A DNA stretch of 39,302 bases, from assembly GCA_004295245.1 (NCBI GenBank), contig REAR01000102.1, forward strand, positions 1 through 39,302. The letters are read 5' to 3'. Made by a program: the position numbers and the translations under genes. Below, piece after piece: positions 1 to 39,302 of this stretch. A model generated the notes under the pieces. That model searched no databases, was not told the origin of the DNA, and saw nothing but the letters and a program-made list of their open reading frames with translations. Numbering within the stretch: position 1 is the first letter of the stretch; the number at the start of each line of letters is the position of its first letter. This stretch comes from Sphingobacteriales bacterium. Its GTDB lineage: Bacteria; Bacteroidota; Bacteroidia; Chitinophagales; Chitinophagaceae.

Positions 1-360
1 CGTATTTTAAAAACCTATTTGCCCGGCCCCTACACTTTTATTTTGCCCGCCAGCAAAGAAGTACCCAAACTATTAAAAAGTAAAAAAGATACTATTGGCT
101 TACGGGTACCCGATAATAATATTGCCCGTGCTATTGTAAAAGAATTGGGCCATCCTATACTAAGTGCCACCCTGCCAGGTGAGATGGTGGAAGAATATAC
201 AGACCCTGAGATAATGCAAGAAAATTTTAAAAATCTTACCAATATAGTAGTGCACGGAGGTATTGGCGGTATGATTCCTTCGACCATTGTAGATTGCACC
301 GGCGATGCGCCTACAGTAACCAGAGAAGGTTTAGGCGAATGGCCCTTTACAAACGAATAA
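1..360 (+). CDS. YciO/Sua5/YrdC-family protein, C-terminal part (cut by window start)
   Basis: The frame is open from base 1, so the gene starts upstream of the window and only the last 119 residues are present. They carry the YrdC-fold signatures LPGPYTFIL, TIGLRVPD and PILSATLPG, and the closing STIVDCTGDAP...TREGLGEW. The arrangement matches the YciO branch of the Sua5/YrdC/YciO family. Sua5 and TsaC make threonylcarbamoyl-AMP for the t6A37 modification of tRNAs. The precise reaction of YciO proteins is less certain, so the role is inferred from the family. The stop lies 15 bases before the next gene on the same strand, so the two may be co-transcribed. Confidence 0.88.
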   Translation, partial: RILKTYLPGPYTFILPASKEVPKLLKSKKDTIGLRVPDNNIARAIVKELGHPILSATLPGEMVEEYTDPEIMQENFKNLTNIVVHGGIGGMIPSTIVDCTGDAPTVTREGLGEWPFTNE

Positions 361-375
361 TTTTATTTTTATACC

Positions 376-987
376 ATGCTTACAGAACAACAAGCCTTTG
401 ATAGTTTTTTTAAACCCGGTCTTGAATTAGAGACTGCCCGTGTTTTGCTTAGAAAATTAGCACCTGTAGATGTAGCAGACCTGTTACCCCTTGTTCAGGA
501 TGCTACTGTATGGCAGTATTTTACCAAAGATCTTTCTGTATCGGGCGAATTAGAAGCATGGATAGCACAGGCTTTGCAAGCATTTGAGCAAAAAGCAAGG
601 ATGCCTTTTGCTATAATAGATAAAGACACTAAAAAATTAGTGGGATGCACCAGCCTTGGTAGTATTTCTTTTTTTGATAAAAGAATTGAGATTGGATGGA
701 GCTGGCTAGCCAAAGAAGCCATGGGAGATGGTGTAAATATGAATGCTAAATTTTTATTACTTAGTTATGCTTTTGAGGCTATGCAGATGGAGCGGGTAGA
801 AATTAAAACAGATAATTTAAACGAGCGGGCAAAAGCTGCCTTAGTTAAAATTGGCGCTTATGAAGAAGGGGTGCTGCGCAGCCATATGCAAATGCCCAAT
901 AACCGCCGCAGAGATAGTGTGTATTACAGCATTCTTAAAAGCGAATGGCCAGCCATAAAAGAATTAAAATTTAGCCGCATTATGTAA
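376..987 (+). CDS. GNAT-family N-acetyltransferase (RimJ/RimL type)
   Basis: A 203-residue protein. Its N-terminal LELETARVLLRKL strand is the usual opening of RimJ/RimL-type GNAT enzymes, and the core has VGCTSLGSI and IEIGWSWLAKEAMGDGVN (acetyl-CoA-binding region). Near the end, KTDNLNERAKAALVKIGAYEEG matches the C-terminal helix-turn in which such enzymes carry a conserved asparagine. They transfer acetyl from acetyl-CoA to an amine, in RimJ/RimL a ribosomal protein N-terminus. The substrate here cannot be read from sequence. The gene follows the yciO-like gene by 15 bases and is probably in the same transcript. Confidence 0.85.
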   Translation: MLTEQQAFDSFFKPGLELETARVLLRKLAPVDVADLLPLVQDATVWQYFTKDLSVSGELEAWIAQALQAFEQKARMPFAIIDKDTKKLVGCTSLGSISFFDKRIEIGWSWLAKEAMGDGVNMNAKFLLLSYAFEAMQMERVEIKTDNLNERAKAALVKIGAYEEGVLRSHMQMPNNRRRDSVYYSILKSEWPAIKELKFSRIM

Positions 988-994
988 TGCTTAC

Positions 995-1549
995 CTAATT
1001 GTTTGTTAAGGCAAAGGTATTTACAGGTGCATCATGTACATTTAAAATAATTTTCCATTCGCCGCCTTGTTGTTGCATTGCTAAAGAAACCTGTAGTTTT
1101 TTTGCAAACCGGTTTGCAGGCAATAAATCAAAAGGGATGATGGTATGAGTATTGGTGGGCTCTGGTGTTTCAAAGCGTCCATTTAGTATAATGGGCTTAT
1201 CGTTCTCCATCCGGATAATAGTATTTTTTATCTGGCTGAATAATTCTTTAAACCTTTTTCGGCTTTCCTCAAAACTATTGCTACTGTATAGCACTGCCTG
1301 CCATTGAACAGCCTGATTGGAATGCATGATGATTTTGCAAGATATTGCGCCGGGAATAAGAACCGTAGACTGGTAGGTACTAAGCTGTCCATTTTCATGC
1401 AACAGGTTGCCTTTTATTGTACCAAACTGGTTACCGTAATCTTGCAACACAGTTTCTATGGCCTGATTTGTTTTATTAGAGAAAACACCTTGTGCAAAAT
1501 TAGCAATAGGTATTAAAAGAAAGGAAAGATAAAGAAGGCAGTTTTTCAT
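995..1549 (-). CDS. hypothetical secreted protein
   Basis: A 184-residue protein that I cannot assign to a family. The first 19 residues form a Sec signal peptide: a basic start (MKN), a hydrophobic run and FAQG at the likely cleavage point. The mature part has alternating hydrophobic residues suggesting beta structure (LSTYQSTVLIPG, QWQAVLYSSNSF, WKIILNVHD) and one cysteine in the SCKIIMHSN stretch. It is convergent with the upstream acetyltransferase, with only 7 bases between the two stops and no obvious terminator hairpin there. A periplasmic or outer-surface location is inferred from the signal peptide. Confidence 0.75.
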   Translation of the reverse strand: MKNCLLYLSFLLIPIANFAQGVFSNKTNQAIETVLQDYGNQFGTIKGNLLHENGQLSTYQSTVLIPGAISCKIIMHSNQAVQWQAVLYSSNSFEESRKRFKELFSQIKNTIIRMENDKPIILNGRFETPEPTNTHTIIPFDLLPANRFAKKLQVSLAMQQQGGEWKIILNVHDAPVNTFALTNN

Positions 1550-1623
1550 AGGTAACTTCTTTGGCTGCTAACAAGATACTGCAGTTTTTGGTGTTAAGAA
1601 ATAGAAAAACTACGTTGCGGCAT

Positions 1624-1631
1624 TAATTTTG
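1624..1631 (+). promoter_or_regulatory. Bacteroidota -7 box upstream of the 55-residue peptide gene
   Basis: TAATTTTG is a perfect match to TAnnTTTG, the -7 element of the Bacteroidota primary sigma factor. No good -33 TTG lies at the usual distance. The inferred start near 1638 gives a leader of about 58 bases to the ATG at 1696. Confidence 0.45.
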
Positions 1632-1695
1632 TTACAATAAAGCTTGTATAATTGCGTTGTTTTCAAGAAATTTATAAAACCAAAAACCAATATCA

Positions 1696-1863
1696 ATGGA
1701 AAAAAGCAACATGTATTTTGATGTACAACAAACGCAAATTAATCGTGGTGTATATCGCCCCTCATCCAGCGTTTCCCAATTTGTAAAATTTTTATGGTGT
1801 ATTGTATTGCAGGGTCACTCTCCTATTGAGAACCGTCCCCGTTATATGCGTCATCCCCGCTAA
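1696..1863 (+). CDS. hypothetical 55-residue peptide
   Basis: A short reading frame from ATG 1696 to TAA 1861-1863 encoding 55 residues. It starts MEKSNMYFDVQQTQINRG, has a hydrophobic middle (SQFVKFLWCIVLQG) with a single cysteine, and ends with a basic, proline-rich tail (ENRPRYMRHPR). There is no signal peptide and I recognise no family. Support for a real gene comes from context: a perfect TAnnTTTG box at 1624-1631, a hairpin terminator at 1916-1943, and no other plus-strand gene between them. The single hydrophobic stretch could be a short membrane helix. It could also be an untranslated RNA containing a chance reading frame. Confidence 0.5.
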   Translation: MEKSNMYFDVQQTQINRGVYRPSSSVSQFVKFLWCIVLQGHSPIENRPRYMRHPR

Positions 1864-1915
1864 TGCGGTTTAAAAATAATAGCACTTACCTCTGAAACCA
1901 CAACGTTTGTGCTGG

Positions 1916-1943
1916 GCCCTTCTGCAAAGAAGGGCTTTTATTT
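1916..1943 (+). terminator. rho-independent terminator after the 55-residue peptide gene
   Basis: A perfect 7-bp stem (GCCCTTC/GAAGGGC) closes a 6-base loop, followed by TTTTATTTT. It sits 52 bases after the peptide stop and runs into the 3' end of the convergent dipeptidase gene. Confidence 0.75.
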
Positions 1944-3116
1944 TACCTGTACTTCATTGGCCCTGAGAACTCTTAAAAAGTTACCGCCCAATATTTTTGT
2001 AATATCTTTTTTTGTGTAGCCCTTTTCTAAAAGTGCCTTTGTAATTAAAGGGTAGGTTGTTACATCATCTAACTGACGGGGTAAAGAGTTGACGCCATCA
2101 AAATCGCTGCCCAAACCAACATGGTCTACTCCAACTAGTGTAACTATATAATCTAAATGGTCTAATAATAAGCTCATTGGGGGCCGCATAGCTGAAACTT
2201 CTTGCGGGTACTTGTTAAACAAATACACTTGTGCAAAATAGGGTTCTGGGTTTAGTTTTAGCATTGAATCGTACTCATTACGGTGAAGAGCAAGAAAATC
2301 ATTACTTCTTTTATCAAATGCTGCATCTAAAAAGCCTGAATAAAAGTTTAAATGAATAACGCCTCCATTTTTAGCAATGGCTTTAATCTGATCATCTTTA
2401 AGATTTCTGAGATGCGGACATAAACCATACACACAACTGTGAGATACCAGTACCGGCTTTGTAGTTACAGCCATCACATCCCAAAAAGTTTGTTCACCTA
2501 CGTGGCTTAAATCTACCAGCATGCCCAGAGCATTCATTTTTTGCACTACTTGTTGCCCAAATGCAGTTAGTCCCTTATGCTTAAGTGAATCTTTCTTTGT
2601 GGTTTCATCTAATGCTGAGGTAGCCCAACTGGTTGAGTTGTTCCAGGTAAGCGTCATATAACGAGCGCCAAGATTATATAATGCTTCCAGTTTTTGTATA
2701 TCATCTTCTATCATATGGCCCCCTTCTATACCAAACAATACACCTAGCTTTTTTTGTTTAACGGCTTTGCGCATCGTTCTTGTGTCAAAGCTGGTCATCA
2801 TAGTGTGCGGGTTACGTTTTAGCCATGCCATTACTGTGTCTATTTCCCGGTTGGCCCATGCATAAGGTTTTGTTTGGTTACCATCGCACCATATTGAAAA
2901 GAATTGTACATCTACACCACCTTCTTTCATGCGCTGCAAATCAGAATGGGTAATTCCTTTTAATGACTGATCAAAGCTTACGCCCTTTTCTATAGCTGTT
3001 GTGGGAATATCATTATGAGTATCTATCAATATAGCTTTTGCATGAATCTTTCTATAAGACTGGGCAGCACAAAAAAGGGTTAGCAAAAAGAAAAAGCAGG
3101 TGGTGGCATACTTCAT
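1938..3116 (-). CDS. membrane dipeptidase (renal dipeptidase-like, peptidase family M19), secreted
   Basis: A 392-residue protein, close to the usual M19 length. It has a Sec signal peptide (MKYATTCFFFLLTLFCAAQS). The zinc-site landmarks follow in the family order: DTHND near the N-terminus (the HxD ligand pair), FGIEGGHMI (bridging glutamate), LVDLSHVGE and VLVSHSCVYGLCPHLRN (histidine ligands), and HVGLGSDFDG near the C-terminus. M19 enzymes hydrolyse dipeptides with a di-zinc centre, so this is probably a periplasmic dipeptidase for peptide nutrition or wall-peptide turnover. The start is set by the signal peptide. Its stop overlaps the T tract of the convergent terminator at 1916-1943. 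Confidence 0.93.
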   Translation of the reverse strand: MKYATTCFFFLLTLFCAAQSYRKIHAKAILIDTHNDIPTTAIEKGVSFDQSLKGITHSDLQRMKEGGVDVQFFSIWCDGNQTKPYAWANREIDTVMAWLKRNPHTMMTSFDTRTMRKAVKQKKLGVLFGIEGGHMIEDDIQKLEALYNLGARYMTLTWNNSTSWATSALDETTKKDSLKHKGLTAFGQQVVQKMNALGMLVDLSHVGEQTFWDVMAVTTKPVLVSHSCVYGLCPHLRNLKDDQIKAIAKNGGVIHLNFYSGFLDAAFDKRSNDFLALHRNEYDSMLKLNPEPYFAQVYLFNKYPQEVSAMRPPMSLLLDHLDYIVTLVGVDHVGLGSDFDGVNSLPRQLDDVTTYPLITKALLEKGYTKKDITKILGGNFLRVLRANEVQVK

Positions 3117-3219
3117 AATAATGTATTTACCGGTTAAATTACAAAAACTATGGGTACCACAATAAAGGTTAGCAGCAGTTATAAATTAATAATGCTTTAT
3201 TTTTTTAGTACTGCCCAGC

Positions 3220-3280
3220 GCTGCTTTACTGTTGAAGGGTGCGACGCAACGGCTGTTGCTTATTGTTCATATGCTTACAA
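3220..3280 (+). repeat. GTGCGACGCAAC dispersed repeat, copy 1
   Basis: Core at 3239-3250, preceded by TACTGTTGAAG and followed by a GCAAC-GGCT-GTTGC hairpin and a CTTACAA right end. It lies between the start of the dipeptidase gene and the 3' terminators of the PepSY-like genes. Confidence 0.85.
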
Positions 3281-3288
3281 ACTAAATA

Positions 3289-3314
3289 AACAACCCCGTA
3301 GAAACGGGGCTGTT
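3289..3314 (-). terminator. terminator hairpin of a decayed gene 3' end
   Basis: CCCCGT-AGAA-ACGGGG, extended outward by AACA/TGTT across one mismatch. On the minus strand it runs into TTGTTTATTT. The 3289-3345 module, read on the minus strand, resembles 3449-3500: both have the motif GAAAGTGGAA followed by AGCCCC. It looks like a second, diverged copy of the PepSY-gene 3' end. Confidence 0.55.
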
Positions 3315-3448
3315 CCACTTTCAACCAAATTAGTGAGAAAACTTTTTTGCTGATTAATACTTTAATACGACGTTTAGAAATTGTGTAGGTTACAATTATT
3401 GTGTAGTGCTTTACAAAAGGCGAAAACAGGATAAGTATAGGTGTAATA

Positions 3449-3478
3449 AAAAGCCCCACCAACAATGATGGGGCTTTT
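3449..3478 (-). terminator. terminator of the PepSY-like gene pair
   Basis: A 10-bp stem, AAAAGCCCCA/TGGGGCTTTT, with a 10-base loop. T runs occur on both sides. It lies 31 bases beyond the stop of the minus-strand PepSY-like gene. Confidence 0.8.
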
Positions 3479-3508
3479 CCACTTTCCAACAAAACCTAGA
3501 GAGACCGT

Positions 3509-3952
3509 TTACAATTTTTTTGCTTTCTTATATACAATCCATTCGTTGCCGTTGGATTGCAGGGTTATTTTTTGATCAGCATTTTCTACAGTAATAAAAT
3601 AATTGCTGTTACTTTCTGTGGCAAATTCAAATAAATCACTAATCCAATAATCGGCATAATCTCTTTTTAAATCAACCTGTAAGCCAATGGGCAGTTCTGT
3701 TGATAAAAGGTTTTTACTTACGCCAATCATTTCACCATCCGCAGTGTAATACGCTTCCATTACCTGATTGTTAAGTGTAAATGCCGCTTTTATATAGTTA
3801 TTGGTTTTAGAAAACACTACATTTTGAGCTGTGGCAAACTCTTGTTTAAAAGAAGTTTGTACTTTATCATTTACTGTATTGCTATTATTAGCAAAAGCTG
3901 TGTTGGTAATTATAAAGGCACCCAACACCAGGCCTATCATCAACTTTTTCAT
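3509..3952 (-). CDS. PepSY-like (DUF2874-type) periplasmic protein, copy B
   Basis: A 147-residue secreted protein with signal peptide MKKLMIGLVLGAFIITNTAFA. The rest fits the PepSY-like (putative beta-lactamase-inhibitor-like) layout common in Bacteroidota: a helix with FKQEFATAQNVVFSKTNN, then YIKAAFTLNNQVMEAYYTADGEMIGVSK, then LPIGLQVDLKRDYADYWISD. The function of these small proteins is not established; they are thought to bind other proteins or peptides in the periplasm. The gene lies 66 bases downstream of a paralogue on the same strand with no promoter box between them, so the two are probably one transcript ending at 3449-3478. Confidence 0.82.
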   Translation of the reverse strand: MKKLMIGLVLGAFIITNTAFANNSNTVNDKVQTSFKQEFATAQNVVFSKTNNYIKAAFTLNNQVMEAYYTADGEMIGVSKNLLSTELPIGLQVDLKRDYADYWISDLFEFATESNSNYFITVENADQKITLQSNGNEWIVYKKAKKL

Positions 3953-4018
3953 TTATATTTTTTTAAAAAATTATTTTATACTGTATCTGACGCTATTAAG
4001 CGCTTTAGGTTACAAGCC

Positions 4019-4471
4019 CTATTTAATTGTTTTATGAACGGTTATTGTGCCGCTACCAGTGGCTTTCAATATTAATTTACCTTTATTTGCAGCAGTAGTT
4101 ATATAATAATATACATCGTTACCGCTGCTATATTCCACTACGTCTTCCACCATATCTGTATTGTATTTTTTTGTCAGCTCTTTAATTACCATTATAGGCA
4201 ATTGATTTAATGATATGGTACGGGCAGTACCAATATAATCGCCCGTAGTAGAAAAATATGCTTGTACGCTTTCGTTATTAAGTACAAAGCTTGCTTTGTA
4301 AATGCCCTCTTCTGCAGAAAGCACCTCCCAGGTTACGTTCTTTACTTGTGTAAATTCTCTTTTAAAGGCCTCTTTTACAATATAGCCGGGGTCCTTTTTA
4401 TCAGCAGCGTAAGAAGTATTACCTGCTAATACAATAGCGGCAAATGCCATAGTTACTAAAATCTTTTTCAT
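4019..4471 (-). CDS. PepSY-like (DUF2874-type) periplasmic protein, copy A
   Basis: A 150-residue secreted protein with signal peptide MKKILVTMAFAAIVLAGNTSYA. It shares its plan with the downstream copy: FKREFTQVKNVTWEVLSAEEG, then YKASFVLNNESVQAYFSTTGDYIGT, LPIMVIKELTKKYN and a final strand region. The two are tandem paralogues that have diverged strongly outside these landmarks. The role is unknown beyond the periplasmic location. A perfect Bacteroidota -7 box at 4519-4526 precedes it. Confidence 0.82.
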   Translation of the reverse strand: MKKILVTMAFAAIVLAGNTSYAADKKDPGYIVKEAFKREFTQVKNVTWEVLSAEEGIYKASFVLNNESVQAYFSTTGDYIGTARTISLNQLPIMVIKELTKKYNTDMVEDVVEYSSGNDVYYYITTAANKGKLILKATGSGTITVHKTIK

Positions 4472-4518
4472 AAAAAATAAGGTCTAATGTTTAACAATAT
4501 TTGATTTGTTTGATAGGA

Positions 4519-4526
4519 CAAAACTA
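4519..4526 (-). promoter_or_regulatory. -7 box for the PepSY-like gene pair
   Basis: Minus-strand TAGTTTTG matches TAnnTTTG exactly and lies 48 bases upstream of the ATG. The -33 region is only T-rich, without a well-placed TTG. Confidence 0.45.
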
Positions 4527-4916
4527 TATCCACACTGCGCTTTTAAAAAGCAATTGTCAGCCAACTGCAGTTTTTAACCGGCCAATTGCATTAAAGCGGG
4601 TTTAAAAGATATTTTGTTGCCTTGCTATATACGACGATGCAAAAGTATTTTTGTTACAATCACCAATCAAGCAATACTTGATTAGTGGCTAATAACATTA
4701 ATAATGGCTAAAAAAAAGCGAGTTTAGTTTACTGTTCAATTTTCAAAATTTGCTATAATACATAACAGGTAAGGGTTTCAAGCGTTTTTTATTAACTTGT
4801 TTATTGCAGGTTAACATACCGTTAAATTAAGGCAATGGATTTTTTTGTTTTCATTTTTACTGCAATCCACTGAATGCTTATATAATAACATGTAACTTGT
4901 AAACACATTATGGTTT
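4527..4916. other. AT-rich intergenic region between divergent genes
   Basis: No gene is supported here. The one clear structure is an inverted repeat at 4661-4687, whose arms AATCAAG/CTTGATT around CAATA extend to 11 pairs with one mismatch. No T tract follows, so it is more likely an operator or leader structure than a terminator. I found no exact TAnnTTTG box for the plus-strand gene at 4917. Confidence 0.4.
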
Positions 4917-5516
4917 ATGAATTATCTGGCACATGCATACCTGTCTTTCAATAACCCGGCTGTATTAACCGGCAACCTCATCAGCGATTTTGTTAAAGGC
5001 AAAAAGCAATTTGAGTTTGAAAGCGATATACAAAAAGGTATACAATTACACCGTGCCATTGATAGTTTTACTGATGAACATCCTGCCAACCGAAAAGCAA
5101 AAGAAATTTTCAGGCCGGCATACCGGTTGTATAGTGCTGCCTTTGTAGATGTGGCCTACGACCATTTTCTGGCAACAGACCCCAGCCATTTTACCGATAA
5201 CTCATTGGCACAATTTGCTGCACACAGCTATGCACTTTTGCAGCCATTCTCATCAGTGTTCCCCAATAAATTTAAAGCCATGTTTCCCTACATGCAATCT
5301 CAAAATTGGCTCTATAATTATAGGCTTACTTATGGCATTGAAAGAAGTTTTCAGGGCATTACCCGGCGGGCCGCATATATTTCAGATTTTGAAACAGCAT
5401 TCGTACTTTTTAACAAGCACTATCAAGAGATTAAAGGCTGCTACGATATTTTTTTTCCGCAACTTTATAGTTTTTCTCAAACAACTTATCAAAAGCTACT
5501 TACCCACACTTCTTAA
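4917..5516 (+). CDS. acyl carrier protein phosphodiesterase-like protein (AcpH/DUF479 family)
   Basis: A 199-residue protein, close to E. coli AcpH (193). It begins MNYLAHAYLSFNN and continues with LTGNLISDFVKGK, GIQLHRAIDSFTDEHP (histidine and aspartates of the HD-like metal site) and VDVAYDHFLATDP (a second metal-ligand motif). AcpH removes the 4'-phosphopantetheine prosthetic group from holo-ACP. Activity here is inferred, since many DUF479 members are untested. An overlapping ATG at 4910 is out of frame, and 4917 gives the conserved N-terminus. The protein is probably cytoplasmic. Confidence 0.9.
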   Translation: MNYLAHAYLSFNNPAVLTGNLISDFVKGKKQFEFESDIQKGIQLHRAIDSFTDEHPANRKAKEIFRPAYRLYSAAFVDVAYDHFLATDPSHFTDNSLAQFAAHSYALLQPFSSVFPNKFKAMFPYMQSQNWLYNYRLTYGIERSFQGITRRAAYISDFETAFVLFNKHYQEIKGCYDIFFPQLYSFSQTTYQKLLTHTS

Positions 5517-5570
5517 GACAGAATAAACGGCGCAATTTTTCGTTTTATCCCTATCCAGAAACTATATTTT

Positions 5571-6188
5571 ATGAAAACCTTTGTATTCACCTTATTCATC
5601 ATTTCCTGTTTTTTAAGTGGCTCGGCCCAAAACGAACGCTATAATTATCCCGATGCCTTTTATTTTGTAAAAGAAGTAACCCTCACCCCAGGTGAAAGCG
5701 GAAATTTTAAATTTAATCTGTCAGTTAAAGAAAACCCTTCCGATAATCTTTCTAAAGTGAGAATTTATGCGGTGCAGGTAAGATCTGAAAAAGAAGATAT
5801 TATAGGCAACACATTGGTTTATGCCAATGCTTCAGGCACCACAGAAAAAACATATACCGTAGAAGGCAGTATTCATCCCGAAGCAAAAAGAATTTGGCTA
5901 TATGTTGCCGTAAATGGTAATGGTAATTTCTATTTTGACAATATTGAATACTTCAATAGCACTGCTACTGGCTGGCAAGCCGTAACGCTTCAAAATAACT
6001 CATTTGAAGATGCTGGTAAAAACCTGCTCAAAGGTTATTATGTAAGTAAAAAGTCCGTGCCGCAATTGCAGGTAAATAGTAGCAGCCATTTTGCAACCCA
6101 TGGCAAAAATAGTTTGCATGTATTTACAGCCGGCATGAAAGCCGTGGCAGCACTGGCAAAAGCAGAAGCCATTACTGCAGATTATTAA
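5571..6188 (+). CDS. hypothetical secreted protein, possibly carbohydrate-binding-like
   Basis: A 205-residue protein with signal peptide MKTFVFTLFIISCFLSGSAQ. It appears to consist of beta-rich halves: one with LTPGESGNFKFNLSV and a GNFYFDNIEYF segment, then a second opening with NNSFEDAGKNLLKGYYV and HGKNSLHVF. The words 'FDNIEYF' and 'NSFED..' recall jelly-roll carbohydrate-binding modules, in which the second module usually runs longer than it does here. The second half may therefore be truncated at its C-terminus just before a dispersed repeat. I do not recognise a specific family. Confidence 0.65.
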   Translation: MKTFVFTLFIISCFLSGSAQNERYNYPDAFYFVKEVTLTPGESGNFKFNLSVKENPSDNLSKVRIYAVQVRSEKEDIIGNTLVYANASGTTEKTYTVEGSIHPEAKRIWLYVAVNGNGNFYFDNIEYFNSTATGWQAVTLQNNSFEDAGKNLLKGYYVSKKSVPQLQVNSSSHFATHGKNSLHVFTAGMKAVAALAKAEAITADY

Positions 6189-6191
6189 AGT

Positions 6192-6260
6192 ATGGTAACC
6201 AACTGCAGTAACAGTAGCAACATTGTTGCGTCGCACACTTCAACAGTAAGTTACATATAG
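6192..6260 (-). repeat. GTGCGACGCAAC dispersed repeat, copy 2
   Basis: Core at 6225-6236 in reverse orientation. Left arm TACTGTTGAAG, perfect GCAAC-AAT-GTTGC hairpin, right end GTTGGTTACC. It sits between two convergent genes. Confidence 0.9.
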
Positions 6261-6269
6261 GCAGTGGGT

Positions 6270-6668
6270 TTACGGCAGGCTGCTTAGCAACTCTTTTATT
6301 AGGGTTTCAATATAGTCTCTTACTTTATTAAAATCGGCAGGTTCCATGTGCTTGGGGTCGGGTATTTGCCAGTCAATAAATTGTTTAGCCGGCATCCAGG
6401 GGCAGGCATCTCCACAGCCCATAGTTACCACCACATCAAAGGGTGCAAAAGCCTCCACTTCCTGTAAAGATTTGCTTTCGTGTGTACTTAAATCATAGCC
6501 CAACTCCTTCATAGCTGCAATAGCCTTAGGGTTTACAATACCGCTGGGTTTACTGCCAGCACTATATGCCTGCACACCGTTGCCACCATGTATAATGGCA
6601 AAAGCCTGACTCATCTGGCTACGGTTACTATTTTCTACACAAACAAAAAGTAATTTTTTAGGCTCCAT
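6270..6668 (-). CDS. arsenate reductase / low-molecular-weight phosphatase family protein (ArsC type)
   Basis: A 132-residue protein with the low-molecular-weight PTPase fold. The CX5R phosphate loop is C10-VENSN-R16, with the following SQMSQAF. A TMGCGDACPW segment supplies C85 and C89, and the D-P pair is in IPDPKHM. ArsC enzymes of this fold reduce arsenate to arsenite with extra cysteines shuttling the disulphide to thioredoxin or another thiol. The C-GDA-C spacing is shorter than in the plasmid pI258 enzyme (C82/C89). No arsR, arsB or acr3 is adjacent, so the link to arsenic resistance is not supported by context. Confidence 0.85.
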   Translation of the reverse strand: MEPKKLLFVCVENSNRSQMSQAFAIIHGGNGVQAYSAGSKPSGIVNPKAIAAMKELGYDLSTHESKSLQEVEAFAPFDVVVTMGCGDACPWMPAKQFIDWQIPDPKHMEPADFNKVRDYIETLIKELLSSLP

Positions 6669-6784
6669 ATCGCTTGTATTACTGGCTGCAAAATTGCGCT
6701 AAAAAAACATTGCTTAGTGATTTTTAATTATAAATTAATAATACCACAAAACGTAAGTTTAAGATCATTCAATTCAGTAGTAGC

Positions 6785-6792
6785 TATTTTTG
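6785..6792 (+). promoter_or_regulatory. -7 box for the OmpA lipoprotein gene
   Basis: TATTTTTG matches TAnnTTTG exactly. The implied transcription start near 6799 lies after the ATG at 6794, which argues for translation from ATG 6818. Confidence 0.5.
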
Positions 6793-6817
6793 CATGGTTC
6801 ATCATAAAAAAAATTAT

Positions 6818-7681
6818 ATGAGAAAGCTACTTCCATTTGCCGCACTGGTAATAATAACTGCCAGTTCTTGCATAAGCCAGAAAAAATTTAAAGCAGCACT
6901 GGCTAGATATGAAGCATTAAATACAACCTATACCCAATTGCAAAGCACCCTTAAAAAGTGTGAAGATGATAAAACCGAATTGAACCGGAAACAAACTGGC
7001 CTAGAAGCAGAAATATCAGGACTCAATAAACAAATAGGCTTCTTAAAAGAAAATAATACTCAAGCACTCCGGCAACTGCAAGATCTCTCTGTCATCTCTT
7101 CGCAACAAGCAGAAAACATTAAAAAATCGCTAGAAAATATTGGGGCAAAAGATAATTACATACAAACACTGCAAGAATCTATGGCCAGAAAAGATTCTTT
7201 AAACATGGTATTAGTAATGAATTTGAAAGGGGCCATCGGAAATATGGAAGATGAAGACATTAATATTAAAGTAGATAAAGGCGTTGTTTATATTGATATT
7301 TCGGACAAGCTTTTATTTAAAAGTGGCAGTTATGATATTACGGATAAAGCAAAAGATGTATTAGGAAAAGTTGCCACAGTATTAAAAAACCAACCCAATA
7401 TAGAATTTATGGTAGAAGGACATACTGATAGTGCACCGTTTGCCAAAGGTATATTGGCAGACAACTGGGATTTAAGTGTAAAGCGTGCCACATCTGTAGT
7501 AAGAGTTTTACAAAAACAATATGGCTTAGACCCCACCCGTATGGCTGCTGCCGGTCGTGGCGAGTTTAAACCAGTTACAGATAATAGCAGCCCTGAAGGC
7601 AAGGCTACCAACCGCCGCACCCGTATTGTAATTCTGCCACAACTCGACCAGTTTTTTAAACTACTGGAACCCGGCAAATAA
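6818..7681 (+). CDS. OmpA-family outer-membrane lipoprotein
   Basis: A 287-residue protein from ATG 6818. The start was chosen because MRKLLPFAALVIITASSC is a lipoprotein signal with a lipobox (ASSC) and because the promoter box at 6785-6792 would start transcription after the in-frame ATG at 6794. A coiled-coil segment of about 100 residues (KKCEDDKTELNRKQ, EAEISGLNKQ) leads into a C-terminal OmpA/MotB peptidoglycan-binding domain with LLFKSGSYDIT, MVEGHTDSAP, NWDLSVKRATSVVRVL and GRGEFKPVTDN...TNRRTRIVI. It probably tethers the outer membrane to the wall. A terminator follows at 7696-7725. Confidence 0.9.
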   Translation: MRKLLPFAALVIITASSCISQKKFKAALARYEALNTTYTQLQSTLKKCEDDKTELNRKQTGLEAEISGLNKQIGFLKENNTQALRQLQDLSVISSQQAENIKKSLENIGAKDNYIQTLQESMARKDSLNMVLVMNLKGAIGNMEDEDINIKVDKGVVYIDISDKLLFKSGSYDITDKAKDVLGKVATVLKNQPNIEFMVEGHTDSAPFAKGILADNWDLSVKRATSVVRVLQKQYGLDPTRMAAAGRGEFKPVTDNSSPEGKATNRRTRIVILPQLDQFFKLLEPGK

Positions 7682-7695
7682 ACAACCTCTTTTAT

Positions 7696-7725
7696 AAAAA
7701 CAAGCGGCCAAAACCGCTTGTTTTT
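7696..7725 (+). terminator. rho-independent terminator after the OmpA gene
   Basis: AACAAGCGG and CCGCTTGTT pair across a 6-base loop, extended by A/T pairs to about 12 bp and followed by a T run. It lies 15 bases after the stop. Confidence 0.85.
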
Positions 7726-7744
7726 ATTTGGTAACTTCACACAC

Positions 7745-8185
7745 ATGAAAATAGTATTATTTGCCAGCCTGTTATTTTATAATATGCATGTATTTGCACA
7801 ACAACCAGACCTGCTAAAATTTTACTATAAAAAAGAGGTAGTACTGCAATTAAAAACAATTGGCAACAACCCGGCACCTGTTCTTATTATAAAAAAACAA
7901 TGGTTGCAGGAGGGAGAAAGCTTGCGATTGGTTTACAAATGTGCCAGCAAGCACCCTGGTTGGGTGCGCAGTTTTCAATGGGCTGTTAATGAAAACGAGC
8001 TGGTAACAGAAAAAACATTTAATACCGATGAAGGCACTTATACACTTTTGTTTAAAGACTATAAAGAGGCATTAATAAAAAACGGCAAGTTGCTGCTTTA
8101 TACCATACAACAACCCCCACAAGAAGGCGGCCCCAGCGGTATACGATTACAACGCTTTTTAATATGCCAATTGATTCTTGAGTAA
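7745..8185 (+). CDS. hypothetical secreted protein
   Basis: A 146-residue protein from ATG 7745, the start that gives a clean signal peptide (MKIVLFASLLFYNMHVFAQQ). An upstream in-frame TTG falls inside the preceding terminator and is unlikely. The mature part is beta-rich (VVLQLKTIGNN, LRLVYKCASKHPGWVRSFQWAVN, YTLLFKDYKEALIKNGKLLLYTI) with cysteines at CASK and LICQ. I recognise no family. It ends 8 bases before the lipid-kinase gene on the same strand and may be co-transcribed with it. Confidence 0.7.
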   Translation: MKIVLFASLLFYNMHVFAQQPDLLKFYYKKEVVLQLKTIGNNPAPVLIIKKQWLQEGESLRLVYKCASKHPGWVRSFQWAVNENELVTEKTFNTDEGTYTLLFKDYKEALIKNGKLLLYTIQQPPQEGGPSGIRLQRFLICQLILE

Positions 8186-8193
8186 ATTGCACC

Positions 8194-9096
8194 ATGCCAC
8201 GAAAATTTATTTTTTTAGTAAACCCTATTTCTGGTACCCGTTCTAAACAATCTTTACCAGAATTAATTAATGCTGCTGCTAAAGAACATAAAACCTACAC
8301 TATTATTTTGCCAACTGTTGCCAGCGGCAACTATCAATTTGTAAAACAGCGTATACAAGAAGAAGGTTTTACAGATGTAGTTATTTGCGGGGGAGATGGA
8401 TCTGTAAACCAGGTGATAGAAGCTTTAAAAGAAACCGCTGTTAATTTTGGTATTGTACCCATGGGTTCTGGCAATGGTTTGGCATTAAGTGCAAAAATAC
8501 CCAAGGCATTAACCAAAGCAGTTACATTGGCATTTACCGGCATGGCACACCAAACAGATGCCTTTTATATAAATAATAGTTTTAGCTGTATGCTTTGTGG
8601 TATTGGGTTTGATGCAAAAGTGGCACATGATTTTGCACAACAAAAAAAACGTGGCCTGGCTACATATACCAAACAGTCTATCAAAAATTTTTTTACTGCA
8701 CGCCCTTATAGTTTTTTACTGCAATGGGGTGAGCATGAATTACAAACAGCAGCTTATTTTATAAGTGTTGCCAACAGTAATCAGTTTGGTAATAATGTTA
8801 CTATTGCCCCCAAGGCCAGCCTGAGTGATGGCTTGTTGGATATTGTGGTGGTGCAACGCATGCTGAAAGCGCAATTACCATTGGCACTGCTGCAACAATT
8901 AACCACCGGCACACCCATGGCTACCAGCAAAGCATTGAAAAAAAGTGGCGTGCTGTATTTTCAAACAGATGCCCTGACTATTAAAAACATTGATAATGCC
9001 CCATTGCATGTGGATGGCGAGCCCCGTGAAACTGAAAAAAAATTTGCTATTAAAATAATACCTGCTTGTTTTAAGCTAATACAGCCGGCTGTTTAA
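8194..9096 (+). CDS. diacylglycerol kinase-family lipid kinase (YegS/DagK type)
   Basis: A 300-residue protein of the DAGK catalytic family. Landmarks are LVNPISGT at the N-terminus, VVICGGDGSVNQVIEAL (the GGDGT-like nucleotide motif) and GIVPMGSGNGLALS (the PxGTGND counterpart). A second domain follows with FGNNVTIAPKASLSDGLLDIVVV and a final PLHVDGEPRE. Such enzymes phosphorylate diacylglycerol, sphingoid bases or related lipids using ATP. The natural lipid cannot be read from sequence. The length is normal. A dispersed repeat follows the stop, and the next gene is convergent. Confidence 0.92.
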   Translation: MPRKFIFLVNPISGTRSKQSLPELINAAAKEHKTYTIILPTVASGNYQFVKQRIQEEGFTDVVICGGDGSVNQVIEALKETAVNFGIVPMGSGNGLALSAKIPKALTKAVTLAFTGMAHQTDAFYINNSFSCMLCGIGFDAKVAHDFAQQKKRGLATYTKQSIKNFFTARPYSFLLQWGEHELQTAAYFISVANSNQFGNNVTIAPKASLSDGLLDIVVVQRMLKAQLPLALLQQLTTGTPMATSKALKKSGVLYFQTDALTIKNIDNAPLHVDGEPRETEKKFAIKIIPACFKLIQPAV

Positions 9097-9105
9097 TTGG
9101 GTAAT

Positions 9106-9175
9106 GGCTGCGTAATGCACTACTGCACACGGGTGCGACGCAACGATGCTGCTATTTTGATACTGTTGGTAACCC
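9106..9175 (+). repeat. GTGCGACGCAAC dispersed repeat, copy 3
   Basis: Core at 9133-9144, with GTAATGCACTACTG on the left, a GCAAC-GAT-GCTGC hairpin with one mismatch, and ATACTGTTGGTAAC on the right. It lies between convergent genes. Confidence 0.88.
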
Positions 9176-9177
9176 AA

Positions 9178-11430
9178 CTAATTTTTTATAGATACTGTGT
9201 CTGCATTATTTATTAGTGCACTAAAACCGGGATACACGCTACTGTTAATTTCATTATCCAGCGATGCCTTAATATCAATTTTCTCGTGCTGGGTTAAATG
9301 AAAATTAAGTGCGGCGCGGCTTTCTTTCTTATTGGTATCGTACTGAAATGTTAGCTTATAAAAGGGTTGTTGCAGCAATTGCTGCGAGAGGCTTACCAGG
9401 TTATCTTGTGTATACTCCTGCATTTTATACCAGTTAAACTGCAGCAACAACATGGGCTTGGTAATCAATTCTGAGATTGCTTCAGATTCAAAAGGGCTAT
9501 CCCACGCACCCACTTTTCTGTCTCTTATTTGAATGAGTAAAATGCCGCTTGTATTTTCATCAATCCATTTTTTAAATACATCTACAAACCGCAGTGCAAT
9601 TTCTTGTCCAAAATTATCACGCAAGCCTGCATCCATTACATCTATCACCGGAGTGGAGGGTAACCATACATTGGGCAACACATACGGAAAAGTGGCATTC
9701 ATTCTAAGTGCCGTTAATAGCCGTAGGTTCATTGGATTTTGTAGTGTGAACATAGAGGCAAAATCTACCACATCAGCATCCGGCGCAACACTCAGGGTGC
9801 TGTCGTGCACAGGCTTCATTAAAAAACGCATGGGTTGTGTGCCAATAACCAGTTTACGGCCATCTCTGGTAATAACAGCATTAAACAACATTAAAGGCAC
9901 TGCTGCTTTTTTTTCAAGTGGAGCAATGTCTTTTAATTGTTTATTTAGCAGGCCACGTGTATTTTCTGAAAGCTTTTGTTCAAAAGCATAGCCGCGGTCT
10001 TTTATATAAGAATATTCTCCCACCTTAAACCGTTGTGCAGGCGATGCCAGATCTCGGGCTACAAAGGAAGAGAACGTTGCATTGAGCAGATCTTTTGAAA
10101 TATCATTTACATACATAGGGTGTTGCAGGTTAATAGAAGGTATTTGTTTTTTTTGCAACGCCAGCTCTCTGAAATACGCTGCACCCAGCATGCCACCAGA
10201 GGCACCGGTAATCATAAATGTTTTATCCATCAGTTGGCCTTCACACAAACTATCTAAGCGCTGCAGCATACTTAAAGTAAAAGTGGCACTGCGGGTGCCG
10301 CCACCACTAACATTTATAAGCACCAGTTTGGGTTTGCTGCTGCTTTGCCGGGCCTTCCATTGGTTTAAAATGGTAACCATATTTTCATAATCGGCGGCGG
10401 TATTTGCAGGGCTTGCCATTTGGTTCAGGCTTTCATTATCATACACTGTTCTTGGTATGCTTTTGTTGTAATCCAATCCGTAGGCTTTATTGGTGGGGTC
10501 TATAACCTCATAGCGGTATAATACATTTAACAGTATAAGTAGTATTACAAAAAATGGCACACTCCAGCTTTGTAGAAAGTAAGAGAACGCCCCGGCAACC
10601 GCAACTAATATTGCAAAAAACAACGTAATACTGGCTGCAGCTGGCAACTGAAAATAGCTATTATCTAAAAAAAAGCCTACTATAATTAAGAACACAAATG
10701 CAAAAAAGATGGATAGCATGGCTGCAAAATTGTGGCGGCTAAATATCGTTTCAATAAAATTAGCGCTGTAGTGAGATACATCTCTGACCGGCTTGGTACT
10801 AAAAAAAGAATTGAGATAAGACGTTACTTTAATAAGCCGGCTGCCGCCGCTGGTTAACGCCACCTGTGGTTTAAACGCCAACTTAAAGTCGGATGGTTTA
10901 TTAATAACGGCCACCATTTTGCGGGTAATAGTAACATCTGCCCTAAAAAAATAAAGAAAAGAGATAATTACTATAAATATAAGTCCCAATAAAAAACCAC
11001 TGGTTAGCACCAGCATATTCCAGGTTGTTATTAATTCTTTGTATCTGTCAAACTGTATGGCTTTGTAAAAATAAAAACATAAAAAAATAAGTGGAATAAT
11101 GCCATTGTTAATGCAATACTTTAAAAAAGGGCGGCTGGTGGTGGCCAAAAATTTAAAATGGCGGCAAAAAAGAATAAAGGTGGTAATATTCCAGCTCATT
11201 ATAAAAATGCCTATTGAAGCACCCACAAAAAAAGCACTCAATGCATTTACCCTATCTAAATATTCTGGGGCCAGGTAAAGCGAGTTAACTCCAAAAGCCT
11301 GCATAAAAAAACCACCTACGGCACCAAATAGTATCCACCAGAATACTAAAAGCACCTGAAATTTTTTAAAATGCAACAACACCAATTGTACAGAGAAAGA
11401 ATAGAAGATATTTTTAAGGCGTTGCTTCAT
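9178..11430 (-). CDS. membrane-anchored patatin-like phospholipase
   Basis: A 750-residue protein. The first ~310 residues carry several membrane segments (around residues 24-46, 66-90, 110-125, 138-162, 240-258, 265-305). The rest is a patatin-type alpha/beta hydrolase: oxyanion-hole SGGGTRSATF at 375-384, nucleophile elbow TGASGG with Ser411, and the second dyad member in DAGLRDNFG (Asp600, with alanine replacing the more usual following glycine). Patatins hydrolyse acyl-ester bonds of lipids. The large multi-span N-terminus suggests an inner-membrane lipid-remodelling enzyme. Its stop is 33 bases from the core of the adjacent repeat, and no partner gene is evident. Confidence 0.87.
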   Translation of the reverse strand: MKQRLKNIFYSFSVQLVLLHFKKFQVLLVFWWILFGAVGGFFMQAFGVNSLYLAPEYLDRVNALSAFFVGASIGIFIMSWNITTFILFCRHFKFLATTSRPFLKYCINNGIIPLIFLCFYFYKAIQFDRYKELITTWNMLVLTSGFLLGLIFIVIISFLYFFRADVTITRKMVAVINKPSDFKLAFKPQVALTSGGSRLIKVTSYLNSFFSTKPVRDVSHYSANFIETIFSRHNFAAMLSIFFAFVFLIIVGFFLDNSYFQLPAAASITLFFAILVAVAGAFSYFLQSWSVPFFVILLILLNVLYRYEVIDPTNKAYGLDYNKSIPRTVYDNESLNQMASPANTAADYENMVTILNQWKARQSSSKPKLVLINVSGGGTRSATFTLSMLQRLDSLCEGQLMDKTFMITGASGGMLGAAYFRELALQKKQIPSINLQHPMYVNDISKDLLNATFSSFVARDLASPAQRFKVGEYSYIKDRGYAFEQKLSENTRGLLNKQLKDIAPLEKKAAVPLMLFNAVITRDGRKLVIGTQPMRFLMKPVHDSTLSVAPDADVVDFASMFTLQNPMNLRLLTALRMNATFPYVLPNVWLPSTPVIDVMDAGLRDNFGQEIALRFVDVFKKWIDENTSGILLIQIRDRKVGAWDSPFESEAISELITKPMLLLQFNWYKMQEYTQDNLVSLSQQLLQQPFYKLTFQYDTNKKESRAALNFHLTQHEKIDIKASLDNEINSSVYPGFSALINNADTVSIKN

Positions 11431-11513
11431 TTGGTTTTACCAGGAGGTGTTAATACACTTTGAAAATAATAATAAAAATTGGCCTTCCCTAACAAAGCAG
11501 CCTTTAAAATAAG

Positions 11514-12563
11514 TTAGGCTTGTTTCCGCACCAGATAAAGCATGGCAACCATTACCAATAAATACAACATACCGGTTAACTGATGCAGTTGCGCCATCCA
11601 CTCAAACATGCCCCACTTGTTTGCCACTATGCCTGTGCTGGTTAATACAGAAAAAATACCCAGCAATAACTGCACCCCAATAAATAGCAGTGGCAATAGT
11701 TTTACTTTATTAAAAAAAGCAGTTGTTGTAATGTTACGGGCTTTAAACGTCCACAACAAGGTTAGCGCCACCAGCAAATAAGCCAATCCCCTATGTATAA
11801 AATGAACCGTAATTTTATTATCTACCAAATGCAGTAATGGAGAAAACATATTTGCAGGCAGCCAATCTCCATTTATGGTAGGCCAGGTAGCAGCCGTATT
11901 AGCTGCTTTGTGCCCAGCCATTAAAGCGCCATACACCAGTTGCAAAAAAAGAAACGCAATTATTACCAAGGTTAATTTTCTAACCGGCTTGTAATACACT
12001 ATAGTTTCTTTCTTTACCCGTAGCGCTAAGGCAAACCACCAGGCATAGCTAATTAATACCAATGCAAAAACAAAATGCAACGCCAGCTTAGTGGGCTTTA
12101 CATACACGGCATCTCCTGTTAATCCACTAGCTACCATAATCCAGCCAATAGCACCTTGTAAGGCACCCATTACAAATAAAATAAGCAAGGGCTGTATCAT
12201 GGCAGTTTTTAAATAGCGTTTTGCCAGCAGATAAACAAACCCAACAATAAACACCACTCCAATTAAGCGGGCCCAAAACCTATGAAACCACTCCCAAAAA
12301 AAAATAAACTTAAAATTTCTGAGCGTAAAATCGCTGTTCAATAATTGATATTGCGGCGTTTGCTGGTACTTTAAAAACTCTTGTTGCCACGCAGCTTCAT
12401 TCAAGGGCGGCAACGCACCCGTAACCACATTCCACTCTGTAATAGAAAGGCCCGAACCCGTAAGCCGGGTAATGCCCCCTAATAATACCTGCACCAATAG
12501 CATAGCCACACCAATAAAAATCCAGTTAGCTACAGCTTTTTGTCCTTTATACATTTCTTTCAT
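11514..12563 (-). CDS. ctaA: haem A synthase, COX15/CtaA family
   Basis: A 349-residue protein with eight predicted membrane helices. The family hallmarks are present: LLGGITRLTGSGLSITEWNVVTGALPP at the first helix-loop, WEWFHRFWARLIG (haem-ligand histidine), LALHFVFALVLI, ITVHFIHRGLAYLL and LHQLTGMLYLL (further histidines). The enzyme oxidises the C8 methyl of haem O to give haem A for aa3-type oxidases. No haem O synthase or cytochrome oxidase subunit lies in the window, so here the gene is detached from its pathway partners. The length and long first extracytoplasmic loop fit the COX15-like branch. Confidence 0.93.
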   Translation of the reverse strand: MKEMYKGQKAVANWIFIGVAMLLVQVLLGGITRLTGSGLSITEWNVVTGALPPLNEAAWQQEFLKYQQTPQYQLLNSDFTLRNFKFIFFWEWFHRFWARLIGVVFIVGFVYLLAKRYLKTAMIQPLLILFVMGALQGAIGWIMVASGLTGDAVYVKPTKLALHFVFALVLISYAWWFALALRVKKETIVYYKPVRKLTLVIIAFLFLQLVYGALMAGHKAANTAATWPTINGDWLPANMFSPLLHLVDNKITVHFIHRGLAYLLVALTLLWTFKARNITTTAFFNKVKLLPLLFIGVQLLLGIFSVLTSTGIVANKWGMFEWMAQLHQLTGMLYLLVMVAMLYLVRKQA

Positions 12564-12610
12564 AGCGGTGGCAAAGTTAGGCAGGCCTGTTCATTTTTAT
12601 AACATGTTTT

Positions 12611-12683
12611 AAGCTATGTTACCAGCTTTAGTGCTGCTATTAAACAGCGGTTGCGTCGCACCCTTCAGCAGTAACGCACTACT
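12611..12683 (-). repeat. GTGCGACGCAAC dispersed repeat, copy 4
   Basis: Core at 12650-12661, reversed. Left arm GTTACTGCTGAAG, right end GCTGGTAACATAG. The hairpin after the core is weaker (GCAAC with GTTTA). It lies between two minus-strand genes. Confidence 0.88.
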
Positions 12684-12720
12684 GAGCACTTAAACTTAAA
12701 AAAAATATTGGGTTTATGAT

Positions 12721-13284
12721 TTAATTTGGTTGCACCAGATGCTTTAAGCCGTTGGCTGGTTTTTTACCTTTTATAGGTGCAAAAAAATCTAGTATCTTTT
12801 TAAAGTCAGCGGCTTCATCATCGGTTGTGGTAAAAGCTTCTCCAATCACCAATTGCCGGTTTTCAAAATCAAGCCCAATCATTAAAATAGGAACGGCGGC
12901 TTTTTTTGCTATATAATAAAAACCGGTACGTAGCTTTTCAACCCGCTTGCGGGTACCTTCCGGAGAAAGAGCTAATAAAAAATTATCATTGCTATTAAAC
13001 CGTTCCACTACCTGGTCTACCATGTTGTGTTTACTAACCCGGTCTACCGGGGTGCCCCCCATCCACCTGAACAAAAAACCAAACGGCCCTTTAAACAACT
13101 CTGCTTTACCCAAAAATTTTGCCTGTTCAATTTTAAGCTCACTTCTAAAAGCAACACCCACAATAAAATCTACCCAGCTGGTATGCGGCGCCACAACCAA
13201 CACCATTTTTTTTAAATGATACGGAAACTGGCCCTTTACCTTCCAGCCACCCAATCGTAAATATAATTTCCAAAAAAAGCGCAT
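12721..13284 (-). CDS. 1-acyl-glycerol-3-phosphate acyltransferase-family protein (PlsC-like)
   Basis: A 187-residue protein, short for PlsC but typical of the compact bacterial acyltransferase group. The catalytic HX4D motif is H-TSWV-D within VAPHTSWVDF, followed by FLGKAELFKGPFGFLFRWMGGTPVDR and the SPEGTRKR block (glycerol-phosphate-binding EGTR). ILMIGLDF lies in the C-terminal part. Members move a fatty acyl chain from acyl-CoA or acyl-ACP to a lysophospholipid or lipid acceptor. Substrate specificity is unknown. The protein starts MRFFWKLYLRLGG and has no clear transmembrane helix beyond a hydrophobic face. Confidence 0.88.
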   Translation of the reverse strand: MRFFWKLYLRLGGWKVKGQFPYHLKKMVLVVAPHTSWVDFIVGVAFRSELKIEQAKFLGKAELFKGPFGFLFRWMGGTPVDRVSKHNMVDQVVERFNSNDNFLLALSPEGTRKRVEKLRTGFYYIAKKAAVPILMIGLDFENRQLVIGEAFTTTDDEAADFKKILDFFAPIKGKKPANGLKHLVQPN

Positions 13285-13329
13285 GTATATTTTTCTACAA
13301 GTTAAGTCTTCAACTTCTTTTACAAGGTA

Positions 13330-15705
13330 TCAAATACCTGTATTACTTAAATGCTGCTGAATAGTAGCAATAAACTCATCGGGGTTAAACGGTTTTAAAA
13401 TAATATCATTCAAACCTGCCCTAAACACAGTACTTTCCACCTCTTTGGGCATGCTTGCCGTTAATGCAATAATAGGCAGGTTTTCTCCCTGCTTGCGTAT
13501 TTGCCGCGTAGCTTCGTAACCATCCATTACCGGCATATCTAAATCCATTAAAATAAGTTTGTGCTTTTGCGCATCAAAAATTTCTAAAGCCAACTGACCG
13601 TTTTCTGCTACATCTACCTGTGCCCCGTTCTTTTCTAAAATTGTTTTGGCTACTAATACATTCATTGGGTTATCTTCTACCAGCAACAGGTTAACACCTT
13701 CTTGTATAAAACGTTTTCCATTTGCTGTGGTTTCCTGTATGGCTCTATTTACAGGTTCTTTACTTAAAGGAAACACTTGCGTAAAAAAGAAACTGGCTCC
13801 CTTACCAGGTTGGCTACTTACTAATAAAGCTACATTTTGCAATTCTAATATTTTTTTAGATATAGCTAACCCAAGCCCTGTGCCGCCATACTTGCGAGAG
13901 GTAGAAGTATCAGCCTGTGTAAACCGGTCAAAGATGATTTTTTGTTGCTCAGCCGCTATGCCCATCCCGCTATCGGTTACTTTTACCAAAACAGTAATAC
14001 TATTACTGGTTTTAGCAGTTACTAAAAGTTCTAAAGAAGCAAACCCCTGACTGGTAAATTTAATAGCATTGTGTAGCAGGTTGTTTATAACCTGAGTGGT
14101 TCGGGTTGGGTCGCCTAATACTTTATGCGTTAGCTGTTCATCTATTGTTATCCTCAGTTCAATGCGCTTTTCATCGGCCAATGTTTTAAGTCCATTATAA
14201 ATATTAGTAGCAATGGCTGGCAAGTCCATCTCAATTTTTTCAATAGAAATTTTACCGGCTTCAATTTTATTATAGTCTAGTATATTATTAACAATAGACA
14301 ATAGATGTACTGCAGAAAATTGCAAGGCATTCAACTGCTCATGTTGGTCTTGCCTGGGATTGTTGCGTTGCAATAAGTAAGACATGCCCACTACAGAATT
14401 AAGTGGTGTTCTTATTTCGTGAGACATGATTGACAAGAACTCAGATTTAGCTTTTAGCCCTTGCTGTGCCAATTGCGCTGCTTGTTTTAAGCGATCAGAA
14501 AAGCGGTTTGATAATACCATGGATTGCAAAAAGAAAAAACAGATATATCCAATAATAATTATTCTGCGATCTGCCTGCAAAACATTAAAGTATTGCAGGT
14601 TAATCAGCAAAAAAACAATCATTACCACGGCCGCACTTAGTAAAGCATAAAAAGAACCAATGGTTTTATTACGATAAGCTTTTATATAAATTAAAAGTGT
14701 ATAGGGTATATAAAAAAACATGAGTATAAGAAAATAGGGCATAAAGCGTGTAAAAAAGAGAGGTGGCGCTAGCAGTATTATTAATGAGTATACCATTGCA
14801 ACTACCAGCAATCCATTTAAAAGATATTTTCTGTACACGTATCCGGGAAATAATTGCTGGGTGTATAAGATAAAAAAGGCCAGCCCCATAGTAAGTGTCA
14901 TATACTCCATTCGTATAGCGGCAAACCAACCCAAATTATGAAACACATGATGATATGCATATAGTTCTGTGCCAGCCATGCGATAACTGTAAAACAGGCA
15001 AAAGAGTGAAAAGAAAAGTATGGCTTTGTCTGTTTTAGCATAAAGAAATAAGCCAAAGAAAAACAGCCCGCCCATTAACAAGCAGCCTGCTAAAATCAAA
15101 TCATAAGAAATAGCTTCCTGGTATGCCGCTACCAGCTGGCTTTTGTTACCAATAACCGGAATTTTATATACCCCACCTTTGCTGTGCCAGAAATTAGCAA
15201 CTTGTAAAACCAACTCCAGGCTATCAGCTTCTGGCAGGTCTACAATTTTGGTTTGCCAATATGGTTTGCTATTTTCTTTGGTGGTGCCGGGTTGGCCGTT
15301 TGCAGCAGCTTCCTTTCCGTTTATAAACAGTTTATAGCTAGAATACACATCTGGCATTTGTAAGGCCAATGGTTCTCCTTTAGTATAATTTTTTATAATA
15401 ACACTAAAGGAAGCATAGCCTATAGAGTTACTGAAATTGTTATGAGTTGTGGCTGCATCCCAAACGGAAGGGAGTTGTATGAACTGAAAGGAATGCTGTG
15501 CTATTTGTGCCGGTGCTATTAGTTGGTGGGGATAAAATCGCCAGTTACCCGTTAAAGAAGTTTTCTGCTGGCTTAAATCTTTTTTATTGGCATTATAAAC
15601 CCCATTAATAACAGTTTGGCCCGTAGTTTCTTGTGCCCGGCTATTGACCGAACCCACTAAAACAAACAGCCAACATAAAAAAACAATAAGTAGTTTTTTG
15701 CGCAT
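13330..15705 (-). CDS. hybrid histidine kinase with 7TM-DISM sensor and receiver domain
   Basis: From ATG 15705 the product is 791 residues, starting MRKKLLIVFLCWLFVLVG (signal peptide); an in-frame ATG six codons upstream is also possible. Domain order: a periplasmic beta-sandwich of the 7TMR-DISM extracellular type (about 30-190, with LFINGKEAAANG), seven membrane helices (about 200-400), HisKA with SHEIRTPLNS (His429), HATPase with DPTRTTQVINNLL, DSGMGI and KYGGTGLGLAISKKI, and a C-terminal receiver with LVEDNPMN, phospho-acceptor Asp721 in LMDLDMPVMDG and Lys771. No separate response regulator is adjacent, so output would go through phosphotransfer or another partner. The signal is unknown. 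Confidence 0.93.
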   Translation of the reverse strand: MRKKLLIVFLCWLFVLVGSVNSRAQETTGQTVINGVYNANKKDLSQQKTSLTGNWRFYPHQLIAPAQIAQHSFQFIQLPSVWDAATTHNNFSNSIGYASFSVIIKNYTKGEPLALQMPDVYSSYKLFINGKEAAANGQPGTTKENSKPYWQTKIVDLPEADSLELVLQVANFWHSKGGVYKIPVIGNKSQLVAAYQEAISYDLILAGCLLMGGLFFFGLFLYAKTDKAILFFSLFCLFYSYRMAGTELYAYHHVFHNLGWFAAIRMEYMTLTMGLAFFILYTQQLFPGYVYRKYLLNGLLVVAMVYSLIILLAPPLFFTRFMPYFLILMFFYIPYTLLIYIKAYRNKTIGSFYALLSAAVVMIVFLLINLQYFNVLQADRRIIIIGYICFFFLQSMVLSNRFSDRLKQAAQLAQQGLKAKSEFLSIMSHEIRTPLNSVVGMSYLLQRNNPRQDQHEQLNALQFSAVHLLSIVNNILDYNKIEAGKISIEKIEMDLPAIATNIYNGLKTLADEKRIELRITIDEQLTHKVLGDPTRTTQVINNLLHNAIKFTSQGFASLELLVTAKTSNSITVLVKVTDSGMGIAAEQQKIIFDRFTQADTSTSRKYGGTGLGLAISKKILELQNVALLVSSQPGKGASFFFTQVFPLSKEPVNRAIQETTANGKRFIQEGVNLLLVEDNPMNVLVAKTILEKNGAQVDVAENGQLALEIFDAQKHKLILMDLDMPVMDGYEATRQIRKQGENLPIIALTASMPKEVESTVFRAGLNDIILKPFNPDEFIATIQQHLSNTGI

Positions 15706-16034
15706 TATTAAAAAGGCAGCCATTAGGGAATTTATAAATCAACAGTTTGGTAATATTAACTCTGTTTACTGCGCTTTTAGTCTGTAACCGTTTATGTATA
15801 GTCTTTATAATGAAAAATCTTTTTGCCCACTAAGTGGTTTTGCTTAGTGCAATTATTGCTTGTTTTAAAAAGATAGTACTTGTTATTACAGTTGAGCAGC
15901 GTTATGTGGCACAAGGGTGCGACGCAACCGGGGTTGCCCATTGCGTTACTGCCAGCTACACCATTTATATACTTTGTTTAAAAAGCTGGTTTTATTTTTC
16001 TGTTACCTTAGCTACTTAAATTGCTGCTTGTATT
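15706..16034. other. intergenic region between divergent kinase and paaZ genes
   Basis: This holds dispersed repeat copy 5 (15886-15963). Otherwise I see no gene. A near-match TATACTTTG lies at about 15966-15974 and could serve paaZ, but it does not fit TAnnTTTG exactly. Confidence 0.4.
15886..15963 (+). repeat. GTGCGACGCAAC dispersed repeat, copy 5
   Basis: Core at 15917-15928, followed by a perfect 6-bp hairpin GCAACC-GG-GGTTGC and a right end TTACTGCCAGCTACACC. It lies between divergent genes. Confidence 0.88.
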
Positions 16035-18092
16035 ATGAAGAAATTAGGAAACTATGTTACCGGCCATTGGATAGATGGCGATGGAGAAGGACAGTTATTG
16101 TATGATGCTGTTACTGGCCATGCTTTTGCCAGCGCCACTACCCGTGGACTGGATTTTAAAACTATTACCGATTATGCCCGCCACACCGGTGGGCCTGCTT
16201 TGCGTAAAATGAGTTTTCATGAAAGAGGCCGTATGCTAAAGGCCCTTGCCCTGCACCTGCGCAACCATTTGGATGTTTTTTATAATATTAGTTATAAAAC
16301 CGGTGCCACCAAAGCAGATAGCTGGATTGATATTGAAGGAGGCATTGGTAATTTATTTACGTATGCATCTTTACGGCGCAAATTTCCGGATGAGCATTTT
16401 TGCCTGGATGGAGAATCAAATATGATTGGCAAGAACAACAGTTTTGCTGCATCGCATATACTGGTACCTAAAGAAGGTGTGGCCGTACATATTAACGCCT
16501 TTAATTTTCCGGTGTGGGGCATGTTAGAAAAAATTGCAGTAAACTTATTGGCAGGCATGCCGGCTATTGTAAAACCTGCTACCGTTACCGCTTATTTAAC
16601 CGAGGCTGTGGTAAAAGAAATTATTGCATCGGGTATTTTACCAGCAGGTGCACTACAATTATTGTGTGGCAGCGCCGGCAATTTATTAGACCATGTAACT
16701 ACGCAGGATGTGGTTACGTTTACCGGATCGGCACAAACGGGCCGCATGTTAAAAGCGCATCCAGCTATAATAAATGAAAGTGTGCCTTTTAATATGGAAG
16801 CAGATAGTTTAAACTGTATTGTTTTAGGCAGCGATGTGGAGCCGGCTTCTGCTGAATGGGATTTGTTTATTAAAGAAGTGCGTAAAGAAATGACGATAAA
16901 AGCGGGGCAAAAATGTACTGCTATCCGCCGCATTTTTGTGCCCGATAATAAAATAGAAGCTGTTTGGAAAGCAGTGGCTACTGCATTACAGCAAACTACT
17001 ATTGGCAACCCGCTGAACGAAAAAGTACGGATGGGCAGCCTGGCCGGACAAACACAAAAACAAGAAGTAAAAGAGCAGGTGCAAAAAATACTGGCAGGTT
17101 CTCAGTTAGTATATGGCAGTTTAGACAGCGTGGAATTATTAGATGCTGATGCTGCTAAAGGCGCTTTTCTTTCTCCCTTACTATTGGTAAACGAAACGCC
17201 TTTTACCAGCGAAGCCGTACATAATGTGGAAGCCTTTGGACCGGTAAGCACCATAATGCCTTATAAAAATATAGACGATGCCATTGAGCTGAGTAAAAAA
17301 GGCAAAGGCAGTTTATGTTCTTCTATTGTTACTGCCAATAGCACTCTGGCAAGGCAGTATGTTTTAGGTGCCGCCTCTCACCATGGCAGAATATTGGTAT
17401 TGAATAGTGATTGTGCTAAAGAAAGTACGGGGCATGGTTCTCCGCTGCCTTTGTTAGTGCATGGTGGGCCGGGGCGTGCCGGTGGTGGCGAGGAAATGGG
17501 AGGGTTAAGAGGTGTTAAACATTATATGCAGCGTACTGCTGTGCAGGCATCGCCAACCATGCTAACAGCAATTACAAATGTGTATCATCAATATGGTGCT
17601 GGCATTACCAACAGCATACACCCCTTTAAAAAATATTTTGAAGCATTACAGATAGGTGAGCAACTGGTAACGGATAAAAGAACTATAACTACAGAAGACA
17701 TTAACCGGTTTGCAGATTTAAGTGGCGATCATTTTTATGCACATTTACAAGAAACCGATTTTAACGGAACTATGTTTGAACGCCAGGTGGCACATGGTTA
17801 TTTAATTATGAGTATTGCTGCCGGTTTGTTTGTAGATAGCTATAAAAAAAACCCGGTGTTATTAAACTATGGTATTGATGAGTTACGGTTTACCAAACCT
17901 GTTTACCCCGGTGCTGAAATACATATTCGTTTTACCTGCAAAGAAAAGCTGCCGCAAGACCCGCGTGAGGGCACCGATATACCCAAAGGCATTGTTAAAT
18001 GGATGGTGGAAATGATTGATGAAACCAATGAAATAACTGGTGTGGCCACCATATTAACTATGGTAGCCCGCCAGCCTATTACTCATTCTTAA
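16035..18092 (+). CDS. paaZ: bifunctional PaaZ: oxepin-CoA hydrolase / semialdehyde dehydrogenase
   Basis: A 685-residue fusion. Residues ~1-520 are an aldehyde dehydrogenase with Asn157 (INAFNFP), Lys180 (IVKPATVT), general-base Glu255 (NMEADSLN) and nucleophile Cys294 (AGQKCTAIRR). Residues ~525-685 are a MaoC-type hydratase with the SGDHFYAH motif (Asp565, His570). In phenylacetate catabolism PaaZ opens the oxepin-CoA ring and oxidises the resulting aldehyde to 3-oxo-5,6-didehydrosuberyl-CoA. Both active sites look complete. The enoyl-CoA hydratase gene follows by 36 bases. None of paaABCDE, paaK, paaH or paaJ is in the window. Confidence 0.94.
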   Translation: MKKLGNYVTGHWIDGDGEGQLLYDAVTGHAFASATTRGLDFKTITDYARHTGGPALRKMSFHERGRMLKALALHLRNHLDVFYNISYKTGATKADSWIDIEGGIGNLFTYASLRRKFPDEHFCLDGESNMIGKNNSFAASHILVPKEGVAVHINAFNFPVWGMLEKIAVNLLAGMPAIVKPATVTAYLTEAVVKEIIASGILPAGALQLLCGSAGNLLDHVTTQDVVTFTGSAQTGRMLKAHPAIINESVPFNMEADSLNCIVLGSDVEPASAEWDLFIKEVRKEMTIKAGQKCTAIRRIFVPDNKIEAVWKAVATALQQTTIGNPLNEKVRMGSLAGQTQKQEVKEQVQKILAGSQLVYGSLDSVELLDADAAKGAFLSPLLLVNETPFTSEAVHNVEAFGPVSTIMPYKNIDDAIELSKKGKGSLCSSIVTANSTLARQYVLGAASHHGRILVLNSDCAKESTGHGSPLPLLVHGGPGRAGGGEEMGGLRGVKHYMQRTAVQASPTMLTAITNVYHQYGAGITNSIHPFKKYFEALQIGEQLVTDKRTITTEDINRFADLSGDHFYAHLQETDFNGTMFERQVAHGYLIMSIAAGLFVDSYKKNPVLLNYGIDELRFTKPVYPGAEIHIRFTCKEKLPQDPREGTDIPKGIVKWMVEMIDETNEITGVATILTMVARQPITHS

Positions 18093-18128
18093 CATTGTGT
18101 ACAATAAATATTGTAGTAAATTAATAGT

Positions 18129-18893
18129 ATGGAAGCATATGTAAAATCAGAAATTCATAACGGTATTTGCAGCATTGAATTTTTTCATCCGCAAAGCAAC
18201 TCCTTACCATCAAAAATATTAAATGCGCTGGCGCAGGAAATTCATCATGCTGGCATGAACGAAGATTGCAAAGTAATTATTCTGCGCAGCGCGGGCGATA
18301 AAGCGTTTTGTGCCGGCGCCTCTTTTGATGAACTCAGCAGCATTACCACAGAAAAAGCGGGGCTACAGTTTTTTAGCGGCTTTGCCCATGTAATTAATGC
18401 CATGCGCAAATGCCCTAAATTAATTATTGGCCGTATACATGGCAAATGTGTGGGTGGTGGTGTAGGCCTTGCGGCGGCAGTAGATTATGCCATTGGTGTT
18501 ACCGAAGTGAGTGTAAAACTTAGCGAGCTGGCCGTGGGTATTGGCCCTTTTGTGGTGGGCCCCGCTGTTGAAAGAAAAATTGGGACATCTGCTTTTTCTC
18601 AGTTGGCTATTGATGCCAGCATGTGGCGCAACGCAGAATGGGCCAAGCGCAAAGGATTATTGGCAGAAGTGCACGAGTCTATAGAAAACATGGATGAATC
18701 CATCCGCCGGCTGGCCGATACACTGGCGCATAGCAACCCACAAGCCATGCAAGCCATGAAAAAAATATTTTGGAAAGGCACCGAACATTGGGATGAGTTA
18801 TTAGTTGACCGTGCTTCAATAAGCGGTAGCCTGGTGCTGAGCGATTTTACCAAAAAAGCAATTGCCGGTTTTAAAACAAAACAAAAGCAATAG
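18129..18893 (+). CDS. enoyl-CoA hydratase/isomerase-family protein (probable phenylacetate pathway)
   Basis: A 254-residue crotonase-fold protein. The CoA-binding and oxyanion motifs are KAFCAGASFDEL and RIHGKCVGGGVGLAAAVDYAIG. The catalytic glutamate position is in LSELAVGIGPFVVGPAVERKIG, and a C-terminal helix contains NPQAMQAMKKIFWKG. The family hydrates or isomerises enoyl-CoA esters. Its place directly after paaZ suggests a PaaF- or PaaG-like step (dehydroadipyl-CoA hydration or epoxyphenylacetyl-CoA isomerisation), but sequence alone does not say which. A methylglutaconyl-CoA-hydratase-like role is the alternative. A dispersed repeat follows. Confidence 0.88.
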   Translation: MEAYVKSEIHNGICSIEFFHPQSNSLPSKILNALAQEIHHAGMNEDCKVIILRSAGDKAFCAGASFDELSSITTEKAGLQFFSGFAHVINAMRKCPKLIIGRIHGKCVGGGVGLAAAVDYAIGVTEVSVKLSELAVGIGPFVVGPAVERKIGTSAFSQLAIDASMWRNAEWAKRKGLLAEVHESIENMDESIRRLADTLAHSNPQAMQAMKKIFWKGTEHWDELLVDRASISGSLVLSDFTKKAIAGFKTKQKQ

Positions 18894-18904
18894 TATTTTA
18901 CCGG

Positions 18905-18966
18905 CAGCAGTAACTCCGATTAAGCATTGTTGCGTCGCACACTTCAGCTGAAGTGTGCGACGCAAT
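18905..18966 (-). repeat. GTGCGACGCAAC dispersed repeat, copy 6, fused head-to-head
   Basis: Two inverted half-elements meet at CAGCTG (18945-18950) to give a perfect 36-bp palindrome at 18930-18965. Cores are at 18929-18940 (reverse) and 18955-18965 (forward, lacking the last C). Only the reverse half keeps its right flank, ending in CTGCTGCCGG when read in element orientation. Confidence 0.92.
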
Positions 18967-19032
18967 AATATTGATTTGAAAAACTACCGCTGGCTAAAAA
19001 CTTTTCTTTTATTACAAGGTTATACCAACTGC

Positions 19033-19566
19033 ATGATAGAAACCTATACGGCTGCTAATTTTAAAAAATTGTGTAACAGGCTGGCAGCACAAGACCCTTT
19101 ATTTAAAAATATTATTGCCACGCATGGTTACCCGCCGCTTTGGGTAAGGCCTGCCAGTTTTCAAACATTGATATTAATAATATTAGAACAACAGGTTTCA
19201 TTGGCTGCCGCCTACGCTGCGTTTAAAAAATTAAAAGAAAAAATTGGCTACGTTACACCGGCTAAAATTTTAGCCATGAGTAATGAAGACTTACGCAGTT
19301 GTTATTTTACCCGCCAGAAAATAGTGTATGCCCGAGAGCTGGCTACCACCATACAAACAAGGCAATTGGTTTTAAAAAATCTGGCTGGTTTACCTGATGA
19401 AACTATTAGAACACAATTAAAAAAAATAAAAGGCATTGGCGATTGGACGGTGGATGTGTATCTGATGCATGCATTACAGCGAACTGATTTATTTCCGATG
19501 GGTGATATTGCTTTGGTTAATAGTCTGAAGCACGAAAAACAACTGGAATGCATATATAAAACGTAA
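19033..19566 (+). CDS. AlkA-type DNA-3-methyladenine glycosylase with disrupted C-terminus
   Basis: A 177-residue helix-hairpin-helix glycosylase: LILEQQVSLAAAYAAFKKLK, CYFTRQKIVYAREL, the hairpin IKGIGDWTVDVYLM (134-139) and catalytic Asp158 in FPMGDIALVNSLK. The family excises alkylated bases. The usual protein continues some 40 residues past the GDIALVN motif, but this one stops after KHEKQLECIYKT. The ancestral tail is visible one frame over at 19544-19588 (WNAYIKRKKMKLGV, then stop), directly before a terminator. An internal deletion of some 75-90 bp with frameshift is inferred. Start ATG 19033 is preferred, because the upstream GTG at 18955 lies inside a dispersed repeat. Activity is doubtful. 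Confidence 0.8.
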   Translation: MIETYTAANFKKLCNRLAAQDPLFKNIIATHGYPPLWVRPASFQTLILIILEQQVSLAAAYAAFKKLKEKIGYVTPAKILAMSNEDLRSCYFTRQKIVYARELATTIQTRQLVLKNLAGLPDETIRTQLKKIKGIGDWTVDVYLMHALQRTDLFPMGDIALVNSLKHEKQLECIYKT

Positions 19567-19588
19567 GAAAATGAAGCTGGGTGTTTAA
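19544..19588 (+). pseudogene. frameshifted C-terminal remnant of the AlkA-type gene
   Basis: In the frame shifted relative to the 19033 reading frame, these bases encode WNAYIKRKKMKLGV and a stop. This fits the usual W-x-x-Y-x-K-R-K ending of Bacteroidota AlkA-like proteins. The stop is 5 bases before the terminator stem, as expected for the original gene end. Confidence 0.55.
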
Positions 19589-19593
19589 AAATG

Positions 19594-19616
19594 AAGCCCG
19601 GTAATACCGGGCTTTT
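19594..19616 (+). terminator. rho-independent terminator after the AlkA-type gene
   Basis: AGCCCGGT and ACCGGGCT pair across AAT (8 bp, 9 with the outer A/T pair), followed by TTTTA. It may act in both directions, since fabG converges from the other side. Confidence 0.78.
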
Positions 19617-19646
19617 AATAACTTATGTTTTTCTTCAATCTCCTCG

Positions 19647-20402
19647 TTATATGTTTAACCCACCGCAGGCACTAATGGTTTGGCCGGTTACATAGCTACT
19701 CATATCAGAAGCCAGAAACAAGGTCACATTGGCAATATCTGCAGCACTGGCAAAGCGGCCCAACGGAATGCCGGTTTTATATTTATCAGCACCCTCACCT
19801 TCTTTTAAATAGCTGGTCATATCGGTTTCTACAAAACCCGGTGCAATTGCATTGCAACGTATATTGCGGCTGCCCAGTTCTTTTGCCACACTTTTAGTAA
19901 AGCCAATAATACCCGCTTTACTGGCCGCATAACTGCTTTGGCCGGCATTGCCCATTTCTCCAATAACAGAACTCATATTAATAATAGTGCCGCTCTTTGC
20001 TTTCATCATTGGGCGTATTACCTGTTTAGTCATATAAAAAACACTATTCAGGTTTATATTCATTACATCCTGCCACTGCTCTGGCGTCATGCGCAGCAAT
20101 AAATTGTCTTTAGAAATACCGGCATTGTTAACACAAATATCAATAGCTCCAAATTCTTTCAGCACATCATTTACAAACGTTTCGCATTGTGCAAAATCTC
20201 CGGCATTACTTTTATACGCTTTGGCCCTAACACCCATTGCTTGCAATTTAGTTTCTAATGCAGCAGCTTTTTCTGCGCTGCTATCGCTAACATAAGTAAA
20301 AGCCACATGGGCGCCTTGCTCAGCAAATTTTATAGCAATTGCTTCTCCAATACCACGAGCTGCACCGGTTACAATAGCTACTTTATTTTCTAATAGTTTC
20401 AT
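19647..20402 (-). CDS. fabG: 3-oxoacyl-[acyl-carrier-protein] reductase (SDR family)
   Basis: A 251-residue classical short-chain dehydrogenase. It has cofactor motif TGAARGIGEA at 12-21, NNAG in ICVNNAGISKDNLLLRM, catalytic Ser in MSSVIG, YAASK (Tyr/Lys) and APGFVETDM. The ISKDNLLLRM segment and overall length match FabG, which reduces 3-oxoacyl-ACP with NADPH in fatty-acid elongation. No other fab gene is adjacent. A near-match -7 element with an upstream TTG sits about 30-60 bases before the ATG on the minus strand, but it is not exact. Confidence 0.9.
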   Translation of the reverse strand: MKLLENKVAIVTGAARGIGEAIAIKFAEQGAHVAFTYVSDSSAEKAAALETKLQAMGVRAKAYKSNAGDFAQCETFVNDVLKEFGAIDICVNNAGISKDNLLLRMTPEQWQDVMNINLNSVFYMTKQVIRPMMKAKSGTIINMSSVIGEMGNAGQSSYAASKAGIIGFTKSVAKELGSRNIRCNAIAPGFVETDMTSYLKEGEGADKYKTGIPLGRFASAADIANVTLFLASDMSSYVTGQTISACGGLNI

Positions 20403-20474
20403 ATTGTTTCAATCTTTAATTAGGGGTTGCAAAATACATGATTTCAATTAACCAATAAAAGTGAGATTACAGCA

Positions 20475-21986
20475 CTACGGGTTGATAAAGGCAAGAATCT
20501 CTTCTACATACTTTCTATCGTTGCTAAGGCGCGGCACTTTGTGTTGCCCTCCCAGCTTGCCTTTACTTTTTAGCCAGGCATTAAAACTGCCCGTTTTTAA
20601 GGCATGCACCAATGGAATACCAAGGGCAATATCCTTGTATCGTTTCGCTTCATAATCGCTGTTCAGCGTTTTTAGGTTGGCATCTAATGCAATAATAAAT
20701 GCAGAAAGGTCAGCGGGTGTTTGTTCAAATTCAATCAGCCATTCATGTGCACCATTTGCCTGTTCTGAAAAATAAACAGGTGCAGCCGTGTAATCATTTA
20801 CCACGGCCCCTGTGGCCTCGCAGGTTAACGCAATGGCTTTATCTGTATTATCAACAATCACTTCTTCGCCAAAAGCATTCATATAATGCTTTAGCCGGCC
20901 GCTTACTTTTATGCGGTGGGGGTTCTTAGAAGTAAATTGTACTGTATCGCCTACAATATACCGCCACAAACCACCGGTGGTACTAATAACAAGCGCATAG
21001 TTTTTATGCAGCTCCACTTTATTTAATCCATATGTAACCGGAAAAGGTTTGCCATACTCTTCAATAGGCATAAACTCATAAAAAATACCATGATGGGTAA
21101 ATAATAACATCCCATCATCATCGGGGTGTTCTTGTGCTGCAAAAAAACCTTCACTGGCATTATACATTTCCAGATAATTAATTTTTTTACCAATCAGCTT
21201 TTCAAATTGTTCTCTGTAAGGCACAAAAGACACACCACCGTGTATATACAGTTCTAGATGCGGCCACACTTCATGTAAATATTGTTTGCCCGTAATTTGT
21301 AATATTCGTTTAATTAAAACAAGTGTCCATGTTGGCACACCCGATATAGAAGTAACATTTTCTTGTATAGTAGAATTGGCCAGTTGTTCAATTTTGCTTT
21401 CCCACTCATCCATTAGTGCAATACTTAATTCTGGCGTACGCACCCAATGGCTCCATTTGGGTGAGTTTTGCATCAGCACTGCACTCAGGTCGCCATACTG
21501 TATGGCATCATTTACTTTGTGCATCTGGTGGCTGCCACCAATTACCAATCCTTTGCCAGTGAGTAAATCAGAATCCGGAAAATTTTTATAGTACATGGTC
21601 AGCACATCCTTTGCTCCCTGAAAATGATTTTCTTCAAGGCTTTCATCGCTAATGGGGATGAACTTACTTTTATCGCTGGTGGTGCCGCTGCTTTTAGCAA
21701 ACCAGTTAATAGGTGTATTCCATAAAATATTCTCCTCTCCATTCATCATGCGATAGATGTATGGCTTAATAGCATCATACTCATGCACCGGAATGGTTTG
21801 CTTAAAAGATTTGGTGGAGAATAACTGATTGAAGTGGTATTTCCTTCCTATTTCAGAGTATTGTGCAGCCGTCACCAATTCCTGCAGCACTTCACGTTGT
21901 GCCGCAGCGGGTTCAGTTGTCCACTGATTGATGAACCAGAGCCTTAGCCTGGCCAGCTTTGATATGGCAGGCGATAATAACTTCAT
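20475..21986 (-). CDS. GH3-like acyl-adenylate-forming protein
   Basis: From ATG 21986 the product is 503 residues (MKLLSPAISKLARLRLWFIN). An upstream in-frame start at 22064 adds 26 residues, reaches close to a dispersed repeat and looks unlikely. GH3 landmarks are FAKSSGTTSDKSKFIPIS (ATP/AMP motif I), YLEMYNASEGFFAAQE (motif II) and VSGRLKHYMNAFGEEV (motif III). Plant GH3 enzymes join amino acids to hormones through an adenylate. Bacterial homologues are widespread in Bacteroidota but their substrates are mostly unknown, so only the adenylate-forming amidosynthetase chemistry is inferred. No tailoring genes lie beside it. Confidence 0.9.
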   Translation of the reverse strand: MKLLSPAISKLARLRLWFINQWTTEPAAAQREVLQELVTAAQYSEIGRKYHFNQLFSTKSFKQTIPVHEYDAIKPYIYRMMNGEENILWNTPINWFAKSSGTTSDKSKFIPISDESLEENHFQGAKDVLTMYYKNFPDSDLLTGKGLVIGGSHQMHKVNDAIQYGDLSAVLMQNSPKWSHWVRTPELSIALMDEWESKIEQLANSTIQENVTSISGVPTWTLVLIKRILQITGKQYLHEVWPHLELYIHGGVSFVPYREQFEKLIGKKINYLEMYNASEGFFAAQEHPDDDGMLLFTHHGIFYEFMPIEEYGKPFPVTYGLNKVELHKNYALVISTTGGLWRYIVGDTVQFTSKNPHRIKVSGRLKHYMNAFGEEVIVDNTDKAIALTCEATGAVVNDYTAAPVYFSEQANGAHEWLIEFEQTPADLSAFIIALDANLKTLNSDYEAKRYKDIALGIPLVHALKTGSFNAWLKSKGKLGGQHKVPRLSNDRKYVEEILAFINP

Positions 21987-22037
21987 ACCTATGCAGCAAA
22001 ATAGCGAAAGCTTATCACATAATAAAAAAGAAAGTGG

Positions 22038-22108
22038 CCCCAGCAATAGTACAACAAGCAGCATCCTTGCGTCGCACTCTTATACAGTATTGCATTACTC
22101 GGCTTATT
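22038..22108 (-). repeat. GTGCGACGCAAC dispersed repeat, copy 7
   Basis: Core at 22066-22077 with one change at its end (GTGCGACGCAAG). Left GTAATGCAATACTG, right GATGCTGC and TACTATTGCTGG. It lies just upstream of the GH3-like gene start. Confidence 0.82.
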
Positions 22109-22129
22109 TTAAAGTTATTTGCTAAAAGC

Positions 22130-22154
22130 AAAAGCCCCGCTTTGCGGGGCTTTT
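22130..22154 (-). terminator. rho-independent terminator after metF
   Basis: AAAAGCCCCGC-TTT-GCGGGGCTTTT, an 11-bp perfect stem, immediately after the metF stop. Confidence 0.88.
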
Positions 22155-22155
22155 A

Positions 22156-23109
22156 TTACATTACTTCTTTTACCACATTCCATATTACTTTGGGTTTACC
22201 CAATGTGTAATAATGCAATACAGGCACTCCAAATTCTTTTAATTCCTTGCTTTGTTGCGTTAGCCATTCAGTGCCAATTTTCTCCACTTCCTCATCATTC
22301 TTTGCTTTCATAATAGCAGAAGATAAATCAGTAGGTATATCCACATGAAATATTTTTGGCAACACTGTTAATTGCTTTTTATTGGTAATAGGTTTTAAAC
22401 CCGGAATAATAGGTATTTCAATACCATTTTCACGACAGATTTTTACAAAATCAAAAAACTTTTGATTATTAAAAAACATCTGCGTCATAATGTATTCAGC
22501 ACCGGCTTCCACTTTTTGTTTCAAATAAGCCATATCTGTTTCCAAATTGGGGGCTTCAAAATGCTTTTCAGGGTAGCCTGCAATACCACAACAAAAATTT
22601 GTTTTACCACCATTCTTAATATCTTCTTCCAAATAAATGCCATGGTTAAGGCTATTTACCTGCCTCAAAAGATCTAATGCATAACGGTTGCCCTCTGGGT
22701 GTGGTTCAAAAAAAGCTTCATTCTTAGCAGCATCTCCACGCAGCACCAATACATTGTCTATACCTAAAAAATTAAGATCTATTAATGCATCCTCTGTTTC
22801 ACGCTTAGAAAAACCGCCACAAATAAGGTGTGGCACCGCATCTACCTGATAGTGGTTCATAATAGCCGCGCAAATACCTACAGTACCTGGGCGCTTACGC
22901 ACTTCTACTTTTTCAAAAGTCCCATCGGCTTTTTTCTTAAACATGGTTTCTGCACGATGGTAGGTAACATTTATAAAAGAGGGCTTAAACTCCATTAAAG
23001 GATCTAAATGATCATAAATAGCACTCATGCTTTTACCCTTTAAAGGAGGCAAAACTTCAAAAGACACTAAGGTTTTACTGGCTTGGTTAATGTGATCGAT
23101 TACTTTCAT
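22156..23109 (-). CDS. metF: methylenetetrahydrofolate reductase
   Basis: A 317-residue FAD-dependent TIM-barrel enzyme: VSFEVLPPLKG at the N-terminus, FINVTYHR, PHLICGGFSKRETEDAL, LVLRGDAAK, CCGIAGYPEKH, IMTQMFFNNQKF and PIIPGLKPITN. It reduces 5,10-methylene-THF to 5-methyl-THF, the methyl donor for methionine synthesis. The length matches bacterial MetF, which lacks the eukaryotic regulatory domain. A canonical promoter lies at 23126-23156. The short 117-bp gap to lptB leaves little room for a riboswitch, and I see none. Confidence 0.95.
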   Translation of the reverse strand: MKVIDHINQASKTLVSFEVLPPLKGKSMSAIYDHLDPLMEFKPSFINVTYHRAETMFKKKADGTFEKVEVRKRPGTVGICAAIMNHYQVDAVPHLICGGFSKRETEDALIDLNFLGIDNVLVLRGDAAKNEAFFEPHPEGNRYALDLLRQVNSLNHGIYLEEDIKNGGKTNFCCGIAGYPEKHFEAPNLETDMAYLKQKVEAGAEYIMTQMFFNNQKFFDFVKICRENGIEIPIIPGLKPITNKKQLTVLPKIFHVDIPTDLSSAIMKAKNDEEVEKIGTEWLTQQSKELKEFGVPVLHYYTLGKPKVIWNVVKEVM

Positions 23110-23125
23110 TGCTTAAAATATTGCG

Positions 23126-23156
23126 CAAACATAGTATGGGTTTGCTAATAATCAAA
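23126..23156 (-). promoter_or_regulatory. metF promoter
   Basis: On the minus strand TTTG, 19 bases, then TATGTTTG: both elements fit the Bacteroidota consensus. The -7 box is 17 bases from the ATG. Confidence 0.7.
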
Positions 23157-23180
23157 ACGACGTTAAATGTTTACGTATTG

Positions 23181-23210
23181 TTTGGTATTGCATCTATTCT
23201 GGTATTTTTG
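23181..23210 (+). promoter_or_regulatory. lptB promoter
   Basis: TTTG at 23181-23184, 18 bases, then TATTTTTG at 23203-23210, both fitting the consensus. The expected start near 23217 is 10 bases before the GTG. It is divergent from the metF promoter. Confidence 0.7.
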
Positions 23211-23226
23211 TTGAAAACACACAACA

Positions 23227-23997
23227 GTGAGCCTAACTATACATACCAACGACCTTGTAAAGACGTACAAAAACAGAACAGTTGTTAACCACGTTTCTAT
23301 AAAAGTGCAGCAGGGAGAAATTGTAGGATTGTTAGGGCCCAATGGTGCTGGCAAAACTACCACGTTTTATATGGTGGTTGGCTTAATAAAACCCGATGAA
23401 GGCACAGTTTTTTTAAACGAGCAGGAAATTACCCCACTGGCCATGTACAAAAGAGCCCAAATGGGTTTAGGCTACTTACCCCAAGAAGCTTCAGTGTTTA
23501 GAAAGTTAACGGTAGAAGACAATATTAAGGCCGTACTGGAAATGACTAAACTTAGTAAGCAAGAGCAAAAAGATAAGCTGGAGGCGTTATTAGATGAATT
23601 CAGGCTGCACCATGTACGCAAAAATAATGGCGATAGCCTTAGCGGAGGCGAAAGACGCCGTACAGAAATTGCCCGTGCCCTTGCAGTAGACCCTAAGTTT
23701 ATTTTGTTGGATGAGCCTTTTGCCGGGGTAGACCCTATTGCAGTAGAAGACATTCAAACTGTAGTGGCCCGTTTAAAACAAAAAAATATTGGGGTGCTTA
23801 TTACAGACCATAATGTAAATGAAACCCTCAGCATTTGCGATCGTGCCTACCTGCTGATAGAAGGAAAGATATTTAAACATGGTACTGCTGAAGAACTGGC
23901 TGCTGACGAAAAAGTACGAAATCTCTACCTTGGCCGCAATTTTGAACTAAAACGTAAAGATTACCTGCATGAAGAGGTAATGAAGGGATTAAAATAA
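23227..23997 (+). CDS. lptB: LPS export ABC transporter ATP-binding protein LptB
   Basis: A 256-residue ABC ATPase starting at GTG 23227. It has Walker [10 protein letters not shown] at 37-45, signature [15 protein letters not shown], Walker [14 protein letters not shown] and the H-loop ITDHNV. The [11 protein letters not shown] and [11 protein letters not shown] endings are typical of LptB. LptB drives extraction of lipopolysaccharide from the inner membrane by the LptB2FGC complex and its transfer along the LptA bridge. The other lpt genes are not in the window. The GTG start is supported by a promoter ending only about 17 bases upstream. Confidence 0.93.
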
Positions 23998-24109
23998 CCT
24001 AAGTCAACCAACATTCTCTTTACATAATAAGCCGGCAAAACAACCGCTGATACACTTACTAAATTTTGCCGCTTTATAATCCCCCATTATTGTAGATTTG
24101 CCGCCATTT

Positions 24110-24832
24110 ATGGCGCAAAAAAAATTAGTACGGTTTGAGGCAATTAAAAATTTTGCCAATGTGCTGCAATATCCACAAAATATGCAGGGCAACTGGCACC
24201 AGTTTTTTAAAAATAATAATCCGGTTGTTTTAGAGCTTGCTTGCGGTAAAGGAGAATATACGGTAGGCTTAGCCACCCTACATGCAAATAATAATTTTAT
24301 TGGTATCGACTTAAAGGGCAACCGCATTTATATTGGTGCCAAAAAATGCCTGCAACAAGGCTTGCAAAATGCAGCTTTTCTGCGCACACAAATAGACCAG
24401 TTAACTAATTACTTTGCAAAGGAAGAAGTAGCTGAAATATGGATTACGTTTCCTGACCCTCAATTGCGTACGGGTAAGGCCCGCAAAAGGTTAACGCATC
24501 CAAAATTTTTGCGCCTTTACCAACAAATAGTAAGGCCCGGCGGTTATATACATTTAAAAACAGATTCTCCGGTATTATACCAGTTTACTTTGTTGGTTAT
24601 TGAAATGTATGAACTGGAACTGGTAGAACATTACAGCGATATTTATTCTTTAAAAGAAACGCTGCCGCAAGAATTGTTTATTAAAACCCATTATGAAGGG
24701 CTGGATATTGCAAAAAGTAACCGCATTCATTATATAAAGTTTAAGTTGCCCATTGAACCGTTACCCAATTTTGATAAAGAACTACAGGAAAAATTAAAAA
24801 AAGATGAAGAAGCAATTAGTGGAGGGCATTGA
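24110..24832 (+). CDS. trmB: tRNA (guanine-N7-)-methyltransferase
   Basis: A 240-residue SAM-dependent methyltransferase from ATG 24110; a TTG four codons upstream is unlikely. Motifs are VLELACGKGEYTVGLA (SAM-binding motif I), NFIGIDLKGNRIYIGAKK (acidic loop) and EIWITFPDPQ, followed by KARKRLTHPKFL, the TrmB signature TFPDPW.KxRH.KRR in variant form. The enzyme forms m7G46 in tRNA variable loops. Its last 29 bases overlap the next gene, so the two are translationally linked. Confidence 0.93.
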   Translation: MAQKKLVRFEAIKNFANVLQYPQNMQGNWHQFFKNNNPVVLELACGKGEYTVGLATLHANNNFIGIDLKGNRIYIGAKKCLQQGLQNAAFLRTQIDQLTNYFAKEEVAEIWITFPDPQLRTGKARKRLTHPKFLRLYQQIVRPGGYIHLKTDSPVLYQFTLLVIEMYELELVEHYSDIYSLKETLPQELFIKTHYEGLDIAKSNRIHYIKFKLPIEPLPNFDKELQEKLKKDEEAISGGH

Positions 24833-25013
24833 TTTTTATTACAATGAAAACGGGTTTATAGTACTTACTGAAAAATACCACTTAGAACGCGGGGCTTGTT
24901 GTGGCAATGGCTGCAAACACTGCCCCTTTAATTATATAAATGTAACTGAGCCCCGCCGCACAGAATTACTTGCTGCACACAGCCAGCAAAACAAAGAGCC
25001 TTATAGCAATTAG
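24804..25013 (+). CDS. small cysteine-rich protein (DUF5522-like)
   Basis: A 69-residue protein with the compact motif ERGACCGNGCKHCPFNY, whose four cysteines suggest a metal site, preceded by GIDFYYNENGFIVLTEKYHL. This matches the DUF5522-type family of small Bacteroidota proteins; the function is unknown. It overlaps trmB by 29 bases and the alkyltransferase-like gene begins 34 bases after it, suggesting one transcript for all three. Confidence 0.85.
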   Translation: MKKQLVEGIDFYYNENGFIVLTEKYHLERGACCGNGCKHCPFNYINVTEPRRTELLAAHSQQNKEPYSN

Positions 25014-25047
25014 CGCTGTATCTTTAGCTGCCATAATTTTTAATATC

Positions 25048-25449
25048 ATGTCTGCTAAAAAATCTGCTGCCGGTAAAACAGTAAAAGACAAACTAAATAC
25101 TATTACCCCTTCTGGTAAAAAAGAAGCCTCTTTTTTTGAGCTGGTGTATGATGTGGTGCGACAAATACCAAAAGGAAAAGTAACTTCTTATGGCGCTGTG
25201 GCGGCTTGCCTGGGCACTAAACTATCTGCCCGAATGGTTGGCTGGGCCATGAATGGTAGTAGTAAAATTAGCCCTAAAGTACCTGCCCACCGTGTATTAA
25301 ACCGTAACGGATGTTTAACTGGTAAAGCACATTTTAACCCGCCTTCTAAAATGGAAGCACTTTTAAAAAAAGAAGGTATTAAAGTGAAGAACGACCAGGT
25401 GGTGGATTTTGAGAAGCATTTTTGGAACCCGGCTAAAGAATTACTGTAA
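25048..25449 (+). CDS. alkyltransferase-like (ATL) protein of the MGMT family, lacking the acceptor cysteine
   Basis: A 133-residue protein from ATG 25048. It has the O6-alkylguanine-DNA alkyltransferase fold: FFELVYDVVRQIPKGKVTSYGAVA, ARMVGWAMNGSS, then VPAHRVLNRNGCL. The active-site PCHR motif reads PAHR, with Ala80 in place of the acceptor cysteine. ATL proteins bind O6-alkylguanine and hand the lesion to nucleotide-excision repair instead of repairing it. A basic N-terminal extension (KKSAAGKTVKDK) precedes the domain. An upstream in-frame start at 24970 would overlap the previous gene and is less likely. Confidence 0.9.
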   Translation: MSAKKSAAGKTVKDKLNTITPSGKKEASFFELVYDVVRQIPKGKVTSYGAVAACLGTKLSARMVGWAMNGSSKISPKVPAHRVLNRNGCLTGKAHFNPPSKMEALLKKEGIKVKNDQVVDFEKHFWNPAKELL

Positions 25450-25477
25450 AAGCCAAACTACTATTATTTGCTATAAC

Positions 25478-25537
25478 TACAAATGTACAAGAGTGCGACG
25501 CAACGGTGCTGCCTATAGTTCTACTGCTGGTTACACA
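25478..25537 (+). repeat. GTGCGACGCAAC dispersed repeat, copy 8
   Basis: Core at 25493-25504, then a GCAAC-GGT-GCTGC hairpin with one mismatch and the right end TACTGCTGGTTAC. It lies between the ATL gene and the terminator of the minus-strand RNA. Confidence 0.88.
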
Positions 25538-25570
25538 ATAAAAAAGACCTGAAACAACATTTCAGGTCTC
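25537..25570 (-). terminator. terminator of the minus-strand candidate RNA
   Basis: AGACCTGAAA and TTTCAGGTCT pair (stem 25545-25569). The T run lies only on the minus-strand downstream side (25537-25545), so it ends minus-strand transcription. Confidence 0.8.
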
Positions 25571-25832
25571 TTAAATTCGTTTTGTACGAACCTAACCAAC
25601 ATTTCTAGCTTTTCAATAGGTACAAATTTTCACATTTTCAAGGATTTGGACTTGGTACTACATCAGGTTATTGGATTTTTCGGTGTCGGTTTAATTGAAA
25701 CTGGATTCTGTTTTCGGTTGTTCGGATATTGGTTTTTTCAGGATTCGGTTCTTTTTTTCTAGGACGGTTTGGATTTCGGGCTTGTTTTCTATTGGATATT
25801 GGATTGTTTGAATACCTGTTATCAACTAACTG
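25545..25832 (-). ncRNA. candidate ~290-nt non-coding RNA, G-poor and ATCC-rich
   Basis: On the minus strand, transcription is predicted from about 25832 (promoter 25839-25869) to the terminator at 25537-25570. The inferred RNA is rich in A and C and poor in G. It holds eight ATCC words and about seven CCGA/ACCG words, and is mostly unable to pair with itself except for a small TTCGT/ACGAA hairpin near the 3' end (25576-25590) and the terminator. Its three ATG triplets are followed by a stop at once or have no plausible frame, so it is non-coding. It resembles no RNA family I know; a target-binding or protein-sponge RNA is inference. Confidence 0.55.
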
Positions 25833-25838
25833 ACAGTA

Positions 25839-25869
25839 CAAACATACACTTAGATGAATGCCTGCACAA
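25839..25869 (-). promoter_or_regulatory. promoter of the minus-strand candidate RNA
   Basis: On the minus strand TTG (25867-25869), 20 bases, then TATGTTTG (25839-25846), an exact TAnnTTTG box with consensus spacing. No minus-strand protein gene follows it. Confidence 0.65.
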
Positions 25870-26034
25870 GAGCATTATTGCTGAATTTTATTTCTTCATT
25901 TTTTACTCAGCCTGTCGTAAGTTTACGAAACAGCCGGTAAAGTACATTTGCCCTAAATTGATTTTAAAAGCATAATTAATAGCTTTTTGAGTTAATAAGT
26001 AGTGTGGCTGATTGTGTTTATATAAAATTATACT

Positions 26035-26859
26035 ATGACGATGTTTGCAAACAAAAACGTGTTTATTACCGGGGCCAGCCGCGGTATTGGTAAGGCTATT
26101 GCCCTGCGCCTGGCTAAAGAAGGGGCTAATATTATTATTGCAGCAAAAACTACAGAGCCCAACCCTAAACTGGATGGCACCATTTTTACCGCGGCCGAAG
26201 AAATAACCAAAGCCGGTGCTGGTAAGGTATTGCCACTGCAATTAGATATTCGCTACGAAGAAAATATTGCAAAAGCCGTTCAAACAGCGGTAGAGGCATT
26301 AGGCGGTATTGACATATTAATTAATAATGCCAGCGCTATTAGTTTAACCACTACAGAACAAACAGAAGCCAAACGATACGACCTGATGCATGGTATTAAT
26401 GTAAGAGGCACCTTCTTTATGTCTAAAGCCTGCATACCGTTTTTAAAAAAAGCAGTCAACCCGCATATTTTAAATTTATCGCCCCCATTAAATATGGATG
26501 CGCAGTGGTTTGGTAAACACCTTGCCTATACAATGAGCAAGTATGGTATGAGCATGGTGGCCATGGGGCTTGCCGAAGAATTAAAGCCGCATCGTATTGC
26601 TGCCAATGCTTTATGGCCAAAAACTACTATTGCCACAGCCGCGGTTCAAAACCTGCTGGGTGGCGATTTTTTAATGCAGCGCAGCCGCACCGCAGAAATT
26701 GTAGCCGATGCTGCTTATTATATTCTACAACGCCCCTCGTACCAGTGTACCGGTAACTTTTTTATTGATGAAGAAGTGTTACAAGCAGAGGGTATTACAG
26801 ATTTTGCACACTATGCTGTAAACCCAGATAACAAATTAATGCCCGATTTATTTATTTGA
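26035..26859 (+). CDS. short-chain dehydrogenase, HSDL2-like
   Basis: A 274-residue SDR protein: cofactor motif ITGASRGIGKA, then IIIAAKTTEPNPKLDGTIFTAAEEI, typical of the HSDL2 branch. NNASAISL, NLSPPLNM and the YTMSK catalytic Tyr/Lys follow, with a C-terminal WPKTTIATAAVQNLLGG and CTGNFFIDEEVL. HSDL2-type proteins are linked to lipid metabolism, but the substrate is not established. The first codons give MTMFANKN; translation could also begin at the second Met (26041). It ends 30 bases before a terminator and seems to be a single-gene unit. Confidence 0.9.
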   Translation: MTMFANKNVFITGASRGIGKAIALRLAKEGANIIIAAKTTEPNPKLDGTIFTAAEEITKAGAGKVLPLQLDIRYEENIAKAVQTAVEALGGIDILINNASAISLTTTEQTEAKRYDLMHGINVRGTFFMSKACIPFLKKAVNPHILNLSPPLNMDAQWFGKHLAYTMSKYGMSMVAMGLAEELKPHRIAANALWPKTTIATAAVQNLLGGDFLMQRSRTAEIVADAAYYILQRPSYQCTGNFFIDEEVLQAEGITDFAHYAVNPDNKLMPDLFI

Positions 26860-26889
26860 TGTGTAAAAACATCACTTTTCATAGGTCAG

Positions 26890-26919
26890 AGTCCTGCTGT
26901 TTAGCAGGACTATTTTTTT
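26890..26919 (+). terminator. rho-independent terminator after the HSDL2-like gene
   Basis: AGTCCTGC and GCAGGACT pair across a 6-base loop, followed by ATTTTTTT. Confidence 0.88.
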
Positions 26920-26949
26920 GGTACCAGCATTTGTACTACTATTTTACAT

Positions 26950-26993
26950 CGTTGCCACGCTCGTTTCAGCGGCAGTTTCTTTATGCAGCAATG
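26950..26993 (-). repeat. decayed copy of the GTGCGACGCAAC repeat
   Basis: CGTTGCCACGC followed by TTTCAGCGG matches the reverse-orientation repeat (copy 10) at 18 of 23 positions without gaps. The central GTCGCA is altered. It ends at the start region of the glycosyltransferase gene. Confidence 0.4.
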
Positions 26994-28155
26994 CATACGC
27001 TTTATGGCAACATACAGTATCTTGCCAGCTGCAATGATAGCGTTGTACTATACTACACTTTTTTTATTAGCAGCTTACACGGTGTTGCTGTTATACTATG
27101 CCCGTTGGTGGCAGCAAACACCAGTTTATAAAAAACAAACTACTAAAGAGCCGGTTGCGGTAACCGTTATTGTACCTGCCCGCAACGAGGCCGCCAATAT
27201 TAAAGCCTGTCTGCAATCTTTATTAAACCAGCAATACCCTCACCACCTGCTACAAATTATTGTAGTGAATGATCAGTCTGAAGACGCAACAGCAACAATT
27301 GTAAAAAACACAGCAGGCAATAGTGTATTGCTGTTAACAACAGATACCGGTTTTCAAACGGCACCCAAAAAAAGAGCTATAGAAAAAGCCATAACACATG
27401 CTACCGGCGAGTTAATTATTACTACCGATGCAGATTGTATTACACCAAATAGCTGGGTTGCAACACTGGTTGATTATTACCAACAAACCGGTGCAGTATT
27501 TATTGCAGCCCCCGTTAATATGGCAGCAGGCAAAAGTTTGGTAAGTATTTTTCAAACGGTAGATTTTTTAACCATGCAGGGCATAACAGCAGGTGTGGTG
27601 CACCGCCGTTTTACCAATATGTGCAATGGCGCTAACCTTGCCTACACTAAAAAAGCATTTGAGGCAGTGGGCGGTTTTAAAAATATAGATGCCATTGCCA
27701 GCGGCGATGACATGTTGCTGATGCATAAAATTGCTAATCATTTTCCGGGAAAGGTTGGTTTTATTAAATCTGAAAACGCCACTGTAACCACGCTTCCGGT
27801 TAACAGCTGGAAGGCATTTTTACAACAACGCATTCGCTGGGCCAGTAAAGCCACACATTACAAAGAACAGGCATTGTTTGCAGTTTTATTACTGGTGTAT
27901 TGTTGTAATTTTTCAATGCTTATACTTATAGTTACAGGCTTACTTATTAACCTTTGGTGGCTGGTGGGTGCTTTTGTGTTTATTAAGTTTTTTGCAGAAC
28001 TGTTATTGGTAGGGCCTGTATTAAAATTTTTCAAACAAAAAAAATTATGGCCATGGTTATTATTACTACAACCATTGCATATTGTTTATATCATAATGGC
28101 GGGTTTCTTAGGCCAGGTTAAGACCTACCATTGGAAGGGCCGGCGTTTAAAATAA
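26983..28155 (+). CDS. membrane glycosyltransferase, family 2
   Basis: Up to 390 residues; starts at 26983, 27004 or 27034 are all possible, and the later ones avoid the decayed repeat. An N-terminal membrane helix (MIALYYTTLFLLAAYTVLLLY) precedes the GT-A domain: VTVIVPARNEAANIKACL, IIVVNDQSEDAT, the metal-binding TTDADCI, CNGANLAYTKKAF, and the QQRIRW motif of processive-type enzymes. Three C-terminal membrane helices follow. It likely transfers a sugar from a nucleotide sugar to a lipid or polymer at the inner membrane. The acceptor is unknown. It overlaps the frame upstream of the next gene by a few bases, and translation of that gene begins 20 bases after this stop. Confidence 0.88.
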   Translation: MQQCIRFMATYSILPAAMIALYYTTLFLLAAYTVLLLYYARWWQQTPVYKKQTTKEPVAVTVIVPARNEAANIKACLQSLLNQQYPHHLLQIIVVNDQSEDATATIVKNTAGNSVLLLTTDTGFQTAPKKRAIEKAITHATGELIITTDADCITPNSWVATLVDYYQQTGAVFIAAPVNMAAGKSLVSIFQTVDFLTMQGITAGVVHRRFTNMCNGANLAYTKKAFEAVGGFKNIDAIASGDDMLLMHKIANHFPGKVGFIKSENATVTTLPVNSWKAFLQQRIRWASKATHYKEQALFAVLLLVYCCNFSMLILIVTGLLINLWWLVGAFVFIKFFAELLLVGPVLKFFKQKKLWPWLLLLQPLHIVYIIMAGFLGQVKTYHWKGRRLK

Positions 28156-28175
28156 TATATTCGTATTTTCATTGC

Positions 28176-29249
28176 ATGCAGGACGGAGAGCAATTACAAC
28201 AAGCAGCCTGGCGCCGGCTAAAAAAAAATAAAGGCGCTGTTTTTGGAATGGTGGTGATACTTCTGTCCATTCTTATTTCTTTATTTGCCTACCTGCTGGC
28301 GCCAGACGCTTCTGCCAATGCCAATAGAATGATTGTTGAAATTGGCGGTAAAACACCTGGCTACCAACAAACATTTCTATTGCTAAAAAAAGATGGGGTA
28401 CCCCAAGCTTCTTTTGTAAAAAGAATAATTAGTGGCAAACAAGAAGCAGTTATTTATTTACCAGTTAGTAGCTACCAGCAAAAAGGAGATAGTATTATTG
28501 TTGAAAAATTTATTGATGAAGGAGTATATGAAACACAAATACTTTTATTAACGGCCTCTTTAAAACAAAGCATTGTTACTAAAAAATTTTGGTTGGGTAC
28601 CGATAAATACGGCCGCGATATTTTAAGCAGGCTTTTGGTAGGTACAAGAATTAGTTTAAGTGTAGGGTTTATTGCTGTAATAATATCGTTGAGCTTGGGT
28701 ATTGTGCTTGGAGCTTTGGCTGGCTATTTTGGGGGCAAAACAGACGCTATTATTATTTGGCTAATTAATGTGGTGTGGAGTATACCCACATTATTATTGG
28801 TGTTTGCTATAACATTTTTATTGGGCAAGGGTTTTTGGCAGGTATTTGTAGCTGTAGGCTTAACCATGTGGGTAAATGTAGCCCGCATTGTTAGGGGGCA
28901 AGTATTGGGTGTGCGAGAACTTGAATACGTTGAAGCAGGCCGTGCGTTAGGGTTTACAAACAGCAGAATTATTTTCAGGCATATCCTTCCCAATATAATG
29001 GGGCCCGTTTTAGTTGTGGCTGCCAGTAATTTTGCTTCTGCTATTGTTATTGAAGCAGGGCTTAGCTTTTTAGGTGTGGGTGTGCAACCGCCCCAACCTA
29101 GTTGGGGGTTAATGATAAAAGAAAACTTCAACTTCATAATAACTCATAACCCCATGCTGGCATTAGCACCGGGTATTGCTATTATGTTATTAGTACTTGC
29201 CTTTAATTTATTGGGTAATGGGCTAAGAGATGCGCTGAATGTAAAATAA
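28176..29249 (+). CDS. ABC transporter permease, DppC/OppC type
   Basis: A 357-residue permease from ATG 28176 (MQDGEQLQQAAWRRLKKNKG); the longer frame to 28131 overlaps the glycosyltransferase. The first helix is followed by about 100 extracytoplasmic residues (ANRMIVEIGGK to QSIVTKKFW), then LGTDKYGRDILSRLLVGTRISLSVG and five helices. The EAA loop, EYVEAGRALGFTNSRIIFRHILPN, contacts the ATPase. DppC/OppC proteins form half of the peptide or nickel import channel. The partner permease, ATPases and binding protein are not adjacent. A bidirectional terminator follows 6 bases after the stop. Confidence 0.9.
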   Translation: MQDGEQLQQAAWRRLKKNKGAVFGMVVILLSILISLFAYLLAPDASANANRMIVEIGGKTPGYQQTFLLLKKDGVPQASFVKRIISGKQEAVIYLPVSSYQQKGDSIIVEKFIDEGVYETQILLLTASLKQSIVTKKFWLGTDKYGRDILSRLLVGTRISLSVGFIAVIISLSLGIVLGALAGYFGGKTDAIIIWLINVVWSIPTLLLVFAITFLLGKGFWQVFVAVGLTMWVNVARIVRGQVLGVRELEYVEAGRALGFTNSRIIFRHILPNIMGPVLVVAASNFASAIVIEAGLSFLGVGVQPPQPSWGLMIKENFNFIITHNPMLALAPGIAIMLLVLAFNLLGNGLRDALNVK

Positions 29250-29255
29250 GCACAC

Positions 29256-29287
29256 AAAAAAGCCGGTGAATTACACCGGCTTTTTTT
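29256..29287. terminator. bidirectional terminator between permease and lipoprotein genes
   Basis: AAAAAAGCCGGTG pairs with CACCGGCTTTTTT across AATTA, giving T runs on both strands between convergent genes. Confidence 0.9.
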
Positions 29288-29302
29288 ATACATGAACTTT
29301 AA

Positions 29303-29716
29303 TTATTTAGCTGAGTAACGATAACTACCCGTCCATACATTGGATGGTTTTGAGATAGATGTTACTTTAATATCTACCAGACAGGTAACATTTTTAGGTG
29401 TATTTGTAATGGTAAAATTATTTACCGCTGTGCTAGAATTGGGCGATGCAGTAAAGTATGCGGGGTCTGAAGAGCCTTCTTTTTTTGCACTGATTTCTAT
29501 TTTAACGCCACTAGCTGGCATGGTAGATTTGATCTCTACTTTCAACGGAAAATCAGGGCCGGGTGCGGCAGGCTGTACACTTCCGTTGGCAGGCGTGGTT
29601 TCTACCACCAGGTTGGCTTCTGTGGTGCCACCACCGCCACCTTTATTTTTTTTACAAGCAGGTAGTGTAATAAAAGCTGTGGTAATTATTGCTATAACAA
29701 GAAACGCTTTTTTCAT
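29303..29716 (-). CDS. hypothetical lipoprotein
   Basis: A 137-residue protein from ATG 29716. The start is chosen for the lipoprotein signal MKKAFLVIAIITTAFITLPAC, with cysteine at the end of the lipobox and KKNKGGGGG as a flexible tether. The remaining ~100 residues look like a single beta-sandwich: NLVVETTPANGSV, PLKVEIKSTMPASGVKIEIS, NNFTITNTPKNVTCLVDIKVTS and WTGSYRYSAK. I recognise no named family; an Ig-like fold is a guess from the strand pattern. It stands alone on the minus strand. Confidence 0.78.
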   Translation of the reverse strand: MKKAFLVIAIITTAFITLPACKKNKGGGGGTTEANLVVETTPANGSVQPAAPGPDFPLKVEIKSTMPASGVKIEISAKKEGSSDPAYFTASPNSSTAVNNFTITNTPKNVTCLVDIKVTSISKPSNVWTGSYRYSAK

Positions 29717-29824
29717 TTGACTTTGATTTATAAGGTTTTCAGATATGGATAACGGAAATTTAAATTTAGTATTTCCTTTTTGTATTGTAAATTTTTTGTT
29801 TAATGTGTTTACGTAAAAAATATG

Positions 29825-29899
29825 CTGCTGGTTGTGTTGCAGTACACGTGTGCGACGCAACGATGCTGCCACTGCGTACTACTGCCGGTTACCAACTAT
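29825..29899 (+). repeat. GTGCGACGCAAC dispersed repeat, copy 9
   Basis: Core at 29850-29861, then GATGCTGCC, GTACTACTGCCGGTTACCAA on the right and TTGCAGTACAC on the left. It lies between two minus-strand genes. Confidence 0.9.
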
Positions 29900-30369
29900 T
29901 TATCTTCAAACACCTGTACGTTTCTTGAAAAACTCTCTTCCAGAGAAATAAAAGTTTCTGTACGTTCTATGCCTTTTATTTTTTGTAACTCATCATGCAA
30001 CACAAAACGCAATTGGTTAATGTCTTTACAAACAATTTCTGCAAACATGCTATAATTGCCAGTGGTGTAATTAAGCCGCACAATCTGGGGTAGCTTACGC
30101 AATTCTTTTGCCACATTATCGTATAAAGAGCTTTTTTCAAGATAAATTCCTATAAAAGCAATTACGTCGTACCCTAACTGCTTTAAATCAACATTGAGTT
30201 TTGTACCTTTAACAATGCCTGCATCTTGCAGTTTTTTTATGCGCACATGTATGGTACCGCCAGATACAAATAGTTTTTTTCCCAGATCGGCATAAGAAAT
30301 ACCTGCGTTTTCAGTCATCTCCTGTATTATTTGCAGGTCTAGTTTGTCAAGATTTAATTTGTTCGCCAT
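29896..30369 (-). CDS. Lrp/AsnC-family transcriptional regulator
   Basis: 157 residues from ATG 30369 (MANKLNLDKLDLQIIQEM), or 159 from ATG 30375; the evidence does not separate the two. It has an N-terminal winged helix-turn-helix (ISYADLGKKLFVSGGTIHVRIKKLQDAGIVKGTKL) and a C-terminal RAM domain (YDVIAFIGIYLEK, IVRLNYTTGNYSMFAEIVCKD, ETFISLEESFSRNVQVF). Lrp/AsnC proteins form octamer-like assemblies that bind amino acids through the RAM domain. A perfect -7 box (30396-30403) is overlapped by one of two TTGAA-N5-TTCAA sites, suggesting self-repression. The other side faces the tRNA-like RNA. Confidence 0.93.
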   Translation of the reverse strand: MANKLNLDKLDLQIIQEMTENAGISYADLGKKLFVSGGTIHVRIKKLQDAGIVKGTKLNVDLKQLGYDVIAFIGIYLEKSSLYDNVAKELRKLPQIVRLNYTTGNYSMFAEIVCKDINQLRFVLHDELQKIKGIERTETFISLEESFSRNVQVFEDK

Positions 30370-30383
30370 TTTCAATTCATTTT

Positions 30384-30398
30384 TTGAAATATTTTCAA
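30384..30398. promoter_or_regulatory. putative Lrp-type operator 1
   Basis: A perfect inverted repeat TTGAA-ATATT-TTCAA. It overlaps the lrp -7 box and expected start site, a position typical of self-repression. Confidence 0.55.
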
Positions 30399-30403
30399 AT
30401 TTA
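30396..30403 (-). promoter_or_regulatory. -7 box of the lrp-family gene
   Basis: Minus-strand TAAATTTG fits TAnnTTTG exactly, about 20-27 bases before the possible ATGs. No clear -33 TTG is present, which suits a regulated promoter. Confidence 0.5.
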
Positions 30404-30445
30404 TAAGAATTATATTGAATTAACTCTAATTTTTTAAAAAATTAT

Positions 30446-30460
30446 TTGAAAAATGTTCAA
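30446..30460. promoter_or_regulatory. putative Lrp-type operator 2
   Basis: A perfect inverted repeat TTGAA-AAATG-TTCAA, same layout as operator 1, with its start 62 bases away (about six helical turns). It overlaps the -33 position of a possible plus-strand promoter (TTC, 20 bases, TAATATTG ending at 30486). Confidence 0.5.
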
Positions 30461-30508
30461 TACAATGATCAATTACTGTAATATTGCACTGTTAACGTTC
30501 TTATACAC

Positions 30509-30679
30509 TGTGGGGTGATGAAATTTTTGGCAGACATGCCCTCTCGTCTCGGGGGTGGGGATAACAGGATAAACGCAGCATAGAGCCGACGTTACCGTTG
30601 GTAAGGCCGACCAGGGTTGACCACTAATCTTTGTGTTGCAGCTAACTGCCTCGTGGAGGTTCGACTCCTCCCCCTACAG
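30509..30679 (+). ncRNA. tRNA-like RNA with oversized insertion (leucine-type ends)
   Basis: A 171-nt region with tRNA ends. Acceptor stem TGTGGGG (30509-30515) pairs fully with CCCTACA (30672-30678). The D arm (ATG/CAT with AAATTTTTGGCAGA) resembles bacterial tRNA-Leu. A 5-bp anticodon-like stem (30539-30543/30551-30555) has loop TCGTCTC with C at position 33 and no leucine anticodon. The T arm is perfect: GGAGG-TTCGACT-CCTCC (30655-30671). Between anticodon and T arm lies ~100 nt instead of a short variable arm, containing an 11-bp helix (30575-30585/30629-30639) and a TTACC-GTT-GGTAA hairpin. CCA is not encoded. A strong terminator follows at once. It is neither a normal tRNA nor a tmRNA that I recognise. 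Confidence 0.6.
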
Positions 30680-30681
30680 CT

Positions 30682-30716
30682 ATACAAAAGCCCGCTTTAA
30701 AAGCGGGCTTTTGTAT
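30682..30716. terminator. bidirectional terminator between tRNA-like RNA and acs
   Basis: An almost perfect palindrome: TACAAAAGCCCGCTT and its complement around TAA, with T runs on both sides. It is 3 bases after the tRNA-like RNA and 3 bases before the acs stop. Confidence 0.92.
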
Positions 30717-30718
30717 TT

Positions 30719-32632
30719 TTACAACTTTCCGTTCATTATTTCTTCTACCACAGATGGGTCTAACAAAGTACTGGTATCGCCCAAATTGGTGGTTTCGCCT
30801 TCGGCTATCTTTCTTAAAATGCGACGCATAATTTTTCCGCTGCGTGTTTTAGGCAGACCGGCTACAAACTGTATTTTATCGGGCTTTGCAATGGGGCCTA
30901 TTATACGGGTTACGGTTTGCAAAATGTCTTTCCGAGTTAGGCTTTCGTCTCCGTGAGTACCTTGGTAAATAACATATGCATAAATGCCTTGTCCCTTAAT
31001 ATCGTGCGGGTAACCCACCACTGCACTTTCTACCACACCTGCATGCATATTAATAGCATTTTCTACTTCTGCAGTACCAATACGATGGCCACTTACATTT
31101 AATACATCGTCCACACGGCCGGTAATTCTATAAAAACCGTTTTCATCTCTTAAGGCCCCATCGCCTGTAAAATACAAGCCGGGGTAGGTAGAAAAATAAT
31201 TGGTTTTACACCGCTCATGATCTCCGTAAGTGGTGCGTAGTATAGAAGGCCATGGAAATTTTATACAAAGATTGCCCGATACATTATTGCCTTCAATCTC
31301 TTTTCCATTTTCATCTACCAACAACATTTGAACGCCGGGCATTGGCAGTGTGGCGTAAGTGGGTTTTGATGGAGTAACCCCTGCCATATTACTAATTAAA
31401 CAGCCACCAGTTTCTGTTTGCCACCAGGTATCTACAATCGGGCAACGGCCCTTTCCTACATTTTCATTATACCAGTGCCATGCTTCTTCATTAATAGGTT
31501 CGCCCACCGTGCCCAGCACTTTTAAAGAGTCTAATTTTTTTCCATGCAAAGGGCCTTCGCCAAAGCCCATCAGGCTTCTGATAGCTGTAGGGGCGGTGTA
31601 TAAAATATCTACCTTGTATTTATCTACCACCTCCCAAAACCTTCCGGCATCTGGCCAGGTGGGTACCCCTTCAAATAACAAAGTAGTGGCACCAGCGCTA
31701 AGCGGCCCATACACAATATAACTGTGGCCGGTTATCCAACCAATATCTGCAGTGCAAAAATGTACCCACCCGGGTTGGTATTGAAATACGTTTACAAAAG
31801 TATAATTAGTATACACCATATAACCGCCGCAGGTATGTACCACACCTTTGGGCTTACCCGTGCTACCACTGGTGTATAAAATAAACAGTGGGTCTTCTGC
31901 ATCCATTTCTTCTGCCGGACAATCGGGGTTGCCCATGGTTTCTACTTTTTTTATTTCATCTTCCCACCAAAGATCTCGGCCCTTTATCATACTAACGGGT
32001 ATACGGGTGCGGGTTAATACGATTACTTTTTTTACAAAGGGGCAGCCAATCAGCGCATCGTCTATTACGCTTTTTAGTGGTATTTCTTTATTGCCTCTGT
32101 AGGCACCATCACTGGTAACAATAAATGCTGCATTGGCATCTATTAACCGGTCTGCAATGCTTTGTGCACTAAAGCCACCAAACACTACAGAGTGTATGGC
32201 ACCTATACGGGCACAGGCCAATACAGCAATTGCCAGTTCTGGCACCATGCCCATGTAAATACAAACACGATCGCCTTTTTTAACACCATTATTTTTTAGC
32301 ACATTAGCAAACTGCACTACTTTAAAATGAAGGTCTTTGTAGGTTAACACCCGGTGATGTTCTTCAGGGTCATTAGGCTCCCAAATAAGTGCAGGCTTAT
32401 TGGCCTGTGTGGCCAGGTGCCTGTCAATACAGTTTTCTGTAATATTTAATTTGGCACCGCTAAACCACTTTACCTCGTAATCGTTAAAATTCCAATCCAA
32501 CACTTTATCCCAGGTTTTTCGCCAATAAAAATTACTGGCAATAGCCGCCCAAAAGCCTTCCGGGTCTTCTATACTTTTTTTATAAGCTGCTGTATATGCT
32601 TCTAAACTTTTTAACTGGTAAGCGTATGACAT
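30719..32632 (-). CDS. acs: acetyl-CoA synthetase (acetate-CoA ligase)
   Basis: A 637-residue AMP-forming synthetase of normal length. Landmarks are WFSGAKLNITENCIDRH, the P-loop YTSGSTGKPKGVVHT, WWQTETGG, YFTGDGALRDENGFYRITGRVDDVLNVSGHR (hinge) and the C-terminal PKTRSGKIMRR, whose lysine is the regulatory acetylation site known from enteric Acs. It converts acetate, ATP and CoA to acetyl-CoA. No acetylation or deacetylation genes lie beside it. It is transcribed away from the divergent MFS/SulP operon across an intergenic space carrying two inverted copies of the dispersed repeat. Confidence 0.96.
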   Translation of the reverse strand: MSYAYQLKSLEAYTAAYKKSIEDPEGFWAAIASNFYWRKTWDKVLDWNFNDYEVKWFSGAKLNITENCIDRHLATQANKPALIWEPNDPEEHHRVLTYKDLHFKVVQFANVLKNNGVKKGDRVCIYMGMVPELAIAVLACARIGAIHSVVFGGFSAQSIADRLIDANAAFIVTSDGAYRGNKEIPLKSVIDDALIGCPFVKKVIVLTRTRIPVSMIKGRDLWWEDEIKKVETMGNPDCPAEEMDAEDPLFILYTSGSTGKPKGVVHTCGGYMVYTNYTFVNVFQYQPGWVHFCTADIGWITGHSYIVYGPLSAGATTLLFEGVPTWPDAGRFWEVVDKYKVDILYTAPTAIRSLMGFGEGPLHGKKLDSLKVLGTVGEPINEEAWHWYNENVGKGRCPIVDTWWQTETGGCLISNMAGVTPSKPTYATLPMPGVQMLLVDENGKEIEGNNVSGNLCIKFPWPSILRTTYGDHERCKTNYFSTYPGLYFTGDGALRDENGFYRITGRVDDVLNVSGHRIGTAEVENAINMHAGVVESAVVGYPHDIKGQGIYAYVIYQGTHGDESLTRKDILQTVTRIIGPIAKPDKIQFVAGLPKTRSGKIMRRILRKIAEGETTNLGDTSTLLDPSVVEEIMNGKL

Positions 32633-32647
32633 AGAATTTTATTTTAC

Positions 32648-32713
32648 CAGGCTGCAGGTTATTAATTAAGCATCCGTTGCGTCGCACACTTCAGCGGTAT
32701 TGCAGTACCCGGC
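32648..32713 (-). repeat. GTGCGACGCAAC dispersed repeat, copy 10
   Basis: Core at 32676-32687, reversed, with GGGTACTGCAATACCGCTGAAG on its left in element orientation. The right side (GATGC and a diverged GCCTGGTAAAA) is weak. It pairs with copy 11, 158 bases away in opposite orientation. Confidence 0.85.
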
Positions 32714-32811
32714 TTTTTTTAAGGTATAAAAATAATTAATACTGTTACTTAAACGAATTTCATTTTTTTCAATAATACTTTTTTTGCGAGCATTATACTG
32801 TTTATTGCTCC

Positions 32812-32880
32812 ATCATGCACTGTCTGCTGAAGTGTGCGACGCAACGGTGTTGCCATACAATACAATGCTGGTTACAAAAT
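32812..32880 (+). repeat. GTGCGACGCAAC dispersed repeat, copy 11
   Basis: Core at 32834-32845. CTGCTGAAGT precedes the core, a perfect GCAAC-GGT-GTTGC hairpin follows, and the right end is ATGCTGGTTACA. It lies upstream of the MFS gene start and provides a misleading in-frame GTG. Confidence 0.9.
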
Positions 32881-32926
32881 AAAAAAGCATACACTTGTTT
32901 ATAGCACAAATAAGTATCTTTCTTTT

Positions 32927-34459
32927 ATGAAACCAATTAACGCTGCAGGTAGTTCTATATGGAAGGTAATTGCTGCTTCTTCTGTAGGCACTCTAATTGA
33001 GTGGTATGATTTTTACATTTTTGGCATGCTGGCCAAAACTATTTCTACGCAGTTTTTTCCGGAGGGGAATGATGTGGCTGCGCTGCTAAGCACACTGGCT
33101 ATTTTTGCTGCGGGTTTTATTATAAGGCCGTTTGGGGCTTTGGTGTTTGGCCGCCTGGGAGATTTGATTGGAAGAAAATACACCTTCTTATTAACGCTGG
33201 TATTAATGGGCAGTTCTACTTTTTTAATTGGACTGGTGCCGGGTTATAAATCTATTGGGGTGTGGGCGCCGTTATTGGTTTTATTGTTGCGTTTAATACA
33301 AGGTTTGGCATTGGGCGGAGAATATGGCGGTGCGGCAACTTATGTGGCAGAGCATGCCCCTGCTAACAGAAGAGGTTATTACACCAGCTGGATACAAACC
33401 ACCGCCACACTGGGGCTTTTTGTGGCACTGGGTGTAATACTGTTTGTAAAATCAAGCATGAGTGAAGCGGCTTTTGATGCAGAATGGGGCGGCTGGCGCT
33501 ATCCTTTTTGGGTATCTATTTTATTAGTAGGTGTATCGGTTTATATACGAATGAAGATGAACGAATCGCCTTTGTTTTCAAAACTTAAAAGCGAAGGAAA
33601 AACCAGCACCAACCCTTTAAAAGAAAGTTTTGGACACAGGGCTAATTTTAAAATGGTTTTATTGGCATTGTTTGGTGCAGTTATGGGGCAGGGTGTAATT
33701 TGGTATACGGGACAGTTTTATGCGCAAAATTTTTTAGAAACAAAAGTGATGATAGATTTTGAGCAGAGCCGTACTATTTTATTATGGGCTATTGCTTTTG
33801 CCACACCCTTCTTTATTTTCTTTGGCTGGCTAAGTGATAGAATTGGCCGCAAATGGATTATGCTTACAGGCATGTTGCTGGGTGTTATTTTTTACCGGCC
33901 CATTTATAGCTCTTTTTTAGAAAGCGTAGCCCCAAAAACTTATACGGGTGCATTGCCTTATATGACGGGTAGCCCCATTATAAAAAAAGAACTTTCAAAA
34001 ATTAATACTGATAGTTTAATAACCACCACCACTCATTTTGCTTCACCAGAAAACTATAAATATACCGTGGTGGTTACAGATACTTTAACCGCAAGCAGCC
34101 TACTTAAAAAAGGAACGCCTGTTGTAAAAAACAGGCATTTGCCCAGTGGGCTGTTTTGGAAATTTGTATGGCTGGTTTTTGTGCAGGTGTTTTTAGTAAC
34201 TATGGTTTATGGACCGGTAGCGGCTTTTTTAGTGGAGTTATTTCCTACTAAAATTCGTTACACCTCTATGAGTTTACCTTACCACATTGGCAATGGCGTG
34301 TTTGGTGGACTGGTGCCGTTTATTGGTTTGTTATTAACCTCCAGCTTTCCTGGCGACCCTTTGGTGGGATTATGGTATCCAATAGGAATAGCTGCGCTTA
34401 GTTTTATTATTGGCGCTATTTATCTGCAAAATAAAATTGATACAGACGTTACTGACTAA
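32927..34459 (+). CDS. MFS transporter, metabolite:proton symporter type (MHS-like)
   Basis: A 510-residue protein from ATG 32927. An upstream in-frame GTG at 32834 lies inside a dispersed repeat and is rejected. Motifs are SSVGTLIEWYDFYIFG, the loop 2-3 motif GRLGDLIGRKY, LIQGLALGGEYGGAATYVAEHAP and GWLSDRIGRKW, typical of ProP/ShiA-like symporters. About 80 extra residues (after YSSFLES to KNRHLPSG) form an extracytoplasmic insertion in the C-terminal half. The substrate is unknown. The next gene starts 11 bases after the stop. TATCTTTC at 32914-32921, a one-mismatch -7 box, is a possible promoter. Confidence 0.9.
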   Translation: MKPINAAGSSIWKVIAASSVGTLIEWYDFYIFGMLAKTISTQFFPEGNDVAALLSTLAIFAAGFIIRPFGALVFGRLGDLIGRKYTFLLTLVLMGSSTFLIGLVPGYKSIGVWAPLLVLLLRLIQGLALGGEYGGAATYVAEHAPANRRGYYTSWIQTTATLGLFVALGVILFVKSSMSEAAFDAEWGGWRYPFWVSILLVGVSVYIRMKMNESPLFSKLKSEGKTSTNPLKESFGHRANFKMVLLALFGAVMGQGVIWYTGQFYAQNFLETKVMIDFEQSRTILLWAIAFATPFFIFFGWLSDRIGRKWIMLTGMLLGVIFYRPIYSSFLESVAPKTYTGALPYMTGSPIIKKELSKINTDSLITTTTHFASPENYKYTVVVTDTLTASSLLKKGTPVVKNRHLPSGLFWKFVWLVFVQVFLVTMVYGPVAAFLVELFPTKIRYTSMSLPYHIGNGVFGGLVPFIGLLLTSSFPGDPLVGLWYPIGIAALSFIIGAIYLQNKIDTDVTD

Positions 34460-34469
34460 AACAAATAAA

Positions 34470-34718
34470 ATGAATGTTATAAAAAAGTACAGTGGTTTAA
34501 TATGGTTGTTGCTGGGGCCAGCTGTAATGTATCTTCTTATTGCGGGTGCGTTGCATAACATTGATCCGGACGGTACTAAAGACATTAATAAACCCATACC
34601 ATGGATTATTATTATTGCCATATTTACACCAATTTCGATAGGCCTGATGATATTTGGTTACTATGCACTCAAAGGAGAATATGACCACTTAGCAGAAAAC
34701 TCAGAAGAATTAAACTAA
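34470..34718 (+). CDS. small two-helix membrane protein (DUF6814-like)
   Basis: 82 residues from ATG 34470 (MNVIKKYSGLIWLLLGPAVMYLL). Two membrane helices (GLIWLLLGPAVMYLLIAGAL and WIIIIAIFTPISIGLMIFGYYAL) surround a short polar loop, with an acidic C-terminal tail (KGEYDHLAENSEEL). It resembles the DUF6814-type proteins that occur beside MFS transporters in Bacteroidota, though the family name is from memory and the function is unknown. Tight spacing (11 bases from the MFS gene, 27 to the SulP gene) suggests an accessory subunit of one of these transporters. Confidence 0.82.
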   Translation: MNVIKKYSGLIWLLLGPAVMYLLIAGALHNIDPDGTKDINKPIPWIIIIAIFTPISIGLMIFGYYALKGEYDHLAENSEELN

Positions 34719-34745
34719 TTTACCGTTCTGAGTGTATTTTTGGTT

Positions 34746-36344
34746 ATGAACCGAAAATCAGCAACTACGGTTAAACAACTCTCTTCAGATATTTCCGCTT
34801 CCATTGTCGTGTTTTTGGTAGCGTTGCCATTATGCTTGGGTATTGCGCTGGCATCAAACCCAGCAGGGCAAACTATAGTACCTATTTTAAGTGGGGTTAT
34901 TGCTGGTATTGTAGGCGGTATTGTTATTGGGTTCATTAGCAAATCTCCGTTAAGTATTAGTGGGCCGGCAGCAGGCCTTACGGCTATTGTAGCCGGTGCC
35001 TTGGGCGAGCTGCCTTCTTATGAGGTTTTCTTATTGAGTGTAATTATTGCAGGTTTACTGCAGGTAGCTTTTGGATTTTTGAAAGCAGGTTTATTGGGCG
35101 ATTTTATACCAAACTCTGTTATTAAAGGTATGTTGGCTGCTATTGGCCTTATACTAATACTAAAACAAATACCCCACTTTTTAGGGTTTGATGCTGATTA
35201 TGAAGGTGACGAATCTTTTTTTCAGGCAGATAAAAAAAATACGTTTACAGAAATTATTAATGCAATACAAAACCCCAATGGTGGGGCCGTTCTTATTGCT
35301 GGTATTTGCCTGCTGCTTTTGATTGTGTTGGAATTAAAAGCTGTTAAAAAGTGGAAACTGTTTCAATTTGTACCAGGCCCTTTATTGGTAGTAATAGCCG
35401 GCGTATTAATTAATAACTATTTTACTACACATAGCAGTACGTTGGCTTTAAAAGACAATCATCTGGTGGCCTTGCCTGTTTTAAACCACCCTTCAGAAAT
35501 TATAGCGGTTTTACCCTCACCCGATTGGGGTAGTATATTAAATATTAAAGTTTGGTTGATAGCTTTTACGCTTGCTGTTGTTGCCAGCCTTGAAACTTTA
35601 TTAAGCATAGAAGCAGTGGATAAACTGGACCCTCAAAAAAGACTAACCCCCAATAATCATGAACTAAAAACACAAGGTATAGGAAATATTGTATCTGGTT
35701 TTTTAGGAGGGCTGCCAATAACCAGTGTAATTGTAAGGAGTTCTGCCAATGTAAATGCTGGTGGTAAAACAAAATTATCTGCCATTTTTCATGGCATATT
35801 GCTACTAGCTGCCACATTGTTTTTTCCAAAATGGATTAACTATATACCACTTTCTGCTTTATCTGCTATTTTAATATTTACCGGTTACAAACTGGCTAAA
35901 GTAAGTTTGTTTAAAGAATACTATCAAAAAGGATGGGATCAATTTTTGCCCTTTATTATTACCGTTGTTGCCATCATTTTTACAGATTTATTAAAAGGTA
36001 TTGGCATTGGTGTAATTGCCGGTTTCTTTTTTGTTTTACGCAGCAACTTTAAAACAGCGGTGTTTGTTATTAAAGACGAGGAGGATCGCTACCTCATTCG
36101 GTTTAGAAAAGAAGTATCTTTTATGAACAAAGTATTTGTAAAAAACTCTTTTGAAAAAATACCAGACAATACTGCTGTTTTAATTGATGCCACCCATAGT
36201 GATTTTATAGACAAAGATATTATTGAGATTGTAAACGATTTTATTGTAAACGCTGGCACCCGTAACATTCGTGTTTACATAAAACGGCGCCAGGGCGATG
36301 ACCGTGAAATTTTTATTGACCCCGAAAAAAGGGTAACCGAATAA
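34746..36344 (+). CDS. SulP-family anion transporter (probable bicarbonate or sulfate)
   Basis: 532 residues from ATG 34746; a TTG two codons upstream is unlikely. The SulP transmembrane core shows VFLVALPLCLGIALASNPAG (helix 1), LSISGPAAGLTAIVAGAL (helix 3), SLETLLSIEAVDKLDP and GLPITSVIVRSSANVNAGGKTKLSAIFHG. A C-terminal STAS domain (about 430-530) has VLIDATHSDFIDKDIIEIV. SulP proteins carry sulfate, bicarbonate or other anions. The carbonic anhydrase gene 10 bases downstream makes bicarbonate the best guess, as in other SulP/carbonic anhydrase pairs. No sulfate-assimilation gene is nearby. Confidence 0.9.
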   Translation: MNRKSATTVKQLSSDISASIVVFLVALPLCLGIALASNPAGQTIVPILSGVIAGIVGGIVIGFISKSPLSISGPAAGLTAIVAGALGELPSYEVFLLSVIIAGLLQVAFGFLKAGLLGDFIPNSVIKGMLAAIGLILILKQIPHFLGFDADYEGDESFFQADKKNTFTEIINAIQNPNGGAVLIAGICLLLLIVLELKAVKKWKLFQFVPGPLLVVIAGVLINNYFTTHSSTLALKDNHLVALPVLNHPSEIIAVLPSPDWGSILNIKVWLIAFTLAVVASLETLLSIEAVDKLDPQKRLTPNNHELKTQGIGNIVSGFLGGLPITSVIVRSSANVNAGGKTKLSAIFHGILLLAATLFFPKWINYIPLSALSAILIFTGYKLAKVSLFKEYYQKGWDQFLPFIITVVAIIFTDLLKGIGIGVIAGFFFVLRSNFKTAVFVIKDEEDRYLIRFRKEVSFMNKVFVKNSFEKIPDNTAVLIDATHSDFIDKDIIEIVNDFIVNAGTRNIRVYIKRRQGDDREIFIDPEKRVTE

Positions 36345-36354
36345 ATAAAATAGT

Positions 36355-36987
36355 ATGAAAAGTTTTGAGAAATTATTACTTGAAAATAAAGCATGGGCTG
36401 GTGAGCAATTAGAAAATGACCCCGAGTATTTTATACGCTTGGCTAAAATTCAGCAGCCAGAATTTTTATGGATTGGTTGTAGCGATAGCCGCGTGCCAGC
36501 CAATGAAATTACTGGCACTCAGCCTGGTGAAATTTTTGTGCACCGCAATATTGCTAATATGGTAGTGCATACCGATTTAAATTTATTATCCGTATTAGCT
36601 TACGCGGTAGAGCACTTAAAAGTTAAACACGTTATTGTATGCGGACATTATGGCTGTGGTGGTGTTAAAGCAGCAATGTCTCATCATAATCTGGGCATTA
36701 TAAACAAATGGCTCAGAAATATTAAAGACGTATTTCGCTTTCACGAAAGAGAACTATTGAATATTCAGGATGAAGAATTGCGTGTAAACCGCCTGGTAGA
36801 ATTGAATGTACAGGAACAGGTATTAAATCTTGCTAAAACATCTATTATTCAAAAAGCCTGGAAAAACGAAAACCGCCCACACCTGCATGGATGGGTATAT
36901 GGCTTATCTAACGGTTTACTAAAACCGGTATTTGACATGCCCCCTGGTAGCCCTTTGGAACATATTTATGAGTACGATGACCTGTAA
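36355..36987 (+). CDS. beta-carbonic anhydrase
   Basis: A 210-residue enzyme with the complete beta-class zinc site: Cys42, Asp44 and Arg46 in [14 protein letters not shown], His98 and Cys101 in VCGHYGCGG. It also has [13 protein letters not shown] and the LRNIKDV helix. It interconverts CO2 and bicarbonate in the cytoplasm. As the last gene of the MFS-DUF6814-SulP-carbonic anhydrase operon it most likely supplies or consumes the bicarbonate carried by the SulP protein. I see no terminator hairpin directly after the stop. Confidence 0.95.
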
Positions 36988-37191
36988 AAAAAATTGAACG
37001 GCTTTCTTCTCAAAAGATTTTTTTCCACAAAGACATATAGTAAAGAAAAGTTGGTTTACATCATTTATGACTTAGTGGCAATTTTCAAAACCCTTACTTT
37101 TCAGACAGCCTGTTTCTCTCTTACATTAAATAACTATCTTTCACTGCACTAACCGTTTTTTTAAGTTTTACCTTAACCCATTTTGCTGTTT

Positions 37192-37833
37192 ATGACAGAA
37201 GCTCTGCTGAAAGGACTGACAATAGGGTTCATACTGGCATTATCTGTTGGGCCGGTCATTTTTACTATTATTAAGCAAAGTATTAATAATGGGTATAGGG
37301 GTGGCTTTAGTTTTGTAATAGGTGTTTGGTTAAGTGATATTTTTCTGGTGATATTGAGTAATTTTTTTTCTGAATGGGTTGCCACCATTCTGCAATACAA
37401 AAGAACCATTGGTTATGTAGGCAGCATCTTTCTAATAGCCATGGGCATCTTTTTTGTTTTTTTTAAAAAAGTAATTGTTACAGAAGATAATATTTTACCA
37501 GAACTGAAATTTCGGAAAAGAGATGTTACCAAAATAGCTTTATCTGGCTTTCTTATTAATACCCTAAACCCAAGTGTATTTATTTTTTGGCTACTATATG
37601 CCACAACCACTGCTGCTAAACACAATTTAAAAGAACGGATACTTATTTTTTCTGTTTGCTTGTTGGTAAATATGCTGGCAGATGTTTTAAAAGTACTTAT
37701 GGCGGGTAAACTAAGGCAGCGTCTCACCGTTAAAAACATTACCATTATAAATAAACTTTCCGGTAGTATTTTACTGGGCTTTGGCATAGCGTTATTATAC
37801 GGGGCACTCTTTCTGGCCAATAAAGTAAATTAA
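37192..37833 (+). CDS. LysE-family amino-acid exporter
   Basis: 213 residues from ATG 37192 (MTEALLKGLTIGFILALSVGPVIF); the TTG three codons upstream is less likely. Six hydrophobic helices and the LysE/RhtB signatures are present: LSVGPVIFTIIKQSINNGYRGGFSFVIGV near the N-terminus, LIAMGIFFVFFKK, SGFLINTLNPSVFIFWLLY and LSGSILLGFGIALLYGA. LysE proteins export amino acids or related small molecules through the inner membrane. The substrate is unknown. There are 204 bases of AT-rich sequence before it with no gene and no exact -7 box. Confidence 0.88.
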   Translation: MTEALLKGLTIGFILALSVGPVIFTIIKQSINNGYRGGFSFVIGVWLSDIFLVILSNFFSEWVATILQYKRTIGYVGSIFLIAMGIFFVFFKKVIVTEDNILPELKFRKRDVTKIALSGFLINTLNPSVFIFWLLYATTTAAKHNLKERILIFSVCLLVNMLADVLKVLMAGKLRQRLTVKNITIINKLSGSILLGFGIALLYGALFLANKVN

Positions 37834-37891
37834 AACCAAGTTTAACAAATTTGTCCAACCCCCTTTCACACCAACACTGTAACTTTCTGTT

Positions 37892-38476
37892 ATGATTAAA
37901 CTACTGCTGGTTTTATTTTTTGGGTGCACGGCAACCATGGACCTGCAAGCACAAGCCAGCGACTTTATTGTAGTAAAAAAGAAAAACGGCCACACACTAA
38001 AAACATATTTTCCGGGTTTACCTATTACCTTTTCTACTATTGATAATTTTTGGGTGCAAGGGCAAATAACAGCCATAAAAAACGATACCGTTTTTGTAAA
38101 CCAGCTCATCATTCGCAGCTTACCTACAGTTTGGGGTGTAAGTATTTTAGATACTGCTGGCAGCTTTTTAACACCTGTACATTACAGAGATATTAAACAG
38201 GTGGTTTTTGATACCCGCCGTCGCGGGTTTTCTTACATTACAGATGGCACTTTACTAATGCTTGGCGGAGCCGGATATGCATTGCTAAATGTAATAAACG
38301 GAGCTTACTTTAAATCGCCACTCTCCTCTTCAGATAATAAAAAAAGGTTAGGTATCGCATTAGGTACTGCCGGAGCCGGTTATATACTTAACCGCATACA
38401 AAAAAGCAAACACAAGCATTATCATGTAGCGTATGTACGTATGACGGAGGTAAAGAAGCAACTACGGGGGTTTTAG
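37892..38476 (+). CDS. hypothetical secreted protein
   Basis: 194 residues. The signal peptide is MIKLLLVLFFGCTATMDLQAQA. The mature part begins with a beta-rich segment (DFIVVKKKNGHTLKTYFPG, FWVQGQITAIKNDTVFVNQ, PVHYRDIKQVVFD). Two glycine-rich hydrophobic helices follow (GTLLMLGGAGYALLNVI and LGIALGTAGAGYILNRI), then a basic tail. The early strands resemble a small beta-barrel such as an SH3- or LSm-like fold, but this is a guess. The two late helices could insert in a membrane. I recognise no family. It lies 58 bases after the LysE gene, so a shared transcript is possible. Confidence 0.72.
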   Translation: MIKLLLVLFFGCTATMDLQAQASDFIVVKKKNGHTLKTYFPGLPITFSTIDNFWVQGQITAIKNDTVFVNQLIIRSLPTVWGVSILDTAGSFLTPVHYRDIKQVVFDTRRRGFSYITDGTLLMLGGAGYALLNVINGAYFKSPLSSSDNKKRLGIALGTAGAGYILNRIQKSKHKHYHVAYVRMTEVKKQLRGF

Positions 38477-38516
38477 TTTTGCTCGTATCTTCACCGCCGC
38501 TAAAATAAAAGCATTT

Positions 38517-39260
38517 ATGGCCAAGGCACAAGGTGGTTTTTTTGCCAGGGTATGGCGTATTACAAAACGGGTATTTCTTATTTTGTTTATAGCACAGCTG
38601 GTTTACATTATACTATTAAAGTGGGTAAACCCACCTATTACCATTACACAGTTAATAAGCTGGATAAGTGGCCATGGTTTAAAAAGAGATTATGTAAGTA
38701 AAAACAACATCAGTTATCAGGCCCGCCTGGCAGTAATTGCATCAGAAGACCAGTTATTTGCAGACCATAGTGGTTTTGATTGGAATAGTATTGAAAAAGC
38801 CATGCAATACAATCAAAAAAAACCCAATCGCATCCGCGGCGGCTCTACCATTAGCCAACAGGTGGCAAAAAATGTTTTCTTATGGCAGGGGCGAGATTAT
38901 ATACGCAAGGGCCTGGAAGTATATTTTACTTTTATGATTGAGTTGGTTTGGGGCAAAGAAAGAATTTTAGAAGTTTATCTGAATGTGGCAGAAATGGGCA
39001 ATGGCATTTTTGGTATTGAAGCCGCAGCACAATCTTACTTTAATAAAAATGCGACCAGCCTCACTCGCACAGAAGCCGCCATGATAGCAGCTTGCCTGCC
39101 CAACCCCAAACGTTTTACCGTAAAACCCATTTCAAAACCAGTATCCATACGTTACCCTTGGGTAATACGGCAAATGAATAATCTGGATGGGGATGAAGAC
39201 ATCAGCCGCATCATTAATAAAGCCATTCCTGCTAAAAAGAGCAATAAAAAAACCAGGTAG
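38517..39260 (+). CDS. mtgA: monofunctional biosynthetic peptidoglycan transglycosylase
   Basis: A 247-residue GT51 enzyme with one N-terminal membrane helix (about 18-35). The catalytic motifs are ASEDQLFADHSGFDW (Glu77), RGGSTISQQVAKNVFLW, GKERILEVYLNVAEMGNGIFGIEAAAQSYF (second glutamate near 148) and TRTEAAMIAACLPNPKRF. It polymerises lipid II into glycan strands outside the inner membrane. The absence of a penicillin-binding transpeptidase domain and the length of about 240 residues identify MtgA. It ends close to repeat copy 12 at the window edge. Confidence 0.94.
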   Translation: MAKAQGGFFARVWRITKRVFLILFIAQLVYIILLKWVNPPITITQLISWISGHGLKRDYVSKNNISYQARLAVIASEDQLFADHSGFDWNSIEKAMQYNQKKPNRIRGGSTISQQVAKNVFLWQGRDYIRKGLEVYFTFMIELVWGKERILEVYLNVAEMGNGIFGIEAAAQSYFNKNATSLTRTEAAMIAACLPNPKRFTVKPISKPVSIRYPWVIRQMNNLDGDEDISRIINKAIPAKKSNKKTR

Positions 39261-39302
39261 CCAGCATTCGTGCAGGTGGCGGCATTCGTTGCGTCGCACA
39301 CT
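39256..39302 (-). repeat. GTGCGACGCAAC dispersed repeat, copy 12 (cut by window end)
   Basis: Core at 39288-39299, reversed, with GAATGCCGCC and GAATGCTGGCTACCTGG following in element orientation. The left arm is beyond the window. It overlaps the last codons of mtgA. Confidence 0.85.

Follow-up and report, generated by a model that had tools for sequence, protein, structure and literature searches.

An apparently undescribed family of tRNA-shaped RNAs with aspartate identity elements in Bacteroidota and phages

The bacterial Y RNA YrlA combines a tRNA-like module with a second conserved domain. In tRNA-dependent asparagine synthesis, the carrier is itself a tRNA, and passages of PMC4206432 explain the case of Bdellovibrio by a relaxed AspRS acting on tRNA-Asn. 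The same passages describe bacteria, Bacteroidetes included, that have AsnRS, GlnRS, and GatCAB but are without an asparagine synthase, and present the role of GatCAB in bacteria with both AsnRS and GlnRS as a standing question. As set out in parts of PMC9976931, G73, G34, U35, C36, and C38 are strong bacterial determinants of aspartate identity; there and in the passages of PMC4206432, U1-A72 confers GatCAB amidation of Asp-tRNA, and G1-C72 and U20a are antideterminants in tRNA-Asp. A section of PMC7609411 deals with the allo-tRNAs, which have 8/4 or 9/3 stems, frequently have GUC as their anticodon, and were found to carry serine or alanine.

Here, we describe an element in a 39,302-nucleotide stretch of DNA from a Sphingobacteriales bacterium (contig REAR01000102.1), which was analysed as a whole and is called the window. 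Positions 30509-30680 of its plus strand hold a class II tRNA-like RNA, delimited from U1 to C74 by a covariance model and alignments and present as a single copy in the host genome. It belongs to a large family of tRNA-shaped RNAs in many Bacteroidota and in phages that is apparently undescribed. Titles and abstract openings returned by full-text literature searches, from whose scope subscription papers and preprints mostly fell, describe no such RNA; among catalogues of candidate structured RNAs, parts of PMC2864571 were checked.

Structure, conservation, and spread of the RNA

A preliminary description, made from the letters of the window, had recognized this RNA, and its coordinates and anatomy were right: the covariance model matches the element end to end (30509-30680, 138.5 bits; model positions 1-144, full match), the conserved element having one extra 3' base, C74 (30680), beyond 30679. 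The 7-bp acceptor stem, the 5-bp anticodon stem, the T arm, the 11-bp helix (30575-30585/30629-30639), and the hairpin at 30592-30604 all recur in the minimum-energy fold or in the conserved structure. The parts of the RNA are the following:

30509..30515, plus strand: acceptor stem, 5' strand UGUGGGG (U1-A72 and G2-C71 near-invariant; 3-70 to 7-66 covary)
30518..30537, plus strand: D arm, tRNA-Leu-like (GG at 30529-30530; without base 20a; covariance model cross-match to tRNA-Leu)
30539..30555, plus strand: anticodon arm CCCUC-UCGUCUC-GGGGG (compensatory U-A pairs in the huge-phage copy, L311)
30546..30548, plus strand: anticodon GUC (Asp), followed by U37 and C38 (30550)
30557..30652, plus strand: giant variable arm (base stem 30557-30560/30649-30652)
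30565..30573, plus strand: second variable-arm stem CAG (30565-30567, pairing with 30646-30648) and conserved internal-loop strand GAUAAA
30575..30585, plus strand: long distal helix, 5' strand (pairs with 30629-30639; minimum-energy fold and covariation)
30592..30604, plus strand: small hairpin UUACC-GUU-GGUAA (variable between species; minimum-energy fold)
30613..30625, plus strand: conserved hairpin AGGG-UUGA-CC(A)CU with a bulged A (motif GGUNGACCAC)
30641..30648, plus strand: conserved internal-loop strand GCUAA and CUG of the second stem (alignment, covariation)
30655..30671, plus strand: T arm GGAGG-UUCGACU-CCUCC
30672..30680, plus strand: acceptor 3' strand CCCUACA, G73, and C74 (parsed and located copies)

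The 48 homologues from which the covariance model was built include the window copy, and the covariation alignment consists of 48 of 105 hand-chosen representatives drawn from 230 copies. None of the 48 sequences leaves the acceptor, anticodon, T, or variable-arm base stem unpaired. Over the whole structure, 94.7% of cells pair in the true register versus 46-56% when the structure is slid, and 245 cells show changes on both sides versus 64 in shuffles. There are 47 both-side changes over two pairs of the variable-arm base stem, and in the distal helix 80.7% of cells are paired, with both-side changes in seven of eight pairs. Alignment of relatives thus bore out the earlier view that the RNA is derived from a tRNA, since a paired, covarying cloverleaf is common to 48 diverse homologues, and that pairing conserved at both ends speaks against a dead pseudogene, an identity that covariation refutes. 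The folding energy of the window element is ordinary (z -0.56; 54 of 200 shuffles are equally good) and hence uninformative; the proof that the element exceeds chance is its conservation.

What had been taken for an insertion of about 100 nt instead of a variable arm is a giant variable arm, carried by a covarying 4-bp base stem and continued by a 3-bp stem, the conserved GAUAAA/GCUAA internal loop, and a distal helix of variable length; many copies also carry in this arm the hairpin GGUNGACC with a bulged A. The suggestion of an unrecognised intron in a tRNA fails for the same reason: the covarying variable-arm stem holds the extra sequence, which is itself conserved. The RNA is 109-211 nt long among 251 distinct parsed copies. 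Its variable region measures 37-129 nt. The covariance model cross-matches tRNA-Leu(UAA) at 45 bits and tRNA-Ser at 32.8 bits but does not report the tRNA-Asp or tRNA-Asn loci of a relative, so the body of the RNA is class II and tRNA-Leu-like. The D arm, noted earlier as tRNA-Leu-like, has its stem in the conserved structure.

In the window, ARAGORN called no tRNA, and the element had no match to a known RNA family in Rfam, a search proposed by the preliminary description, at gathering thresholds; since neither reports it, the RNA would have been overlooked. A permissive Rfam scan (up to E = 5) gave no tRNA, tmRNA, or intron family, and nearly all of its sub-threshold matches lay over the downstream hairpin. 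A tmRNA is rejected by the lack of a match to the Rfam tmRNA families and of G3-U70, and a canonical tmRNA sits elsewhere in the host genome. The missing G-U pair had already been held against a tmRNA; there is indeed none at 3-70, the tmRNA/Ala position, but the acceptor stem does have a G-U pair at 4-69. The other earlier objection, the lack of a tag reading frame, stands in so far as the apparent frame is not kept: the one that the eye can make out in the window copy is part of a covarying helix, and many homologues, as well as all short forms seen, do not have its stop. A tRNA-Leu with a group I intron is rejected in turn, no Rfam intron family having been matched up to E = 5 and the extra part being the covarying variable arm. 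What we take to be a resemblance to the Y-RNA stem prompted a search for Ro60 (TROVE), which was found in four of 99 genomes, the host genome not among them; with no Rfam Y RNA match either, YrlA and other Y RNAs are rejected.

At E below 1e-15, blastn detects homologues in 44 of the 60 Chitinophagaceae genomes, the host genome included; one of these genomes, G038, has the 3' part only, at a contig end. Over 99 genomes, again counting the host, weaker homologues occur elsewhere in the order, some of them in tandem. An alignment of thirty full copies spans the whole RNA and shows an invariant 3' ACAGC; in more distant copies, the ends are conserved and the middle varies. Scores of the covariance model over the 99 genomes were at least 90.8 bits for true copies and at most 62.4 bits for tRNA-like matches, and presence was called by these limits, G038 being counted as present from its blastn match cut at the contig end. 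A pattern scan of named genomes returned at least 120 stretches and gives a lower bound on the taxonomic range. Represented among the 80 matches listed by name are Chitinophaga, Niabella, Terrimonas, Dyadobacter, Spirosoma, Cyclobacterium, Algoriphagus, Belliella, Marivirga, Fulvivirga, Phaeodactylibacter (five matches), and Saprospiraceae MAGs; also among the matches listed are few records of Flavobacteriales (L111, L119) or Cellulophaga (L170) and one Ignavibacteriales MAG (L099). No copy was found on plasmids.

The scan pattern fixes part of the D arm and the anticodon loop; conservation there is therefore quoted only from copies located by blastn or the covariance model. The model in turn leans towards the pattern, which all 48 underlying sequences match, one missed anticodon base costing an estimated few bits out of the model's 90-158. 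Parsing succeeded for 293 of 304 pattern matches; the 11 dropped were in some cases visibly cut by the locus end and in others had a T arm that the parser rejected. Merging identical copies left the 251 distinct ones.

Two to five neighbouring copies per genome were seen at L042, L043, L044, L045, L113, L155, and L156. Several of the multi-copy genomes have differing variable arms, hinting at specialised copies. In Cyclobacterium, Belliella, Indibacter, and their relatives (L107, L110, L112, L121, L134, L168), the variable arm bears a common apical CGAGCTCG palindrome; these copies are too closely related to count as independent.

Identity elements and gene order

All 59 copies located by blastn and the covariance model have G34, U35, C36, and C38 in the anticodon loop, the discriminator G73, U1-A72, G2-C71, and C74. 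Among the 251 distinct parsed copies, whose acceptor statistics lean slightly to the consensus because the parser awarded one point each for a 5' TG, TG at 8-9, and a GC end, U1-A72 occurs in 249 and G73-C74 in 250. The preliminary description had seen no usable anticodon, but GUC (Asp), accompanied by C38, is invariant. It had also remarked on a missing U33, which is true of the window copy (C33) and not of the family: the 59 located copies have U in 37, C in 21, and G in one. Among cellular parsed copies, C or G replaces U33 in 46 of 190, and U37 is found in 188 of 190. In tRNA-Leu, position 73 is A; neither A73 nor a leucine anticodon is present here, and this identity is rejected.

Pair 3-70 is U-A in 58 of the 59 copies and C-G in one, and pairs 3-70 to 7-66 drift with compensation, unlike the near-invariant U1-A72. 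Two AspRS features are lacking, namely G1-C72, which is strictly conserved in normal bacterial tRNA-Asp, and G10, replaced by A10 in 56 of 59. U20a is absent from the D loop, which reads GG-C-A in the window and GG-U-A in L311, a copy found without the pattern; in pattern-found copies, this sequence is preset by the search. In a single-contig relative (G024), the normal tRNA-Asp has G1-C72, while the normal tRNA-Asn and tRNA-Gln have U1-A72. Thus, the RNA unites AspRS signals with a GatCAB signal that is absent from normal tRNA-Asp. Since tRNA-Asn and tRNA-Gln of the relative carry U1-A72, a non-discriminating AspRS could supply asparagine without the tRNA-like RNA.

The surroundings of the RNA in the window contain three further features:

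29896..30375, minus strand: AsnC/Lrp-family regulator gene, divergent (PF01037, 58.5 bits)
30479..30486, plus strand: putative -7 promoter element UAAUAUUG (TA..[AT]TTGC enrichment upstream)
30684..30717, no strand assigned: strong inverted repeat between convergent genes (by eye; sub-threshold matches of terminator-bearing Rfam models on both strands)

The regulator scores 160.6 bits with the NCBIfam AsnC model NF008384, below its cut-off of 227, and 54.5 with Lrp, so that the AsnC model is the nearest. Of 141 cellular loci that extend 900 bp or more upstream, 107 have an AsnC-type gene on that side in divergent orientation, never on the same strand, with a median gap to the RNA of 150 bp (measured to the edge of the tblastn match); it is absent from the other 34 and from all 51 viral loci tested. 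A survey of all open frames within 2 kb placed the AsnC family at 113 of 159 cellular loci, in each case upstream and on the opposite strand. The next-commonest families follow at 28 loci (upstream, same strand, ca. 366 aa) and 25 loci (downstream, same strand, ca. 236 aa), as exemplified by L006 and L005. The E. coli genes asnC and asnA diverge from each other across 151 bp; with the same arrangement, the RNA occupies the place of asparagine synthetase A.

The RNA is predicted to be expressed. UAAUAUUG matches what we take to be the Bacteroidota -7 consensus and is a possible promoter element. Within 80 bp upstream of 187 cellular copies, TA..[AT]TTGC occurs in 64 versus three in one shuffle, and GTTCTT is likewise enriched (57 versus four in a shuffle); the two are probably a promoter and a regulator site. 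Downstream, the strong terminator of the preliminary description was upheld in part, the hairpin at 30684-30717 being clear by eye but a consensus terminator scan finding none; the repeat is likely a two-way terminator. The gene convergent with the RNA (30719-32632, minus strand) encodes an acetyl-CoA synthetase, whose family is found in six of 159 cellular loci.

Co-occurrence with GatB and copies in phages

GatB, taken as the marker for GatCAB, was searched in the same 99 genomes. The host genome has it, as do all but one of the RNA-bearing genomes (56 of 57); the one without it is G014, which is 72% complete. Within the family (60 genomes), 43 have both RNA and GatB, 15 have neither, G014 has the RNA only, and G055, without GlnRS over the cut-off, has GatB only. 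Genomes that lack GlnRS need GatCAB to make Gln-tRNA, and the set was therefore divided by GlnRS (TIGR00440), presence here, as for the synthases, meaning a score over the curated cut-off. Among the 74 GlnRS-bearing genomes, 52 have RNA and GatB, 20 neither, two GatB only (G070, G080), and none the RNA only; for those of the family, the two agree in 55 of 55. The association vanishes in the 25 genomes without GlnRS over the cut-off (both, four; neither, four; GatB only, 16; RNA only, one). With AsnRS over the cut-off in 93 of 99 genomes, GatCAB is left without an evident housekeeping task in those that bear GlnRS. Three genomes without GlnRS over the cut-off, G066, G085, and G097, have both GatB and the RNA, and GatCAB may serve two substrates in them; G044, 83% complete, is a fourth.

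On a tree of AsnRS from 60 of the 99 genomes, which comprises genomes with a usable AsnRS and leaves out the family members G014, G044, G047, and G057 for want of one over the cut-off, the label changes number four for the RNA and three for GatB. Independent pairs amount to two on well-supported branches and four on all, and the sign test is not significant; with so few independent events, relatedness weakens the co-occurrence. Fisher values for the RNA/GatB counts ignore relatedness, and no weight was placed on them. The association is striking but phylogenetically thin.

A clean split of asparagine synthases by presence of the RNA was not found among the 99 genomes. AsnA is present in four, two of them RNA-bearing, and E. 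coli-type AsnB in two, both without RNA and GatB. TIGR01536-type relatives over the cut-off are common in both groups (85 of 99 overall, 46 of the 57 with the RNA), and the RNA is thus not generally the sole possible source of asparagine. Neither AsnA nor a TIGR01536-type gene scores over the cut-off in 13 genomes, of which ten have the RNA and three do not. The 15 family genomes without RNA and GatB include two with E. coli-type AsnB and none with AsnA. G032, rated 100% complete, is without RNA, GatB, AsnA, or a TIGR01536-type synthase over the cut-off and is possibly an asparagine auxotroph.

The core pattern also matches 99 stretches of IMG/VR contigs, yielding 61 distinct parsed copies, and a full copy (131.5 bits) lies in a 636-kb uncultured phage record, LR756504.1, with U-A pairs in the anticodon stem and the loop CUGUCUC. 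In GenBank phages, blastn with the window element gave this copy as its one weak match, and three viral copies used as queries gave none. Viral status rests on IMG/VR and PHROG matches. The commonest neighbour of the viral copies, seen at 23 of 61 loci on the same strand and no more than 2 kb downstream, is a family with one member identified as terminase large subunit, yet none of 20 viral proteins matched in this way was a terminase or a capsid protein; exonuclease, PhoH-like, and thymidylate synthase families occur near other viral copies. Other tRNA genes were found in 12 of 28 viral loci scanned, the array of L274 having nineteen tRNAs, a normal tRNA-Asp among them, plus a tmRNA. In L274, L283, L255, and L289, the RNA, several tRNA genes, and tmRNA genes lie together, and the ARAGORN tags of some viral tmRNAs are unusually long, e.g., AEELSSFTFEDAMAFVGADYAVAA.

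A perfect palindrome of at least 6 nt (6-12) directly follows the GACCAC hairpin on its 3' side in 39 of 47 distinct viral regions, versus 13.4 expected, although the regions are not independent, since related phages share palindromes. The palindrome differs between phages: GCGCGC, GCTAGCTAGC, TTGTGCACAA, GCTTGCAAGC, and others (viral loci L212-L310, e.g., L231, L233, L260). Cellular copies show no excess, either with the motif (19 of 76; 17.6 expected) or without it (23 of 60; 21.8 expected). The phage palindromes suggest that dimers may form through kissing loops.

Proposed function and comparison with known systems

With recognition elements of both AspRS and GatCAB, a co-occurring GatB, and an AsnC-type gene beside it, the RNA looks more like a substrate than like the decoy that had been considered earlier. 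On balance, we somewhat favour a reading in which AspRS charges the RNA, GatCAB amidates the product, and the latter serves asparagine supply, not decoding. Asparagine formation of the tRNA-dependent kind would thus have the RNA as its dedicated carrier of the amino acid. By its anticodon loop and discriminator, the RNA is a candidate AspRS substrate, to be loaded with aspartate; U1-A72 in place of G1-C72, together with the lack of base 20a, would open the Asp-RNA to conversion into Asn-RNA by GatCAB. The size of the variable arm, the poor conservation of U33, and a pyrimidine at 37 suggest that the RNA is held off the ribosome, and asparagine on an aspartate anticodon would then not corrupt proteins. 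The asparagine would be freed or passed on for use by the cell, with control by the divergent AsnC-type regulator. More tentatively, and with somewhat less than even confidence, the RNA could be seen as a stand-alone cofactor of biosynthesis, a non-decoding carrier for the conversion of aspartate to asparagine that stands in for AsnA beside AsnC, was acquired by phages, and there gained self-complementary loops through which it dimerises.

Among other readings, a sensor or regulatory RNA is unlikely: its charge state would report asparagine or glutamine supply and regulate a target, or the RNA would titrate AspRS or GatCAB. The AsnC neighbour fits, and the conserved variable-arm motifs (GAUAAA/GCUAA and that of the hairpin at 30613-30625) are unneeded by the charging model; against it, no fixed downstream gene offers itself for control in cis, the commonest such family being found in 25 of 159 cellular loci, and a substrate role explains the dependence on GatB more directly. 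Non-translating tRNAs act as donors of other amino acids, and a charged, perhaps amidated RNA passing aspartate or asparagine to a peptide, a protein N-terminus, a lipid, or the cell wall would draw on the same identity elements and GatB evidence as the carrier; yet within 2 kb AsnC is the only family that recurs at most loci (28 and 25 of 159 for the next two), and although a transferase may be encoded elsewhere in the genome, we consider such a donor rather unlikely. An odd elongator for GAC/GAU, delivering aspartate or, as regulated mistranslation, asparagine, is improbable. The tRNA core is complete, the GUC anticodon readable, and tRNA genes lie near the RNA in the phages mentioned, but the frequent loss of U33, the near-constant U37, and the size of the variable region argue otherwise, a normal tRNA-Asp is present in the one relative checked and in the phage array L274, and a plain aspartate tRNA would leave U1-A72 and the link to GatB unexplained.

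Charging by SerRS, as with tRNA-Sec or allo-tRNAs, would suit a class II RNA with a long variable arm, and G73, G2-C71, and R4-Y69 fall within the serine set given in part of PMC9976931. The C72, C11-G24, and G30-C40 of that set are replaced by A72, by U11-A24 in 40 of 48, and by a pyrimidine at 30; the conserved aspartate anticodon and C38 would be unneeded, and GatB would have no rationale, all of which makes this reading very improbable. Least probable of all is a decoy that shields tRNAs from anticodon nucleases or other tRNA-targeting defences, for which the viral stretches, the tRNA genes near some of them, and the highly conserved anticodon loop might be cited: bacteria retain the RNA in fixed synteny with AsnC, and conservation of the acceptor end and the GatB link would be left unexplained.

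If the carrier reading is true, the amidotransferase has an RNA substrate of its own in a large part of the Bacteroidota examined, and an RNA of tRNA shape works in metabolism rather than in translation; its presence in phages would make it the RNA counterpart of an auxiliary metabolic gene.

The RNA shares with tRNA-Leu its body, D arm, and placement of the variable arm and differs in G73, the GUC anticodon, U1-A72, and the giant variable arm. With tRNA-Asp it has in common the GUC anticodon, C38, G73, and G2-C71; unlike tRNA-Asp, it is class II, with U1-A72, a giant variable arm, a poorly kept U33, and U37. Allo-tRNAs and tRNA-Sec variants are likewise unusual class II tRNA-like RNAs, whereas the RNA described here has 7/5 acceptor and T stems (paired in 48 of 48) and aspartate determinants. 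In the tRNA-dependent asparagine synthesis of Bdellovibrio, Deinococcus, and Staphylococcus, a non-discriminating AspRS and GatCAB act on tRNA-Asn; the likeness, going by the passages of PMC4206432, is that aspartate is placed on a U1-A72 RNA and then amidated by GatCAB, and that asparagine is supplied where AsnA and AsnB are missing. In that system, the carrier is the normal, translating tRNA-Asn and a relaxed AspRS is needed, whereas the tRNA-like RNA would be a separate carrier with an aspartate anticodon, for which a discriminating AspRS would suffice. For Bacteroidota, the RNA thus offers another answer beside a relaxed AspRS on tRNA-Asn, and one that is not exclusive of it.
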